From: Gracilimonas sp.
Lineage (GTDB): Bacteria > Bacteroidota > Rhodothermia > Balneolales > Balneolaceae
Assembly (NCBI RefSeq): GCF_017641085.1
Contig: NZ_JAEPPI010000001.1
Location: 620,001 to 684,000 of the forward strand
DNA: 64,000 bases
Direction of reading: 5' to 3'
Part shown: piece by piece, positions 1 to 64,000 of the stretch
Numbering within the stretch: position 1 is the first letter of the stretch
How the letters are laid out: the number at the start of each line of letters is the position of its first letter
The notes under the pieces: generated by a model
What the model was told of the DNA's origin: nothing
The model's database searches: none
What the model saw: only the letters and a program-made list of their open reading frames with translations
Translations under genes and position numbers: made by a program

Positions 1-54
1 GCTTTCTCCAATATTACGGCATTGTTGCTTATCCTATTACTTTTCTTACTCTAA
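1..54 (+). CDS. C-terminal end of a possible membrane protein (partial)
   Basis: Frame 1 is open from the window edge to a TAA at 52-54. It encodes 17 residues that are nearly all Leu/Ile/Phe after a short AFSNIT start, which looks like a final transmembrane helix. Everything upstream is outside the window, so neither family nor function can be given. A chance open frame is possible. Confidence 0.3.
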   Translation, partial: AFSNITALLLILLLFLL

Positions 55-227
55 GCTTACAGTTATCAATGGGTACTCATCGTATCCCAAATCTACCTGA
101 ACTTCTTCGTGAATATTTCGTTAAGGCAATCAGGTGAGAAGAAATGATTTAACCACTCATTTATTTTTTTAAAGGCACGTTAATTCATAAGCTTTCTCCA
201 TAACTGAACTCATATCATAAATTCATC

Positions 228-644
228 ATGATGAAATCATATACAATAATTGTACTGCTTACTTCTGTATTAGTATTAGCAGGATGTGGTAATGCCGGGG
301 TTTTCGTAGCAAGTAACAATACTCAGGTAGAACTGAGCGAAGGGAACTACTCCATCGTAGCCAAAAATGTTTCAGGTACGTCTGAATCAGCATATATCCT
401 GGGTGCCAGCTACTCCTGGGGAATGGCAACTAACGCAGTTGGACTTATTCCGATAGGAGATGGAAAAATGCTTTATAAAGATGCCCGTGAAGATTTGTGG
501 GCTAACTTTGAAGCAGCAAACTCTCCGGTTGAAGGCAGAAAACTGGCTTTGGTAAACATTCAGTACGATGCCGGAACAACTAACTTAGTTCTCTATACCA
601 AAGCGAAGGTTACCATCACCGCCGATGTAATCGAATTCGACTGA
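228..644 (+). CDS. Small lipoprotein, function unknown
   Basis: 138 residues. A short hydrophobic signal ends in the lipobox LAGC with Cys20 as the predicted lipidation site, followed by Gly-Asn, so the mature protein should be anchored in the envelope. The rest (about 115 residues) is rich in beta-prone segments and contains the phrase VGLIPIGDG. It resembles small Bacteroidota lipoproteins of unknown role (recollection, not checked). ATG codons at 228 and 231 are both possible starts. It is a single gene followed by a strong hairpin terminator and converges on the glycosidase gene. Confidence 0.8.
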   Translation: MMKSYTIIVLLTSVLVLAGCGNAGVFVASNNTQVELSEGNYSIVAKNVSGTSESAYILGASYSWGMATNAVGLIPIGDGKMLYKDAREDLWANFEAANSPVEGRKLALVNIQYDAGTTNLVLYTKAKVTITADVIEFD

Positions 645-669
645 TCTATTCGAATCTAACAGATAATAC

Positions 670-703
670 AGTCCATCGTTCTTTTGAGCGGTGGACTTTT
701 TTT
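670..703 (+). terminator. Rho-independent terminator
   Basis: Arms AGTCCATCG (670-678) and CGGTGGACT (689-697) pair with one internal mismatch and are followed by a run of T to 703. It lies 26 bp after the lipoprotein stop and just beyond the stop of the convergent glycosidase gene, and would serve the + strand gene best. Confidence 0.8.
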
Positions 704-710
704 ATGCTCA

Positions 711-2126
711 TTATTTGATGAGCATCATTTTGTGCACCTGACGGGTTTCCGGAGTACTCACCACTACGAGGTACATGCCGGAGCTGAGGCTTCTTCCGTC
801 AAAAGTAAAGTTATGCACACCTGATGAGAGCTGTGTTTGGGCAAGTGTTTGCACCCGCTGACCAATGGAGTTAAAGACTTGTACCTGTACCTGACTGGAC
901 TGATCTAAAGACACCGTAATGGTAGTGGAAGGGTTAAAGGGGTTCGGGTAGTTGGCGATGTCAACCTGATCGGGAAGCTCCTGCGGTTCATAATCCACTT
1001 CGTTACTGGTTGGGATGCGGGTATCCTTCAGAGTCATAATGCGATTATAAGAAGCGGTGATGGTGGCTTCATCAATAACGCCGGCTTCTACTTTTTCTGA
1101 AATGAGTGAGATGATATAGGCCGGAAGGGATTTGTCCTGATACAAATTGGTGTTGAACAAAAGAATGTCTGTGTCAGAATTCACCACCTGAACAATGGCT
1201 TCATCCATTCCGTAATTTTCCTGAACGGCGCCCATAAAAAGCTCATCGGAAATCACAACCCCGTTAAATCCAAGGCTGTCTCTCAGAATGTCGGTGACGG
1301 CATAGGAAGAGAGGGAGGCCGGGTAGTCTTCATCCCAATTTTGATTAAATAGATGTCCGGTCATAACGGCATCGTTGTATCCATCTTCAATAAGAAAACG
1401 GAAAGGGTCGAGTTCACGGTCTTCCCATGTGTCGGTGATGTCGGTAAACCCTTCATGGGAGTCAGATACAGCGCTTCCATGACCGGGAAAATGCTTGAGT
1501 GAGGTGGTAATATTTTGTTTATGAAACTCATCCACAAACCAGGAGGCATGTTGATAAACAACCTGTTCATCCGTCGAAAAACTGCGATCCAGTCCGCCTA
1601 TAGCCGGGCTGTTGGGATCAACATTTACATCCACTACCGGTGCCAGGTTCATGTTTAACCCGGTATTCGCCATCCAGCCGGCCATTAGCGCGGCCTGCTT
1701 TCGTGTGGAATCTTCGGAATTAAATTCGGTGCCCAGTTTATGTGCCGAGAAAGTTCGCTCAAAGCCGTTTTGCTCATCAAGGCGGGCTACAATACCGCCT
1801 TCCTGATCTGTGGCCAGAAATAAAGGGGTGTCTGCCAGTCCTTGAAATCTCGAATTTTGGCTGCGTATCTGGCTGGGAAAACGAAGGTTATATGCGAACA
1901 ACAACACCCCGCCCAGGTTTCGGTGCTCGATGTCATACTTCAAAGAATCCTGGTGTTCCTGGCTGGTTTCAACGCCAACCATAATCATCTGGCCAATTTT
2001 TTCCTGAAGGGTCTGTGCCTCGGAAAGCAGGGGGAGGGAGAGTAAGAAAGTGAGTAAACTTAAAGTAGCTATTCGTCTCAAGGCAATGGATTGTAAGAAT
2101 GAAAATGAACTGCCAATCCTAAGCAT
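711..2126 (-). CDS. Secreted glycoside hydrolase family 3 (beta-N-acetylhexosaminidase-like) with T9SS sorting tail
   Basis: 471 residues. A signal peptide (about 1-37) precedes a GH3 N-terminal barrel. KHFPGHG near residue 210, followed by SDSHEG, is the NagZ-type loop carrying the Asp/His dyad; ISDELFMGAV near 294 carries the expected nucleophile Asp. From about residue 388 the chain switches to NYPNPFNPSTTI followed by a beta-sandwich ending MLIK, a type IX secretion C-terminal sorting domain. The protein is therefore predicted to be exported through T9SS and attached or released outside, acting on amino-sugar glycans. NagZ-type enzymes are often cytoplasmic or periplasmic, so the sorting tail is notable. 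Monocistronic. Confidence 0.87.
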   Translation of the reverse strand: MLRIGSSFSFLQSIALRRIATLSLLTFLLSLPLLSEAQTLQEKIGQMIMVGVETSQEHQDSLKYDIEHRNLGGVLLFAYNLRFPSQIRSQNSRFQGLADTPLFLATDQEGGIVARLDEQNGFERTFSAHKLGTEFNSEDSTRKQAALMAGWMANTGLNMNLAPVVDVNVDPNSPAIGGLDRSFSTDEQVVYQHASWFVDEFHKQNITTSLKHFPGHGSAVSDSHEGFTDITDTWEDRELDPFRFLIEDGYNDAVMTGHLFNQNWDEDYPASLSSYAVTDILRDSLGFNGVVISDELFMGAVQENYGMDEAIVQVVNSDTDILLFNTNLYQDKSLPAYIISLISEKVEAGVIDEATITASYNRIMTLKDTRIPTSNEVDYEPQELPDQVDIANYPNPFNPSTTITVSLDQSSQVQVQVFNSIGQRVQTLAQTQLSSGVHNFTFDGRSLSSGMYLVVVSTPETRQVHKMMLIK

Positions 2127-2219
2127 TTGAATTAGATTTAAAAAACAGGGCGGGTTCTTTTTTTGTAAAAATCTTAAACGCCGAAGTATATTGATAGCTA
2201 ATCATGTAAGATGCACCCC

Positions 2220-3044
2220 ATGAAATATACCTTGATTTTATTGCTGATGCTAAGCACTTCTGTGAGTGCTCAGAATGCGTTGCAAACACCGGTTTTGGAA
2301 TTGCCTCATCCCTCAATTTCACAATCTATAACCGGAAGTGACTTCCTCAAAGAAACAGCTTCATTGAATTATCAATCCCGCCAGGAAGAGGCTGTAAGCT
2401 GGATTTTAGAAGGAAACATCCCATCATTTCTGCGGAAATTGGTTCCTGTACAGTTCAGAAATGCCGGTGGTGAAACCGCGACAATCTGGGTGACCAGTGA
2501 TTATTTGTCGATAGGCACTAATGATGATTTCATACGGTTCCCGCTTTCAATGCCTTCTGCTCAAGAAATTGCCAGGGCTACCAACATGTACCTGCCCACA
2601 GCGGTTATGGTGGATTCTATGTATGCGCAGGCTCAATTTAGTCTAACTCCCATTCCGATGAAGCCCGGTGAACAAATGAGAAGCAATGACTACTACCACC
2701 GGCACAATGAGATGATAGAGGAACAGCTTGCAGGAGTTGAAAACGGGCGACTGGTTGCCGGACATAAGAAGGACGTTGTGATTACAAATCGATTGACACA
2801 ACAAGGTGGGAGAGTAGCTATTTACGGATGGCATTATGCTGTGAATGATCCTATTCAGCCGCTTTCAACAGTTCATGATGAAGAATATGAGGACTACAGC
2901 CACGGGCTGCGCCTTGTTTATCCTGTTGCTGAAGTAAATGGAGAATCGGTTGAGCTGAAAAAGTTGATGAATCAGCCTGAATGGAATAGCACTTTCACCA
3001 GAGAAGGTGCAATAGATATCGACCTTCTTTCGCATGGAGAGTGA
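2220..3044 (+). CDS. Conserved secreted protein, function unknown
   Basis: About 274 residues from the ATG at 2220 (MKYTLILLL...). An in-frame ATG at 2211 would add three residues, but the later start gives a classic signal peptide ending SVSAQ. The mature part carries the phrases KKDVVITNRL, RVAIYGWHY, PIQPL and YEDYSHGLRL. I associate this combination with a widespread family of uncharacterised exported proteins. Conserved His, Asp and Tyr in the last block (HDEEYEDYSHG) could form a catalytic or metal site (inference). No operon partner. Confidence 0.75.
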   Translation: MKYTLILLLMLSTSVSAQNALQTPVLELPHPSISQSITGSDFLKETASLNYQSRQEEAVSWILEGNIPSFLRKLVPVQFRNAGGETATIWVTSDYLSIGTNDDFIRFPLSMPSAQEIARATNMYLPTAVMVDSMYAQAQFSLTPIPMKPGEQMRSNDYYHRHNEMIEEQLAGVENGRLVAGHKKDVVITNRLTQQGGRVAIYGWHYAVNDPIQPLSTVHDEEYEDYSHGLRLVYPVAEVNGESVELKKLMNQPEWNSTFTREGAIDIDLLSHGE

Positions 3045-3077
3045 AGTACCTAACTCAGACCGATAACCGAAGTATTT

Positions 3078-3623
3078 TTAATCAGAAGTATAATCGGTTA
3101 TTCGAACTACGGTTCCTTCCACTTTTATATCAGCCGCGGCGGGAGTGAATAAAGTGAGTCCTGTGGAACTTACAGCTATGGCCGTAAATTCCGGCTGGGG
3201 ATCGGCTATTGCCAGAAAAGTAAAGAGAACAGATGCTGTCGTAGTGAGTGTTTTGGAAAACCACAAAAGACCATTTTTCCCGGCAGGGTTATTTACAGAA
3301 ATACGAAGATTAACGATCGCATCCCCATCATGCTTTTCAATGATTTTGTTGAGACGGTTGGATATATCTTCACTGTTTTTGATCTCAATCATTGAAGAAA
3401 CACCCCACTTTGTAAAGGTGAAGCCGAAATCCTTTAAGGCTTCGTACTGATCTTCCGTTGTAAGCTGATTCTGTTGGGTGTAAAAGCTGTTGGTCTGTGA
3501 AACTGGATATTGTACATCCGTGGTGCTCACGGCTATTTTTGCACCCACCGAGCATCCCGATGTGAGAACTCCGGTAAAGAAAAGAATTGCCAGTGAAAAC
3601 AGTTTGGTGTTATTCGTTTTCAT
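3078..3623 (-). CDS. Lipoprotein, function unknown
   Basis: 181 residues with a signal peptide and lipobox LTSGC near residue 24. A central segment (EKHDGDAIVNLRISV) resembles the alpha/beta core seen in many envelope lipoproteins that lack an assigned role. A hydrophobic stretch (ASVLFTFLAIA) near residues 131-141 could be membrane-associated. The start overlaps the end of the upstream lipoprotein gene by 14 nt, so the two are co-transcribed and probably translationally coupled. Confidence 0.75.
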   Translation of the reverse strand: MKTNNTKLFSLAILFFTGVLTSGCSVGAKIAVSTTDVQYPVSQTNSFYTQQNQLTTEDQYEALKDFGFTFTKWGVSSMIEIKNSEDISNRLNKIIEKHDGDAIVNLRISVNNPAGKNGLLWFSKTLTTTASVLFTFLAIADPQPEFTAIAVSSTGLTLFTPAAADIKVEGTVVRITDYTSD

Positions 3624-4101
3624 CCCGATTGGTGTTAGGTGTTATTTTATAGACAACCCCGGAATGACGAATGGTCTGTGTCGAGAACTCCCCGCCGGTT
3701 GATTCCCCACCCGTTATAGCTCCGGCAATTACCGTTCTCAAGAATCCCCAAAAAGTCATTCCTTGTTCCACTTCAACCTGGAAAACACCATCAGCAATGA
3801 AGTGATCGGGATTATCATCCAGCGAACGGTAAATAGTTGTAGTGATATTTTCTTCAACGTATTCGTCACCCCCTAAAGTCACCGCTATGTTTTCTGCTTC
3901 AGAATAAACAGCATCCTCAGAATGGAAGCGATAATATCCACTGATTACACCCAGGGTATCCAAAGGAACAGTTGATAAATGGGACCCCATTTGTATGGGC
4001 TGATTGTCGGTTTCATACTCCAGCGTATGCCAGGTTTTACATCCCGTAAATAACAGGCCAAACAGGCAGGCAGTGATAAGGAGGTTGAACTTGTTATTCA
4101 T
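3610..4101 (-). CDS. Lipoprotein, function unknown
   Basis: 163 residues. The signal peptide ends in LLFTGC, making Cys20 the lipidation site. The mature part contains an acidic central segment (GGDEYVEENITTT) and a small hydrophobic or glycine-rich stretch (FLRTVIAGAITGG). No family recognised. First gene of a two-lipoprotein operon, overlapping the next gene by 14 nt. Confidence 0.75.
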   Translation of the reverse strand: MNNKFNLLITACLFGLLFTGCKTWHTLEYETDNQPIQMGSHLSTVPLDTLGVISGYYRFHSEDAVYSEAENIAVTLGGDEYVEENITTTIYRSLDDNPDHFIADGVFQVEVEQGMTFWGFLRTVIAGAITGGESTGGEFSTQTIRHSGVVYKITPNTNRDENE

Positions 4102-4193
4102 CCGGCGAACTTAGGGTTAGCGAGATTCAGTAGCCCGATTATGCAACAATTTCAGAAAAAATACTACCGATAGTTTAAGTATAGAAATGAATG

Positions 4194-5930
4194 CTATTTG
4201 ATCAGTGCAAACTTCCTGACCTCAGTATTACCGTCAACAGTAAGCCGGTAAAAGTAAATACCGGATGAAAGTCCGCTTCCGTCAAATAGCAAAGAATGTT
4301 CACCGGCAGCCAACCGGTTTCCGTAAAATTCCTTCACTTTCTGTCCGCGGGCATTATAAACGGAGAGTTCTACAAAACTTGTTTCTGAAAGCCTGAAGGC
4401 AATGGAAGTAGTAGGGTTAAAAGGGTTCGGGTAGTTCTGAAAAAGAGTAAATTGATCGGGTTCAGAACCTGACTTTTCTGTTTCTGTTGACGTAAGCAGG
4501 CTGCTTTCGGAATAACTGATTATGTTGATACTTAGCGGAGGAAGTTCCAGAAGTAAATTATCATCCACGCTGCCAGAGTCAACTGCTGCCAGAGTATTTT
4601 GCGTTCGGGATTCATGAAATTGATACAACTGAAAGCTGTTCATTTCAGCCGGAGGAGTAATATTTGCTTCTTGCAGGCTGTCTGTTTTGTTGATAAGAAT
4701 AACCTTGATGTTGTTTTCGGAATCCCGGATTGCAAACGGCTGCACCCGGTAGCCATCCACATTCATACCCGAGTGATGCGGCAGGTCCTGTAGGGGAATT
4801 TCAGTCGTCGTAATTTTGATTAGCTCGGATCCGGGTTTAAGAGCTCCGCGTTTAGCCATGAGTTCCCAGCTATAATAGGTGGGAAGTTCGTTGAAGTCAG
4901 GATACCAATTGAATATGCCGTAACCGCCTATTGTTTCCCATTTAAGGGTGATATCAAAACCACCTTTAGTACTGTGAAGCTGGGCAAGTGCCTGGTAAAC
5001 TCCACCGAAAGTATTCACATTTCTGGGATCGGTCCATAACTCACCGTCTTTGGTTCCATCGATAGTCCAAAGTGCTGAAGCATTATAGGCATCCAGCATT
5101 AGTGTGGGAGAGTGGGTTGAGTTGAGCATACTCCGGATTTTCTTCGGGGCCTCCTCATACCATATGGTTTTATTGATGATAGATTGGTCGGAATCATCTT
5201 TATCCCACGAAAGAAAAATATTTGAAGAAATGAAATCGAGTAAGGTATCGTGTTCGGTTTGATTGAAAACGTAATTTCCCCAATGCCCGTTTTCCCACCC
5301 GTTGAATCCTGAAGGTCCTCCAACTTTTAAGTCAGGATCAACAGCCTTAATCGTTGAAGCTGTTTGAATATATAAATCCGCAGCCTTCGAAAAGGAAATG
5401 TAATAGGGATTGTCCTGATGCAGGTAGTTCAGCTCGTCGAACAAAATGATGTACTCAATCTCATCTGCGTACCTGCCTGCCAGTTCTTCTGACAATGTAA
5501 GCCATTGATTTACTGCAGAAGTGTCATTCCACCAGGGGTTTTCCGGGGTACCGGTATACCAATCTTCAGCCTGGAAAATACACACGATAGGCTCATAGCC
5601 AGCATTGATTACTTCATTGACCTTATTATCAAGCCCCGACCAGTTCCACTCTTCCAGATTTGGCCGGATCTGATTAGGTCTTGCCCAAATACGGACTTTT
5701 TTAATGGGGATTTCAGATAACTTTTCCTGAAGTATGGGAGAGCTGTAGGTGTTGGAGTGGTATTGAATTCCATAAAAATCATCACCTACCCGAGCTATCA
5801 CAGAATCTTCAACCGAATATTGTACAGGCTGTCCGGAAAGGCCCCCTAATCCTATGTAGAATATCCATAAAAGAGAAAGAAGAAGTGTTTTACTGGTACA
5901 TGGTCGCATAAAAACACCATTTGGAGTCAT
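4194..5930 (-). CDS. Secreted GH39-like (clan GH-A) glycosidase with T9SS sorting tail
   Basis: 578 residues. After a signal peptide (FYIGLGGLSGQ) comes a TIM-barrel-like region. VRIWARPNQ, IEYIILFDELN (about 163) and DPDLKVGGPSGF resemble GH39-type barrels, in which an NEPN-like motif holds the acid/base Glu. Here that motif reads DELN, and the strand that should carry the nucleophile Glu reads LMLDAYNAS (about 277), with Asp instead. A beta domain follows, then NYPNPFNPTTSI (about 497) and a sorting domain ending FALIK. Substrate unknown. The ATG directly abuts the TAA of pdxB; an in-frame ATG seven codons later is an alternative start. Confidence 0.75.
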   Translation of the reverse strand: MTPNGVFMRPCTSKTLLLSLLWIFYIGLGGLSGQPVQYSVEDSVIARVGDDFYGIQYHSNTYSSPILQEKLSEIPIKKVRIWARPNQIRPNLEEWNWSGLDNKVNEVINAGYEPIVCIFQAEDWYTGTPENPWWNDTSAVNQWLTLSEELAGRYADEIEYIILFDELNYLHQDNPYYISFSKAADLYIQTASTIKAVDPDLKVGGPSGFNGWENGHWGNYVFNQTEHDTLLDFISSNIFLSWDKDDSDQSIINKTIWYEEAPKKIRSMLNSTHSPTLMLDAYNASALWTIDGTKDGELWTDPRNVNTFGGVYQALAQLHSTKGGFDITLKWETIGGYGIFNWYPDFNELPTYYSWELMAKRGALKPGSELIKITTTEIPLQDLPHHSGMNVDGYRVQPFAIRDSENNIKVILINKTDSLQEANITPPAEMNSFQLYQFHESRTQNTLAAVDSGSVDDNLLLELPPLSINIISYSESSLLTSTETEKSGSEPDQFTLFQNYPNPFNPTTSIAFRLSETSFVELSVYNARGQKVKEFYGNRLAAGEHSLLFDGSGLSSGIYFYRLTVDGNTEVRKFALIK

Positions 5931-7043
5931 TTAAACGGGGTGAACCCCTAACATATGAATTTCTTTGAACTCCCTGAGTAACTCTTTACGAATTTTAAGA
6001 GAAGCATACTCATACCGAAGTGGCCACTCATTCCTCAAATTGCGGAATAGGACTCCTTTATCCGGTCGGTCGGATAAATCCCTTAATGCTTTATCATATT
6101 CCAGGATAGGGTTAAGGCGGGTGATCAGCTTGGTCAGGTCGTATTGAATATGAGCCAGGTCTTCAACCCGTTCCGGGATTTCATAGTGAGCCGAACCGGA
6201 ACCCAGCTCAAAAAAAGAAGCCAGCTGATCACAAATCATTTTGGTGGCATTTACTTTTGCCTGTTCAGAATAGCCGGCAATATGCGGCGTAGCTATGAAG
6301 GCATGTTTGGCTACCTCTGTATTAAAGTCAGGCTCCCTTTCCCACACATCCAGAATGTAATCCCCGATTTTACCTTCTACGTAATATTTCATCAGGGCCA
6401 GCTCGTCAATCACTCCACCCCGCGCAGCGTTGATAATCAACTTAAAGGATCTGCCGGCTAATTTTTCTTCATCCAGCCAGTGGTAGGTAGCATGAGGTCC
6501 CTTTTTACTAAGGGGAGCATGAAAGGTGAGGATGTCACAACCCAAAACCTCTTGTAGCGAAGCAGAAGTGAAATCAGGATCTCTTTGCTGCCGGGGCGGG
6601 TCGTAAAGCACACAATCAATATCGAAACCGGAAAGTAAGTCAACAACTGCAGACCCGGCTTTGCCAACACCTATCACCCCGACTTTTCCAAACGATTCCT
6701 TAGGTTGCTTTTTCTCTTTCCACAACAATAGGGCTGTCATTACATACTCAGCAACTGCCCGGGCATTACATCCATTGGAGCTGGCAAGGGTAATTCCTTT
6801 TCCCTCAAGGTGTTCATTATCAAGGTGATCGGTTCCGGATGATCCGGTGCCGATAAATTTCAGTGTGGCAGGCGGGTTCGGGAAAGATTCTTCAGTTAAA
6901 TGAGTTACCGTTCTCAACAGCATGGCGTCAGCCTGTGTAAGATCCGGAATTCCCTCTGAAGGGTTGTACAGGGAGAGCTCTGTTTGTGGAGGGATAAGCT
7001 CTTTGATTTTATACAGATTTTGGTCGGCTGAAACGTGTATCAA
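5931..7043 (-). CDS. pdxB: Erythronate-4-phosphate dehydrogenase
   Basis: Oxidises 4-phosphoerythronate in the DXP-dependent pathway to pyridoxal phosphate. Family marks are the N-terminal ADAMLLRTVT and GTGSSGTDHLD, the Rossmann loop GVIGVGKAGS, and the 2-hydroxyacid dehydrogenase triad in NAARGG (Arg), DVWEREPD (Glu) and ATPHIAGYS (His), plus the extra C-terminal domain typical of PdxB. The open frame runs up to 7121, but an ATG there would overlap the divergent phosphorylase gene. A TTG at 7041-7043 gives LIHVSADQN, a normal PdxB N-terminus, and a length near 370 residues, close to the E. coli enzyme. I prefer that start. Confidence 0.88.
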   Translation of the reverse strand: MIHVSADQNLYKIKELIPPQTELSLYNPSEGIPDLTQADAMLLRTVTHLTEESFPNPPATLKFIGTGSSGTDHLDNEHLEGKGITLASSNGCNARAVAEYVMTALLLWKEKKQPKESFGKVGVIGVGKAGSAVVDLLSGFDIDCVLYDPPRQQRDPDFTSASLQEVLGCDILTFHAPLSKKGPHATYHWLDEEKLAGRSFKLIINAARGGVIDELALMKYYVEGKIGDYILDVWEREPDFNTEVAKHAFIATPHIAGYSEQAKVNATKMICDQLASFFELGSGSAHYEIPERVEDLAHIQYDLTKLITRLNPILEYDKALRDLSDRPDKGVLFRNLRNEWPLRYEYASLKIRKELLREFKEIHMLGVHPV

Positions 7044-7093
7044 AAAATGCTGATTGAGTGAGAAAAAAAGTTTGATTAAGCCTATACTTCGAT

Positions 7094-8437
7094 ATGGATT
7101 CAAAATACAATATAGTTTCACTTATTCGCAAAAAACGGGATGGAAAAACCCTCGAGAAAGAGGAGATACAGCATCTCATTAATTTATATACCGCTGATGA
7201 GATTCCTGATTATCAGATAAGCGCCTTCTTGATGGCGGCTTTTTTAAACGGGATGAATGATGAGGAGTCGGCGGCTTTTACTGAAGCCATGCTGCATTCC
7301 GGGGAAATTGTTGACCTGTCTCACGTAGCCGGAAAAAAGGTGGACAAGCATTCAACAGGCGGAGTTGGGGATAAGCTTTCGCTCATTTTAGCACCCATTG
7401 TGGCGGCAGCCGGAGTGCCGGTTCCAATGATTTCCGGGCGTGGACTCGGACATACCGGAGGCACCTTAGACAAACTTGAATCTATTCCCGGCTTTACGGT
7501 GGATATGGACCTCGCGCGTTACAAGGAAATCATTGGTAAACATGATTTGGTACTGGCCGGTCAAACCAAAGAAATTGCCCCCGCCGATAAGCGCCTGTAT
7601 GCCCTGCGTGATGTAACAGCCACGGTAGAATCTATTCCGCTGATTGCCGGAAGCATCATGAGTAAAAAACTGGCGGAAGGTATAGATGCATTGGTTTTAG
7701 ATGTGAAAGTAGGCTCCGGCGCTTTTATGAAAACAACAGAAGAAGCCATAAAGCTGGGAGAGGCACTGGTTGGAATTGGCACCCAATTTGAGAAAGAAAC
7801 CATCGCTTATGTGACGAATATGAATCAGCCGCTGGGTTATAAAATCGGAAACTGGCTGGAAGTGGAAGAATGTATTGACGCCATGCACGGGAACGGCCCG
7901 GATGATATCATGGAAATCACTCACTTACTGGCGGGAACCATGATTTATCTGGGTGGTAAAGCCGGAGATGTTTCCGAAGGTATTGAGCTCAGTAAAGAGC
8001 AAATTGAAAACGGAGCCGCCTTCCGGAAATGGCTGGATATTGTTGAAGAACAGCATGGGGATGTGGAAATGATTAAATCACCGCAAAAATACCCCAAAGC
8101 CCAATTTGAGTTTGAGATAAAAGCGAAAAAGGAAGGCTACGTTTCAGCTATGGATTCCTTTGAAATTGGAATGGCCTCGGTAGAACTCGGAGCCGGACGG
8201 AAAACCAAAGAAGATGACGTAGATCCCCAGGCCGGAATTGTGCTTCAAAAGAAAGTTGGAGACAAAATCTCAAAAGGTGAAACAATTTTGACCGGACTTA
8301 CGAACAAGCCATCAGCAATAGACGCTGCAAGCGAGCAATTATTCGGGGCAGTTACTATTGCCGAAACTAAACCCGAAGCAGTGCATTTGGTGAGTCATAC
8401 AATAGACAAAAAAGGCAGCAGGGCATTTGAGCTTTAA
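7094..8437 (+). CDS. deoA: Pyrimidine-nucleoside (thymidine) phosphorylase
   Basis: 447 residues, full length. Phosphorolyses thymidine, deoxyuridine or uridine to base and (deoxy)ribose-1-phosphate. The signature SGRGLGHTGGTLDKLESIPG and the phosphate loop KHSTGGVGDK are present, along with DVKVGSGAFMK. The all-alpha N domain, the phosphate-binding middle domain and the C-terminal PYNP domain (from about 340) are all seen. Sequence alone does not separate thymidine phosphorylase from the broader Pdp type. Divergent from pdxB, with about 50 bp between the preferred starts. Cytoplasmic salvage enzyme. Confidence 0.92.
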   Translation: MDSKYNIVSLIRKKRDGKTLEKEEIQHLINLYTADEIPDYQISAFLMAAFLNGMNDEESAAFTEAMLHSGEIVDLSHVAGKKVDKHSTGGVGDKLSLILAPIVAAAGVPVPMISGRGLGHTGGTLDKLESIPGFTVDMDLARYKEIIGKHDLVLAGQTKEIAPADKRLYALRDVTATVESIPLIAGSIMSKKLAEGIDALVLDVKVGSGAFMKTTEEAIKLGEALVGIGTQFEKETIAYVTNMNQPLGYKIGNWLEVEECIDAMHGNGPDDIMEITHLLAGTMIYLGGKAGDVSEGIELSKEQIENGAAFRKWLDIVEEQHGDVEMIKSPQKYPKAQFEFEIKAKKEGYVSAMDSFEIGMASVELGAGRKTKEDDVDPQAGIVLQKKVGDKISKGETILTGLTNKPSAIDAASEQLFGAVTIAETKPEAVHLVSHTIDKKGSRAFEL

Positions 8438-8512
8438 CTGCTTGAAATACACTAATAATCGGTTAATTTAGTTTGTAGTTTAACAGGGCATTAAAAAATA
8501 AAGGAAAGTACT

Positions 8513-9265
8513 ATGTTTCAACGATTTATCCGCGCAATCAAGTCCATGTTCGGTGGCTTAATAAGCTCAATGGAAGACCCAAAGCTCATCCTTGAGCAAA
8601 ACATCCGGGACCTGAATGACCAAATTCCCCAGATGAACGAGAATATCGCTACGGTTAAAGCCAACCTGTTGATGCTCCAAAAAGAAATGAATCGAAATGA
8701 AAAAGCGATTCAGGATTTGACGGCAAAAGTGAAGTCCGCTATCCAGGCCGATCGTGATGATATTGCCGAGGGATATGCTCTTCAATTAGAGAAAGCCAAA
8801 GAAAATTATGCACACACCAAAGATCAGCTTGCCTTTGCTGAAAAAGCCTACGAAAAAGCGATTAAGGTGAAAAAAGTATTCATGCGTGAAAAAGATCGCA
8901 AGATCCAGGAAGCCAAAGAAGCATTGCGTGCAAGCGAGCGCTCCGAATGGCAAGCCAAGATTGCGGATACGCTGGAACAGTTTGAGGTAGGTGGAATTGA
9001 TGCTACTCACGATGAGATGATTAACCGAATCAACGAGCAGTCGGCTAAAAACGAAGCCCGTATGGAAATCGCACTCGACAGCATTGATACTGAAACCATG
9101 GAAATCGAAGCCAATGCTGAGAAACTGCGCGCCAAGTCCTTAGTAGAACAGTTCAAGATGGAAATGGGTGAGAAGAGCGGGTCCATCAACATTGATGAAG
9201 AAGAACCGGCTAAAGAAAAAGACAGCTCTAAAACTGTTGGCAACAAAGAAAAAAGCAGTTCATAG
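8513..9265 (+). CDS. pspA: PspA/IM30 (ESCRT-III-like) membrane-stress protein
   Basis: 250 residues. The N-terminal amphipathic helix FQRFIRAIKSMFGGLISSMEDP and the long coiled-coil hairpin (about 25-185) are typical of PspA/Vipp1, which polymerises on the cytoplasmic membrane to preserve its integrity. The C-terminus has an extra acidic/lysine tail ending KTVGNKEKSSS, absent from E. coli PspA (222 residues). A ribosome-binding site (AAAGGAAAG) lies before the ATG. The next gene starts 9 bp after the stop and resembles the C-terminal half of this protein, so this is a dedicated stress operon. No PspF-type activator or PspBC pair is nearby. Confidence 0.88.
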   Translation: MFQRFIRAIKSMFGGLISSMEDPKLILEQNIRDLNDQIPQMNENIATVKANLLMLQKEMNRNEKAIQDLTAKVKSAIQADRDDIAEGYALQLEKAKENYAHTKDQLAFAEKAYEKAIKVKKVFMREKDRKIQEAKEALRASERSEWQAKIADTLEQFEVGGIDATHDEMINRINEQSAKNEARMEIALDSIDTETMEIEANAEKLRAKSLVEQFKMEMGEKSGSINIDEEEPAKEKDSSKTVGNKEKSSS

Positions 9266-9274
9266 GAAATCGCC

Positions 9275-9739
9275 ATGAGCAGCAAAAGTGAACAAGAACG
9301 GGAACGTCTCAAAGAAGAATACAAAGAGCACTATCGGCGTATTAAAGAGGCGAAGGAGCGGCTTAAACGAGCCGAGCAGAAAGGGAAGATCTCCCAGGCA
9401 GTCAATAACATGAATGCCGACAATCTTCTTGGGACTGTTGATGAGTTTCTCGGGAAAGTGCGCGAAAAGGTCTCTAACGTGGAGGCCCGGCTGGATGTAG
9501 CTATGGACAGCCTGGAAGACGAAGACACCACTGCAGGCAGTAAAATTAAAAAAGAAGAGCTTGACGAAGAACTGAAGAAGCAGAAAGCCAAGCAGACTCT
9601 GAAGCAAGTGAAGGCCGAAATGGGCATGCTCTATAATGAGATCGAAAAACATGCCGATGAAATCCGTACTGAGAAAACAATTGGTAACAAAAAGCCGTCT
9701 TCAGATAGCAAAGATAATTCATCAGAACCTGAATCATGA
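9275..9739 (+). CDS. Partial PspA paralogue, coiled-coil protein
   Basis: 154 residues, highly charged and almost wholly helical. Its middle and end track the C-terminal third of the upstream PspA: VEARLDVAMDSL against NEARMEIALDSI, AKQTLKQVKAEMG against AKSLVEQFKMEMG, and a tail KTIGNKKPSS against KTVGNKEKSS. It lacks the N-terminal amphipathic helix and most of the hairpin, so it may cap or modulate PspA polymers (inference). The ATG of the next gene overlaps its stop (ATGA), which supports translational coupling. Confidence 0.8.
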   Translation: MSSKSEQERERLKEEYKEHYRRIKEAKERLKRAEQKGKISQAVNNMNADNLLGTVDEFLGKVREKVSNVEARLDVAMDSLEDEDTTAGSKIKKEELDEELKKQKAKQTLKQVKAEMGMLYNEIEKHADEIRTEKTIGNKKPSSDSKDNSSEPES

Positions 9740-10620
9740 GTGACGAACTGAATATCAATTATACCCGGGAAGCCTTCATGAACCCTATTAACTTAGGGGT
9801 GCTGCTGGTTTCCACGCTCACGGCTTTTTTTATGACCGGCATGGGGGATTTTTCCAGCCTTTTACTCACTTCTGTGTTCGGCCTGGAACTCATGTACCTG
9901 GGCATTGTCCCCAAATTGCCGCGCTTCCGCAAAAAGCTGGAACTGAAGAAGATTAAAGAACGCCATGCAGCCAATAACGAAAAAGAGCTGTTTCAGTCAC
10001 TTGATAATAAGTCGCAGAAACGATTTCTGGTACTGAAGCATCTGGCTAAACTGGTACAGGAAAACTTTGAGAAATTACCATACAGCTCGCAGGGCTTGCT
10101 GGATAATATCGGGAAGAAGATCGATGAGCTGCTCGGAAATTACCTGACCCTGCTTGACCTGATTAAACGATATGAAGTGTATCTGAACACGTCTCTGGAA
10201 AGCAGCCTGAAGGAAGAAGTGATACGGCAAATTGAAGAAATCAAGACGCTGGAATCAGAGAAGTTGAAGCGCACAAAAGCCCGCCGTGTTGCTATTATGC
10301 AAAAGCGACTCAAGAAATTTAACGTGGCCAAAGAGAAATACCTGGTTTGTGAAACGCACCTGGAAACCATTGAAGATGCCGTCAGGTATATCTACGAGCA
10401 GTCTATGACCATGAGCAACCCGGAAGAGATCGGCTTCCAGCTTGATAACCTACTGACCGAAGTAGAAGAAACTTCACAATTGATTGACGACTTAGATCAG
10501 GATATTTTACCCGAGTACACTACCGAATGGGAGAACGACTTGGATTTTGATTCCATTTTGGATGAACTCTCTGATGAGGTACAAACGGAAATAAAACCCG
10601 CTAAGAAAGTCAAAGAATAG
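9736..10620 (+). CDS. Membrane-anchored coiled-coil protein of the pspA operon
   Basis: 294 residues. Two closely spaced hydrophobic segments near the N-terminus (about 16-50, NLGVLLVSTLTAFFMTGMGD and SLLLTSVFGLELMYLGIV) form a probable hairpin anchor. A long cytoplasmic charged coiled coil follows (about 60-290). It overlaps the preceding gene by 4 nt. The context suggests it recruits or anchors the PspA pair at the membrane, analogous to PspB/PspC but unrelated in sequence (inference). No known family recognised. Confidence 0.78.
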   Translation: MSDELNINYTREAFMNPINLGVLLVSTLTAFFMTGMGDFSSLLLTSVFGLELMYLGIVPKLPRFRKKLELKKIKERHAANNEKELFQSLDNKSQKRFLVLKHLAKLVQENFEKLPYSSQGLLDNIGKKIDELLGNYLTLLDLIKRYEVYLNTSLESSLKEEVIRQIEEIKTLESEKLKRTKARRVAIMQKRLKKFNVAKEKYLVCETHLETIEDAVRYIYEQSMTMSNPEEIGFQLDNLLTEVEETSQLIDDLDQDILPEYTTEWENDLDFDSILDELSDEVQTEIKPAKKVKE

Positions 10621-10623
10621 AAT

Positions 10624-11403
10624 ATGGACCAGATTTACGAAACGCTTCTTGTAGAAGTCGATGAATCAGGCATTTGCACGCTTACCATTAACCGCCCCGA
10701 TAAACTCAACGCCCTCAACAATCAGGTGTTGGATGAACTCGACCAGGCTATTGATGACATCAAAGAGAATTATCAGGTTAAGTCGCTGGTGATTACCGGG
10801 GCCGGAGAAAAAGCTTTCGTGGCCGGTGCAGATATCAAAGAGCTGAGCTCGCTGGATCCGGTTTCCGGAGAAAAAGTATCCAAAAAAGGACAGGATATTT
10901 TTCAAAAGATCGAAGACCTGACCATTCCGGTGATCGCAGCCGTAAACGGCTATGCCCTTGGCGGGGGATGTGAACTGGCTATGGCCTGCCATTTAAGAAT
11001 TGCATTCGAAAAAGCCGCTTTCGGGTTGCCGGAAGTCAGCCTGGGACTGATTCCCGGTTATGGCGGAACGCAGCGACTTACCCGGCTTGTAGGTCGCGGT
11101 AAAGCTCTGGAATTAATTATGACCGGCCGACAGGTAAAAGCAGATGAAGCTTTTGAAATCGGTTTGGTAAACCAGGTGACAGAACATTCCGCGATTGATG
11201 AGGCCAAATCAATGCTGACTAAAATCATGAAGCAAGGCCCTTTAGCTATTAAAAACGCTATTCAGGCTGTTCAGGAAGCCGGTTCCGGAAAAGGATTTGA
11301 AACCGAAGCCCGGCTGTTTGGAGAATTATGCGGTACGGCTGATTTTAAGGAAGGTACCGGCGCTTTTCTTGAAAAGAGAAAACCTAATTTCTCCGGTAAA
11401 TAG
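10624..11403 (+). CDS. Enoyl-CoA hydratase / isomerase family protein
   Basis: 259 residues, the usual crotonase length. The oxyanion-hole segments AGADIKEL and YALGGGCELAMAC are present. Both catalytic glutamates of hydratases are in place (GGGCEL and GLPEVSLGLIPGYGGTQRL), so hydration of 2-enoyl-CoA, for example crotonyl-CoA, is likely. The usual ACDIRIA motif reads ACHLRIA. It starts 3 bp after the pspA-operon coiled-coil gene and so is probably on the same transcript, although the functional link is unclear. Cytoplasmic. Confidence 0.88.
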   Translation: MDQIYETLLVEVDESGICTLTINRPDKLNALNNQVLDELDQAIDDIKENYQVKSLVITGAGEKAFVAGADIKELSSLDPVSGEKVSKKGQDIFQKIEDLTIPVIAAVNGYALGGGCELAMACHLRIAFEKAAFGLPEVSLGLIPGYGGTQRLTRLVGRGKALELIMTGRQVKADEAFEIGLVNQVTEHSAIDEAKSMLTKIMKQGPLAIKNAIQAVQEAGSGKGFETEARLFGELCGTADFKEGTGAFLEKRKPNFSGK

Positions 11404-11491
11404 AAACGAACTGATTTTTGAATGAAAGACGAACCTCCATCGGGTAGCACATTTCTTTTTCTCTTCACACCTGATAAAAACGGGGTAAACT

Positions 11492-12769
11492 ATGTTTGAG
11501 TTTGCCCTGATTTTCATAACTGTTCTTCTGAGTGGCTTTTTTTCAGGGTCGGAAATCGCCTTTGTTACGGCTAATAAGCTTAAGCTGGAAGTTGCTTCAC
11601 GCAAGAACAACTTTCTGTCCAACTCAATTGAGTTTTTTACACGCAAACCGGAGACTTTCTTAACTACGACGCTGGTTGGGAATAATATCGTAAATGTGCT
11701 TTATGCTACGTTTATGGCCATATTTCTGGTTGAGCCTATCCAAGTGTACAGCGAAGCCTGGTTTGGTTTGGTCCCTTCTGAAATACAGATCCTGATTATA
11801 CAGACCATTATCGCATCTGTGGTCATTATGTTGTTCGGGGAGATTTTGCCCAAAGCTATTTTCCGGGCACTGGCTGATAATATGATCGCCGTTATTTCGA
11901 TTCCTCTTCGGATTGCCTATTACCTGTTTCGCCCGCTTATCGAAATTTCGAAGGGTTCATCCAATATCCTGATCCGCTGGCTGGTAAGCGATGCAGAGGT
12001 GGTGGAAAGCTACTACCGGAGGCAGGACGTGGAAATGATCTTCAAAGAACTGCGGGACAGCGGGGGGAGTGAAGATATTGACGAGGATGACTCCGAGATT
12101 CTGCATAATGTATTGGAGCTTTCCAATAAGCGGGTTAAAGACTCTATGATACCCCGCATCGAAATTGAAGCGGTTGAAAAAGATGCGCCTATTGAAGAAG
12201 TGCTGAATATGTTTATACAATCCGGCCATTCCAAGCTCCCGGTGTACAGGGAATCTATTGACGATGTGATTGGGGTTGTGTTTGCGCACGATTTTTTCCA
12301 TTCGCCCAAATCCCTGAACGAGATCATACGTCCGGTTAAGCTGGTGCCGTCCAGTAAAAAATCGAAAGCTTTGCTCACCGAATTCCGCCAGTCGAATATG
12401 TCGGTAGCCATCGTTCTGGATGAATATGGAGGCACTGCCGGGATGGTCACCATCGAGGATTTACTGGAAGAGGTAGTGGGTGACATTCAGGACGAATATG
12501 ATGTTGAAGATGAAATTATGAAGAAGCTTTCCGAAAATACCTATGTGGTAAGCGGGAATGTGGAGATCCATGAGCTGATGGAAAAATTTGCAGAAATTGA
12601 ACTTCCGCTGGAACCTTCTCAGTACGATACCGTAGCGGGATTCATAATCAATCATTTAGGGCGTATTCCAAAAGTAAATGAGGAAGTGGTGATTGAGGGC
12701 AAAAAATTCATTATCAGTAAAGCCACACCCAGCCGCATTGAAACGGTTAAGCTCATTTTAATCGAGTAA
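11492..12769 (+). CDS. CNNM/CorC (HlyC) family transmembrane protein with CBS pair
   Basis: 425 residues. The N-terminal DUF21/CNNM membrane domain (about 1-190, several helices, with the SGSEIAF signature) is followed by two CBS repeats (about 205-325, MIPRIEIEAV and VAIVLDEYGGTAGMVTIEDLLEE) and a CorC_HlyC domain to the C-terminus. Such proteins are linked to Mg2+ or Co2+ transport and homeostasis, with the CBS pair sensing adenine nucleotides. A typical RBS is seen (GGGGTAAACTATG). A perfect inverted repeat follows the stop. Confidence 0.88.
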   Translation: MFEFALIFITVLLSGFFSGSEIAFVTANKLKLEVASRKNNFLSNSIEFFTRKPETFLTTTLVGNNIVNVLYATFMAIFLVEPIQVYSEAWFGLVPSEIQILIIQTIIASVVIMLFGEILPKAIFRALADNMIAVISIPLRIAYYLFRPLIEISKGSSNILIRWLVSDAEVVESYYRRQDVEMIFKELRDSGGSEDIDEDDSEILHNVLELSNKRVKDSMIPRIEIEAVEKDAPIEEVLNMFIQSGHSKLPVYRESIDDVIGVVFAHDFFHSPKSLNEIIRPVKLVPSSKKSKALLTEFRQSNMSVAIVLDEYGGTAGMVTIEDLLEEVVGDIQDEYDVEDEIMKKLSENTYVVSGNVEIHELMEKFAEIELPLEPSQYDTVAGFIINHLGRIPKVNEEVVIEGKKFIISKATPSRIETVKLILIE

Positions 12770-12773
12770 TTAT

Positions 12774-12833
12774 GTGTTTACGTGCGAACGTGTTTACAAA
12801 TGGAAATCTATAAACACGTTCGCACGTAAACAC
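12774..12833. repeat. Perfect 23-bp inverted repeat with 14-nt loop
   Basis: Arms at 12774-12796 and 12811-12833 are exact reverse complements; the loop is 12797-12810. Each arm contains two copies of the heptamer GTGTTTA (or its complement) around CGTGCGAAC. It sits 4 bp after the CorC-like stop and 26 bp before the AAA ATPase start. No T-run follows, so it is not a classical terminator. It could be an mRNA-stabilising or processing hairpin, or a mobile repeat. Confidence 0.9.
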
Positions 12834-12859
12834 CTTCACACTTTCATAACGTAAAACAC

Positions 12860-14572
12860 ATGTTTGATCACTATCCAAAATGGTCGCGCGAATTTGCCCG
12901 GAAGTATCTGAGCAGAACCATTAATCAGTTTATACTGCACGGAAACGTTCATGACCTGGTTTCTCTGAAAACCGATGAAGGAACGGAATTTCACCGCCTT
13001 AAATCCTTTCTCTCGGATGAATTTTTCGGGGCTCGTGACTTTGTGATTTTCTATGACCGCGCTTCCGGTATCTATTTTCGGGATAAAGAGTCTCAGGCTG
13101 ATTTCAATCAGGCCATTGCCGGGCGGGATAGTTTGGTGGGCACCGAATACGCCAAGAAAATGCCGAAAGACCCGGTTCGGGTGATGTCGCTGCTGGAGCA
13201 GTATTTCCGTCTCCGCCTCGATCAAAAGAAAAGTGTGGCACTGATCATCGATTATGCCGAGACCATTGTGCCAATGAGTGATGCAGCTTCTATCGGGAAT
13301 GAAGACCGGACTTCCATGGTCTATTTATCGCGATGGGCCCATGACCCTATGTTCCTGGCTTCCGATTTTACCACCGTGATGATAACCGAGAACCTGGCCG
13401 ACCTGAACAAAACACTGGTCCAAAACCCTTACACCACGGATATTAAAATTGATATCCCCGCCGAGCAGGAACGAAGAGATTTTATTGACTACGAAACCCG
13501 GGATGACACCTGGAAAGATATTTCGGAAGTGAAACCGGAGATTGTAGCTCAGCAAACGGCAGGCTTGAATTTTGTAAACATCCGGAGCGTGTTATCTCAT
13601 GCCCGGGAGAATAAAGAAAAGATCACCTTTGACGGCTTATCCGAAACCAAAAAGGAACTGATTGAAGCAGAAGCATACGGACTGCTGGAGTTCGTGGAAA
13701 CCGAGTACTCGCTGGATAATGTGGCCGGACATACCCATGTGAAAAAGCATTTACGCCAATCCGTTAAAGCGCTGAAAGCCGGCCGGCAGGATGTAATGCC
13801 CATGGGATATCTGGTTTGTGGTCCGGTGGGAACCGGTAAAACCTTTTTAGTGACCTGTTTTGCCAGCGAAGTGGGCATCCCGATGGTGAAACTCAAAAAC
13901 TTCCGAAGCCAATGGCAAGGGGTTACCGAAGGGAATCTGGAGAAGATACTTTCATTGCTTAAAGCTATGGCCCCTGTAGCGGTTATGATTGATGAAGCCG
14001 ACGCCTACCTTGGCGACCGTGATGCAAGCGGGGACAGCGGAGTTTCAAGTCGCGTATTCTCACAGATCGCTACCTTTATGAGTGATACCACCAACCGCGG
14101 ACGCATTGTCTGGTTCCTGATGACGGCCCGACCTGACCTCATGCCTATTGACCTGAAACGACAGGGAAGAGCCGAGGAACACCTTGCCCTGTTCCCGCCT
14201 CATACCAATGAAGAACGCGTGGAACTTTTTGAAGCCATGCGGAAGAAAACCGGCCTTCAGATGACTGAGAAATACATTCCTGCGGTAATCGAAGAAGGCT
14301 TTAAAACCTTTTCCGGTGCAGATATGGAAGCAGCTTTAACCCGGGCCAAATTCCGTGCAGCTGCAGAAGGCAAGAAGAAAGTAACCCCGGAAGTCCTGGA
14401 TGCTGCACTGGCCGATTTCCTTCCGCCAACCTATCCGGAGGAAGTAGAGCTTCAGACCTTGAGTGCCGTCATTGAATGTACGTCCAAGGAATTACTGCCT
14501 GAACGATACCGGGATATGAACCGGGATGAAATTCTCTCAAAAATTGACGAATTGAAGTTTCGGGTGGGTTAA
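12860..14572 (+). CDS. AAA ATPase with degenerate N-terminal AAA-like domain
   Basis: 570 residues. The C-terminal half is an active-looking AAA module: Walker A GPVGTGKT (about 320-327), Walker B VAVMIDEADAY (about 373), and arginine-finger-like DLKRQGRAEEHL. The N-terminal half (about 1-270) opens with KYLSRTINQFILHGNVHDLV and has an ALIIDYAE strand that mimics a Walker B without a P-loop. This two-domain plan recalls Ycf46-like ATPases (recollection). No protease or nuclease domain is attached. It likely remodels a protein partner, but the substrate is unknown. Followed by a strong terminator. Confidence 0.8.
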   Translation: MFDHYPKWSREFARKYLSRTINQFILHGNVHDLVSLKTDEGTEFHRLKSFLSDEFFGARDFVIFYDRASGIYFRDKESQADFNQAIAGRDSLVGTEYAKKMPKDPVRVMSLLEQYFRLRLDQKKSVALIIDYAETIVPMSDAASIGNEDRTSMVYLSRWAHDPMFLASDFTTVMITENLADLNKTLVQNPYTTDIKIDIPAEQERRDFIDYETRDDTWKDISEVKPEIVAQQTAGLNFVNIRSVLSHARENKEKITFDGLSETKKELIEAEAYGLLEFVETEYSLDNVAGHTHVKKHLRQSVKALKAGRQDVMPMGYLVCGPVGTGKTFLVTCFASEVGIPMVKLKNFRSQWQGVTEGNLEKILSLLKAMAPVAVMIDEADAYLGDRDASGDSGVSSRVFSQIATFMSDTTNRGRIVWFLMTARPDLMPIDLKRQGRAEEHLALFPPHTNEERVELFEAMRKKTGLQMTEKYIPAVIEEGFKTFSGADMEAALTRAKFRAAAEGKKKVTPEVLDAALADFLPPTYPEEVELQTLSAVIECTSKELLPERYRDMNRDEILSKIDELKFRVG

Positions 14573-14608
14573 GGTTTAATTCCCCAAAAAAACTAAAACT
14601 TTTGGTTG

Positions 14609-14641
14609 AAGCAGCCTGAAATAATTTGGGCTGCTTTTTTG
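14609..14641 (+). terminator. Rho-independent terminator of the AAA ATPase gene
   Basis: Arms AAGCAGCC (14609-14616) and GGCTGCTT (14629-14636) pair perfectly around a 12-nt loop and are followed by a run of T. It lies 37 bp after the stop. Confidence 0.88.
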
Positions 14642-14651
14642 CTATCAGGAC

Positions 14652-14759
14652 ATGAGTGCCGTAATTCTGCTTTTTGCTGATTCTGCTACTACGGAATCAG
14701 TCGAAACAGAGAATGGCAAGCAGGTTACCGAACAACGTAAAATGCTGCTGGTGAAGTAG
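14652..14759 (+). pseudogene. Displaced C-terminal tail of a T9SS sorting domain
   Basis: A 35-codon frame ends ENGKQVTEQRKMLLVK and a TAG. This is the same ending as the intact sorting-domain protein at 16763-17410, and the nucleotides are about 97 percent identical from 14704 to 14814. The residues before it (FADSATTESVE) do not match that protein. I read it as a relic left by recombination at this locus rather than as a gene. Confidence 0.7.
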
Positions 14760-14814
14760 AAGGTTCTTTTGTACTGGAAGCCGGAGCTTCCAAAAGGCGT
14801 TCCGAACGAGGACG
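14704..14814 (+). repeat. Direct repeat, copy A (111 bp)
   Basis: Matches 17355-17465 with three mismatches in 111 positions by eye. It covers the last codons of a T9SS tail, the stop codon and about 55 bp beyond it (GCCGGAGCTTCCAAAAGGCG segment). The two copies bracket an AT-rich mosaic segment of about 2.5 kb. Confidence 0.9.
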
Positions 14815-14829
14815 AAAGAAGATATTTCG

Positions 14830-15837
14830 GTGACCATTCAACCATCTATCCAGATTGAAATAATGTTACCAGATTCAGCTCAGGTTTGGCCATCTATACC
14901 TCAAGGTGGAGCGAGTACTTTATTTGATTTTGCACAAGTAGATAATACAATTGGAGAAATAATTGTGAAAATGTTTAATAGTGGTAGCCCAATATCTGAC
15001 CAAGGGGTGACCATTAGTACTGAATGGATTGAAGGTTCCGGAGGCCATAATCATAGTGGTGGAAATGATCTTGCACAGCCCCCACAAAATATAATGGGTT
15101 GGATAGTAGATATAGCAGAAGCTGATTCAGCTCAAGGGCGAATAGAAACCGTTACTAATGAAGATGGGGAGATACGATTGAGATATAGGGCACCTGAATT
15201 TGGAGGAAAGATCAGAATGGTGGCCCAAACAAATATCAATAGAGATACGTTGTTTGCAGACGATACGCTTGCAGTAAAAGTACCTGGTTTGGTTCTTTTA
15301 CCTAATGGAAATAACTTATCAAAAGTAGGGGGAACGCCTCGCCACCATGGGCCACGCGTTGATTCACGATATCAAAACAACAGATCTCCAGATAATAATC
15401 ACTTTGGCACACAAGAATTTGTGGATAGTTTGATTTCGTTAGCTAATAATTGGGCTAATCTTGTAGCATCTGATTCTGAGCAAGATGATAGACAAGTACC
15501 ATTGAATATTAACGATTTAAGTTTACCAAATGGAGGAAAGTTTGACCTTGAAGGTAGATGGTTAACGAGATTGCATCGTGCGGCCCACGATTATCACAGG
15601 GTAGGACGAGATGCTGATATCAGAACAACAAGAAAATTTCCAATAGGTAACGGGAGAAATGGTGTACTTCTTACCAGGCTTTTAGATGGAAATGGTACCC
15701 CAGTACTCGATACAGAAGGGAATGAAGTCTATGTAAACAGGGCTTTCCAACGACAGATAATTTTACATGGTGCAAACCGGAAATCTGGAATTCATGGTAG
15801 TGGTAAAAATGAACATTATCATGTTTACTTCTATTAA
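14830..15837 (+). CDS. LAS-type (M15/hedgehog-fold-like) metallopeptidase, probably 5'-truncated
   Basis: 335 residues from a GTG; the frame stays open back to 14755 without a signal peptide. The N-terminal part (about 1-150) looks like a bacterial Ig-like or carboxypeptidase-regulatory domain (NEDGEIRLRYRAPEFGGKIRM). The C-terminal part contains GGKFDLEGRW, then HRVGRDADIR and finally EHYHVYFY. These give the HxxGxDxDI and HxH zinc-ligand pattern of LAS peptidases that cut peptidoglycan peptides. The family is normally exported, so loss of the leader and the start inside a repeat junction argue for truncation. The gene is clearly AT-richer than its neighbours. It may be inactive as a secreted enzyme. 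Confidence 0.6.
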   Translation: MTIQPSIQIEIMLPDSAQVWPSIPQGGASTLFDFAQVDNTIGEIIVKMFNSGSPISDQGVTISTEWIEGSGGHNHSGGNDLAQPPQNIMGWIVDIAEADSAQGRIETVTNEDGEIRLRYRAPEFGGKIRMVAQTNINRDTLFADDTLAVKVPGLVLLPNGNNLSKVGGTPRHHGPRVDSRYQNNRSPDNNHFGTQEFVDSLISLANNWANLVASDSEQDDRQVPLNINDLSLPNGGKFDLEGRWLTRLHRAAHDYHRVGRDADIRTTRKFPIGNGRNGVLLTRLLDGNGTPVLDTEGNEVYVNRAFQRQIILHGANRKSGIHGSGKNEHYHVYFY

Positions 15838-15852
15838 TTAGTAGACGTTATT

Positions 15853-16761
15853 ATGAAATATCTCAAATTTATAGTGCCAATTCTGTTAGTCTATACTTCT
15901 CAAAATGTTTTTGGTCAGCAGATAATAAATCAATTAACCTTTGATACTGAAAAGGGCTATTTCAGAATAATCTATCAATGGGAAAGCAATGATTCCCTTT
16001 TTACTGGAACAGTAATGCCTGGTGATAATGTATCTCCAAGGATTTTAGCGGACGTAAAATCATTGTCAACGGGACAGTTCGAATACTCATATACCATAAA
16101 TAATCAAATGGATGCACTTTACCCATTATATGAGTTTTCTATACTATTAGATGAACCTGTTAATGAAATTTTAACACCTAATAATCAATGGGATGGTAGT
16201 TATTTAAGTCGATATAGGGAGACATCTTGGGCGAAAGTTGGGGGAGATATTCCAGGAATTTCTTCTGGCGATACTTTGAATGGGTTTTCATATGTTAGTA
16301 ATGGGATACCTTCTATAAAGAACAGCTACTCAAAGAATTATGTGTGGTATTCTTTTCCCTCAGAGCCTCAAGGACCTACAGGGAGGTTAGGTGAAGTGGT
16401 TGATTCATTACTCACTTTAAAAAGTGGGGTTTTGAAGAAAACCCTAGGTCCTTGGAGCCCTAATCCTACTATGAATCTTATTTCCTTTACCGACTCTCTC
16501 GAGACTTTTCGTTACCGCTCCTGCGAAGAACTGGGCTGGATTACCAACCAGGGTATCTGCAACAGCCTGCAGGTAAAACTTCGTAATTTCCGCAGACACC
16601 TTGAACGGGATAAACCCAAGCAGGCCCGGAACGTGCTCCATGCATTTATCAATCAGGTTGAAGCTCAGCGGGGGAAGCATATTACCGAAGAGGGGTATGC
16701 GCTGCTGTATTTTAATGCGGAGTATTTGATGGATAAGCTGGATTCCGGCAGGGGGAACTGA
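15853..16761 (+). CDS. Secreted protein with FIMAH-like C-terminal domain, composite gene
   Basis: 302 residues. A signal peptide (MKYLKFIVPILLVYTSQNVFGQ) precedes about 190 residues without recognisable family. From about residue 215 (SLETFRYRSCEELGW) the chain becomes helical and contains ARNVLHAFINQVEAQRGKHI, the signature of a FIMAH-type domain found at the end of many secreted Bacteroidota/Firmicutes proteins. Base composition changes abruptly at about 16,490: AT-rich before, host-like after. This suggests a new N-terminus joined to a resident C-terminus. Probably co-transcribed with the sorting-domain protein 1 bp downstream. Confidence 0.7.
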   Translation: MKYLKFIVPILLVYTSQNVFGQQIINQLTFDTEKGYFRIIYQWESNDSLFTGTVMPGDNVSPRILADVKSLSTGQFEYSYTINNQMDALYPLYEFSILLDEPVNEILTPNNQWDGSYLSRYRETSWAKVGGDIPGISSGDTLNGFSYVSNGIPSIKNSYSKNYVWYSFPSEPQGPTGRLGEVVDSLLTLKSGVLKKTLGPWSPNPTMNLISFTDSLETFRYRSCEELGWITNQGICNSLQVKLRNFRRHLERDKPKQARNVLHAFINQVEAQRGKHITEEGYALLYFNAEYLMDKLDSGRGN

Positions 16762-16762
16762 A

Positions 16763-17410
16763 ATGAATTTTTTCAAAGCTTTTGCCCTGATCATTACAGC
16801 TATCATTGGAACATTTCCGGCTGCGGCTCAAACTTATACCATTCCTTTTGCCAGTAAAGGAAATACGCTTCAACTGGAAGTGGTAAATTCCGGTCAGGAA
16901 AATGGCCAAGACCTTTTAGTACAAGCCGTAGAAATCCCGGATTGGATATCTCTTTCAGCTGATGAACTGCATTTAGATAATATTTCATCCGGTGATAGCC
17001 AAATAATCACCTTCCGGTTTGATGCGGGTGAGAAGGTTGAAGTGGGAGAGGTTTATGCGCTTACCTTTCAGATCACTCAACAGGGGAGAGTTATAGGAGA
17101 AAAGAATTTCCAACTCGCAAGCGATGCTCCGGCCGATTTTAAGCTATTTGCCAACTTTCCGAATCCGTTTAACCCGGCCACGACTATTTCTTATCAGCTT
17201 CCGGAGCAGACCAAAGTGACGGTTCAAATTTTTAATATTCTTGGACAGTTGGTGAGCGAACCGGTGAATGCCTCACAAAAACCCGGTAAATACCAGTTCC
17301 GGTGGAATGCTTCCTCCTATGCCAGCGGAGTGTATTTGTATCGTTTTGTTGGGAAAACAGAGAGTGGCAAGCAGGTTACCGAACAACGTAAAATGCTGCT
17401 GGTGAAGTAG
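16763..17410 (+). CDS. Secreted protein with T9SS sorting domain
   Basis: 215 residues. A signal peptide ending AAAQ is followed by a short beta domain (about 22-125), then NFPNPFNPATTISYQL (about 131) and a full sorting domain ending RKMLLVK. Nothing beyond the small N-terminal domain suggests an enzyme; it may be a stub that carries the sorting signal for this locus or a structural surface protein. A GGGGGAA ribosome-binding site overlaps the end of the upstream gene. Its 3' end is duplicated 2.6 kb upstream. Confidence 0.8.
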   Translation: MNFFKAFALIITAIIGTFPAAAQTYTIPFASKGNTLQLEVVNSGQENGQDLLVQAVEIPDWISLSADELHLDNISSGDSQIITFRFDAGEKVEVGEVYALTFQITQQGRVIGEKNFQLASDAPADFKLFANFPNPFNPATTISYQLPEQTKVTVQIFNILGQLVSEPVNASQKPGKYQFRWNASSYASGVYLYRFVGKTESGKQVTEQRKMLLVK

Positions 17411-17465
17411 AAGGTTCTTTTGTACTGAAAGCCGGAGCTTCCAAAAGGCGTACCGAACGAGGACG
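17355..17465 (+). repeat. Direct repeat, copy B (111 bp)
   Basis: Downstream partner of 14704-14814 (three mismatches). It includes the last 18 codons of the intact sorting-domain gene plus its 3' flank, so this copy is probably the original. Confidence 0.9.
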
Positions 17466-17467
17466 TT

Positions 17468-17526
17468 CGGAACGAGAACAACGTGGATGCTCGGAACGAG
17501 AACAACGTGGATGCTCGGAACGAGAA
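17468..17526. repeat. 24-bp tandem repeat, about 2.4 copies
   Basis: The unit CGGAACGAGAACAACGTGGATGCT minus its last bases recurs at 17468-17491, 17492-17515 and, partially, 17516-17526. It lies in the convergent intergenic gap between the sorting-domain gene and pfkA. No terminator is obvious here. Confidence 0.85.
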
Positions 17527-17561
17527 AAAGTAGTCAACAAGTGCTGCTATAATTCTCGGTA

Positions 17562-18656
17562 CTAATCCCCGAAACTAATGCCAACTCCTTTAGCGGTTTG
17601 TACCAAAAAGCTGTTTGGGTCAACCAGGTTATTTCCTTTTGCGGCCTCAGATAAGGGGACGGCTACAATTTCTTGATCGATGAAGGAAACCATTTTTCCG
17701 TATTCGCCATTGATGGCAAGCTCCATGGCCTTCACCCCGAACTGGGTGGCAAGAATGCGGTCAAAGGCTTCAGGCTTACCTCCGCGCTGCAGATGACCTA
17801 ACACCATCTCGCGAATGTCATGCTCAAATCCGGCCGATTTCAGCTGATCAGATAGCTGATAGGCAACACCGCCAAGCCGTTGATTGCGATATCCGACTTC
17901 ATCGCTTTCACGGGTAACTACCGATCCTTCCCGGGGTTTGGCTCCCTCGGCAATCACAATAATGGCAAACCCGCGTCCATCTTTATACCGTTTGTTGAGA
18001 CGCTCCAGCACCTTGTTGACGTCATAAGGAATTTCCGGAATCAGGCAAACTTCCGCTCCCCCGGCTATAGCAGCATGCAGGGCAATCCAGCCGGCTCCAC
18101 GGCCCATCACTTCGAGTATCATCAGCCGGTGGTGGCTGGAGGCGGTGGTAACCAATTTATCCACGGCATCGGTGGCAATATCAACGGCGGTCTGGAAACC
18201 AAAGGTATAGTCGGTGGAGGACAGGTCGTTATCGATGGTTTTGGGAACGCCGATTACATTCAATCCTTTTTCCTGCAACTGGTGACTGATTTTCTGAGAA
18301 CCGTCTCCACCGATATTAATGACAACCTCAAAGCCTTCCCTTTTCAGATAATCGATCATCTCATCGGAACGGTCTTCCGTAGTCCATGAACCGTCTTCAT
18401 GCTTTACCGGCCAGTTAAAAGGTCCGCCCTTGTTGGTCGTTTTCAGAATGGTTCCGCCTTTGGCGTGAATTCCGGCCACTTCCTGATCATTTAGCCTGAT
18501 AATCTCTTTAGGCGTTCGCAAAGCTCCGTTAAACGCTTCAATACTGCCATAAACCTGCCAGTCATTGGTTTGAGCTGCACGCTTTACAATGGCGCGAATT
18601 ACCGCATTCAGCCCGGGGCAATCCCCGCCCCCGGTGGTGACAAGTACTTTCTTCAT
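17562..18656 (-). CDS. pfkA: 6-phosphofructokinase, G/K-type active site
   Basis: 364 residues. Phosphorylates fructose-6-phosphate in glycolysis. Motifs are GGGDCPGLNAVIRA (phosphate-binding start), NIGGDGSQ, PKTIDNDLSSTDYTFGF (catalytic TIDND) and EVMGRGAGWIALHAA. Gly in GGDGS is the residue linked to ATP use, whereas Lys in PKTIDND is the residue common in pyrophosphate-dependent enzymes. This mixed G/K pair is known from some ATP-dependent enzymes such as the trypanosomal one, so ATP is the more likely donor. Monocistronic; divergent from the NAD(P)-binding gene. Confidence 0.9.
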   Translation of the reverse strand: MKKVLVTTGGGDCPGLNAVIRAIVKRAAQTNDWQVYGSIEAFNGALRTPKEIIRLNDQEVAGIHAKGGTILKTTNKGGPFNWPVKHEDGSWTTEDRSDEMIDYLKREGFEVVINIGGDGSQKISHQLQEKGLNVIGVPKTIDNDLSSTDYTFGFQTAVDIATDAVDKLVTTASSHHRLMILEVMGRGAGWIALHAAIAGGAEVCLIPEIPYDVNKVLERLNKRYKDGRGFAIIVIAEGAKPREGSVVTRESDEVGYRNQRLGGVAYQLSDQLKSAGFEHDIREMVLGHLQRGGKPEAFDRILATQFGVKAMELAINGEYGKMVSFIDQEIVAVPLSEAAKGNNLVDPNSFLVQTAKGVGISFGD

Positions 18657-18824
18657 AGTTGTTTTTTGTCGATGAAATTTGGTGAATAAAATAAGCGATT
18701 CTGGCTGAATTAATAATAGAGAGAGGAGCTCTAAAAAAGGGGTGGGCAGGACGGACTAACACGCCCGAAACGAAAAGGGGTTCACAGTCATTTACCTTAC
18801 TGAAATTCAATTCAAAAAAAGATA

Positions 18825-19472
18825 ATGAACGTATTAGTTATAGGAGCGAACGGACAAATAGGAAACCGGTTGGTACATCAGTTGAAGGAAGCCGGGCACA
18901 ATCCGGTGGCGATGGTCCGGAAAGAGGAGCAAATCGACCAGTTTAAAGAGCATGGTGTTGACACGGTGCTGGCTGACCTGGAGAAAGATTTCAGCCACGC
19001 TTACCAGGATATTGATGCAGTAGTATTTACGGCTGGGTCGGGCGGAGATACCCCTAAATCTCAGACTAAGGTCATAGACCGGGATGGAGCCATTAAAGCC
19101 ATTGATGAGGCAGAAGAATCGGGTGTTACGCGATTCATTATGGTGAGTGCGCTCAAGGCCAATCGTGATCCGGGAACATGGTCGGAACCCATGGAACACT
19201 ATTACGATGCCAAAGCCAAAGCTGATGAGCATCTCAGAAATTCCGATCTCAGCTACACGGTGCTGATGCCGGGCCGGCTAACCAATGAGAGCGGTACTGG
19301 GAAAGTAGAACTGAAGGAGCGGATTGAGGCCATTGATACCAAAACCATAACCCGGGATGACGTGGCATCGGTTATTGTGGAATTGCTGGATGAGGAACAA
19401 AGCTTTGGGAAAAGCCTGGAGCTGCTTCAGGGTGACATATCCATCAAACAAGCCATTTCTGACCTGAGCTAA
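18825..19472 (+). CDS. NAD(P)-binding atypical SDR (NmrA/YwnB-like)
   Basis: 215 residues. The N-terminal dinucleotide-binding loop is VIGANGQIGNRLV. DLEKDF and AVVFTAGSGG follow, and MVSALKANRD replaces the classical Tyr-x-x-x-Lys region, as in atypical SDR a5 proteins. The substrate is unknown; such proteins act as sugar/flavin reductase-like or regulatory NADPH-binding proteins. Single gene ending at a bidirectional terminator. Confidence 0.85.
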   Translation: MNVLVIGANGQIGNRLVHQLKEAGHNPVAMVRKEEQIDQFKEHGVDTVLADLEKDFSHAYQDIDAVVFTAGSGGDTPKSQTKVIDRDGAIKAIDEAEESGVTRFIMVSALKANRDPGTWSEPMEHYYDAKAKADEHLRNSDLSYTVLMPGRLTNESGTGKVELKERIEAIDTKTITRDDVASVIVELLDEEQSFGKSLELLQGDISIKQAISDLS

Positions 19473-19489
19473 AGTTAGCAGATATAAAA

Positions 19490-19520
19490 AACCCCGGAAA
19501 ACGATCAGAAATCCGGGGTT
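19490..19520. terminator. Bidirectional hairpin terminator
   Basis: Arms AACCCCGGA (19490-19498) and TCCGGGGTT (19512-19520) are perfect. An A-run precedes the first arm, serving the minus-strand azurin gene; the + side lacks a long T-run. It lies between convergent genes. Confidence 0.75.
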
Positions 19521-19562
19521 CAGGGTATAATACGAGTAGTTTTAGAAATGCTAAATAACTAC

Positions 19563-20003
19563 TTATTCTACAATTAGTTTACCTTTCATCAGCGCGTAGT
19601 GGCCGGGGAAGCTACAGATGTAATCGTAGGTTCCGGCTGCGGGAGCTGTAAACTCGATGGTAGTTTCTTGTCCGCCACCAATCAGTTTTGTATGTACAAT
19701 TACATCGTCGGTGCCTTCCGGGACGTACTCGTTGCCAGCGGCTTTAGAGGCAGCTGATCCGAACGCCTGAATGTCGACACCTTGCTTCAGCAGTACCCAG
19801 TTGTGGCCCATTGCAGCTTTAGGAAGTTTTCCAACATGCTTAAGGGTCAGTACAACGGTTTGTCCTGCTTCTACTTTAATTTCGTTCAAGTCAAATTGCA
19901 TCCGGTCGTTACTCTCGATGGTTACTTCAACCTTATCCTGAGCTTGAACCGTTGTTGTGAATGCGAAAGCAAAAATTGCTAATAAAGAAAATAGAGTTCT
20001 CAT
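19563..20003 (-). CDS. azu: Azurin-type blue copper protein
   Basis: About 146 residues from the ATG at 20003 (MRTLFSLLAIFAFAF..., cleaved after VQAQ). The upstream in-frame extension to 20036 is not needed. The type-1 copper site is complete: GHNW carries Gly-His, and ICSFPGHYALM carries Cys-x4-His-x3-Met. It is a soluble periplasmic electron carrier, typically serving respiratory oxidases or denitrification enzymes. No partner redox gene is adjacent. The mature length fits azurin (about 128). Confidence 0.93.
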   Translation of the reverse strand: MRTLFSLLAIFAFAFTTTVQAQDKVEVTIESNDRMQFDLNEIKVEAGQTVVLTLKHVGKLPKAAMGHNWVLLKQGVDIQAFGSAASKAAGNEYVPEGTDDVIVHTKLIGGGQETTIEFTAPAAGTYDYICSFPGHYALMKGKLIVE

Positions 20004-20159
20004 AGTATTCGTCTGTTTTATTAGTTGCGGCACCAAAGTGTGGTTACCAACCTGTTTTAATTTTGTTGATCAAAAACTAACCATGCATTGTGAATATTTT
20101 GTGAAGGTGATCCAAAAAGTAATTACTCTTACTGAAGCGTTAATCTTACGGTGTACAAA

Positions 20160-21122
20160 ATGAATTTTATACGATGGGGAGTTTTAAGTACAGCAAAAAT
20201 CGGCGTAGAGCAGGTTATTCCGGCTATGCAGAAAGGAGAGTTATCAAAAATATCGGCTATATCATCAAGAGAGGAGGACCGGGCAAAAGAAGTGGCAGAT
20301 CGGTTGGGTATTGAAAAGGCGTATGGGTCGTATGAAGAACTTTTAGAGGATGAAGATATTGATGCAATTTATAACCCTCTTCCTAATCATCTGCATGTTC
20401 CCATGACCATTAAAGCACTGGAGGCAGGCAAGCACGTGCTTTGTGAAAAACCCATAGCTATCGATCTGGCGGAGTCTGAGGAGCTGGTAAAAATAATTGG
20501 ACGATATCCGGAACTTAAAGTGATGGAGGCATTCATGTATCGTTTCCATCCACAGTGGCAGGTGATTAAGCAATGGATTGATGATGGAGAAATTGGTGCA
20601 ATACAAACCATTCATTCCTCTTTCACCTATTACAATGATGATCCTGAAAATATCCGAAACAAAGCAGATATGGGCGGCGGCGGTTTATTGGATATAGGCT
20701 GTTACTGTATTTCAGCTTCCCGTTATTTATTTGAGGATGAACCTATTGATATAAAAGGGGAGGTAGAAATTCATCCGGACTTTGGAGTTGATACGTTAGC
20801 TTCAGGCGTTCTCAGGTTCGCGAAAGGAACAGCCACGTTTAGTTGTTCTACCCTTGCCAGTCCCGATCAAAAGCTCATCATTTATGGAACGTCGGGTATT
20901 ATTGAAATGGATATACCCTTTAACCCGCAGGAAAGCCCGGCTTCCATAAGAATTACAAGCGGAGAAGGACAAGTTCTGAAAGAGAAAACATTACAAGCTA
21001 ATCATTACACAATCCAGGGAGATGCTTTTTCAAAAGCCATTATCGAGAATAGGGATGTCCCCACTCCTTTAAATGATGCCGTTGCCAATATGAGAGTTAT
21101 TGACGCACTGCTTTCCCTTTAA
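20160..21122 (+). CDS. Gfo/Idh/MocA family oxidoreductase
   Basis: 320 residues from ATG 20160 (MNFIRWGVLSTAKIG); a GTG three codons upstream is possible. The Rossmann N-domain contains the conserved LCEKPIAIDLAE, whose Lys lies at the catalytic site, and the phrase YNPLPNHLHVP. The C-domain includes GGGGLLDIGCYCI, with Asp and an otherwise usual His replaced by Cys (GCYC, where GCHC or GCYP is frequent). Likely an NAD(P)-dependent sugar or dihydrodiol dehydrogenase; the substrate is not predictable. Confidence 0.88.
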   Translation: MNFIRWGVLSTAKIGVEQVIPAMQKGELSKISAISSREEDRAKEVADRLGIEKAYGSYEELLEDEDIDAIYNPLPNHLHVPMTIKALEAGKHVLCEKPIAIDLAESEELVKIIGRYPELKVMEAFMYRFHPQWQVIKQWIDDGEIGAIQTIHSSFTYYNDDPENIRNKADMGGGGLLDIGCYCISASRYLFEDEPIDIKGEVEIHPDFGVDTLASGVLRFAKGTATFSCSTLASPDQKLIIYGTSGIIEMDIPFNPQESPASIRITSGEGQVLKEKTLQANHYTIQGDAFSKAIIENRDVPTPLNDAVANMRVIDALLSL

Positions 21123-21228
21123 AATAGATTAGATTTTCTATCTCTGATCTGATTTAGTCACTGAAGTAGAATTCTATCCGGCTGTTTTTTATGGGAGAAC
21201 CATATCCTTAAAATGACTAACCAACAAG

Positions 21229-21246
21229 TTCAACCATATGGTTGAA
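21229..21246. promoter_or_regulatory. Palindromic operator for the TetR regulator
   Basis: TTCAACCATATGGTTGAA is a perfect 18-bp palindrome 51 bp before tetR. It covers the TTG of the probable -33 box, the expected layout for repression of the tetR-efflux operon by its own product. Confidence 0.75.
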
Positions 21247-21272
21247 AAAATCCTTTTTCTGGTATAAATTTG
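21242..21272 (+). promoter_or_regulatory. Bacteroidota-type promoter of the tetR-efflux operon
   Basis: TTG at 21242-21244 and TAAATTTG at 21265-21272 fit TTG-N20-TAnnTTTG. The start of tetR is 26 bp downstream. The -33 element lies within the palindromic operator. Confidence 0.6.
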
Positions 21273-21297
21273 ATGCAGAATCAATCAAAAGACAGAC

Positions 21298-21915
21298 ATG
21301 ACTGACAAAGAAAAGGATACAGAAGAACTGATTTTTGAAGCTGCATCCCGGGTTTTCCAAAAGGATGGCTACGCCGGCGCCCGCATGCAACAAATTGCTG
21401 ACGAGGCAAACATCAACAAGTCGATGTTGCATTATTATTATCGCAGCAAAGACAAACTGTTCAGGGCGGTATTCCAGCAGCAACTGGCTCACTTTTTTCC
21501 CACTATATTCGAAATTTTAGGTTCAGAGCTTACACTGGATAAGAAAGTACCACGCTTGATTGATGCCTACTACAATTTCCTGCAAGACAATCCCAAGGTG
21601 GTGCAGTTTATCATACAGGAAATGAATAATCATCCGGATGAATTCAGGCGGTTTATGAGTGAGAAGAACATCCATCCGCCCAAAAGTTTTGCTGAGCAGA
21701 TAAAGAAAGAAATTAAAGCCGGAAATATGGATCGGGTAGAACCGCGGCAACTGCTGATTAGTATGGTCGGCCTGATTCTATTTCCTTTTATAGCCCAGAT
21801 GATGGTAAAAACAGTTTTTGACCTGGAAGAACAGGAATACCTGAAGTTTCTGAAAGACCGGAAATGGTTCCTTACTGATTTTATCCTGAACGCCATAAAC
21901 TACAGAAAGCCATGA
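21298..21915 (+). CDS. TetR family regulator of the efflux operon
   Basis: 205 residues. An N-terminal helix-turn-helix (about 25-55: YAGARMQQIADEANINKSML, then HYYYRSKDKLF) matches TetR proteins. The C-terminal all-alpha ligand domain is variable and its inducer unknown. It is the first gene of a seven-gene operon; the TolC-like gene overlaps its end by 4 nt. A perfect palindrome over the promoter points to autorepression. Confidence 0.9.
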   Translation: MTDKEKDTEELIFEAASRVFQKDGYAGARMQQIADEANINKSMLHYYYRSKDKLFRAVFQQQLAHFFPTIFEILGSELTLDKKVPRLIDAYYNFLQDNPKVVQFIIQEMNNHPDEFRRFMSEKNIHPPKSFAEQIKKEIKAGNMDRVEPRQLLISMVGLILFPFIAQMMVKTVFDLEEQEYLKFLKDRKWFLTDFILNAINYRKP

Positions 21916-23177
21916 ACACGTTTCTCGCTTCGTTACTGATATTCACGTTTGTGAATCAAAGTGCCCCTTCAGATTCCGTTTCACTGAACTACTGCTACCA
22001 ACAGGCGGAAGAATATTACCCGGCGGCAAAGAAGGTGGCGCTCCAGGAAAAGATAACAGAGCTAAATATCAACATTGTGAATACGGGTTATTACCCACAG
22101 GTATCTGTAAACGGGCGGGCGAGTTATCAGTCGGAAGTAACGGAATTCGGGTTACCGGGGGGAGGGGCGCCCCCGGTTAGCAAAGATCAGTATGAAGCTT
22201 CCATACAGCTTAGCCAGAACATTTATAACGGCGGAGTTACGGCCATCAGAAAAGACCTGGAGCGGACACAAGGAATGCAGGAAGTGCTTTCCACAAAGGT
22301 GGAACTTCAGCAGGTAAGAGCACAAATTGATCAGGTGTACTTTGGGATACTGCTTTCTCAACAGCAGATGGAAGCCACAAAATTGATGATCTCGGAACTG
22401 GATGAACGCCTGGAAGGTGTCCGTTCCAAAGTTGAAAATGGGGTTCTGCTGAAAAGCCAGCAGTTGATCCTGGAAGCCGGACTGATCAAAGCTAAGCAGG
22501 ATTCGGCAAGCATCATGGCGAATATAACATCCGGATACCTGGTGCTGGGAGAACTGATAGGGGAAAAGCTGAATCCTTTTATTAAACTTACACTACCTGA
22601 TCCGGTTTCTGAAGGTGTAGTAACTGATGTGGCAAGACCAGAAATGGCTTTGTTTGAAAATTCGGTGAAAGCTTTGGAGCAGCAAAAGAAACTGGTTCAA
22701 ACCGGCAAAATACCACGCATTTCGGCATTTGGGTCCGCTGCTTATGGACGTCCGGGACTCAACTTCTTAAACGATGACTTCCATGATTACTACATGGTGG
22801 GCCTGCGTTTAAACTGGAATTTGATGGACTTCCTGAATGCCGATGAGCAGAATGAAGTGCTGAACATCCGGCAGAAAACCATCCGGCAAAACGAAGAGTC
22901 ATTTACCCTTCAGCTTCAGACCCAATTGAGTAGAATTGAAGAGCGAATCAAAGCCATTAAAGAGAACATCATCCACGATAAAGAAATCATCGAAATCAGG
23001 GAGCTGGTGGTAGCTGAAAGTTCCAATCAACTTGAGAATGGGGTGATTACGGCAACGGAATATATCACCGAGTTAACCCATGCCAACCGGGCCCGGCTTT
23101 CCTTGCTTACAAATGAAATCAAATTAGTTCAGGCCCGGGCTGAGTATCGAACGGCTTTGGGATTGGATCTGGAATAG
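21912..23177 (+). CDS. TolC-family outer-membrane efflux protein
   Basis: 421 residues with an N-terminal signal peptide. Two long helical repeats with periodic Gln/Glu/Lys are separated by beta segments (YYPQVSVNGRASYQSE and the later PRISAFGSAAYG), the OEP pattern of TolC. A trimer would form the outer-membrane duct and periplasmic tunnel for the ABC exporter encoded next to it. Confidence 0.87.
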   Translation: MNTFLASLLIFTFVNQSAPSDSVSLNYCYQQAEEYYPAAKKVALQEKITELNINIVNTGYYPQVSVNGRASYQSEVTEFGLPGGGAPPVSKDQYEASIQLSQNIYNGGVTAIRKDLERTQGMQEVLSTKVELQQVRAQIDQVYFGILLSQQQMEATKLMISELDERLEGVRSKVENGVLLKSQQLILEAGLIKAKQDSASIMANITSGYLVLGELIGEKLNPFIKLTLPDPVSEGVVTDVARPEMALFENSVKALEQQKKLVQTGKIPRISAFGSAAYGRPGLNFLNDDFHDYYMVGLRLNWNLMDFLNADEQNEVLNIRQKTIRQNEESFTLQLQTQLSRIEERIKAIKENIIHDKEIIEIRELVVAESSNQLENGVITATEYITELTHANRARLSLLTNEIKLVQARAEYRTALGLDLE

Positions 23178-23200
23178 AAATTTTAACGACAGGAAAGGTT

Positions 23201-24100
23201 ATGAAACAGAAGAAAATATACACACCCCTTATTCCAATGGCGGCCTTGCTTTTTTTAACGGTAGGATGCAGTCAGGATCAAACATCGGATGCCTATGGGC
23301 AGTTTGAAGCGAAAGAAGTTACCGTGTCGGCTGAAACCTCAGGAATACTTAAGAGTTTTACGGTTCAGGAGGGTATGAAACTCGAAGAAGGCGAAAAAGC
23401 AGGACAGGTAGATTCAACTCAGCTGGCTCTTCGAAAAGATGAGCTGTTAGCTTCGGTAGCTTCTATCCGGACAAATATTGCAAAACTGGATGCACAGGCC
23501 GATGTGTATCGCGAGCAGTTGAATACAGCTCAGAAAGATCTGCAGCGCTTCACCAACCTGAAACAAAATAATGCCGCCACCCAGCAGCAGATCGACCAGG
23601 CACAAGGACAGGTAAATGTGCTGAAAAAACAGATTAATTCGGTGGAAGTACAAAAGCAATCGGTTTACGCAGAGCTGCAAACAATGAAAGCCCGAATAGC
23701 TCAGGTGGAAGATCAGATAAAAAAGACGCGGATTATAAACCCGGTTTCAGGGACGGTACTTTCAAGCTTTGCGGAGCAGGGGGAATTAGTCACAACCGGA
23801 AAGCCTCTGTACGAAATCGCCAATTTGGATGAAATGATCTTAAGGGTGTATGTGTCGGGTGCGCAGTTACCGATGGTTATTCTGGGTGAACAGGCAGAGG
23901 TTTTAATTGACAAAAATTCGGAGGAGAATGAATCACTTACCGGTGTGGTAAGGTGGATTGCATCCGAAGCGGAGTTCACGCCAAGAATGATTCAAACCAA
24001 AGAAGAACGCGTGACGCAGGTGTACGCGGTAGAGATTACCGTTCCAAACCCGGATGGCAAGTTAAAAATTGGCATGCCGGGAGAGGTAAACTTTAGGTAA
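23201..24100 (+). CDS. HlyD-type periplasmic adaptor, predicted lipoprotein
   Basis: 299 residues. The lipobox LTVGC places the lipidated Cys near residue 23. A barrel-sandwich (lipoyl-like) half (VTVSAETSGILKSFTVQEG), a long coiled coil (about 75-170) and the second half (KTRIINPVSGTVLSSFAEQGE) are typical of membrane-fusion proteins. It links the ABC permeases to the TolC-like duct. 23 bp after the tolC-like gene. Confidence 0.87.
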   Translation: MKQKKIYTPLIPMAALLFLTVGCSQDQTSDAYGQFEAKEVTVSAETSGILKSFTVQEGMKLEEGEKAGQVDSTQLALRKDELLASVASIRTNIAKLDAQADVYREQLNTAQKDLQRFTNLKQNNAATQQQIDQAQGQVNVLKKQINSVEVQKQSVYAELQTMKARIAQVEDQIKKTRIINPVSGTVLSSFAEQGELVTTGKPLYEIANLDEMILRVYVSGAQLPMVILGEQAEVLIDKNSEENESLTGVVRWIASEAEFTPRMIQTKEERVTQVYAVEITVPNPDGKLKIGMPGEVNFR

Positions 24101-25033
24101 TTGAATAGCGTGGTAAACATATCGTCAGTTTCTAAGTGGTTTGGCAAGGTCCGGGCTTTGAAGCAGGTATCTTTTGATGTGAACAAAGGTGAGCTCTTTG
24201 GAGTGATCGGGCCGGATGGTGCCGGTAAAACCACGCTGTTCCGGATTATCAACACCTTGCTTGTTCCCGATGAAGGTTCTGCCATGGTATTGGGTAAAGA
24301 TGTGGTGAAAGACTACAAGCAAATAAGGCCACTTCTGGGGTATATGCCCGGCCGGTTTTCCCTGTACCAGGATTTAACGGTGGAGGAGAACCTGAAGTTT
24401 TTCGCATCTGTTTTTGGAACTACTATAGAGGAGAATTATGAACTGGTGAAGCCTATTTACAGTCAGCTCGAAAAATTTAAAACCCGTTTGGCGGGAGATT
24501 TATCCGGTGGGATGAAGCAAAAGCTGGCACTGAGTTGTGCCCTCATTCATAAGCCAAAGTTATTGTTACTGGATGAACCAACCACCGGAGTGGATGCCGT
24601 TTCCCGAAAGGAATTCTGGGAAATGCTGCAGATGCTGAAAAAAGAAGGGATCACCATCATCGTATCCACGCCATACATGGACGAGGCAGACTTGTGCGAA
24701 AGAGTGGCACTGATTCAGGAAGGGGAGATTCTGCAAATTGATACCCCGACAGCCATCGTAAATTCCTTTGAACGTACGTTGCTGGGCATCAAAGCAGCTA
24801 ACACCTATGCGTTACTCAATGCTCTTAAATCGTATCCTCAGGCGCATTCGGTTCAACCCTTTGGCGAGTATGTTCATTATACCGAAAAGACCGGTTCTCC
24901 CAATTTAGTGGCGTTAAAAACCTACTTGTTTGACCGGGGATTAGAACAAGTTGAGATCAAGCCCATCAAACCAAATATCGAGGACAGTTTTATGGAGCTG
25001 ATGCAGGCCAAGGGTGAGGGAACCTATGTCTGA
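24101..25033 (+). CDS. ABC transporter ATP-binding protein 1
   Basis: 310 residues. Walker A GPDGAGKTT, a complete signature LSGGMKQK and Walker B LLLLDEPTTGVD are present. A TTG begins directly after the upstream TAA; a GTG three codons later is equally possible. The C-terminal 80 residues form an accessory domain. It pairs with the next ATPase as two half-sites of one exporter (YbhF arrangement, but on two genes). Confidence 0.88.
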   Translation: MNSVVNISSVSKWFGKVRALKQVSFDVNKGELFGVIGPDGAGKTTLFRIINTLLVPDEGSAMVLGKDVVKDYKQIRPLLGYMPGRFSLYQDLTVEENLKFFASVFGTTIEENYELVKPIYSQLEKFKTRLAGDLSGGMKQKLALSCALIHKPKLLLLDEPTTGVDAVSRKEFWEMLQMLKKEGITIIVSTPYMDEADLCERVALIQEGEILQIDTPTAIVNSFERTLLGIKAANTYALLNALKSYPQAHSVQPFGEYVHYTEKTGSPNLVALKTYLFDRGLEQVEIKPIKPNIEDSFMELMQAKGEGTYV

Positions 25034-25769
25034 GCCGACCATTCAAACCGAAAACCTGACCCGGAAGTTTGGTGATTTCACTGCGGTGGATAAAATCACC
25101 TTTGAAGTGGAACAGGGAGAGATCTTCGGATTTTTGGGAGCCAACGGAGCAGGAAAGACGACAGCCATGCGTATGCTTACCGGACTGCTTACTCCAACTT
25201 CGGGCAAAGCATTGGTATCGGGCAAGGATGTTTATCGGCAGGCGGAGGCCATCAAGAAAAACATAGGGTATATGAGTCAGAAGTTCTCGCTGTATGATGA
25301 TCTAACCTCCGAAGAGAATATCCGGTTTTACGGGGGCATTTATGGGATTCCCGATAAAGAACTAAACAGCAAAATTGACGAGGTAATCAACTCACTTGGA
25401 CTAAAAGATGTACGAAAAAAGCTGGTCCGCTCTTTGCCCTTAGGCTGGAAGCAGAAACTAGCCTTTTCTATAGCCATACTCCACAATCCCAACATTGTGT
25501 TTCTTGACGAGCCCACCGGCGGAGTTGATCCGGTAACGAGGCGACAGTTCTGGGAAAAGATATACGAGGTGTCAGACCGGGGAATTACGGTTTTTGTGAC
25601 TACGCATTACATGGATGAGGCAGAATACTGCGACCGGATTTCCATTATGGTGGACGGGCGGATGGATGCCATCGGTTCACCCCGCGAACTAAAAGAGAAT
25701 TTAGAATCAGATTCTATTGAGGACGTATTTATAAAGCTGGCTCGCGGAGCCGAGAGGAGGGAAGGATGA
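25026..25769 (+). CDS. ABC transporter ATP-binding protein 2
   Basis: 248 residues from the ATG at 25026, which overlaps the end of the first ATPase gene. Walker A GANGAGKTT and Walker B IVFLDEPTGGVD are intact. The signature loop reads LPLGWKQK rather than LSGGQ, so one of the two composite ATP sites is probably weak or structural. This is usual for the second ATPase of YbhF-like systems. Confidence 0.88.
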   Translation: MSEPTIQTENLTRKFGDFTAVDKITFEVEQGEIFGFLGANGAGKTTAMRMLTGLLTPTSGKALVSGKDVYRQAEAIKKNIGYMSQKFSLYDDLTSEENIRFYGGIYGIPDKELNSKIDEVINSLGLKDVRKKLVRSLPLGWKQKLAFSIAILHNPNIVFLDEPTGGVDPVTRRQFWEKIYEVSDRGITVFVTTHYMDEAEYCDRISIMVDGRMDAIGSPRELKENLESDSIEDVFIKLARGAERREG

Positions 25770-26875
25770 ATGCTTTTTCCGGCTTTGTGACTAAGGAGTT
25801 TAAGCAGATCTATCGTGATAAGCGGACACTAACGGTGCTTTTTGGAATGCCCATCATCATGCTGATCCTGTTTGGTTTTGCAATTAGAAATGAAGTGACC
25901 AACGCTCAGATCGGGATTTTGGATTTATCGAAGGATGAAGTAACCCGAACCCTCATCCAAAAGCTGGAAGCTTCGGCATCGTTTGAAGTCCGTGCGTACC
26001 TGCAAAGCTATGAGGAAGTGGAAGGGCTGTTCAGGGAGGGTAATATCAAAGAAGTAGTGGTTTTTGAACCGAACTTCAAAGAGAAGTTAGTCAGGGAACA
26101 TACAGCTCAGGTGCAGGTGATTACCGATGCCACCGACCCAAACCTTGCGAACTTGGTTCAGTCTTATACAGCCAATATCATTCGGGATTACGTGGGGGAG
26201 TTAAATGATAACGGAGATATACGAAAGGCAGGACTAAACCCCCAAGTCCGGATGATGTACAATCCCGAACTGAGAAGCGTGAACTTGTTCGTCCCCGGAT
26301 TGATTGCCGTAATACTTATGCTTATTTCCGCCCTCATGACTTCCATCTCCATCACCCGCGAAAAGGAGATGGGGAATATGGAAATCTTGCTGGTATCACC
26401 GCTCAAGCCACGGCATATAATTATTGGAAAAGTATTGCCGTACCTGGTGCTTTCGGTGGTGAATGTAGTCACCATTTTGGTGCTGGCCCGGTTTGTGTTT
26501 CAAGTTCCCTTTCAGGGTTCCTATTTCCTGTTTTTCATGGAAGCAACCTTATTCATTTTAACAGCCCTGGCACTGGGGGTATTCATTTCATCAGCGGCTA
26601 ATAATCAGCAAACGGCGATGATGGTTTCTCTGGCAGGTTTGCTGCTTCCAACGGTGTTGTTGTCGGGCTTCATTTTTCCCGTTTCAAGTATGCCGCTTCC
26701 GCTTCAATGGATTTCTCATATCATCCCCGCCAAGTGGTTTCTGATTATCGTAAGAGACATCATGCTGAAAGGATCAGAGTTCTTATTTATCTGGAAAGAG
26801 ACGCTTATCCTTGCCGGAATCACCGTGTTCTTTATGGCTCTGAGTATGAAAAAATTCAAGGTGAGGCTGCAATGA
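25766..26875 (+). CDS. ABC-2 type permease 1 (YbhS/YbhR-like)
   Basis: 369 residues. One N-terminal transmembrane helix (VLFGMPIIMLILFGFAI), a large periplasmic domain (about 45-170), and five or so C-terminal helices from about 178. It overlaps the upstream ATPase by 4 nt. The family exports drugs or lipophilic ions; no substrate is deducible. Confidence 0.88.
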   Translation: MNAFSGFVTKEFKQIYRDKRTLTVLFGMPIIMLILFGFAIRNEVTNAQIGILDLSKDEVTRTLIQKLEASASFEVRAYLQSYEEVEGLFREGNIKEVVVFEPNFKEKLVREHTAQVQVITDATDPNLANLVQSYTANIIRDYVGELNDNGDIRKAGLNPQVRMMYNPELRSVNLFVPGLIAVILMLISALMTSISITREKEMGNMEILLVSPLKPRHIIIGKVLPYLVLSVVNVVTILVLARFVFQVPFQGSYFLFFMEATLFILTALALGVFISSAANNQQTAMMVSLAGLLLPTVLLSGFIFPVSSMPLPLQWISHIIPAKWFLIIVRDIMLKGSEFLFIWKETLILAGITVFFMALSMKKFKVRLQ

Positions 26876-28002
26876 ATATCATCCGGGTTTTACTTCGTAA
26901 AGAGTTTCTGCAGATTTTCCGTAACAAAGCGATGTTGCCTATCCTGTTTGTGATGCCGGTGGTTCAGTTGCTGGTTCTTTCCTTTGCTGCCACTTATGAA
27001 CTGAAAGAGGTTGACTTTGCCCTGATTGACAGGGATCAATCCGAACTTTCCAGAGAGCTGACGGCAAAACTTCAGGCTACCGGCTACTTCACCCTGAAGC
27101 TGGAAACCTTTGACCGGGAAGAAGCACTTGATGCTATGAATGCCGGCCTGGTTAAAATGATCATTCACATTCCTTCTGAATTTGGAAAGGATGCCTCAAC
27201 CGGAAAGCAGGCAGATCTGCAGCTGATTATTGATGCCGTGGACGGCAGCACGGCCGGACTCATTCAATCATACAGTGCATCTATCCTGAATGATCTGAAC
27301 ACCGAAGTTTTGACTAAGCTAAATATTGAAGAGGCGGGGCAGCAGATTAAACAAGCCAAATCAATTAATATCATTCCTCAAAACTGGTACAACCCGAACC
27401 TGGATTACATCACCTATATGGTGCCGGGCATTTTGGTGGTGCTTGTTTCCATGATCGGCGTGTTTTTATCGGGGATGAATATTGTCCGGGAGCAGGAGAT
27501 CGGAACCATTGAACAGCTGAATGTAACACCCATACGAAAGTACCAGTTTATGATAGGGAAGCTGCTTCCATTCTGGGTGATTGGAATGGTGGATTTACTC
27601 ATTGGCCTGGCCCTGGCCCGCTATGGTTTTCAGATTCCTTTTTTGGGTAGTCTTGCAACGGTGCTGGTGGTTGCGGGGATCTTTTTGATTGTTATACAAT
27701 CGCTGGGTCTTCTTATTTCTACCTTAACCCACACCCAGCAGCAGGCTATGTTTATTGCCTGGTTCATTATGGTCATTTTTATACTGATGGGCGGATTGTT
27801 CACTCCTATTGAAAGCATGCCCGAGTGGGCACAACAGCTGACTTTGGCTAACCCGGTAGCTTATTTCATTAAGATTATGCGGATGGTGTTACTGAAAGGA
27901 GCCGGCTGGAAAGAAATTCAGTTTATGGTTTATACGCTTATTGGGATGGGAAGTGTGTTGCTGCTGATCTCCATCAATCGCTATAAGAAAACGACGGGCT
28001 AA
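26872..28002 (+). CDS. ABC-2 type permease 2 (YbhS/YbhR-like)
   Basis: 376 residues from the ATG at 26872, which overlaps the previous stop (ATGA). A longer upstream frame to 26707 is just the shadow of permease 1. Its topology matches the neighbouring permease (one N-terminal helix, a periplasmic domain, a C-terminal helical bundle with the EQEIGTIEQLNVTP loop), so the pair should form a heterodimer. Last gene of the tetR operon. Confidence 0.88.
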   Translation: MNIIRVLLRKEFLQIFRNKAMLPILFVMPVVQLLVLSFAATYELKEVDFALIDRDQSELSRELTAKLQATGYFTLKLETFDREEALDAMNAGLVKMIIHIPSEFGKDASTGKQADLQLIIDAVDGSTAGLIQSYSASILNDLNTEVLTKLNIEEAGQQIKQAKSINIIPQNWYNPNLDYITYMVPGILVVLVSMIGVFLSGMNIVREQEIGTIEQLNVTPIRKYQFMIGKLLPFWVIGMVDLLIGLALARYGFQIPFLGSLATVLVVAGIFLIVIQSLGLLISTLTHTQQQAMFIAWFIMVIFILMGGLFTPIESMPEWAQQLTLANPVAYFIKIMRMVLLKGAGWKEIQFMVYTLIGMGSVLLLISINRYKKTTG

Positions 28003-28005
28003 GGC

Positions 28006-28050
28006 ACGAACACCGAACATTGAACACCGAACACTCAACATTGAATATTG
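28006..28050. repeat. GAACACCGAACA-type intergenic repeat
   Basis: A run of near-identical units (GAACACCGAACATT, GAACACCGAACACT) is followed by an imperfect palindrome CTCAACATTGAATATTGAG at 28032-28050. It lies between the convergent ABC permease and glycosyltransferase genes and may end both transcripts. Similar AACAC-rich runs are common between genes in this phylum (recollection). Confidence 0.65.
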
Positions 28051-28060
28051 AGGTCTGAGC

Positions 28061-28756
28061 TCAATCGAACTTGGGGTGGATGATCAGGTTTTTGTAGGCG
28101 TGAACCATGGTCTCCTGGGATAAACCGGCGAAGTACATCATAAAGATAATCAGGTTGGCGAAGTTCACCCGAAAGTACCCGTTGTTGTCGTATTTGCGGG
28201 CAGAGACGGTGGCGTTTTTGGGGATAATCCGAAAGCTGGAATCGGACTGAATTTTCTGGATCAGATCGTAATCCTCCATAATCATAAAATCTTCCCGAAA
28301 GCCGCCTAACTCGTTAAATAAATCTCTTTTGATGAACAGGGTTTGATCACCGCCCCGGCACATCAAACGGTCAAAACGGGTGCAGTAGGCATTGATTTTT
28401 AAAAGGGGATGGTTCGTATCAAACCGGTAGCGGTAGCAACCGGATTCATAGCCCTGAGACAAAGCCTCCTCAATATCATCGCGAAAAGTGGCCGGAGGAA
28501 AGGTATCGGCATGGACGAAATAGAGAATTTCCCCGGTTGACTTTTCTGCACCATAGTTCATTTGGGCAGCACGGCCTTTTCTGGGTGACTTCAGGCAGGT
28601 GAACCCATTTTGCTCAACAATGCTAATGGTTTTGTCAGAGCTGCCTCCATCTACAACCAGTAGTTCATCGGAAGGGCCTATGGCATCACTCAAGTGAATC
28701 AATAAATCCAATATGGTGTTTTCTTCGTTATATGTAGGGACAATGATGCTCAGCAT
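28061..28756 (-). CDS. Family 2 glycosyltransferase (TIGR04283-like)
   Basis: 231 residues. IIVPTYNEENTI starts a GT-A fold; VVDGGSSDKT and FVHADTFPP (DxD-like metal site) follow, and RGGDQTLFIKRDLFNELGGF and MEDYDL complete a GT2 fold. KGRAAQMNYGAEKSTGEIL is characteristic of the small TIGR04283 subfamily, annotated in some genomes as arsenosugar-associated. Acceptor unknown. One C-terminal hydrophobic stretch (LIIFMMYFAGL). Confidence 0.87.
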   Translation of the reverse strand: MLSIIVPTYNEENTILDLLIHLSDAIGPSDELLVVDGGSSDKTISIVEQNGFTCLKSPRKGRAAQMNYGAEKSTGEILYFVHADTFPPATFRDDIEEALSQGYESGCYRYRFDTNHPLLKINAYCTRFDRLMCRGGDQTLFIKRDLFNELGGFREDFMIMEDYDLIQKIQSDSSFRIIPKNATVSARKYDNNGYFRVNFANLIIFMMYFAGLSQETMVHAYKNLIIHPKFD

Positions 28757-28842
28757 TTCACAGTAAGATAAATCAATATTGGATAGTCAATACGATGTGT
28801 TGGGTTTTGCAGATGTTTTTAATATTCAAAAAGAATAACAAA

Positions 28843-29658
28843 ATGAAGAAAATAATTTTTAGTGTTTTATTAATGGCAGGAGTGCTGGCCTCTGTCAATA
28901 TTCAGGCTCAGGAAGGAATGTCGGCAGATACCGTTAACCTGGATGCAATGACTTACGCCGAACTTTCCGAGCAAATGATTGAGAATCTCAGACAAGGCAA
29001 ATCAACAAAAGCCATTCAGGAAAAACTGGCGAATGTATCCGAAAAAGAGTTAAAGGCAAGCCTGGATTCGGAAGGAGAACGGAAAGCATTTTGGCTGAAT
29101 GTATATAACGCATACGTGCAAATTATTTTGACTGAAGATCCTGAGTTGTTTGAAGACCGGGATTCGGTATTTGGTTATAACTTTTTCTCATCCCCCCAAA
29201 TAACCATTGCCGGAAAGGATGTAAGCTTTGATGATATTGAGCATGGCATTATCAGAAGATCCAAAGTTAAAATTTCCGGTGGGTATGCCAGCAATCCATT
29301 TCCCGGTGGATATGAAAAGAAATTTCGATGGTATGAAGTTGACCCCCGCATTCACTTTGCACTCAATTGTGGAGCTGCAGCCTGTCCTTACATCGCCGCC
29401 TACGATCCTGACCGGGTGAACGAGCAGCTGGACATCACCACGAAACAATACCTGGAAAAAACAACGGACTATTATCCGGAAGAAAACAGGGTAGTCGTAA
29501 ATAAGCTTATGAGCTGGTTCCGTGCCGACTTTGGTGGAAAAAGCGGAGCTGTACAAATGCTTAAAGATTATGAAATCATACCTCAGGATGCCGATCCTTC
29601 CGTTGAATTTAAAGAATACGATTGGACGCTGGAACTGGGTAACTATAAAGATATCTGA
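28843..29658 (+). CDS. DUF547 family secreted protein
   Basis: 271 residues from the ATG at 28843 (MKKIIFSVLLMAGVL, cleaved after IQAQ); the longer frame from 28795 would bury the signal peptide. The DUF547 core is clear: FWLNVYNAYVQI, HGIIRRSK, DPRIHFALNCGAAACPYI and LMSWFRADFGG. The conserved Cys, His and Asn resemble a papain/transglutaminase-like site, but the activity of this family is not established. Its stop directly abuts the stop of the convergent barrel gene. Confidence 0.87.
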   Translation: MKKIIFSVLLMAGVLASVNIQAQEGMSADTVNLDAMTYAELSEQMIENLRQGKSTKAIQEKLANVSEKELKASLDSEGERKAFWLNVYNAYVQIILTEDPELFEDRDSVFGYNFFSSPQITIAGKDVSFDDIEHGIIRRSKVKISGGYASNPFPGGYEKKFRWYEVDPRIHFALNCGAAACPYIAAYDPDRVNEQLDITTKQYLEKTTDYYPEENRVVVNKLMSWFRADFGGKSGAVQMLKDYEIIPQDADPSVEFKEYDWTLELGNYKDI

Positions 29659-30735
29659 TTAAAAGGCTTCGCCGATGGTGAGCACGAAACCGTTTACCCC
29701 CGGGCCGAAGCCGGCATCCAGCCGAATGTTGACCTTGCGGTTTTCATCAATCATGTAGCGTAATCCCGGGCCAAGGGTCCATTTTAGGTTTGTCAATGGG
29801 GAATCTGATAGGTTTTGGACTACATTCCCCACAGATGCGAAAATGACTGCGCCAAACCGTTTATACACAGGAACCCTATATTCAGCTTGAGTAGTCAGGT
29901 ATACCTTATCCCGGTATCGGCCCTCGAGGTAACCGCGCATTTGTTTTGGTCCGCCCAGCAACGCCAGCTTCTGAAACGGGACGTTGCCACCGGTAAATTT
30001 GCTCACAAAATTAAACCCGAGGGTATGATCGTAAGCGTTGGTATGGAACGTTCGGGCATCCAATGAGAGCTGGAAGAAGTCATAATCGCTCCCGGTCCAA
30101 GACTGATCTATGAGTCCCTGAAGCTCCAGGTAGCTTCCGGATTCTGTATAGAAAATATTGTCTCTTGTATCAAACACAGATGATATACCGATGCCGGAAT
30201 GAGTACCACCCGCGGTTCCTGTTGGGTTATTGGTATCCAGTAAGCCTCCGGATTGAATGTTAGTCATATCGTAACGGTCGTACCAATAGCTTACCCCGGC
30301 ATAGATTTTTCTGCTGACCTTATGAAGCGCGTTTATCTGAATGCGGGGAAAGTTAACCCGGTAGGTTTCTTCGTTACTTTCCGGGGTGTTGCTTCCTATC
30401 CCGTAATATTTGTAGGTATATCGATAGTATCCTATTTCTCCATCCAGCCGCCAGTTATTCTGTTGAAGATAAAGCTCATAAGGAAAGTAAAGGAGGAGCT
30501 GTTTTTCCAGAGTATAGGCTGCCCCGAAATTGATTTGAGATGGTTTGCCGGAATTCAGGTTGTTTTTAAAATCGAAGGTGTAGATTCCGAGTCCGCCAGC
30601 GGCAAAACTCGTTTCTTCGGTGTAGAAAATAACAGGAAATCCTCTTAATGCCTGGTTTTTAATTTGGGCATTCAGCGGTCTTGAAAATACAGCTAAGATG
30701 AAGCCAAGAAGAAAAACACCTGAATAAATTCGCAT
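29659..30735 (-). CDS. Outer-membrane beta-barrel protein of the Omp85/surface-antigen family
   Basis: 358 residues with a signal peptide (cleaved after LNAQ). Repeating amphipathic strands end in a C-terminal Phe. The motif GGPKQMRGYLEGRYRDKVYLTTQAEYRVPV is the RGY/F-containing loop of the Omp85 (D15) barrel. There is no POTRA domain, so it is a barrel-only member whose partner and cargo are unknown. The GAF kinase gene lies directly upstream (22 bp), possibly in one transcript. Confidence 0.83.
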   Translation of the reverse strand: MRIYSGVFLLGFILAVFSRPLNAQIKNQALRGFPVIFYTEETSFAAGGLGIYTFDFKNNLNSGKPSQINFGAAYTLEKQLLLYFPYELYLQQNNWRLDGEIGYYRYTYKYYGIGSNTPESNEETYRVNFPRIQINALHKVSRKIYAGVSYWYDRYDMTNIQSGGLLDTNNPTGTAGGTHSGIGISSVFDTRDNIFYTESGSYLELQGLIDQSWTGSDYDFFQLSLDARTFHTNAYDHTLGFNFVSKFTGGNVPFQKLALLGGPKQMRGYLEGRYRDKVYLTTQAEYRVPVYKRFGAVIFASVGNVVQNLSDSPLTNLKWTLGPGLRYMIDENRKVNIRLDAGFGPGVNGFVLTIGEAF

Positions 30736-30756
30736 TCATAACCTCAATTATATAGT

Positions 30757-31959
30757 CTAAAGAGGGATGTTTACGGTGATTTCTGTTCCCTCATTCTTTT
30801 GGGATTCAATTAACAGAGAACCATTTATGGATTCAGTCAGGTGTTTGGCCAGCTTGAATCCAAATCCGAAGCCCCGCTCTTGTCCGGTTCCCTTTGTTGA
30901 ACGTCCCCGGTTGCCCATAATCTCTTTTATTTGTTCACCGGACATTCCAACGCCATTATCTTTGATCACACCGATAAGCCCCAAGTCCGGTTTTTTGATA
31001 TCCAGACTCACTTCCACGCTTCCATTTTCCGGGGTGAATTTGATCGCATTGGAAACCAGGTTTCCGAATATCTGGAGTAATTTATGCTTGGGAAAAGTAA
31101 GTCCCTGATGCCCATTATTAATCACGATTTTATAATCTATGGACTTGTTGAGTGCCTGTGGTTTATATAGGTCTTCGAGCTTCTTTTGCAGAACTTCGAG
31201 GGTAAGCTGATTTTTGAAGAGTTGATTTTCCTGTGATTGATCTTCAAAGTCACTCAATATTTCATCCGCCAGATCTAAAACGGATCTGCCGCCTTTGTTG
31301 ATGAGTTCCAGAAGTTGCATGAGCTCTTCTTTCTTTTCACCCTTGGCCTGGTCGCGAAGGATTTCAGCAATACCAATGATACCTCCAATGGGCCCACGGA
31401 TATCATGACTTACTTTGCGCTGTATTTCCTTAAGCTCATCCACGTTGTGGCGCATCAGCTTCAGCTTATGCTCATACTCAATTCGCGTGATGACCTCATT
31501 GGCAATGATTTTCAGAAATGATTCTTTCTCAGGAGTAAGATCATGCTCATCGGTATCCATTACGCACATAGCTCCGATTCGGTGGCCATCCGGAGTCTTT
31601 AGTGGCACTCCGTAGTAATACTTAATATGAGGGGAGTTCTTGACATACTCTTTATCCTTAAAGCGCTCATCTTCCGTCATGTCTTCCACCTCTAATGATT
31701 CATCATCCAGTACTACATACTGGCAAACGGTTTCTTCCCGGGGAGTTTGAAGTACATCAAGTCCAACTTTCGAAACCGTCCACTGGGTGGTTGTATCCAA
31801 CAGGTTGATGAGAGAAATGGGAGTGCCGGCAACGTGAGCTGCAAGCCGGGTTAAATCATCTAATTTTCCGTGAATTTCCGAATAGTCAATATCATATTCA
31901 GATAATTTTAAAGCTCGCTCAAATTCATTTTCAGGGATCAGAGCTGAAGTGTCAGGCAT
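30757..31959 (-). CDS. GAF-domain sensor histidine kinase (soluble)
   Basis: 400 residues, no membrane segment. A GAF domain (about 15-165; YYYGVPLKTPDGHRIGAMCVMD) is followed by HisKA with KVSHDIRGP (His about 183) and HATPase with NLVSNAIKF, DNGVGM and GFGFGFKLAKH. The ligand of the GAF domain is unknown. No receiver gene is adjacent, so it is an orphan. It ends 15 bp from the lipoprotein gene upstream in the same direction. Confidence 0.88.
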   Translation of the reverse strand: MPDTSALIPENEFERALKLSEYDIDYSEIHGKLDDLTRLAAHVAGTPISLINLLDTTTQWTVSKVGLDVLQTPREETVCQYVVLDDESLEVEDMTEDERFKDKEYVKNSPHIKYYYGVPLKTPDGHRIGAMCVMDTDEHDLTPEKESFLKIIANEVITRIEYEHKLKLMRHNVDELKEIQRKVSHDIRGPIGGIIGIAEILRDQAKGEKKEELMQLLELINKGGRSVLDLADEILSDFEDQSQENQLFKNQLTLEVLQKKLEDLYKPQALNKSIDYKIVINNGHQGLTFPKHKLLQIFGNLVSNAIKFTPENGSVEVSLDIKKPDLGLIGVIKDNGVGMSGEQIKEIMGNRGRSTKGTGQERGFGFGFKLAKHLTESINGSLLIESQKNEGTEITVNIPL

Positions 31960-31973
31960 AAAATATTAAGAGG

Positions 31974-32867
31974 CTATTGTTTTGAAAGATTCCAAACGTC
32001 TACGCGATCTAAAGCAATATACGGAACGGCTATGTGATTCAGATTGGTGTTAATTCCAATATCGGCCGGTCGGCCGGTTGTTTTGATGAGGATTGTGCTT
32101 GCCGAGCCGTCAAAATAACGGATGCTGGAATCCTGCTGGCTGGCAGCCAATAAATTTGACTGATGAAACTCGATACCGTCAAAATAACCACCTTCCAGGG
32201 TTGCGTATTCGTCCAAATCATCCAAACTGCTGAAAGAACGGAAAATTTGATCGCCGCCCCACGGAGCCAAAACAAACTGTTGACTCTCGGGATTCAGCGT
32301 TATTCCATTGGGAGCTTCAGGAAGTGAGTCCAGATAAATGGAAGGCGTGCCGGCTTCAACTTTAAAAACCCGGCTGGTCCCGGTATCTGTCACAAACAAT
32401 GTGCCTTCCGCATCGGCTGAGATATCATTCAAGAAGCCAATTTCAAAATCCGAAAAATCAATAAAATCTGTTTGCTCACCGGTTGATGTATCAAAGCCGT
32501 GTACGCCAAGCACATCCGCGGCCCATAGTGTGTTTTCGATGATGAACATGCCTCTTGGAGCATGAAGGGGAGCATCAGCAGTGCCGGTCATAAATTTAAG
32601 ATTCAGAATATTTCCCTTTGCATCCGCTTTGGTTATAAAACCGGTGGAGTCCTGTGTGTTCCCGCCGCCGGTAAAATTGGAAATGAAATAGACATCCTGT
32701 TCTGGGTCATACCGAACAGCCTCGGGGCCATCCAGTCCGCTAATGGTAAAGGCGATATCAGTGGTATCCTGAACGGTTTCCCAGTTGACCGGAGTCGTTT
32801 TTGTCTCATTAGCCGTACAGGAAATAAGAAAACCGGTAAGTAACATCATTAAACATATACGCATCAT
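31974..32867 (-). CDS. Beta-propeller lipoprotein (SMP-30/gluconolactonase-like)
   Basis: 297 residues; lipobox LISC near residue 17. Repeats of the type NDISADAEGTLFVTDTGTSRVFKV, APNGITLNPE and YFDGIEFHQ form blades of a six-bladed propeller like SMP-30/strictosidine-synthase proteins. Metal-site residues cannot be assigned by eye. Probably periplasmic, hydrolytic or binding role unknown. Confidence 0.78.
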   Translation of the reverse strand: MMRICLMMLLTGFLISCTANETKTTPVNWETVQDTTDIAFTISGLDGPEAVRYDPEQDVYFISNFTGGGNTQDSTGFITKADAKGNILNLKFMTGTADAPLHAPRGMFIIENTLWAADVLGVHGFDTSTGEQTDFIDFSDFEIGFLNDISADAEGTLFVTDTGTSRVFKVEAGTPSIYLDSLPEAPNGITLNPESQQFVLAPWGGDQIFRSFSSLDDLDEYATLEGGYFDGIEFHQSNLLAASQQDSSIRYFDGSASTILIKTTGRPADIGINTNLNHIAVPYIALDRVDVWNLSKQ

Positions 32868-32948
32868 AGGATCTATTAGGTTAAAGGTGACCTGAAGGGT
32901 AGTTTGTATAAAAGTGCGGTTCTGAGCAAAAGAAATGAAGATACTGTT

Positions 32949-33650
32949 TTATGAATTGAAAATGGATATATCTCTAATTTCAAAGTAATCTTCCTGCTCA
33001 ACATCGGTATTAATAACAATTCCTCCTATCAATAAGAGGGGACTATTTCCCAGGTTTTCGATACAGGCAGATACCATATCAGTGAGCTCTCTCTTGATTT
33101 GGTGGTAAGCAATATCGGTGATTTTTACGATTTGATTGTCCGCTTTTTTGATGTCTTTGTAATTCTCAATCAGCAGTTTATTAACTTGCCCCTGCTGGTA
33201 GTCATCATGAGAAATCATCAATATGTTGCCGGCTTTTACATTCTCGAGTCCGGCAATCAAAGAACCGCAACAGGCAGAAGAATCAGCCTGGCCTTCCCGC
33301 ATTAATTCGCCGGTGGTGCCATTTTTCGAAATCCCAATGTGAGGCCCGTACACAATTACAGCACCGCCATCATCCGGAATATGGCTGGCAAAAGCACGAA
33401 ATCCTGTTTTGCCGGCAAAGGGGATTCCCGAAATACCACCAAATCGAAAAGGGCCGGGTGCGGCAAAATGGCGGCTCATTCCGTCTAAAGAGTTGTTGAC
33501 CTCATCACTGCAAACCGAGGTTCCCCAAATGCATTGTTTGGGACGCATTCCGTGTTTCTGTATCTCTTCCAGGATGTTCTTCTCAACTAATGAAAGAGGT
33601 TCTGCTTCGGAATAGTGCTTGGTAATATACTGCATGCTTTTGATGGTCAA
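32949..33650 (-). CDS. LCIB-type (theta class) carbonic anhydrase homologue
   Basis: 233 residues. Three blocks match what I know of algal LCIB/LCIC proteins: VCSDEVN (zinc Cys and Asp), YGPHIGISKNGTTG (zinc His) and SSACCGSLIAGL (second zinc Cys), with the connecting FGGISGIPFAGKTGFRAFASHIP segment. These proteins interconvert CO2 and bicarbonate through a beta-CA-like site. No transporter or Rubisco gene is adjacent. ATGs at 33650 and 33635 are both possible. Family assignment is from motif memory; activity is inferred. Confidence 0.7.
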   Translation of the reverse strand: MTIKSMQYITKHYSEAEPLSLVEKNILEEIQKHGMRPKQCIWGTSVCSDEVNNSLDGMSRHFAAPGPFRFGGISGIPFAGKTGFRAFASHIPDDGGAVIVYGPHIGISKNGTTGELMREGQADSSACCGSLIAGLENVKAGNILMISHDDYQQGQVNKLLIENYKDIKKADNQIVKITDIAYHQIKRELTDMVSACIENLGNSPLLLIGGIVINTDVEQEDYFEIRDISIFNS

Positions 33651-34003
33651 TTCATGAATTCGGCCGTTAATCTAATCATAACACAGCACATTGTATAGGG
33701 GATCATTTGTTTGAAACTAGTACCAGCAAAAAACGGGGCAGAAAAATAATTGGGTGAAATCTCATAACAGAAGGTTTTTATATGTATCTTGGGGGCTTAC
33801 TGAATTTGTGAGTTCGCGATAAGACTGGAACAACCCGGTTTTCGAAAAGAAAACCTTTCAGGTTTATAGAACCTTGCTGGCCTTTATGAATCAAGCAGTC
33901 GTGCTTGCCTCTTGTCATTAGCTCACCTTACCAATTAATGATTCCGGGCAAGATCAACGCGCAGCACAAATTTCTTTGTACGGGATAAAACCGAATACAA
34001 TTT
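33651..34003 (+). other. 353-bp leader region upstream of the DEAD-box helicase
   Basis: No gene. Contains two compact hairpins: AAACC/GGTTT at 33851-33865, and CAAGCA-GTCG-TGCTTG, a perfect 6-bp stem with tetraloop, at 33892-33907. A long structured leader is known for cold-inducible helicase mRNAs (established for E. coli deaD/cspA types), so this may be regulatory. No confident promoter seen. Confidence 0.5.
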
Positions 34004-35836
34004 ATGTCATCGTTCAAAGAACTGGGCTTATCGCCCGAAATATGCCAAGCCGTTGAAGATCTTGGCTTTGAAACCCCAACCGAAGTACAGTCCAGGGCTA
34101 TCCCTACCATTCTGGCTTCTCAGCGCGACCTGATTGCGCTTGCCCAAACCGGAACGGGTAAAACCGGCGCTTTTGGTATGCCTGTACTTCAACAGGTTGA
34201 TGCCAACTCAAACAATGTGCAGGTACTGGTGTTATCACCAACCCGCGAGCTGGCTATTCAAATTGCCAAAGACCTTAAGTCTTTCGCCAAGCATCAAAAA
34301 GGAATTAAAACAGTGGCCGTGTATGGTGGAGCTAATATCTCTACCCAAATTCGCGCACTTAACAACGGATGCCAGGTTGTAATCGGAACTCCGGGCAGAA
34401 TGCTGGACCTGATTCGCCGCCGTAAACTGGACGTAACCAACGTACGTTCTCTGGTACTTGATGAAGCTGATGAAATGCTGAATATGGGCTTCCAGGATGA
34501 TCTGGATGCTATTTTAGCGGACACTCCCCAAGGAAAACAAACGTTGCTGTTTTCAGCTACCATGCCGAAGCAGATTTCCAAAATGGCTCGGAAATACATG
34601 AACAATCCTGAAGAGATTGAAGTAAACGCCCGCAACTCAGGTGCCCTCAATGTGGAGCACCATTATTACATGGTTCACGCCAAAGACCGGTATGATGCCC
34701 TCAAACGAATTGCGGATGTAAATCCTGATATCTATGGGATTATTTTTTGCCGAACACGACGCGAAACTTCTGAAGTGGCATCCAAGCTTTCGAAAGAAGG
34801 ATATAATGCTGATTTACTGAATGGAGATTTATCACAAGCGCAGCGCGATGAAGTGATGAACCGGTTCCGCACCAAGGAACTCCAGTTGCTGGTAGCTACA
34901 GATGTAGCCGCACGTGGACTTGATGTCGATAACCTGACGCACGTTATCAACTACAACCTGCCGGATGATCTGGAAGTGTATATTCACCGAAGTGGCCGTA
35001 CTGGTCGCGCAGGGAATAGCGGTATTGCCGTTTCCATTATTCACACCCGTGAAATGGGCAGAATTCGTGCGCTGGAAAAAATGTCCGGAAAGGAATTCAT
35101 CAAGCAGGATGTTCCAAAAGGAGAAGAAGTATGCGGAGTCCGCATGATGGATATGGTGGACAAGCTGAAGGCTACCGAAGTCAACGAAAAGCAGATTGAG
35201 AAGTATCTGCCTCAGGTGTATGAGAAATTAGCGGACCTTGGCTGGCAGGAACTGATTCAACATTTTGTTTCCATGGAATTCAACCAGATTCTGGAATATT
35301 ACCAGGAAGCAGGCGATATCAATGCCTCAGCCGGTAGATCAAAGAATAATAACAACCGTAATAACCCTTCCCGTAAGAACAATGGAAGAAGTAATTCCGG
35401 CGGAAGCGGAAGACATGCTGAAGAAGGGTTTACCCGATACTTCCTGAATGTTGGTAACCGTGACGGACTTAATCCGGCCCGTTTGATGGGAGTTGTGAAC
35501 GAGCAGCTGAATGGCAAGAAGCCGAATTTTGGCAAAATCGATATTCAGAATAACTTCTCTTTCTTTGAAGTGGAAGAAGGTTTTGATGCCAAGTTATTCG
35601 ATGCTGTAAACGGAACTCAGTTTGAAGGCCGTGATCTTTCCGTAGAATTGGCCAAGCCTGATAGTAACGGATCCGGATCTTCTTCAAAAGGATCGTCATC
35701 CGGAAGCTATAAAGGAAAAGGGAAAGGCGGTTCCAAATCCAAAAGAGGAAATCGCAAGTCTAAAGGTGATGAGCCTTTTTCGAAATCCAAGGGTGGAAGA
35801 ATCAAGAAAAAGCGCAGCCCGGAAGTTTACGCTTAA
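34004..35836 (+). CDS. deaD: DEAD-box RNA helicase (DeaD/CsdA type) with DbpA-like RNA-binding domain
   Basis: 610 residues. All core motifs are present: Q motif (FETPTEVQSRAIP), AQTGTGKT, PTRELA, TPGR, DEAD, SAT, GLDVDNLTHVINY and HRSGRTGRAG. From about 470 there is a DbpA-like RNA-binding domain (YFLNVGNRDGLNPARLMGVV to RDLSVELAKP), flanked by an Asn/Arg-rich linker and a Ser/Gly/Lys-rich basic tail. It unwinds structured RNA in ribosome assembly and mRNA decay, typically in the cold. Monocistronic with a strong terminator. Confidence 0.93.
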   Translation: MSSFKELGLSPEICQAVEDLGFETPTEVQSRAIPTILASQRDLIALAQTGTGKTGAFGMPVLQQVDANSNNVQVLVLSPTRELAIQIAKDLKSFAKHQKGIKTVAVYGGANISTQIRALNNGCQVVIGTPGRMLDLIRRRKLDVTNVRSLVLDEADEMLNMGFQDDLDAILADTPQGKQTLLFSATMPKQISKMARKYMNNPEEIEVNARNSGALNVEHHYYMVHAKDRYDALKRIADVNPDIYGIIFCRTRRETSEVASKLSKEGYNADLLNGDLSQAQRDEVMNRFRTKELQLLVATDVAARGLDVDNLTHVINYNLPDDLEVYIHRSGRTGRAGNSGIAVSIIHTREMGRIRALEKMSGKEFIKQDVPKGEEVCGVRMMDMVDKLKATEVNEKQIEKYLPQVYEKLADLGWQELIQHFVSMEFNQILEYYQEAGDINASAGRSKNNNNRNNPSRKNNGRSNSGGSGRHAEEGFTRYFLNVGNRDGLNPARLMGVVNEQLNGKKPNFGKIDIQNNFSFFEVEEGFDAKLFDAVNGTQFEGRDLSVELAKPDSNGSGSSSKGSSSGSYKGKGKGGSKSKRGNRKSKGDEPFSKSKGGRIKKKRSPEVYA

Positions 35837-35859
35837 GGGTAACAGGCGCAGATAAAATT

Positions 35860-35894
35860 AAAGCACAAATCCGGAAACGGGTTTGTGCTTTTTT
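35860..35894 (+). terminator. Rho-independent terminator of the helicase gene
   Basis: Arms AAAGCACAAA (35860-35869) and TTTGTGCTTT (35882-35891) with an inner CCG-GAAA-CGG cap, followed by T residues to 35894. Confidence 0.92.
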
Positions 35895-35994
35895 GTTTGG
35901 GGTAATTCAGGCAGAGGCCTTGATGGCTGTTCTGAGCTTTAAGTATCTAAGAGCCAATTTATTAAAAGGGAGGGGCTTCAGAAATAATAGGTTT

Positions 35995-37998
35995 TCACCC
36001 AATTCTTTCAAGCACAGTTTCCAATAATTTACGGTAGCTGTTTACATTCTTCTGAACCACAGCATCAGCTTTTTTCAGGAGTTCTTCTTCTTCTGATTTA
36101 GCTAAGCTTTTTCCGGAATAAATGATGACGGGAATATTCTTATAGTTCCCGTTTGACTTAAGCTTGTCCAGTACTTCTTTTCCGTCGGCATCCGGCAGGT
36201 ACATATCCAGGATTATGCAGTCCACAATTTCTTGTCGGAGTACTTCGTAGGCTTCTCCGGCCGACTCTGCTGTGATGCACTTGTTAATACTAAAGCCTAA
36301 AAATTCCTTTAAGGCCATATTATGAATACTGCTGTCGTCCACTAATAATACGGTGCCCTGAGACTTATCGGTTTCCAGTTCAGGGAATTCTACCAGCGGA
36401 CTTTCAACATCAGGTTTACTCTCAATTCTTAACTTGCCTTTTTTAGCCTGCTGAGCAAGTTCATCACTACTGTCGGAAGGGAGAAACAGGGTGAAGCAGC
36501 TGCCATTGCCGGGCTCGCTTTCAAGTGTGATGTCACCTCCCAAAAGGTTCGCAATCTCTTTTGAGATGGCCAGCCCAAGTCCCGTACCACCAAATCTTTT
36601 TTCAGTGGATGAACCTTCAGCTTGAACATAGCTTTTAAAAATATGCTTTTGCCTTTCATCAGGGATGCCAATACCGGTGTCATGAACTTTAAAGGCAATC
36701 CTGTCGCCGTTTTGTTTTGCCCGATCACTGTTAGCCTTTACTATTTCAAGTCGTACGCTGCCGTGTTCCGTAAACTTAATAGCGTTTGATATCAGGTTGT
36801 TTAAAACCTGGTCGAGTCGAAGTCGGTCGGTCTTAAGGATGTTGTTGGCAATTCCATTGAGGCTACATTCAAATGACAGGTTTTTCTCCCAAGCAATGGG
36901 TTTGAATAAACGTTCGGCACGTTCGCAAACATCAGAAATTTCAACCTCATCAAGCCGTACCTCAATTTTTCCGGCTTCAATTTTGGACAAATCAAGAACC
37001 TCATTCAGGAGTTCAAGAACGCTGTTGTTGGAGTGATAAATAGTCTGTAAGTATTCTAACTGATCATCATTCAGGTTCTCATAACGGTTCTCTTTCAGGA
37101 TGTTGGTAAGCAGAAGAGTTGAATTAAGAATGGTTCGCATTTCATGGCTTACATTGGCAAAAAACTGCGACTTGTACTTATTGTTTAACTCCAGTTCCCG
37201 GGTCTTCTGCTTTTGCTTTTCTATGATTTTAGCATCTTCCACCTGTCGGGAAATATCAAAACTTATACCCATTAAAAGCTGCCGGGTATCTTCCTGTGTA
37301 ACCTCAACGTGTATCTCCACGGGATAGGTAGAACCATCTTTTCTTTTGCGATCGAACTGAAAAGTGGTGGAATTTTCTTCTCCGCGATATAGGGGGGCTA
37401 TCTTCTCGAAAACGTTTCGTATATCATAAGAAGCAATTAAATCTTTTGCGGAAAGATCATAAAGCTCCTCTTCAGTATATCCAAGGTTATCCAGAAGCGT
37501 ATCGTTGGCATAAATAACTTTAAGATTCATGGGATCCATAAGAAAAACTTCATTCGTACTCTTCTTAAGAATCCGGTCGAAAATCTGGTTTTTGGTAGCT
37601 GTTTGGGTGTATTTTCTTTGCTTGCGCAGGTTCCTGATTTCCTTAGCTACCACGGGGAGCAAGCGGTCTGGATTGTCTTTAGCTACGTAGTCCTGCACTC
37701 CTGCAGCCATGGCATCGTATAGCACATCATTCTTAATTTCAGATCCGATCAAAACAAGGGGAGTGATAAATTCTTGTTGATCCAGAATATCAAGTGTATA
37801 AGACAGGTCGAGGTCTTCTTTATCAATGTCGGCAATAATGAGATCCCACTTATGGGCTTGAAGTAAAACCCCCAGGCTTTCTACACTGTTTTGGGAAAAT
37901 GGGATAACCGAAAAATCAGACTGCTCTAATCTTAGTTTGACCTCTTGATTTGACTGTTCGGTTTCCTCAATAAATAAAATCGAAATGAAGTCTTTCAT
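35995..37998 (-). CDS. Hybrid sensor histidine kinase (REC-PAS-HisKA-HATPase-REC)
   Basis: 667 residues, soluble. The N-terminal receiver-like domain (1-125) has IEETE where an acidic Asp pair is expected, although an Asp remains in LIIADIDKED, so it may not be phosphorylated normally. PAS (about 140-255), HisKA with NVSHEMRT (His about 286; TIL instead of TPL), HATPase (NLISNAIKF, DTGIGIP, GGTGLGLAIS) and a C-terminal receiver with Asp in ILDMYLPDADG follow. Orphan; divergent from the kinase-like gene at 38446. Confidence 0.9.
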   Translation of the reverse strand: MKDFISILFIEETEQSNQEVKLRLEQSDFSVIPFSQNSVESLGVLLQAHKWDLIIADIDKEDLDLSYTLDILDQQEFITPLVLIGSEIKNDVLYDAMAAGVQDYVAKDNPDRLLPVVAKEIRNLRKQRKYTQTATKNQIFDRILKKSTNEVFLMDPMNLKVIYANDTLLDNLGYTEEELYDLSAKDLIASYDIRNVFEKIAPLYRGEENSTTFQFDRKRKDGSTYPVEIHVEVTQEDTRQLLMGISFDISRQVEDAKIIEKQKQKTRELELNNKYKSQFFANVSHEMRTILNSTLLLTNILKENRYENLNDDQLEYLQTIYHSNNSVLELLNEVLDLSKIEAGKIEVRLDEVEISDVCERAERLFKPIAWEKNLSFECSLNGIANNILKTDRLRLDQVLNNLISNAIKFTEHGSVRLEIVKANSDRAKQNGDRIAFKVHDTGIGIPDERQKHIFKSYVQAEGSSTEKRFGGTGLGLAISKEIANLLGGDITLESEPGNGSCFTLFLPSDSSDELAQQAKKGKLRIESKPDVESPLVEFPELETDKSQGTVLLVDDSSIHNMALKEFLGFSINKCITAESAGEAYEVLRQEIVDCIILDMYLPDADGKEVLDKLKSNGNYKNIPVIIYSGKSLAKSEEEELLKKADAVVQKNVNSYRKLLETVLERIG

Positions 37999-38445
37999 AC
38001 AATAAAATACTGCACAAATTTGGAAACACTCTTAAAAATTATTGGCACCTAAATAACAAAGAATCGATAGAAAATGGTACCGGATTAGACAATACTCATA
38101 TTTGGGTTGTTCGGATTTCCGGTTTCGCACAAGAATCTGCTATTGGATAAGAATTAGTTATCCACATTTTTTCCACAGACTTGTAATAATCACTTTAATC
38201 ACATGACAGCTAACAGCTTACGGGAAATAAAAAGCTCTTTAAAAACATGTTATTCACGGAACATTAATTTTTTTTAATAAAACTATTTGGCTAAAATAGA
38301 AAAGGTTAAAAAATCTTAATAAAACTTAGGATTTTTTACGTTAGCTGTTTTGGGATGATGTTGGCCATGGGGATGGATATACTGCACGTCCGGTACAAAT
38401 AGCTCATTTATATAATGTGTTAATGTCCATATAAGTCTTAGTAGT
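37999..38445. other. 447-bp AT-rich divergent intergenic region
   Basis: No gene. It contains a perfect DnaA-box sequence TTATCCACA (38158-38166), a one-mismatch copy TTTTCCACA (38169-38177), and an AT hairpin AAAAAATC/GATTTTTT (38308-38337). It must hold promoters for both flanking kinase genes, but I could not place them. Confidence 0.5.
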
Positions 38446-39270
38446 ATGAATTTAGCTGAAAGCTTCGATGATATCGTTCGGAAAGAGAAAAAGGTTAAGA
38501 ATGAATTGCATTCCATCGTAACGGATATATTTGAAGAGCAAAAGGATTCTTCAGATCCTCACCTGGATAAACTAAGGGGAGTTCATCAGCTGCAGAAAAG
38601 CATTGTTAAGCAGAACATGCACAATGCGATGTCTCCTATAAGTGCAATATCCGGTTACCTGGAACTGATCAATATTTCCCTGTCCAATAACCCGGATGTG
38701 AAGCAGATTCAGCACTACCGTAAACAGATTGAAGCGGGGATAAATCAGGTGAATGTTATCCTCGAGCAGCTGATGGAAATTTACAGTGATGAGTCTGACA
38801 CCGTAGTATCGGGAAGCGAAGACTTACTGGATGTTGACCTGAATTGGATTGTAACCGAAGTATGCGACCAAATGAGGTGTGCCGGTCCCAATATTTCTTT
38901 TGAGCGTAGTGATAACCCACTACATGTCCATACCGATATATTCATGTTAAAGCTGATTATTTTTAACCTGATCAGCTTTGCCATGAAATGTTCGGGCAAG
39001 GAATCGGTTACCGAAATGAGTACTTCAAAAAAAGGAAATAAAGCATACTTCTCCCTGGTTTTCGAAGCATCCGAGAAGAAGAGAAATGAACTCACCCAGA
39101 TTTTATCCGACTCAGAAGCTGAGGAGTGTAATCAGAATTCTTTTAACGAAGGCTTAGCTCAGAGCCGAAAACTGGCAGGGCAAATAAAGGGTGATTTAAG
39201 TTTTACCGGCGAGAGTGAAGAGAGAGTCAGGTTAAACCTCAGTATTCCTCTTTCTTATTCTGATAACTAA
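38446..39270 (+). CDS. Histidine-kinase-like protein with decayed ATP-binding site (possible phosphotransferase)
   Basis: 274 residues, soluble. A dimerisation helix carries MHNAMSPISAISGYLEL with His59 where HisKA proteins have their phospho-His. The region that should be HATPase keeps its general shape (NLISFAMKCS as a broken N-box) but lacks DxGxG and GxGLGL motifs. This resembles ChpT-type histidine phosphotransferases, which lost kinase activity, or a pseudo-kinase. Encoded just before the chemosensory operon and likely connected to it (inference). It converges with the small gene at 39284-39664. Confidence 0.7.
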   Translation: MNLAESFDDIVRKEKKVKNELHSIVTDIFEEQKDSSDPHLDKLRGVHQLQKSIVKQNMHNAMSPISAISGYLELINISLSNNPDVKQIQHYRKQIEAGINQVNVILEQLMEIYSDESDTVVSGSEDLLDVDLNWIVTEVCDQMRCAGPNISFERSDNPLHVHTDIFMLKLIIFNLISFAMKCSGKESVTEMSTSKKGNKAYFSLVFEASEKKRNELTQILSDSEAEECNQNSFNEGLAQSRKLAGQIKGDLSFTGESEERVRLNLSIPLSYSDN

Positions 39271-39283
39271 TAACCGGGTTGAA

Positions 39284-39664
39284 TCAGAGCTTAAAATCCA
39301 GGTGCTGACCCTTTGGCTTGAACTTGGAAAGGGTTTGATAAGTTTGTTGCCTTTTCTCAATTAAAGGGCTTGTTTTTGAAACCATGGCGAGCTGCATCGA
39401 TACTTCTTCCTGTTTCAGGTTCACCCAACTATCCGGCATATCTTTGAAGTTGGAATTGAAGGTGAAATCCGGATCTGCCGTAAACGTGGTAGCGTTGGTG
39501 TGGCGATTATCTTTGGTCTCCTCAATAACCTCATAATCAGCATATTCACCGGAGTGCTTGTCTGCATAATTCTTATGTGTCAGGTATGCTTCCACAAGCC
39601 GAAAACCTCTGGAGGTTTTAACTTCTGAACGCACAAATGACTGGAATGTGCTGTCTATACCCAT
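39284..39664 (-). CDS. Small hypothetical protein
   Basis: 126 residues, soluble, polar and charged, without signal peptide. No family recognised. The frame converges with the kinase-like gene 13 bp away and is divergent from the chemosensory operon. Codon use looks ordinary and both neighbours leave the frame free, so it is probably real; function unknown. Confidence 0.6.
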   Translation of the reverse strand: MGIDSTFQSFVRSEVKTSRGFRLVEAYLTHKNYADKHSGEYADYEVIEETKDNRHTNATTFTADPDFTFNSNFKDMPDSWVNLKQEEVSMQLAMVSKTSPLIEKRQQTYQTLSKFKPKGQHLDFKL

Positions 39665-40002
39665 TATTTATACCTGAAAGCCTAAATCTATACCCTTAAA
39701 TCAAACTACACGAAAGTAAACAAGGGGCAGATATTTTACTTGTTAGAATCCATTAATCTGAGTGCTTTCCCACCTCCGGCTTTTCATCTTTATAAAAGGT
39801 TTCCATCCTTGGCAGGGTATTCATAAGTGCTTGAGATAATATTTCCCGGCAATTCTCTTAAGGAATTTTCCAAACATCCGATAACAGGCAGAGCGGTATG
39901 TGCGAAATCAGATTAAAACTGACGCCAACTGCTTCAATAATACTTTAATACAGAGGTTGATGGCAGATTCCATTCTGCCTTACCCACACACAGGAGTAAG
40001 TA
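39665..40002 (+). other. 338-bp promoter region of the chemosensory operon
   Basis: No gene. Contains the sigma-28-like promoter at 39858-39884 and, nearer the start, a small hairpin GGCAGA/TCTGCC (39962-39979) in the expected leader. A clear RBS (AGGAG) precedes the ATG at 40003. Confidence 0.6.
39858..39884 (+). promoter_or_regulatory. FliA/sigma-28-type promoter, CheA operon
   Basis: TTAAGGAA (39858-39865), N11, TCCGATAA (39877-39884). The FliA consensus known from enterics is TAAAGTTT-N11-GCCGATAA; the -10 matches at 7 of 8 and the spacing is exact. It lies 118 bp before the first gene. Confidence 0.65.
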
Positions 40003-40449
40003 ATGAGTAAGATAAAAGCACTTGTTGTTGATGATTCAAAAATTATGAGGAGCCAGGTAAAGCGAGCTCTTGATCAACTGTTGATTGCTGATTTTGAATT
40101 TGAAGAAGCAATGGATGGAGAGGATGCACTCGGGAAATTCAACGATGACATTGATATGCTGTTTGTTGATTGGAACATGCCCAAAATGACCGGCGTTGAA
40201 CTCGCCCGTGCTATTCGGGACAAAGGCTATGCTGATATCCCCATTATCATGGTAACAGCCGAAAAATCGATGGGTAAAGTGGATAAGGCTTTAAATGAAG
40301 GCGGTGCCAACGAATATATCACCAAGCCTTTTACAGCCGATAAAATGTCGAAGGCTATAAGCCGGTACATCGATGAGGAAGGAAACATTAAGAAAGAAGA
40401 AGCTGAAGAAGAGAAGAAGAGCTTCTTTAGCAGCATTCTAAATGCCTAA
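40003..40449 (+). CDS. CheY-like response regulator
   Basis: 148 residues: one receiver domain plus a short charged tail (about 122-148). Acid pocket VVDDS, phospho-Asp in FVDWNMPKMTG, Thr in MVTAE and Lys in ITKPFT are complete. First gene of the chemosensory operon. Single-domain receivers in such operons act as output CheY or phosphate sink. Confidence 0.9.
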   Translation: MSKIKALVVDDSKIMRSQVKRALDQLLIADFEFEEAMDGEDALGKFNDDIDMLFVDWNMPKMTGVELARAIRDKGYADIPIIMVTAEKSMGKVDKALNEGGANEYITKPFTADKMSKAISRYIDEEGNIKKEEAEEEKKSFFSSILNA

Positions 40450-40460
40450 AGGGAGTTGTC

Positions 40461-40958
40461 ATGATCGCAGAACAGCTAAGCAAAGCAGATAAAATCCCGG
40501 GCGAGATCGTTGACATCGTACAGGAATCAGTTATTAATACCTTTACTTCCATTTGTGGAGGTACTCCCGAATGTGTGGAGCAATTGGATCAAAGCGGCCC
40601 ACTGAATGGCATCATCGGGAACATTGCGGTATTCAATGCCGAGCACACCTTTTCGTTGATGATCGCTATACCAAAAGAAACGGCATTGCAAATTTCGAAT
40701 TCTTTTCTGGGTATGGAGCTTCCTTTTGAAAGCCACGATATGGGAGATTTAATTGCAGAGATATCAAATATCCTTGCAGGAGAAGTAGCTGCTAATATTG
40801 AGCGGGTGGGTTTTCGAGGTCAGTCTTCGCTGCCAACAGCAACCCGTGGAAGTGACCTGACGCTATTTATGCCAAACAAACCCCCTTCAGCCAAAATGAA
40901 ATTTTCCAGCGACTGCGGCGAGTTTATGCTGAACATGGCGCTGAGTGAATCCAGATAA
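40461..40958 (+). CDS. cheX: CheX/CheC-type CheY-P phosphatase
   Basis: 165 residues. The helix DLIAEISNILAGEVAANIE contains the ExxN pair (EISN) that CheX/CheC/FliY use to dephosphorylate CheY-P. One such motif is visible, as in CheX. It would reset receivers encoded around it. 11 bp after the previous gene with a GGGAG RBS. A second CheX-like gene lies at 45757. Confidence 0.83.
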   Translation: MIAEQLSKADKIPGEIVDIVQESVINTFTSICGGTPECVEQLDQSGPLNGIIGNIAVFNAEHTFSLMIAIPKETALQISNSFLGMELPFESHDMGDLIAEISNILAGEVAANIERVGFRGQSSLPTATRGSDLTLFMPNKPPSAKMKFSSDCGEFMLNMALSESR

Positions 40959-40973
40959 AACGGTAATAATCCA

Positions 40974-43511
40974 ATGAGCAATAAAGACCAACTTATCAAA
41001 GACCTCGAATCCATTATCCGTTTGCTGGCAGATGTGTGGCCGGCCGACAGAGAAAATGTGGCCGTAGCCGGTGCTAAGTTCGAAGAGGTTACCAATAACG
41101 TCGAGAACAATTTCGGGCAATTTCAGAAACTGATTGATTTGTCGTGGAAGGGCATTAAGCACCTTTACGAAAAAGATGACTACTTCATCATGGTTAAAAC
41201 AGCCACGATGCAAGCCATCAATACAATAAGGGAGTATGTGATTGAAGAAGGGGATATCAAAGTAGAAGACTTTGAAAAGGCCTATGACGAGTTGGAGAAA
41301 TCACTGAAGGGAGGCTCGGAATCGGCCGACACCGTTATTGAATTGGATGAAGAAAAAGTAGAGGAAATCAAAAAGAACGGGGAGTCGAAGCAAAGTGCTA
41401 AAGAGGAAAAACCGGCAAAAGAATATACGCTGAATGACCTGGCTGGCTTCCTGATCACTCTCGAGGAGGAGTCGGTTACCGGCGAAGACCTTCAGAAACT
41501 GGATGAGTTGGTTTCCTACATAGTTAAGCATGCGGATGAAGCTATTGCCACTCCGCTAAAAGAAGCTATGGCTGAAGTTGAAGCCAGCGGTGGAGCAAAA
41601 GGCTGGCTGAAAATTGTATCGGATAAAACCGAGCAGGCTATTGAAGTGGAGGCTCAAAAAGAATGGGATAATCCCGGAAATACGGATGACCCTGTCGGTA
41701 CTGAGAGCCCGATGGAGGATGAGCAAACTACAGTGGAGGAGCCAGTTGAAGAACCGGCAAACGAAGAAGAGTCAGAAAGCAAAGAGGTTGTGTCCTCAGA
41801 AGTATTTCACATCCCGGATGATATAGAAATGGCTCTGGTCGGAGAGTTCATTACCGAGTGCTCCGAACTGATTGAAATGGCAGAAAGTGCGCTTCTTGAC
41901 CTGGAAGAATCTCCGGATGATGAAGAATTGATCAATACCGTATTCCGTGCTTTTCATACAATCAAAGGAACATCTGCTTTTATGGGGCTCGACCCGATCT
42001 CGGAGTTCACCCACTTTGTAGAAACCTTGTTAAGTATGGTGCGCGAAGGTGATTTACCCTTCGACCGGGCATGTGCCGATATCAACTTTGAGTCGATCGA
42101 TATTCTGAATAAAATGCTAAAGGTTGTGGAAGTTGCTGAAGGGGGCGATCCGCTTCATAAACCGGCACAGTACGACAGCATGATTTCTATTCTGCATTCC
42201 ATTTCGGAAGAAGGAAAAGAGCCGGCCAAGGCCCTCGAAGAAATCCGGGGGAAACAAGCGGCAGCTCCGGTTACTAATCCTGCTGTAGAGGCCATAACCG
42301 ATTCAGGGGATGCTGATACCGACAACGCTGTGGTTGATAAAATAACGGCTAAATCCGAGTCAGAATCATCGGTGAGGGTAAGTGTAAGCCGCCTCGATCG
42401 TCTGATAGATATGGTTGGAGAGCTGGTTATTGCGCATTCTGTTGTAGCACAGGATAAAGCTATCCCCAAAGATTCAGAACTTCAGAAAAAAGTAAATCAC
42501 GCAACCAAAATACTTCGTGAGCTACAGGACACGAGTTTAACCCTGCGTATGGTTCCGCTTAAAGCGACCTTCCACAAAATGAACCGTCTGGTTCGGGATC
42601 TTTCCAGAAAAGCGGGCAAGCAGGTGAAATTCACCACCTTCGGAGAAGACACTGAGATTGACCGAAACATGGTGGATGTAATTAATGAGCCTCTGATTCA
42701 CATGCTGCGAAACTCTTTGGATCACGGCATTGAAGAGCCGGAAGAGCGACTTAAAAGCGGAAAAGGAGCTAACGCCGAACTTTCACTTTCTGCATCGCAA
42801 GAGGGTGGTAAAGTGGTCATTGAAATTAAGGATGACGGCCGTGGCATTAACAAAGATGTAATCCTCAACAAGGCCATTGAAAAAGGCCTGGTTGATCCGG
42901 AGAAAAAACTCACCGAAAAAGAAATTTACAATCTCATATTCCTGCCCGGTTTTTCATCGGCGGAGAAAGTTACGGACTTATCCGGTCGAGGAGTGGGAAT
43001 GGATGTGGTTCGTCGTTCTATCGAGCAGCTGCAAGGTAAGGTGGATGTGAGTTCAGAGCTGGGTAAGGGAACAACCATCACCATTGAGCTGCCCTTCACT
43101 TTGGCTATTACCGATGGGATGCTGGTTCGTGTAGGTACACAGCGATTTATCGTTCCGACAATAAACATAGACATGACCTTCCGCGCTAAAGAATCGGACA
43201 TGTTTACCATGATGGGCAACTCCGAGCAGGTAAATTTCAGAGGACAGTCCGTTCCTGTGATAAGGCTGCATGAGCAGTTTGAGATTAACGGCGCCAAAGA
43301 AAGTTTACTGGAAGGCACTCTGCTGATCATAAAGAACAACAATCGCCGGTATGCCCTTTTGGTTGACGAGGTGATTGGCCAACAACAACTGGTGGGTAAG
43401 TCAATTCACATGCTTACCAAAATGTCGCACATATCGGGCGGTGCCATTCTTGGGGACGGACGTGTTGGTCTGATTCTGGATACAGCCGCCCTGATGGATT
43501 CTGCTGCGTGA
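40974..43511 (+). CDS. cheA: Chemotaxis histidine kinase CheA with unusual N-terminal extension
   Basis: 845 residues. A helical and acidic extension (about 1-285) of unknown fold precedes the HPt domain (about 290-395), whose phospho-His is in FRAFHTIKGTS (His328). No P2 (CheY-docking) domain is apparent: a short linker leads to the dimerisation helices (RLDRLIDMVGELVIAHS), then the HATPase (MLRNSLDHGIE, DDGRGI, GRGVGMDVVR), and a CheW-like domain to the end. It phosphorylates the local receivers and CheB proteins. The GTG/ATG of cheR follows at once. Confidence 0.93.
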   Translation: MSNKDQLIKDLESIIRLLADVWPADRENVAVAGAKFEEVTNNVENNFGQFQKLIDLSWKGIKHLYEKDDYFIMVKTATMQAINTIREYVIEEGDIKVEDFEKAYDELEKSLKGGSESADTVIELDEEKVEEIKKNGESKQSAKEEKPAKEYTLNDLAGFLITLEEESVTGEDLQKLDELVSYIVKHADEAIATPLKEAMAEVEASGGAKGWLKIVSDKTEQAIEVEAQKEWDNPGNTDDPVGTESPMEDEQTTVEEPVEEPANEEESESKEVVSSEVFHIPDDIEMALVGEFITECSELIEMAESALLDLEESPDDEELINTVFRAFHTIKGTSAFMGLDPISEFTHFVETLLSMVREGDLPFDRACADINFESIDILNKMLKVVEVAEGGDPLHKPAQYDSMISILHSISEEGKEPAKALEEIRGKQAAAPVTNPAVEAITDSGDADTDNAVVDKITAKSESESSVRVSVSRLDRLIDMVGELVIAHSVVAQDKAIPKDSELQKKVNHATKILRELQDTSLTLRMVPLKATFHKMNRLVRDLSRKAGKQVKFTTFGEDTEIDRNMVDVINEPLIHMLRNSLDHGIEEPEERLKSGKGANAELSLSASQEGGKVVIEIKDDGRGINKDVILNKAIEKGLVDPEKKLTEKEIYNLIFLPGFSSAEKVTDLSGRGVGMDVVRRSIEQLQGKVDVSSELGKGTTITIELPFTLAITDGMLVRVGTQRFIVPTINIDMTFRAKESDMFTMMGNSEQVNFRGQSVPVIRLHEQFEINGAKESLLEGTLLIIKNNNRRYALLVDEVIGQQQLVGKSIHMLTKMSHISGGAILGDGRVGLILDTAALMDSAA

Positions 43512-43525
43512 ACAAGGATGAAACT

Positions 43526-44365
43526 ATGAACACATTCACACAGAGCGCATTTTCTTCGTCAGTTTCATCCGTCAAATTAAAGGCAGGAGATTTTAAACGG
43601 GTCAAGGATTTACTTTATGAATACTGCGGAATATTTCTGCAGGATGGTAAAGAGGCGCTCGTCCAAAGCCGGCTGATGAAACGGATGCGAAAGCTGGGGA
43701 TCGGAAGTTTCTCCGAGTACCTGGATTTCATCGAAAGGCCCGAATCGGGAGGGGAGTTCTTGTCTTTTGTGGATGTTTTGACGACCAATAAAACCCATTT
43801 CTTTAGAGAAGCCCAGCATTTTGAGTTCATCAAGAAGAACATCATTCCGACTATGGATGGCCAAAATGCAAAATGGTGGTCGGCCGGTTGTTCTACCGGA
43901 GAAGAACCAGTAACTACGGCCATAACACTGCATGAAGCACGGAGGGCAACGTCGTGGTCGTCCGTAAAAATACTGGCTACAGATATATCAAGAGAGGTGC
44001 TTAAGGTAGCAAAGAATGGAGTATATCCTTCAACGAGGATGAAGGATGTACCGGATTCCATTTGTCGAAAATACTTTGATGACATCGGCAATAATGAATT
44101 TAGGGTAAAAGAAAATATACAGAGCATGATTACCCACGGACGGCTGAATCTTATGGATGACTGGCCGCTGAAGGGAAATTTCCATGTAATTATGTGCCGT
44201 AATGTGATGATCTATTTTAACAGACAAACCCAGCAGGAAGTGGTACAAAAGTTTTATGACCAGCTTCAGCCGGGAGGGTTTCTGTTTTTAGGGCATTCCG
44301 AAAGTGTTTCATCAAATAATAAAGGATTCAAAAACTTGGCTCCTGCTGTGTATCAGAAAATATAA
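43526..44365 (+). CDS. cheR: Chemoreceptor methyltransferase CheR
   Basis: 279 residues from ATG 43526 (a GTG at 43508 overlapping the cheA stop is the alternative). SAM-binding GCSTGEEP and the catalytic-domain motif MCRNVMIYFN are present, with the N-terminal alpha domain (LLYEYCGIFL, RLMKRMRKLG). It methylates MCP glutamates, here probably the one MCP at 55859. No TPR extension. Confidence 0.92.
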   Translation: MNTFTQSAFSSSVSSVKLKAGDFKRVKDLLYEYCGIFLQDGKEALVQSRLMKRMRKLGIGSFSEYLDFIERPESGGEFLSFVDVLTTNKTHFFREAQHFEFIKKNIIPTMDGQNAKWWSAGCSTGEEPVTTAITLHEARRATSWSSVKILATDISREVLKVAKNGVYPSTRMKDVPDSICRKYFDDIGNNEFRVKENIQSMITHGRLNLMDDWPLKGNFHVIMCRNVMIYFNRQTQQEVVQKFYDQLQPGGFLFLGHSESVSSNNKGFKNLAPAVYQKI

Positions 44366-44376
44366 CAGAGTGTTAA

Positions 44377-44910
44377 ATGAGAAAAGTAGTAGGTGTTAGC
44401 GATTTAAAGGTTTCAGCCAACGTAAATGAGGAGATTATTACGCATGCGTTAGGTAGCTGTCTGGGTATTACAGCCTATGATCCGGTGGCAAAAGTAGGAG
44501 GGATGGTCCATGTAATGCTGCCCCTTGCCAAAGCAGATCGTGAAAAAGCCAAAGCCCGTCCGGCTATGTATGTGGATACCGGTTTCGGCCTGCTGTTGAA
44601 TGAGGTGTACGAACTGGGTGCACAAAAAAAGAATCTTGAAATTATTGTGGCCGGCGGTGCAAGTATGAAACAGAATCAGGATGATGATTACTTCAAGATT
44701 GGCAAACGAAATTTTACCGTACTGCGAAAGTTGCTTTGGAAGAATGGATTTATGATTACATCGCAGGATGTGGGAGGCAGTACTTCGCGCACCATGGTTT
44801 TGTCGCTGGCAGACGGGCAGGTAACCATTAACAAGCAGCCTCTGAATAATGTAAATCGGTCAACCGGTATTTCGGTAGGTGCAGCCTTTAACCATCAAGT
44901 AGCAATATAA
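44377..44910 (+). CDS. cheD: Chemoreceptor glutamine deamidase CheD
   Basis: 177 residues. Catalytic Cys in HALGSCLGITAYDP and His in GGMVHVMLP are in place, with GGASM downstream. It deamidates receptor glutamines and in Bacillus/Thermotoga also works with CheC. It starts 11 bp after cheR. Confidence 0.92.
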   Translation: MRKVVGVSDLKVSANVNEEIITHALGSCLGITAYDPVAKVGGMVHVMLPLAKADREKAKARPAMYVDTGFGLLLNEVYELGAQKKNLEIIVAGGASMKQNQDDDYFKIGKRNFTVLRKLLWKNGFMITSQDVGGSTSRTMVLSLADGQVTINKQPLNNVNRSTGISVGAAFNHQVAI

Positions 44911-44921
44911 GAGAGGTTATT

Positions 44922-45344
44922 ATGGGACTTAATGTATTAATAGTGGACGATTGTCAGGTAATGCGGATGGTAATTCGCCGTACCGTAGAGCTTTGTGATT
45001 TCGATATCAATGAGATAGTTGAGGCTGAGAATGGTAGGCAGGCACTGGACTTGGTTCGTGAGTATGAATTTGGGTTAATCATTGCCGACCTGAATATGCC
45101 GGTTATGACCGGAGCTGAGATGCTGGCTCATATTAAACTGGACCCTGCCACCTGCCGCATTCCTATTCTCACAGTTTCTGCGGAAAGTAATGGCGAAAAA
45201 ATCGAGATCGTAGAAGAGTTAGGCACCAATTTCTTGCATAAACCTTTTACGCCGGAAATACTTCGCAACAAAATATTAAAGTTGCTAGGAAAAGAATCGA
45301 TAACAACCGAAGAGACTGATTATTTGGTAAATGGGGGAATATAA
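44922..45344 (+). CDS. CheY-like response regulator
   Basis: 140 residues, single receiver with complete site: IVDDCQ, phospho-Asp in IADLNMPVMTG, Ser in TVSAES, Lys in HKPFT. RBS AGAGAGG before the ATG. Paralogous to the next gene and to that at 48407. Confidence 0.9.
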   Translation: MGLNVLIVDDCQVMRMVIRRTVELCDFDINEIVEAENGRQALDLVREYEFGLIIADLNMPVMTGAEMLAHIKLDPATCRIPILTVSAESNGEKIEIVEELGTNFLHKPFTPEILRNKILKLLGKESITTEETDYLVNGGI

Positions 45345-45368
45345 ACCGTAACTGTTATGGGAGTTCAT

Positions 45369-45779
45369 ATGAAAAATATATCGATTAATAACGTACTGGT
45401 AATTGAAGACGAACCTGCAATTCGCATACTTCAGAGAGTTTTGTTGCGAAGAAGCAGATTCAACGTGGGTGATATCTTTGAAGCGGCCAACGGCATCGAG
45501 GCAATCGACATTATGAGCAGGAATAGTATAGATCTGATTTTGACTGATATAGACATGCCGGTTATGAACGGAATCGAATTTCTGAGCATCATTCACAACC
45601 ATCACAAGTTCAAAGATATACCTGTGGTTGCCGCTACTTCAGAATCGGGAGAACAGTTACTAAACATGCTGGCTTTCTGGGGGCACGGATACATCAGAAA
45701 ACCCCTTCGGCAGTCTATGCTTGAACAAGAAATATCAAAATTTTATGGGATCAACAATGAGTACTACTTACACGGATAA
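45369..45779 (+). CDS. CheY-like response regulator
   Basis: 136 residues from the ATG at 45369, which is preceded by GGGAG; an ATG at 45357 is the alternative. Receiver with VIEDEP, phospho-Asp in LTDIDMPVMNG, and IRKPLR, where the Lys is followed by Pro-Leu. The switch residue is Thr/Ser in AATSES. It overlaps the next gene by 23 nt. Confidence 0.87.
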   Translation: MKNISINNVLVIEDEPAIRILQRVLLRRSRFNVGDIFEAANGIEAIDIMSRNSIDLILTDIDMPVMNGIEFLSIIHNHHKFKDIPVVAATSESGEQLLNMLAFWGHGYIRKPLRQSMLEQEISKFYGINNEYYLHG

Positions 45780-46230
45780 AATCCACGATATCGCCGTAAA
45801 TACATTCGAGATTACCTGCTACATGTTTCCGTTGGAAGAGTGGGAAATGGAAGATGCCGACATGCTCGAAAAGCCGGATGGTTCATCCCGATCGGTAGTG
45901 CATTTTGACGGCGCTGCCAACGGAGGAATGGTGATCGATGCTTCAGAAGACCTGCTGGAAGCTATTGCTGCCAATATGCTGGGGGTTGATGAAGCTTCAC
46001 AAGAAGAAAAAGAAGGGGCCCTCTGCGAAATTGCGAATATCATATGCGGAAATACAGTACCGCTTTTTGCCAGGAATGAGAACATCTGCTATATCCGTCC
46101 TCCCCGAATTGCAAAACCGGAAGAAGACCTGGATTCAATTTTTCTAAATATGCATCACGAGAAACTGCAGGTTTACCTCGACGAGGGCGTTGCAGATATC
46201 TCCATCTATTATGATGCAGAGGAGCAGTAA
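45757..46230 (+). CDS. Second CheX-like phosphatase
   Basis: 157 residues from ATG 45757 (MSTTYTDKIHDIAV); the longer frame from 45721 would overlap more of the receiver gene. The helix ALCEIANIICGN carries ExxN (EIAN) as in CheX. It is more acidic than the first CheX and probably acts on a different receiver (inference). The stop overlaps the cheB start (TAATG). Confidence 0.77.
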   Translation: MSTTYTDKIHDIAVNTFEITCYMFPLEEWEMEDADMLEKPDGSSRSVVHFDGAANGGMVIDASEDLLEAIAANMLGVDEASQEEKEGALCEIANIICGNTVPLFARNENICYIRPPRIAKPEEDLDSIFLNMHHEKLQVYLDEGVADISIYYDAEEQ

Positions 46231-47297
46231 TGATCAAAGTTCTTATCGTTGATGACTCGGCTGTAGTCAGGAAACTGCTCACCGAAGAATTAAATAAGCA
46301 AAAGGATATTGAAGTAGTTGGTACGGCTATGGATCCTTATGTAGCCCGGGAAAAAATTATCCAGCTGAAGCCGGATGTACTGACTCTTGACCTGGAAATG
46401 CCCCGTATGGACGGCCTTTCTTTTTTGGGAAAACTGATGAAGCATTTCCCCATGCCGGTGGTGGTGGTAAGTTCGCTGACCCCAAAAAACAGTGCCAATG
46501 CATTAAATGCTCTCCATCTTGGAGCAGTAGATGTGATTTGTAAACCGGGTTCAGCCTATTCAACCCAGAATATTTCTCAGGATATTGTAAAATCAATTCG
46601 GGTGGCATCCGTCGCTCGTTTCGATAAGCACATGGAAACCGTTCGGTTTATGCAGTCGGCCCAGAAGACAACGGATCAACCGGGATTATCCGGTCTTCAG
46701 CATACTACCAATAAATTAATTGCAATAGGAGCCTCTACAGGAGGGACCCGGGCTCTTGAAGCTGTTTTAACTGAACTGCCTGCCAACATTCCGGGTATTG
46801 TGATCACCCAGCATATGCCACCGGTATTCACCAAGAGTTTTTCTGAACGTTTGAACAGTATTTGCAGGATTAATGTAAAAGAGGCGGAAGACGGAGATTT
46901 GATTAAGTCGGGGCAGGCTCTGATTGCCCCGGGCAGTTTTCACATGCTGGTAGAAAAAACAAGTGCTAAATATTATGTGCGAATAAAATCGGGGCCTCCG
47001 GTTCATCATCAGCGACCAAGCGTGGATGTAATGTTCAATTCAGTAGCTAAATCAGCGGGACTGAATGCGATGGGGGTAATTTTGACCGGAATGGGAGCAG
47101 ACGGTGCAAGCGGACTTTTAAATATGAAAAATGCGGGTGCCCATACCATTGCCCAGGATGAAGCAACATCAGTCGTATATGGGATGCCTAAAGAAGCTGT
47201 AAAACTGGGAGCTGCAGAAGAGGTTTTACCGCTGCAGTCTATACCCCGGGCCATTGTTAAACATATGGCCCGTAAAATGGCCGAACCGGTTTCATAA
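46230..47297 (+). CDS. cheB: Protein-glutamate methylesterase CheB, copy 1
   Basis: 355 residues. Receiver (1-120; VDDSAVVRK, phospho-Asp in LDLEMPRMDGL), linker, and methylesterase domain with the triad Ser in GASTGGTRALE, His in TQHMPPVFT and Asp in TGMGADGASG. It removes methyl groups from MCP glutamates when phosphorylated by CheA. Followed at once by a second complete CheB. Confidence 0.93.
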   Translation: MIKVLIVDDSAVVRKLLTEELNKQKDIEVVGTAMDPYVAREKIIQLKPDVLTLDLEMPRMDGLSFLGKLMKHFPMPVVVVSSLTPKNSANALNALHLGAVDVICKPGSAYSTQNISQDIVKSIRVASVARFDKHMETVRFMQSAQKTTDQPGLSGLQHTTNKLIAIGASTGGTRALEAVLTELPANIPGIVITQHMPPVFTKSFSERLNSICRINVKEAEDGDLIKSGQALIAPGSFHMLVEKTSAKYYVRIKSGPPVHHQRPSVDVMFNSVAKSAGLNAMGVILTGMGADGASGLLNMKNAGAHTIAQDEATSVVYGMPKEAVKLGAAEEVLPLQSIPRAIVKHMARKMAEPVS

Positions 47298-47316
47298 CAA
47301 GGAATGGAGGGCTGGC

Positions 47317-48390
47317 ATGATTAAGGTTCTGGTTGTTGACGATTCTTTATTTGATAGAAAACTTATTTCGTTTTTACTGAATAAGCAGGAAGATATAGAA
47401 GTGGTTGGCGTGGCCGAAGATCCTTATGAAGCCCGCCAGCAATTGGCAGAGCTTAAGCCGGATGTTATCACCCTGGATATGCTGATGCCCCGTATGGATG
47501 GACTTACTTTCCTGAAGAAATTAATGAAGCATCTGCCTTTGCCCGTGGTTGTAGTAAGCTCAGTTACTCCGGCAAACAGCAAAAGAGCCTTGCGCGCCTT
47601 AGCCGCTGGTGCCATCGAAGTGATTTCCAAGCCGAAAGCGGATTATGGCGCCAAAGATATGGAGAATGATTTAGTAAGCGCGGTGCGGACGGCCGCAGTA
47701 GCCAACGTATCGATTCAAGATTCTCCCGGCATTCTACATGGAACAATAGATAAGACTTCCACAGATCAATCTGGTGCAGAAAAACCAACTGTAGGCTCAA
47801 AAGAAAAACTGATTGCTATAGGGTCCTCAACCGGAGGTCCGAAAGCCCTGGAATATCTGCTTCCGCAATTTCCTGAGAATACTCCCGGTGTGGTTATTGT
47901 ACAGCATATGCCTGAGGTTTTTACCAAACAGTTTGCAAGCCGATTGAATACCCTGTGCAGGATGGAAATTGCGGAAGCTAAAGACGGTGATATAGTACAC
48001 CGGGGCAAAGTGTTAATTGCCCCCGGCAACAGACATATGATTCTCGAGGAATCTGAAACGGGTTATCAGGTTAGAATTATAGATGCACCGAAAGTTAATC
48101 ATCATCGCCCAAGCGTGGATGTGCTATTTGATTCAGTAGCTAAAGTGGCTGAAGGTAATACTACGGGCGTAATTCTAACGGGTATGGGAAATGATGGAGC
48201 TAAAGGACTTCTTCAGATAAAGAATAAAGGCTGCTACACCATAGCACAGGATGAAAAAAGTTCAGTCGTGCACGGCATGCCAAAAGAAGCGGCTAAAATT
48301 GGAGCGGCTGTTGATATCCTTCCACTAAAAGAAATAGCAGGTGCGATTCTGCATCATGTAAAACCAAAGAAATTGGAACTTATAGCGTAA
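47317..48390 (+). CDS. cheB: Protein-glutamate methylesterase CheB, copy 2
   Basis: 357 residues from ATG 47317, preceded by a strong RBS (GGAATGGAGG); a frame from 47254 is a shadow of copy 1. Receiver with VDDSLFDRK and LDMLMPRMDGL; triad GSSTGGPKALE, VQHMPEVFT, TGMGNDGAKG. Clearly a tandem paralogue of copy 1, and both look active. Confidence 0.93.
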   Translation: MIKVLVVDDSLFDRKLISFLLNKQEDIEVVGVAEDPYEARQQLAELKPDVITLDMLMPRMDGLTFLKKLMKHLPLPVVVVSSVTPANSKRALRALAAGAIEVISKPKADYGAKDMENDLVSAVRTAAVANVSIQDSPGILHGTIDKTSTDQSGAEKPTVGSKEKLIAIGSSTGGPKALEYLLPQFPENTPGVVIVQHMPEVFTKQFASRLNTLCRMEIAEAKDGDIVHRGKVLIAPGNRHMILEESETGYQVRIIDAPKVNHHRPSVDVLFDSVAKVAEGNTTGVILTGMGNDGAKGLLQIKNKGCYTIAQDEKSSVVHGMPKEAAKIGAAVDILPLKEIAGAILHHVKPKKLELIA

Positions 48391-48406
48391 CTAAACGGAG
48401 ATAGAA

Positions 48407-48787
48407 ATGGCAATTAACATACTTGTGGTTGACGATAGTGCTGTAATGCGAAGTATGATCATTAAAACAATTAAGAACACCGGTATTGAGGTGGGGGAAG
48501 TTCACCAGGCAAGCAACGGTGCGGAAGGGCTGGAAGTGGTTGACAACAACTGGCTCGACCTGCTTTTCATTGATGTGAACATGCCGGTTATGGATGGAAT
48601 GGAAATGCTGGCCCAGGTGCGAAAAAATCCGGTCACTATGGATATGCCGGTACTTATCGTTTCTACGGAAAGCAATAACGAGCGCATCAAAATAATTGAT
48701 GAGCAATATGCCGGTTTTGTTCACAAACCTTTTACCCCGGAAGTGCTGAAAGAAAAAATTCTGGATGTATTAGGTGTGATGCATTAA
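48407..48787 (+). CDS. CheY-like response regulator
   Basis: 126 residues, last gene of the operon. VDDSAVMR, phospho-Asp in FIDVNMPVMDG, Ser in IVSTES, Lys in HKPFT. RBS CGGAGAT before the ATG. Close to the receiver at 44922 in its motifs. Confidence 0.9.
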   Translation: MAINILVVDDSAVMRSMIIKTIKNTGIEVGEVHQASNGAEGLEVVDNNWLDLLFIDVNMPVMDGMEMLAQVRKNPVTMDMPVLIVSTESNNERIKIIDEQYAGFVHKPFTPEVLKEKILDVLGVMH

Positions 48788-49296
48788 TGGGCTGACGCTT
48801 TCAGTTGCTGTTTTTGATATCTGGTTATGTTATTAGCAAAGGGCTGGCCCCCTTCGCTTGTTTACTGGAAGAGATGGTTGCCGGTGGGTAGATGGCGGTC
48901 TAGGTAAATATGGTTTACGGTATGCAAGCGAGTCGTTTACTGCATCGCGGCGAGCATACTTTAATGATATTTTTTGTACACCGGAAAATTTTCTCCAAAA
49001 AATGCTTACCAATTCCACTCTTTTTTGTGGCTATAGGATCTAATCTGCCAATCTAAAATTCATTCAGGTACTCGAGAGTGCTGCACTATTTTTAGAGTTA
49101 CAGGTTACCAGAGTAGGTGAAAATACCTAAGAGCCCTTCATACAAATTTAGGTTAAAAGGCTGATTCATTATTCAAGAGTAGCATCTACCTTTTAATATT
49201 AAAATTTTCTAATGAAATGATTGGGGTCTTTTTCTTCACAAGTAAGGAGAAAAGCCGATAAGCAAATCCAATCCTCCATATACCTATGAAGAAAAC
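48788..49296 (+). other. 509-bp intergenic region before the PAS/GAF kinase
   Basis: No convincing gene. A weak hairpin AAGGG/CCCTT at 48839-48854 may end the che operon. An open frame at 48858-49043 has no RBS and no family likeness. A perfect GCCGATAA is at 49254-49261. Confidence 0.5.
49235..49261 (+). promoter_or_regulatory. Possible weak FliA-type promoter, PAS/GAF kinase
   Basis: A perfect -10 GCCGATAA (49254-49261) lies 35 bp before the kinase start. At exact N11 spacing the -35 is TTCACAAG, five of eight positions matching TTAAGAAA. Confidence 0.4.
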
Positions 49297-49767
49297 ATGA
49301 AAACGGAAGACCAATTTTTAAGAAAACTGAATACTGACTTTTTAAAGTCAGCTTTTAAATCTATTCCCTTTGCGGCAGTTGTTACAAATGCAGATCGTGA
49401 GATTATTGCTGTGAATCCGGCTTTTGTGGATATCTTTGGTTTTTCGAGAGAGGAGGTGTTCGGAGAGAAGACAGCCATGCTGTATGCCGATAAAGAGGAT
49501 TTCAAGCAAACCGGGAAAACCAAATACAATAAGGCTTCTGATGTTCAAGAGGCTTCATATGAACTGGCATATCGTACTAAAGATGGGGAAGATTTCCCGG
49601 CAGAAACGGTAGGAAGTGTTGTAAAGAATGATAAAGGTGATACGATTGGCTATTTAGGACTTATTAAAGACCTGAGAGCAGAAGCACAAAGAGGCAAACC
49701 TGCAACAACTCACCGATCAGCTTCATTTGTTAGTAAAGGTGATGAGTCAGGATACCTACGATTATGA
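49297..49767 (+). CDS. PAS domain protein, N-terminal piece of a frameshifted kinase
   Basis: 156 residues. A PAS domain (about 20-130; [29 protein letters not shown], then GYLGLIKDL) is complete. The last 27 residues are out of frame: reading the next frame from 49682 gives [21 protein letters not shown], a natural linker into the downstream GAF kinase. One extra A in the AAA at 49688-49690 explains both. The true product is probably a single PAS-GAF-PAS-PAS-kinase. Confidence 0.75.
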
Positions 49768-52477
49768 TCAGCAGATTAACCAATCCCTTAAACTTACCTC
49801 GGAACTTTTAGGGCTGGAGCTTGGAATTATAAGTTCTGTTAAAGATCAAACCTATACCGTTAAGTATTTTTACCCTGAAGACACAGGCCTTGAAAAAGGC
49901 ATGGAGTTTGAATTGGGTAATACCTACTGCGATATCATGCTGAAAGCCGATGAAGTACTCGCGATCAACCATATGGGGGAATCAGAATACTGCCACCATG
50001 TTTGTTATGAGCAGTTTAAGCTGGAAAGTTATATAGGTGTTCCCGTTTACGTGGATGGGGACTTGTTCGGAACATTGAATTTTTCCAGTGAAGAAAGGAG
50101 AAGAGAGTTTACCCAAGGTGATAAAGACACCATAACTTTGCTTTCGGAATGGATCGGCTCTATCCTGGAAAAGAAAGAAATTGAAGATGAGTTAAGTGAA
50201 AGCCGGAAGTTGTATGAGCTTCTGGCCAACCATTCTTCGGATATGGTTTGCTTGCACGAACCGGATGGCACCTATATTTATGCTTCTCCGGTTGTAGAAG
50301 AGCTGTTAGGATTTACTCAGGAAGAAATAATAGGAATGAATCCGTATTCACGGTTTCATCCGGATGACATAGAAAGGATCCAGAAAGAGTCTCACGAAAA
50401 AGCCAAAACCGGGGAACAGGTTAAGAGTTTTACTTACCGGACCATGAAAAAAAACGGGGAGTATATATGGCTTGAAACGAATACCGAACCCGTTTTAAAT
50501 GAAAGAGGAGAGGTAGTAAAGCTCCGTACGGGTACCCGGGAGGTTACGGAAAGAAAACGCTTGGAGATATTGCTGAAGGAAACCAACAAGTTAGCGGCTG
50601 TTGGCGGATGGGAATTATATCTGGATACCGGTAAATCTTATTGGACTGAAGAAGTTTATAATATCCATGAATTACCCTTGGGTACAGACACGAATCTGGT
50701 AGATGGCCTGAGTTATTTTCCGGGAGAGGCTCGCAATATTATTGAGAATGCTGTTAACCATACAGCAGAAACAGGGGAAGGTTATGATCTGGAACTGCCT
50801 TTTGTGACTGCCAAAGGAAATGAAAAGTGGGTAAGGGCCATCGGTTTAGCTGATAAAAAATCGGATGGAACTATCAATAAGCTATATGGGGTATTTCAGG
50901 ACATTTCGGATCGTAAAAAGATGGAACTGGAGTTGCTGAAGGCAAAAGAGGATGCGGAAGCAGCCAATAGGGCTAAAAGTGAGTTCATAGCCAATATAAG
51001 TCATGAAATCCGAACCCCAATGAACTCCATTCTGGGCTTTACCGAACTGCTGCAAAAAAGAGCTACTACCGAAGTGAGTAAAAAGTACCTCGAAAACATC
51101 TCAAGCAGTGGTAAAATGCTTTTGCAGCTGATCAACGATATCCTTGACTTGTCAAAAATTGAAGCAGGTAAGCAGGAGGTCAACCTTAACCCAGTGAATG
51201 TAAAAGCATTTATCCGGGAGATCAGAGACATCTTTTCGGTAAAAAGCGAACAAAAGAAAATTGATCTTGATGTGATCATAGAAGAAGGAATTCCAGATTC
51301 TCTGCTTCTGGATGATGTTCAGCTTCGGCAGATTTTGTTCAACCTGGTTGGTAATGCTATAAAGTTTACCAATCATGGATACGTGACGATTGAGCTTGGT
51401 GCCAACCTCGAACAGAGGGATCTTAGTAAAGTGGACCTGATTATCAAGGTGAGTGATACCGGTATTGGAATCCCACAGGATAGAATTGATGGAATTTTCA
51501 ATGCTTTTGAGCAACAAGACCGGCAGATCTCTGATCAATTTGGTGGAACAGGGTTAGGTCTTTCAATCAGTAAGAAACTGATTGAAACGTTGGGCGGAAC
51601 TATTTCGGTGGAAAGTGAAGTGGGTAAGGGAAGTTGCTTCACAATTACAATTCCGAAAGTGGTTACCTCGTCAGTGCTTGTGGAAGAAAAAGCTGTTGAT
51701 ATACTGATGGAAGATATTCTTTTTGAGGAAGCCATGGTTCTGGTGGTAGACGACATTGTAACAAACCGCGAGCTGGTTGCTGAATTTTTGCAAGATCATC
51801 CGATGACTATTCTACAAGCCGGGGGCGGTAATGAGGCTATTCAAAAAGTTAAAGAAAACGACATTGATCTAATCCTGATGGATATCAAAATGCCCGGAAT
51901 TGACGGTGTGGAAACCATGAAAATTATCAAGCGGCACAATCCGAAGGTTAAAGTACTGGCGCTTACGGCTTCAGGGTTTCTCGGGTATGGGGAGGAAGTG
52001 AAAGAATTAGGTTTTGACGGTTATCTGCGAAAACCAATTAGTTATAAAAGCCTGGTACGTAATTTGAGTGAATTCCTGCCTCATTCATCAACCGATGATC
52101 AACTTACATTCGAAAACACCGGGGCAACAGATTCTTCTGAGGAAGCGGGAATATCTGTCTGGAATCCGGAGCAGGTAAAAGCATTTTCAACTACATGGCA
52201 AGCCAGACTTAATAACCTGTTAGAAGAAATTGACAGAGAAGCTTTAATGATGGACAGCTGTGAAGTTTTTGCTGAGGAGCTTAAAAAAGCCGGTTCGGAA
52301 TTAAATATTACAGAATTAGAGATTTTAGCCGATAACATCATCGAATATGCCTTCAGCTTTGATATCGAAGGCATTAAGGAATCAATAATAAAATATGATC
52401 AGGTGATACAAACGAATGTGCCGATCATAACCAACGATAAGGAATCAATAGAAGTTTATGAAAGATCAAAGCAGTAA
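49727..52477 (+). CDS. Hybrid histidine kinase (GAF-PAS-PAS-HisKA-HATPase-REC), 5' part displaced by frameshift
   Basis: 916 residues as read, but likely lacking its true N-terminus. Domains are GAF (about 10-150), PAS (165-285), PAS_3 (295-400), HisKA with [10 protein letters not shown] (His426), HATPase ([26 protein letters not shown]), REC with phospho-Asp in [11 protein letters not shown] (about 717), and a C-terminal helical region (about 800-905) that may be a degenerate HPt lacking a clear His. It overlaps the following receiver-kinase gene by 20 nt; the two probably work in a relay. Confidence 0.88.
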
Positions 52478-53600
52478 TTCATCCAAAGGATTTGTACTTA
52501 TTGTAGATGATATATCAAAGAACCTTCAACTGCTGGGCACCACGCTGAGGGAAGCAGGATATAAAGTTGCAGCGGTATCAAAATCGGAGCAGGTGTTGGA
52601 TAGTGCTTTAAAATACCGCCCAGATCTGATTTTGCTGGATGTTATGATGCCCGGTAAATCAGGGTTTGAAGTGTGTGAAGAACTAAAAGCTCATTCAGAT
52701 CTGAAGCACATACCCGTGATTTTCCTGACGGCTAAAGTAGAGCAGGAAAGCATAGTAAACGGACTGAATTTGGGAGGTTCCGACTATGTGACCAAGCCTT
52801 TTAATACCCAGGAATTGCTGGCAAGGGTAGATACGCACATTTCCCTGAAGCTTTCAAAAGACAAGCTGAAGGAACAGAACGAAAAGTTGAATGAATTAGG
52901 TCTTATGAAAGACCGGATTTATTCGGTGATAGGGCACGACCTTAGAGGGCCGGTAAACGGAATAAGTGGAGTAATTAACTTACTGCTTAGCGACCTGGAA
53001 AATATGGATGAGGAGAAGCTTAAGAAATTTCTGACCCTGATTAATCAGTCCTCGTCTAATTTATGGAATTTGCTTACCGACTTACTGAGCTGGGCCCGTG
53101 TGCAAAGCAAAGAAATGAAGGTAAATCGCACCGATTTTTATTTGCTTTCAGCTATTGAAGAAGACATCAAGATGATGGCTTTTAATGCAGAAAAGAAAGG
53201 GATCAACATAAATATTTACCCGGAAGTGGATGTAGAAGTACATGCGGACAAAACATTTGTTCGCACCATCTTCAGGAACTTTTTATCTAATGCACTCAAA
53301 TTCAGCGATAAGAAAGGACACAGTATTGATGTGCATATAGAGGTTAAGGGCGACCTCAATATTTCGGTTAAAGATTATGGAATCGGAATGTCTGAAGAAA
53401 CAAAAGAGCGGCTTTTTAAATTGACTCATCCTAAGAGCGATGCCAAAATGAATGCAAATGGTGCAGGATTTGGGCTGTTACTTTGCAACGAGTTAGCCAA
53501 GTTACACGGTGGTGAAATTAAAGTGAAGAGTGAGGAAGGAAATGGCTCCACGTTTACTTTGGCGATCCCACAATCGGAGCAAGGGGTTATAGCCGCATAA
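52458..53600 (+). CDS. Receiver-histidine kinase (REC-HisKA-HATPase)
   Basis: 380 residues. N-terminal receiver (VDDISKNLQ, phospho-Asp in LLDVMMPG about 61, TAK, TKPFN), then HisKA with VIGHDLRGP (His about 160), and HATPase ([31 protein letters not shown]). The order receiver-then-kinase suits a relay that takes phosphate from the upstream hybrid kinase and feeds another protein. Ends before a strong terminator. Confidence 0.9.
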
Positions 53601-53741
53601 CCAACCATACTTTGGCGAACTTGAGTTCTGATTAATAGAAAAGTGATTCCCGTACGGCCGATAATCCATTTGCCGCAGTTGAATCGAATTAAAAGCCTAT
53701 CTCGAAAGTTAGATCCCAAACGCAGTTTTGACATTTATTTG

Positions 53742-53773
53742 AGCAGTAGGAAGAAATTTCTACTGCTTTTTTT
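53742..53773 (+). terminator. Rho-independent terminator of the kinase operon
   Basis: Perfect arms AGCAGTAG (53742-53749) and CTACTGCT (53760-53767) with a T-run to 53773. Confidence 0.9.
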
Positions 53774-53844
53774 ATATACAGATTGCACTGCAAGGGGTAC
53801 TAGGAAGGATAACTAAGTTTTATTAAAAAATTTTAAGAAAAAAC

Positions 53845-53871
53845 TTAAGAAAGCATTAGAGCTGCCGATAA
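53845..53871 (+). promoter_or_regulatory. FliA/sigma-28-type promoter, TonB-like gene
   Basis: TTAAGAAA (53845-53852), N11, GCCGATAA (53864-53871). The -10 is a perfect FliA match and the spacing exact. 65 bp before the ATG. Confidence 0.68.
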
Positions 53872-53936
53872 TGAGTTTAGAAATGCTAATACCTGAAAAC
53901 TTTTTCTATATCTATATCTAAAATTGAGGAAAACCC

Positions 53937-54368
53937 ATGCTTAAGAAATCAATACAACTATTTTCTTTTGTAATTGCCCTTGCGGTAGTAACGAGTGCAA
54001 ATGCCGAATCCATATCTGATTATGTTGAAAACACGGCTTTTGAAATAGCTGCTGATGACTCAGCTAAAATTTATGATGTAGTGGATCAGATGCCGGAGAT
54101 TGAAGGAGGTATCAAAGAAGTGTACAACAATATTAAATACCCCAGAGCTGCAATATCCGGACGGATTGAAGGGCGTGTTTTCGTAAAATTTGTGGTAGAT
54201 GAAAACGGAAACGTAAAAAACCCGACAGTCATCAAAGATATTGGTGCAGGCTGTGGAGAAGCCGCAGTAGAAGGTATTAAGAAAGTAAAGTTCACTCCCG
54301 GTAAATTGAATGGACAACCGGTTAAGGTGTACTATACGCTTCCGGTGAGCTTCAAGATAAATAGCTAA
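53937..54368 (+). CDS. Periplasmic protein with TonB C-terminal-like domain
   Basis: 143 residues. A cleavable-looking signal peptide (cleaved after ANA) is followed by about 25 linker residues and a TonB-C domain (EGGIKEVYNNIKYPRAA, GRVFVKFVVDENGNV, GEAAVEGIKKVKFTPG). True TonB keeps its N-terminal helix as a membrane anchor and has a long Pro-rich spacer; here both are absent. It may bind TonB boxes or other periplasmic partners without energising them (inference). Its promoter matches that of the chemosensory operons. Confidence 0.83.
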   Translation: MLKKSIQLFSFVIALAVVTSANAESISDYVENTAFEIAADDSAKIYDVVDQMPEIEGGIKEVYNNIKYPRAAISGRIEGRVFVKFVVDENGNVKNPTVIKDIGAGCGEAAVEGIKKVKFTPGKLNGQPVKVYYTLPVSFKINS

Positions 54369-54408
54369 AGAACTTAAGACTAAGACATAACATCCCCAAT
54401 AATTGGCT

Positions 54409-54447
54409 AAAAGCATTACTCTGACCAGGGTAATGCTTTTTTTATTT
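54409..54447 (+). terminator. Rho-independent terminator of the TonB-like gene
   Basis: Perfect arms AAAAGCATTAC (54409-54419) and GTAATGCTTTT (54430-54440) with a T-rich tail. Confidence 0.9.
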
Positions 54448-54501
54448 TATTTAAGGTTCCGCTTCAGGCCTTGGTGAACCATTTGTGTTCCTTTCTATAA
54501 A

Positions 54502-54618
54502 GTCATCCTGAGCGTAAGAAGGTATGAATGGGGCGGGGTGTTTACCGCGAAGGATCTGGGTTATGAAATGCTTGGTAAACATTTAATGGCTTAGATTCAT
54601 CGCTCCGCTCTGAATGAC
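54502..54618 (+). repeat. GTCATCCTGAGCG repeat, copy 1
   Basis: Begins GTCATCCTGAGCG and ends CGCTCTGAATGAC, whose complement is GTCATTCAGAGCG, so the ends are imperfect inverted repeats. The middle has CGCGAAGGATCTGGGTTATG and CTTGGTAAACAT, shared with the other two copies. Confidence 0.85.
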
Positions 54619-54751
54619 TATTGTGAAATTGAAGGAATCAGAACCACCAAGCGTCCTAAAAGATCTTGGAGCGTTCGCCGTGGAATAAAGCAACGGTACC
54701 GTGCAACGCTTGCAGTCCTTCGGACGCAGCAAGGTAGCTCCAGGCTACAGA

Positions 54752-54888
54752 GTCATCCTGAGCGCAGGAAAGTTTGAATGGGTCCGGTGTAAACCGCGAA
54801 GGATCTGGGTTATGACATGCTTGGTAAACATTTAATGGCTTAGATTCATCCAACCTGCTCCGGTTGGCAGGCGCTACGATTGGATAAC
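54752..54888 (+). repeat. GTCATCCTGAGCG repeat, copy 2
   Basis: Same start and core as copy 1, with an extra 27-bp insert (CCAACC...GGTTGG hairpin and GGCAGGCGCTA). The right end is degenerate (TGGATAAC for TGAATGAC). Confidence 0.82.
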
Positions 54889-54981
54889 TATCATGGTAAT
54901 CCTTGAATCCGTCTAATAAAGGTTCAAAATTATGAACCCTGATTTACTTGATTTACGGATTACCGTGATTCAAGTCAGCGA

Positions 54982-55119
54982 GTCATCCTGAGCGCAAGAA
55001 GGTTTGAATAGGGCTGGTTGTTCACCGCGAAGGATCTGGGTTATGACATGCTTGGTAAACATCTAATGGCAAGGTTCATCCAACCTGCTCCGGTTGGCAG
55101 GCGCTAAGCTCTGAATGAC
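54982..55119 (+). repeat. GTCATCCTGAGCG repeat, copy 3
   Basis: As copy 2, including the 27-bp insert, with an intact right end (CTCTGAATGACGG). Confidence 0.85.
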
Positions 55120-55188
55120 GGTGGGGAGAGTAAAGGTCAACAGGGGTAAACCTTCTCAAAAATACTTAGTCCCGCACATTAAAATCAT

Positions 55189-55215
55189 TTAAGAAAATCT
55201 CACCCTGTCCGATAA
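55189..55215 (+). promoter_or_regulatory. FliA/sigma-28-type promoter, cheW-mcp operon
   Basis: TTAAGAAA (55189-55196), N11, TCCGATAA (55208-55215). The -35 is identical to that of the TonB-like gene. 91 bp before cheW. Confidence 0.68.
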
Positions 55216-55306
55216 ACTCATTAACAAACCAATAATTAAGCTTTTTGGTGAGGGGAACTCAGCTAATGAATCCTGCAAAGCCGGAAAGAAGCAAAACACT
55301 AACAAC

Positions 55307-55819
55307 ATGGAAGAAACACTGGTTAAAGAAAAAGAGGCCGAAGAACTGGGCCATTTAATAGCTGGCGGAAAATTTCTCAGCTTCTTTTTAGGTAAAGAGG
55401 AGTACGCTATTGAAATTTTAAAAGTGCAGGAAATTATTGGCCTCATGCCGATTACTCCTGTACCCAAAATGCCGAAGTACATTCGCGGGGTGTTAAACCT
55501 TAGAGGTAAAATTGTACCGGTAATGAATCTGCGGCTTCGCTTTGAACTGCCGGCGGTGGAAGACACCGACGAGACCTGCGTGATTGTTGTGCAGGAGGAT
55601 GATTACCTGATGGGCGTGCTGGTAGATAAAGTATCTGAAGTAGCCGACATCAAGGACAATCAGATTGAGGAAGTGCCTTCATTTGGTGTGAAGGGAAACA
55701 GCGAATACCTGGCCGGTATTGGTAAAGTTAAAGAGTCTGTAAAGATGATCGTTGATATCCATAAAGTACTATTTGATGTACCTGAAGAAGTTTTGGACAC
55801 AAACGAGACCGCAGCTTAA
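55307..55819 (+). CDS. cheW: Coupling protein CheW
   Basis: 170 residues. A CheW domain from about 22 (FLSFFLGKEEYAIEILKVQEIIG, PKYIRGVLNLRGKIVPVMNLR) to about 155. Couples the MCP encoded next to it with CheA, which is 12 kb upstream. The N-terminus has a short acidic leader. It is the only free-standing CheW gene in the window. Confidence 0.93.
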   Translation: MEETLVKEKEAEELGHLIAGGKFLSFFLGKEEYAIEILKVQEIIGLMPITPVPKMPKYIRGVLNLRGKIVPVMNLRLRFELPAVEDTDETCVIVVQEDDYLMGVLVDKVSEVADIKDNQIEEVPSFGVKGNSEYLAGIGKVKESVKMIVDIHKVLFDVPEEVLDTNETAA

Positions 55820-55858
55820 TTCAATAAATTCAATAAGTAAAAATAAGGTAACAGAACA

Positions 55859-57637
55859 ATGTCATCGATTAATAACTATTTAAACAACATCACCGGAGGA
55901 GGCAGTGCTTCGGAAGGTAGCTGGACTATTGGGAAAAGAATTTTCTTCCTGACCGCTTCCGCAGCGGTAGTAACACTGATACTCGGAGCCATTGCTTTAT
56001 TCTCCCTGAGTAAAATTCAGAGTAACACCACTTCTTTATCTGATATTTCATTTAATGAGTGGGGAACTGCGGCAGCGTTTGAGACAGCAGTTCGAAAAGC
56101 AGGCTACGAACACCTGCAGTTCACAAATACCAATGACGTTTCCTATATGGAAACGGCTCTTTCCAGATTCGAAAAAATCTATGGCGAATACGGAGAGTTT
56201 GAAGAGTATGTAGAAGCATACGATCTGCCGGTATTGGAAGAAAACATGGTGGGCCTTAAAGAGGTAATTGAAAGCTATGAAAGCAACCTTCAGGCATATC
56301 TTGATGCTACCCTGGCACTGGAGAATAATACCGATCCGTCTGAACTGACAAAAGTGAGTAATGCCTTATTCGAATCAGAGAGAAATGCTGCTATCGATTA
56401 TCAGGAGCTGCTGGATCGTTCAGTTGCAATCAATCAGGCTGCCGAAGATGGTGCACGAGCCCTTGCGAGCGACACTCAGACTACCGTAGATAATTATGTA
56501 TGGATTATTAGTGTAGTAGCGGTGCTTTCGGTATTAGGAGTATTGGCATTCGGGTTCTTCATTGGAAGGTCGATCAGCAATACACTGAAAAGTATCATAA
56601 ACAGACTGAAGAGCGGTTCTGAGCAAGTGAACGCTTCTTCTGAACAGCTGTCCGGCGCCAGCCAGCAATTGGCAGAAAGTGCCAGCGAGCAGGCGGCAAG
56701 TCTTCAGGAAACCACATCTTCTCTTGAAGAAATGGCAGCTCAAATCAAGCAAACCGATGATAACTCAAGTCAGGCTGAACTGGCCATGGATGAGTCGAAG
56801 CCGTTGGTTGAAAATGGTGTACAGGCCATGCAGCGTATGGTTCAGGCCATGAATGAAATCAAGAGTTCTGCCCAGGAAACATCCAAAATCATTAATACGA
56901 TCGATGATATTGCTTTCCAAACCAACTTGCTTGCATTGAATGCTGCTGTAGAAGCTGCGCGGGCAGGAGAGGCCGGAAAAGGTTTTGCTGTGGTGGCCGA
57001 AGAAGTACGTAACCTTGCTCAGCGAAGTGCGGAAGCCGCTCAGAATACATCAGAGCTGATCCAGAAGTCGCAGGCAAGTTCAGATCGTGGTTCAAGTGTA
57101 GCCGAAGAAGTATCAGAAAACCTGAAAGCGATCGAGCAAAGTATCGCAAGCGTAAGCACGCTGGTTGTTGAAATTTCAGCGGCATCCAAAGAGCAGGCCG
57201 TAGGCATTGAACAAATGACCTCGGTAATGACTGAAATGGACAACGTGGTTCAGAACAACGCTTCTTCATCTGAAGAATCAGCCAGTGCTGCCGAAGAGCT
57301 TTCTTCTCAGGCTAATGAACTGAATACCATTATTGGCGAGTTGGTCGGACTTGTTGGCGGCGGAAGCTCAGCTAATATCGGAAACGGAACATTCATTCAG
57401 CAGTCGCAACAGCAGTCACCCATCAGCAAAACCCTTGCAAACGGTTTCGTTAATGGAAACGGCAAAGGCAAAGGCCATAACGGACACAGCAATGGTAACG
57501 GGAACGGGAATGGACATCACAACGGAAATGGATCAAACAGAGCTCATGCAAACGGGCATTCCAACGGTTCTTCCAAAAGAGTAGAAGCGCACGAATTAAT
57601 CCCTTTCGAGGATGATGATGACTTCAGTGATTTCTAG
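55859..57637 (+). CDS. Methyl-accepting chemotaxis protein with Asn/Gly/His tail
   Basis: 592 residues. Transmembrane helices at about 29-50 and 213-235 enclose a helical periplasmic sensor domain. The second helix leads, after about 30 residues and no complete HAMP domain, into the methylated coiled coil; the hairpin tip is [21 protein letters not shown] (about 348). Behind the coiled coil lies a low-complexity tail (about 520-575, repeats of NGNG and HNGNG), ending [13 protein letters not shown]. The ligand is unknown. Confidence 0.92.
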
Positions 57638-57670
57638 CCAGGCCACTACATAAAAGTAACAACTTGCTGT

Positions 57671-57696
57671 AGAGGATCTGGTTTCCCGGATCCTCT
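57671..57696 (+). other. Intercistronic hairpin
   Basis: Arms AGAGGATCTGG (57671-57681) and CCGGATCCTCT (57686-57696) pair over 11 bp with one T-G wobble; loop TTTC. No T-run follows, so it may be a processing or attenuation element between mcp and the next gene. Confidence 0.75.
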
Positions 57697-57725
57697 ATTC
57701 AAGTATAAATAACAGAGAGGTTAAC

Positions 57726-58130
57726 ATGGATCAAATACCAACAGACTTAGAGATCATTGAGGATATTTACTATCGCTACTATGATGAGTACAAGAAGTAC
57801 GCTAAGGACGAACCGGACCGGATTGCCCGAATCCGCGTACCCGTAAACATCCAGGAAATAGCGGATGCTTGTGGTGTTGATGAAGACATGATCTTCGGGC
57901 GATTGTACTACCACTTCAACAAAAAGTACAGCTATAAGAATGAGGATGGAGACATTACCACATTCTTTATGTCCGAAAAGTTTGAAGGGCTGAGTGTGAA
58001 CTACCCGTTGGTGTCGGCGGTATTGGCCGATCTGAGTTCAGAAAAAAAGCGAACCACTTTATTTATAACAATTTCTGCTGTGGCGGTGATGCTGTCGGTC
58101 GTTGCAGTGGTTCTGGCTCTGGTTCTTTGA
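57726..58130 (+). CDS. Tail-anchored membrane protein, function unknown
   Basis: 134 residues. The N-terminal cytoplasmic part (about 1-105) is alpha/beta, with a segment (VNIQEIADACGVDEDMIFGRLYYHF) that looks like a helix-turn-helix. A single C-terminal transmembrane helix (about 111-133) ends the protein, so it would be tail-anchored with the N-part in the cytoplasm. It sits between mcp and a receiver gene, suggesting an accessory role in signalling (inference). No family recognised. Confidence 0.75.
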   Translation: MDQIPTDLEIIEDIYYRYYDEYKKYAKDEPDRIARIRVPVNIQEIADACGVDEDMIFGRLYYHFNKKYSYKNEDGDITTFFMSEKFEGLSVNYPLVSAVLADLSSEKKRTTLFITISAVAVMLSVVAVVLALVL

Positions 58131-58185
58131 GCCGGAATTTATTTACAGACGGTTTTATCAAATCTAATAGTTAGGAGCAGTAGGG

Positions 58186-58587
58186 ATGAAGATAAATGTA
58201 CTGATTGTTGAGGATGATGCTGCAATGAGAGTAGTGCTGAGAAGCACGGTACTTTCGGCAGATCTGGATGTTGAAGTGGCTGAAATTTTTGAAGCCGAAA
58301 ATGGGAAGGAAGGACTGGAAGTCCTGGAAAAAGAAAAGGTAGATATGATGTTGGTTGACATCTACATGCCCATTATGGACGGACTGGAAATGCTGGATTA
58401 TGCCCGCGACCATCCGAAGATGGCAGATATACCGGCCATCGTAGTTTCTTCCGAGAATAACGAAGACCGCATTGATGCCATTTTAAGGCAGGGGCTGGGT
58501 TTTGTGCATAAACCACTGACCCATCTTCTGCTGAAAGACAAAATCAGTGAGATGATTAATACTAAGAGAAGTGATGAAACCGGGTAA
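58186..58587 (+). CDS. CheY-like response regulator
   Basis: 133 residues. VEDDAAMR, phospho-Asp in LVDIYMPIMDG, Ser in VVSSEN, Lys in HKPLT. RBS TAGGAGCAG well before the ATG. Fourth gene of the cheW operon and likely the partner of the kinase that follows. Confidence 0.9.
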   Translation: MKINVLIVEDDAAMRVVLRSTVLSADLDVEVAEIFEAENGKEGLEVLEKEKVDMMLVDIYMPIMDGLEMLDYARDHPKMADIPAIVVSSENNEDRIDAILRQGLGFVHKPLTHLLLKDKISEMINTKRSDETG

Positions 58588-58645
58588 GGTTTCATTCACA
58601 TATACAAAGCCGAGAACTAATTACACTGCCATGAGGAGATGAACG

Positions 58646-59986
58646 ATGAAAAATTCTTCACCTAAGAAAAAACTCACCGAAGTTTTACAGAAGGGTGCGA
58701 AGCTTAATCCGGAGGGTAATAGTTGTCGGCTCAATTATTTGGAAACAAATTCTTCCCTTAAAGTTGAGGGGGATTCTGGGTTGAAGAATAAGATGGCCAA
58801 GGCACCCCTCCGTAAAATTCAAAAGAATAAACAGGAGCAACCTGAAAAAGAAATTTCGCTTCCCTCTCAAAGTAAAATAATCCGACTGATCAGAAATCAC
58901 TCCGGTAATATGTTCCAACCGTCTTTTGGCGACCCTACAAAGCTGGGCGTGGCCAAAAATCCATATTACAAGTTCAGTAAAGTGGCAGAATTGAGCCCGG
59001 CGCTCATCCTTATTGCAGACAGGCAGGGGTTTATTGAGTATGCAAATCCAAGTTTTTTAAAACTCTCACAGTACAAAGAAGAAGAGGTAATTGGCTGCGG
59101 GCTCGAGATGTTCAAATCCAGCCTCGACTATCAACAGCAGTACACCGAATTGAAAACGGCGATAGGCAATGGTGAGGAATGGAAAGGGGAGCTGATTAAT
59201 AATAAAAAAAGAGGCGGCACTTTCGTGTTTTCGGCTACGCTTACGCCGGTACGGAATGAATACGACTTTATCACGAGCTACATCATGGTTGGGCAGGATA
59301 TTACTCCCTTTCGCGAGACTGAAAAGGAGTTGAAGATGGCGGTAGAGGAGAAAACGGTTCTTTTGTCAGAACTGCACCATCGCGTTAAAAATAACCTGGC
59401 TATTATATCGGGCCTCATGCAGTTACAAGCCTTCACCGAAGGCAACGAGAGCGTTCAGTCTAAACTGTATTCCAGCGTAGGGCGTGTTCAGGCTATGGCG
59501 AACATGCACGAGTTGTTGTATGAATCGGGGAGTTTCAGTCAGCTGGAATTTGGGCAGAACCTGAAGAAAATAGTTACCTCCATTTCTAAAATGTACTATG
59601 AGCTGACTCAAAAAATTGATGTAAAACTGGATGTGGAATCGGTGATGCTGAATATTAACCAGGCCCATCCCTGTTCGTTGATTATGAATGAGGTGATTAC
59701 CAATGCGTACAAGCATGCCTTTACCAAAGCGGAGTCAGGCAAGATCCGCATTCAGCTTTATAACCAGGAACAAACGGTATATATATCCATTGCGGATAAC
59801 GGTTCGGGCCTGCCGGAAGACTTTGACATTGACCGGGATAAAACCCTGGGGAATACCTTACTCAAAACCCTGGTAAAACAGCTGAACGGAACCTATCAAT
59901 ATATATCTGATGAGGGAGGTACCACCTTCACCCTGTGTTTTCAGAAAGAGAATATAAAGGGTTCAGCCGGGGCTCATTTACATTAG
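58646..59986 (+). CDS. PAS sensor histidine kinase, HisKA_2 type
   Basis: 446 residues, soluble. A basic N-terminal segment of about 110 residues without family, a PAS domain (about 115-225; LILIADRQGFIEYANPSFLKLSQY), then HisKA_2 with SELHHRVKNNLAIISGLMQLQ (His about 243) and HATPase (NEVITNAYKHAF, DNGSGLP, GNTLLKTLVKQL). It is close in its kinase core to the C-terminus of the convergent 1150-residue kinase. Last gene of the cheW operon. Confidence 0.9.
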   Translation: MKNSSPKKKLTEVLQKGAKLNPEGNSCRLNYLETNSSLKVEGDSGLKNKMAKAPLRKIQKNKQEQPEKEISLPSQSKIIRLIRNHSGNMFQPSFGDPTKLGVAKNPYYKFSKVAELSPALILIADRQGFIEYANPSFLKLSQYKEEEVIGCGLEMFKSSLDYQQQYTELKTAIGNGEEWKGELINNKKRGGTFVFSATLTPVRNEYDFITSYIMVGQDITPFRETEKELKMAVEEKTVLLSELHHRVKNNLAIISGLMQLQAFTEGNESVQSKLYSSVGRVQAMANMHELLYESGSFSQLEFGQNLKKIVTSISKMYYELTQKIDVKLDVESVMLNINQAHPCSLIMNEVITNAYKHAFTKAESGKIRIQLYNQEQTVYISIADNGSGLPEDFDIDRDKTLGNTLLKTLVKQLNGTYQYISDEGGTTFTLCFQKENIKGSAGAHLH

Positions 59987-59999
59987 CCAAGTGCCGGTG

Positions 60000-62900
60000 T
60001 TAAAAGAAATTGCTTGAGGCTCCTTTTAATTCGGATACGGGTTTAAACTCAACGGTAAAACTGCTTCCCTTTTTGGGGTTATTACGCTCCAGATTGGCAT
60101 TCAGCTGGCTGGCTAATGTTTTTAAAAGAGTAAAACCCAAAGAGGTAGAATGGTTCATATCAAAATCAGGAGGGAGCCCTATTCCATCATCGGAAAGAGT
60201 CAATTTGATGATTCCCTTTCCGGATTTGTTTAATGCAATGTTTATAATTCCTTTTTCCCTCCCTTTGAACGCGTGTTTATAACTATTGGTCAGCAACTCG
60301 TTTACAATTAATGCAAGGGGTATAGCCTGATTAATATTAAGCTGAATATCACTGACTTTTAATTTAATCCGGACATCAGTTTCGGTGGGTACGGAACTTT
60401 CAACATGTTGTACCAGCTTCTGTATATTCTCTTTCATGCTGATCTGGGAAAAGCTTTCAGACTGGTAAAGCTGCTCATGAATTAGAGATATGGATTTAAT
60501 CCGGCTTTGGCTGTCCGACAGCAGGTTAAAGGTTTCTTCACTATCTGTCTGGAAGGCCTGCAGCTGAAGAAAACCGGATACCAGGGCGAGGTTATTCTTT
60601 ACCCGGTGATGAATTTCCATGAGCATGGTTTCCTGATCATTGAGGGATTTCATCAAAGACTGTTCGGTAATTTTTTTGGCGTTAATGTCCTGAAAACTTC
60701 CATAAATCCTAACGCAGGTGTCTCCTGAAAACTCCGCCTTTCCCATGGCCCGAACCCACTTCTCGTTTCCTTTAGCGGTAATAATCTGCAGTTCCACATC
60801 GTAGGGCTCACCATTTTCAATGGCATTCTCAACTACTTCATTAATTCTTTCCCTGCTTTCACCTTCTTTATAAAACTTAAGAGCTTCATCCACGTTGGGT
60901 TTGTAATCTGTATCCACCTCATGGATTTGCTTGGTTGCCTCTGTCCAATGCAGCTCATTCTTAATTAAGTCATACTCCCAGGCACCAATCTTGGCTATTT
61001 CCTGTGCTTGGGAGTATAACTCCCGGGTGTGAACCTGATCTGAAATATCAATACCGGTACCCAGTATATAGTTGTTTCCGTTTTCCTCGAAGTGGGCTCC
61101 GGTCAGGTAATAGTAGGGTAATTTCCCGCTTTTGGTTCTAATCCTGGAGATTAGGCTGGCACTGCCTTCCGTAAAGGCTTTCTGTATAGCTTCAGTAACA
61201 CGAGGTTGATCTTCCGGCTCATAAAAATCAATTGGGTTCATAGTATCAATCTCTTCCCTTGAATAGCCAAGAGTATTAATGAAGTCATCATTTATCCGCA
61301 CGTAATTTCCATCCTCATCCAATACGTAGAACAATCCCGGGATGGAATTAATCGCCCGATCAATAAATCGTTTTTCCCACTTAAGCTCATCTTCAATTTT
61401 TTTTCGGTCGGTTATATTCAGTCCGGATCCAATTATGTATCTATTACCATTCAGCTCGTCAACAATTCCTGTAATCAGGAAGGGTATTTTATCTCCCTCT
61501 TTGGTAATAATGTTCAGTTCCGTTTCGGCTAGGCCGGTTTCAAAAGCCTCGTTAAAACTTTCCAGGGCCGCTTCATGGTCTTCAGTAGCTACAAAATTAA
61601 AGTAACTCTTTTGGAGCACCTCAGGATTATAATCCAGCATTTCCTGTAGCTGTTTATTGACCCGTTCAACCATGCCGTTCTCATTCAGGATGAAGAATAT
61701 TCCCGGCAGGCTATTAACTATTTTCTCATTCAGTTTGGATTGCTGCTTCAGTTTCTCTTCATAGTTCTTACGATCCGAAATATCGCGCGTAGAGGTTTGT
61801 ATTTCATAAACTTCCCCTGAATCAGGGTTTCTTAAGCTTTTACTGGTTGTTTCTACCCAATTCCATCCTCCTTTTTTTTGCCTTATGCGGTAAACTACGG
61901 TAGAGATGTCCTCAGATGTGGTGATATCGCGATGACTGTCTGCTATTTTTTCAAGATCATCAGGGTGGAAATAATCGTAGGCATTGGTGCCGAGTAACTC
62001 TTCAGGAGCATACCCCATTAATGTTTCAGAAGCTGGAGAGACATACAAATAAGTGCCATCCGGTGCATGTCTGGATATCATATCGGTTGAGTTTTTGGAA
62101 ATCAGCCGATATCGTTCTTTTTCAGATTCAAGCAACTCTAAATTGTGCTTTCGCTCCAGCAAAAGGCTCATTTGATTACTCACATCTATCAGTACATCTT
62201 CAATCACCTTACATTGCTCTTCTTCTGTGCGAGAGTAAAACTCTAATACAATTTCGGTTCGCCCGTTTAGAGTGATGGGCAGCAAAAGTCCGGTTTTAAT
62301 CCCGGCATTCAGAGCTTCATCTTTTCTCAGGTAGTTCTGTGTTATATTTTCATTCTGTAACCAAAGTGGTTCTTTTTGTGCTGCAACTTGCCCTACATAT
62401 CCTTGCTTTTTCTTGAATACCAGGTTTTTAGTTTTGTGCAGAAAATTTTGAATGGACTTGCCCCGTACCGACTTAGATATTAAAGTGGATGACTTAAACA
62501 GAACAGATTCTTCATTCACATCTTTAACATAAATGTGGCCGATATCCCATCCCAGGTAGTCATTAATTCTTTCCAGGCAATCATTAAGTGATTGTTGATA
62601 AGAGGTATTATTATTTAAAATTTGGGCAATATCATTCTTCAGTTGCTCCACTTTCTGTTGATCTTGTAATTTGCGTTGGGCAGCTTTTCTTTCTCGGATG
62701 TCTCTTATAATACTATAGGATAATAATTGACCATCCGCTGTTTCAACGATCCTTGATGTGGTTTCTACCGGTATCTCAGATCCATCTTTATGTTTCATTA
62801 CCATTTCACCTTTAAACTGGTAATTCTTCTGCCGGATTTGAAGTATTTCCTTTGTATTTATTTTATTCTCAAACAGGATATCGGAGCGTTTTAATTTTAG

Positions 62901-63452
62901 AAACTCTTTTTTTGAATACCCAAGCAGTTCACAAATAGAGGGGTTTACATCCAGAATTTCTCCCTCAGAATTGGGCAAGCCGATAATGATTCCGTCCAGG
63001 CTGGTTTCATATAATAAGCTATACCGTTCCTCTGATTTGCTTAACTTCAGCTCAGCTGTTCTTCTCTTATGGATTTCATGGGCTTCCATAAGAGCACGTT
63101 TGCATACCTGCACCAACCTTTCCTTAATATTGTTTTTTATAAGGAAATCAACAGCTCCTCTTTTAATAAGTTCCGCAGCTTTCTCATCACCTACAGTAGC
63201 TGAAACGATGATAAGAGGGGTATCCGGATGAAATTCATTCTTAAGGTCAATGGCATCAATGCCGGTTATATCAGGCAGGCGAAAATCGGAAATAATAAGA
63301 TCCGGTTCATGTTCAGCAAGAGCATCTATATAGGTTTTACTGTTTTTTGTGAGAATGATTTCTTCGAAATGCTCTTTCGAACGTTCCAGGTACCGCTTCA
63401 TTAAAGAAGCATCTGCCTTATTATCTTCAAGAATTAAAATGGTGTAACCCAT
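60000..63452 (-). CDS. Multi-PAS receiver-histidine kinase (REC-PAS-GAF-PAS4-HisKA_2-HATPase)
   Basis: 1150 residues, soluble. Receiver (1-120; phospho-Asp in ISDFRLPDITG), PAS (about 145-260), GAF (275-440), four PAS domains (about 450-945), HisKA_2 with MEIHHRVKNNLALVSGFLQLQ (about 955) and HATPase (NELLTNSYKHAF, DDGIGLP). The last PAS ([25 protein letters not shown]) is close to the PAS_3 of the kinase at 49727. Follows a receiver gene by 29 bp and belongs to its operon. Confidence 0.92.
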   Translation of the reverse strand: MGYTILILEDNKADASLMKRYLERSKEHFEEIILTKNSKTYIDALAEHEPDLIISDFRLPDITGIDAIDLKNEFHPDTPLIIVSATVGDEKAAELIKRGAVDFLIKNNIKERLVQVCKRALMEAHEIHKRRTAELKLSKSEERYSLLYETSLDGIIIGLPNSEGEILDVNPSICELLGYSKKEFLKLKRSDILFENKINTKEILQIRQKNYQFKGEMVMKHKDGSEIPVETTSRIVETADGQLLSYSIIRDIRERKAAQRKLQDQQKVEQLKNDIAQILNNNTSYQQSLNDCLERINDYLGWDIGHIYVKDVNEESVLFKSSTLISKSVRGKSIQNFLHKTKNLVFKKKQGYVGQVAAQKEPLWLQNENITQNYLRKDEALNAGIKTGLLLPITLNGRTEIVLEFYSRTEEEQCKVIEDVLIDVSNQMSLLLERKHNLELLESEKERYRLISKNSTDMISRHAPDGTYLYVSPASETLMGYAPEELLGTNAYDYFHPDDLEKIADSHRDITTSEDISTVVYRIRQKKGGWNWVETTSKSLRNPDSGEVYEIQTSTRDISDRKNYEEKLKQQSKLNEKIVNSLPGIFFILNENGMVERVNKQLQEMLDYNPEVLQKSYFNFVATEDHEAALESFNEAFETGLAETELNIITKEGDKIPFLITGIVDELNGNRYIIGSGLNITDRKKIEDELKWEKRFIDRAINSIPGLFYVLDEDGNYVRINDDFINTLGYSREEIDTMNPIDFYEPEDQPRVTEAIQKAFTEGSASLISRIRTKSGKLPYYYLTGAHFEENGNNYILGTGIDISDQVHTRELYSQAQEIAKIGAWEYDLIKNELHWTEATKQIHEVDTDYKPNVDEALKFYKEGESRERINEVVENAIENGEPYDVELQIITAKGNEKWVRAMGKAEFSGDTCVRIYGSFQDINAKKITEQSLMKSLNDQETMLMEIHHRVKNNLALVSGFLQLQAFQTDSEETFNLLSDSQSRIKSISLIHEQLYQSESFSQISMKENIQKLVQHVESSVPTETDVRIKLKVSDIQLNINQAIPLALIVNELLTNSYKHAFKGREKGIINIALNKSGKGIIKLTLSDDGIGLPPDFDMNHSTSLGFTLLKTLASQLNANLERNNPKKGSSFTVEFKPVSELKGASSNFF

Positions 63453-63481
63453 GATACTGTTTTAGGGGTTTTGTTTGGTAA

Positions 63482-63925
63482 TTAGTCGTTGGTTGGCTGA
63501 TTGAGCAGAAGCCAGTACAGGCCAACCTCAGCTACGGAATCCATAAACTTACTGAAGTCTACCGGCTTCACGATGTAACTGTTCACTCCATATTCATAGC
63601 TTTGAACAATATCCTGTTCTTCTTTGGAAGAGGTCATGATTACCACCGGCAGCTTCTTAGTTACGGGGTTACTTCGAATCTCTTTGAGAACCTCAAGCCC
63701 ATCTACCTTAGGCATTTTAAGATCCAGTAATACGACTTTAGGTTTATCGTTGATTGAGCGATCCGCGTATCTTCCTTTAGCAAACAGATATTCGAGGGCT
63801 TCTTCACCGTCTTTGACCCAAACAACTTTGTTGCTGAGCTTTTTTTTCTTGAGTGCTCTGAGGGTTAAGTCTGCATCTCGTTTATTATCTTCTACTAACA
63901 ATATTTCTACTGATCGTTCTGTCAT
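63482..63925 (-). CDS. Response regulator (Rcp1-like single receiver)
   Basis: 147 residues. [18 protein letters not shown], phospho-Asp in [11 protein letters not shown], Thr in IMTSS, Lys in IVKPVDF. The loop [15 protein letters not shown] and overall length match Rcp1-type receivers that partner phytochrome-like or PAS kinases. It lies between the partial kinase upstream and the long kinase downstream on the same strand. Confidence 0.92.
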
Positions 63926-63940
63926 TATCCGTTGTATTTT

Positions 63941-64000
63941 TAATTAATGTCTGCCGGAAGTGAAAAGTATATGGTGGTGCCTTCTCCGGGGGTGCTATCG
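63941..64000 (-). CDS. C-terminal end of a probable histidine kinase (partial)
   Basis: On the minus strand the last 19 or so codons before a TAA (63941-63943) read approximately [18 protein letters not shown], the typical last strand of a HATPase domain (GxGT.. F.. LP). The rest is beyond the window. Only 15 bp separate it from the receiver gene, so the two form an operon. Confidence 0.65.

Follow-up and report, generated by a model that had tools for sequence, protein, structure and literature searches.

Three bipartite elements in a 64,000-nucleotide stretch of Gracilimonas sp. DNA (G000:C1:620001-684000, hereafter the window, from a genome of 3,489,758 bases, or 3.49 Mb, in 7 contigs) are very probably, judging from sequence and conservation, class 3 flagellar promoters of the FliA/sigma-28 type, with the fliA gene lying about 25 kb beyond the window. 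A pattern scan of the window returned them with 0 mismatches to TTAAGRAA-N11-KCCGATAA at 39858, 53845, and 55189, each with an exact CCGATAA -10 box and a spacer of 15 bp between TTAAG and CCGATAA. The distances from their ends to the ATGs at 40003, 53937, and 55307 are 118, 65, and 91 bp, respectively, and both positions and distances agree with a preliminary description of this DNA (Table 1). The type of switch is known; the lineage-wide -35 variant and the TonB-like member of the regulon go beyond the routine.

Table 1. Coordinates of the promoter elements and associated genes in the window
Feature	Coordinates	Strand	Basis
Predicted sigma-28 promoter of the che operon, TTAAG-N15-CCGATAA	39858..39884	+	Exact match; kept in 16/16 orthologues
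che operon: CheY-like, CheX-like, CheA, CheR, CheD, further receiver proteins, two CheB	40003..48787	+	ORFs
Doubtful fourth site, perfect -10, poor -35 (TTCAC)	49235..49261	+	Pattern scan
Predicted sigma-28 promoter of the TonB-like gene	53845..53871	+	Exact match; own site in 10 genomes including this one
Small TonB_C-domain protein, 143 aa, signal-like N terminus	53937..54368	+	PF03544, 73.3 bits
Predicted sigma-28 promoter of cheW-mcp	55189..55215	+	Exact match; strict cheW site in 7 relatives
cheW	55307..55819	+	Sole NCBIfam match CheW, 129 bits, below cut-off of 260
Methyl-accepting chemotaxis protein	55859..57637	+	Best NCBIfam matches are chemoreceptors, below cut-offs

Promoter elements and flagellar genes of the genome

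The signal in the window is the set of exact matches (n = 3) and not the matches with up to 3 mismatches to the element, of which there are 8 against 3.2 expected from shuffling. Genome-wide, the strict pattern TTAAG-N15-CCGATAA has five matches, none in an ORF of at least 110 codons, and none in the reversed control. Beyond the three window sites, these comprise one ending 7 bp upstream of motA and one 108 bp upstream of a HisKA_2 histidine kinase gene on a different contig. The looser pattern TTAAG-N{15,17}-CGATAA (spacers of 14 to 16) gives 15 genome matches versus 9 in the control and gains the flagellin gene, a second, cut flagellin gene at the end of contig C3, a histidine kinase gene at C1:502532, and several intragenic matches; the flagellin element carries a single -10 change (ACGATAA). 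The preliminary description measured the sites against the right enteric FliA consensus (TAAAGTTT-n11-GCCGATAA; PMC2859248, partial text), and the N11 spacing and the -10 agree with that pattern at all three. The likeness to the FliA promoters of Escherichia coli thus covers the -10 box, the spacing, and the type of regulon (che, motA, and flagellin).

A genome scan and a search for a fliA homologue had been proposed at the outset: one strict match precedes motA, and a fliA gene is present at C1:708984-709754, where TIGR02479 scores 226 bits (curated cut-off, 189.6). Genes identified by eye as flhA, flhF, and flhG adjoin it. Flagellar genes occupy two stretches of contig C1, the first from about 689.3 kb (flgB-like, about 5 kb beyond the window) to 724 kb and the second from 743 to 755 kb; their labels are mostly by eye, with profile matches for FliA, flagellin/FlgL-type proteins, FliS, and MotA (the last below its cut-off). 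The flagellar genes that the window lacks therefore sit just outside it. A candidate at C1:743484-743864 looks FlgM-like by eye but has no Pfam or NCBIfam match, and FlgM was not otherwise found. In the che operon, CheX was labeled by Pfam, the receiver proteins by eye, and CheA, CheR, CheD, and CheB by NCBIfam, with only the two CheB proteins passing the curated cut-offs.

A fourth site, at 49235, fared less well. Its -10 is perfect (GCCGATAA), as had been described, but its -35 (TTCAC) has two mismatches to TTAAG, and we rejected it as a proven sigma-28 promoter; lying 35 bp before 49297, it is on its own a doubtful candidate and may have arisen by chance. The region that follows (49297-53600) codes for a PAS, hybrid kinase, and receiver module, and in three relatives (G040, G022, and G051) its place is taken by one or two receptor-like genes, as read by eye. 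At the place equivalent to 49235 in G040, two receptor-like genes stand behind TTAAC/TTAAT-N15-CCGATAA.

On the basis of the observed sites, their conservation, the fliA gene, and its co-occurrence with them, we infer FliA binding, transcription starts, late expression, and the freeing of FliA by an anti-sigma factor. RNA polymerase carrying FliA would read the three elements, with region 2 of the sigma factor contacting CCGATAA and region 4 the TTAAG -35 located 15 bp upstream. The Che proteins, the cheW-receptor pair, the stator (motA), flagellin, and the TonB-like protein would thus be made together, late in flagellar assembly.

Conservation, enrichment, and alternative readings

Relatives were considered at the level of the family Balneolaceae, the order Balneolales, and the class Rhodothermia. 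A PF00669 match (flagellin or FlgL type) was found in 23 of 57 family genomes (a single weak one in G036), and the first che gene (CheY-like) in 16, all of them among those 23. Upstream of every one of these 16 che genes lies TTAAG-N15/16-[N]CGATAA, with a spacer of 15 in 15 genomes and of 16 in one. FliA exceeds the cut-off in 15 of the 16 che-positive genomes; the profile search did not find it in G036, which is 82% complete. The same search found only a primary-sigma-like match in G041, G047, G055, G234, and G235, the first three of which are flagellin positive and 79 to 89% complete. A promoter scan blind to -35 position 2 covered 48 family flagellin starts, of which 9 were duplicates and 7 lacked a CGATA site within 260 bp; the remaining 32 distinct promoters comprise 26 with TTAAG, 5 with TAAAG, and 1 with TAAAT. 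Flagellin relatives from named genomes (43 loci, mostly Balneolaceae or Balneolales, e.g., Gracilimonas mengyeensis) gave 26 TTAAG and 2 TAAAG from 51 starts, after removal of 20 duplicates, 2 starts without CGATA, and 1 without T.AA. Genes for flagellin, MotA, CheW, and receptor-like proteins are also preceded by the element in relatives.

Across 80 genomes, we counted matches to TTAAG-N15-CCGATAA and TAAAG-N15-CCGATAA against reversed controls. The che-positive family genomes (n = 16) gave 94 versus 15 for TTAAG and 44 versus 31 for TAAAG, and the flagellin-positive family genomes without the che gene (n = 7, FliA found in 4) gave 15 versus 6 and 3 versus 5, respectively. Family genomes without FliA or flagellin (n = 13, with G002 and G008 scored for flagellin only) gave 8 versus 11 and 28 versus 20. 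The corresponding counts were 19 versus 3 and 4 versus 7 in order and class genomes with FliA (n = 16), and 0 versus 2 and 11 versus 1 in those scored without it (n = 7). Outside the class, genomes with FliA (n = 13) gave 10 versus 11 for TTAAG and 20 versus 11 for TAAAG, a weak enrichment (p 0.075), and the one genome without FliA gave 0 versus 0 and 2 versus 0. In genus g17, whose genomes have FliA without flagellin (n = 7), the counts were 9 versus 10 and 3 versus 10. Flagellated genomes of the class thus show TTAAG enrichment, and g17 does not. Against expectation, 10 of the 11 TAAAG matches in the FliA-less order and class genomes come from a single genus, g24 (G069, G089, and G171; control, 1), and G089 and G171 have a near-identical TAAAG-N15-CCGATAA site in common.

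These data bear on the other readings of the element. The preliminary description had left open whether the sigma factor is flagellar and encoded elsewhere or devoted to this sensory system. With fliA and flagellar genes close by, a sensory-only factor is unnecessary, and we rejected it. That a separate alternative sigma factor reads the element, its flagellar link being coincidental, could draw on the departure of the -35 from the textbook TAAA and on a second TIGR02479 match at C1:404983 (128 bits). However, region 4.2 of that protein reads TRERVRQI, which we take to be the form seen in primary sigma factors, matches of equal rank (124 to 136 bits) occur in 24 of 24 genomes of one profile search, and flagellin and motA have the element upstream as well; we regard a separate factor as highly improbable.

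A slightly larger but still very small probability attaches to the element being a binding site for a transcription factor that coregulates motility genes rather than a promoter. Its position before genes and its strong conservation would fit any activator site, but the distance between the boxes, 15 (sometimes 16) bp, is the spacing of the sigma-28 consensus, and enrichment largely tracks the presence of FliA, though not in g17. Least credible, and rejected for the three strict sites, is a chance resemblance picked out by eye: the surplus of inexact window matches and of looser genome matches is modest, but the five strict genome matches against none in the control and the conservation in 16 of 16 orthologous positions bear out the original judgment that the sites are hard to explain by chance. 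The FliA/sigma-28 reading is supported by a fliA gene above the cut-off, and by the element's recurrence before flagellin, motA, cheW, and receptor-like genes.

The -35 variant and the FliA recognition helix

TTAAG agrees with the enteric TAAAG in four of the first five -35 letters and differs at position 2 only. Among class genomes outside the family, the blind flagellin scan gave T at this position in 10 of 10 resolved cases, namely TTAAG in 7 and TTAAA in 3 (G218, G228, and G185, where TAAA with 14 bp is an alternative reading). In this count, the sites of G147 and G121 were added from the strict genome-wide pattern scan; those of G059, G192, and G214 came from another tandem flagellin copy, the first having no good site; G064 had no resolved flagellin promoter; and one poor copy in G225 (TTAAC with AGATA) was left out. 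Same-phylum FliA promoters outside the class (e.g., G106, G141, and G093) share the FliA family, the -10 box, and the flagellin target, but T is found in none of the 11 resolved (9 A, 1 G, and 1 C). Several of these 11 have an imperfect -10, G096 is tied with a second site, G075 and G112 are counted though they have no FliA match, and G193 and G118 gave no promoter.

The FliA proteins divide along the same line. Region 4.2 reads AR.SQ[IL][VILM][GAT] in 47 of 47 class proteins, a paralogue with EARVSQIRR (G131_f7b) being left out of the count, whereas [STG]R..Q[IK]H, with a histidine after Q[IK], is found in 13 of 13 proteins from outside the class. Because the helix and the -35 both differ across one branch of the FliA tree, that separating class from nonclass proteins (100/99, in a tree with several long branches), their match amounts to a single event. 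T at -35 position 2 is the usual form in the class and goes with a class-wide change in the FliA recognition helix.

Exceptions within the class weaken a strict code between helix and -35. The g4 genomes and two named genomes (L218 and L220) have TAAAG before flagellin, although TTAAA with 16 bp is an alternative reading of some g4 sites. The FliA proteins of G004, G023, and G033 and of the two named genomes retain the class helix, and A at position 2 is therefore tolerated, since these exceptions keep the class helix wherever FliA was found.

Precedent in E. coli bears on how distinct the -35 is. The preliminary description called it distinct, which holds as a lineage habit; TTAAG-N15-CCGATAA itself is nevertheless already the FliA-dependent promoter of E. 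coli ycgR (Table 2 of PMC4183435, partial text), a gene whose expression drops from 104 to 0 when fliA is mutated. By our tally of the ChIP sites in the same partial text, 25 of 52 have T.AA, with 17 A, 5 C, 2 G, and 1 T at position 2. T is accordingly rare (1/25) yet functional in E. coli and usual in the Rhodothermia. When the next position is changed, to TATAG, the aer promoter of E. coli retains 26 of its 223 units of activity (PMC2859248, partial text). A Fisher test on position 2 (67 T/8 A versus 1 T/17 A in E. coli) gives a p of 1e-11, a value that overstates the case by treating related promoters as independent. Literature searches covering titles and the beginnings of abstracts listed no description of a TTAAG-N15-CCGATAA promoter rule in Balneolales or related bacteria. 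It is a usable rule for annotating motility regulons in these organisms, and here a naturally occurring substitution of one promoter letter accompanies a helix change, a combination that could be tested in vitro.

FliA/WhiG-type sigma factors are kept in some nonflagellated bacteria, as in the case of Streptomyces WhiG and chlamydial sigma-28. Genus g17 is similar in that 7 of the 8 genomes seen have FliA over the cut-off with no flagellin match; it differs in offering only candidate sites before receiver and secreted-protein genes, with no genome-wide enrichment. Three g17 genomes (G017, G043, and G199) have similar TTAAG-N15-CCGATAA sites ahead of a receiver-domain gene, and in G017 such a site also precedes a gene for a small secreted protein (L259, L260, and L254-L258; genomes G017, G043, G049, and G199). 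Because TTAAG matches in g17 equal the control, it is similarity between species that singles these sites out.

Regulon membership and the TonB-like gene

Of the 94 strict sites, 86 belong to thirteen relatives (the che-positive genomes except G020 and G036); 20 of these are at flagellin, che, or tonB-like places already counted, 6 were left out, and 60 were examined further, the genes behind them being labeled mostly by eye and in some cases by Pfam. Thirty-seven precede motA (6), cheW (7; G040, G022, G051, G018, G046, G048, and G035), receptor (12), cheB (2), fliS/fliT-like (4), flagellin-type (1), flhB (2), tonB-like (2), and che receiver (1) genes. Another 11 lie before other genes: GAF or kinase genes (4; G046, G048, and two in G035, some domains being below the cut-off), SCO1/SenC (2; G022 and G048), a TonB-dependent receptor (G046), a dCache protein, two similar secreted proteins (G022 and G048), and a homologue of window gene 57726. 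The last 12 are before unrelated or unknown genes or are intragenic (L270, L292, L294, L301, L304, L308, L310-L314, and L316). In two relatives (L320 in G010 and L321 in G026), the strict site is about 370 bp upstream of flhB, the first gene of the run flhB-flhA-flhF-flhG-fliA in the window's genome, an arrangement through which FliA might exert feedback on its own synthesis. In seven genomes (L100, L262, L268, L274, L279, L281, and L289), exactly 7 nt separate the end of the motA site from the ATG, and in five of them GGA lies in this gap; a sigma-28 transcript of motA would therefore be leaderless or nearly so.

The TonB-like gene is an unexpected and likely member of this presumptive flagellar regulon. 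Its product matches the TonB_C domain well above the cut-off of 24.6 bits, and IG.GCG.AA is invariant across eight aligned homologues. A gene-specific TTAAG-N15/16-[N]CGATAA was found in 10 flagellated genomes, including this one and G036. In five g6 genomes, the gene is second, 0 to 116 bp behind a receptor-like gene having such a site; hence, 15 of the 16 che-positive genomes have it with its own or the receptor gene's site, and only in G001 was it not found in the che region read. The structure model is confident from about residue 41 onward; the first 40 residues, modeled with low confidence, are hydrophobic and signal-like by eye and leave no space for a long linker of the kind that, behind an N-terminal membrane anchor, spans the periplasm in TonB energy transducers. 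As a guess, the protein may be a periplasmic partner of the receptor or the motor. More tentatively than the promoter assignment, and as a possibility we do not favor outright, a joint change might have occurred across the class, in which the region 4.2 helix, going from H-S to V/I/L-G, gave up its customary histidine and the -35 went from TAAAG to TTAAG. The regulon would also have gained a TonB-domain protein that is linked to a receptor and probably periplasmic; through it, chemotaxis may be coupled to outer membrane uptake or to the energy of the envelope.

Between the TonB-like gene and cheW (about 54500-55110), an intergenic repeat (TCATCCTGAGCG... AAGGATCTGGGTTATGA and similar) is present three times by eye, and similar stretches lie beside fliA (L008, about 1240-1440; also by eye).
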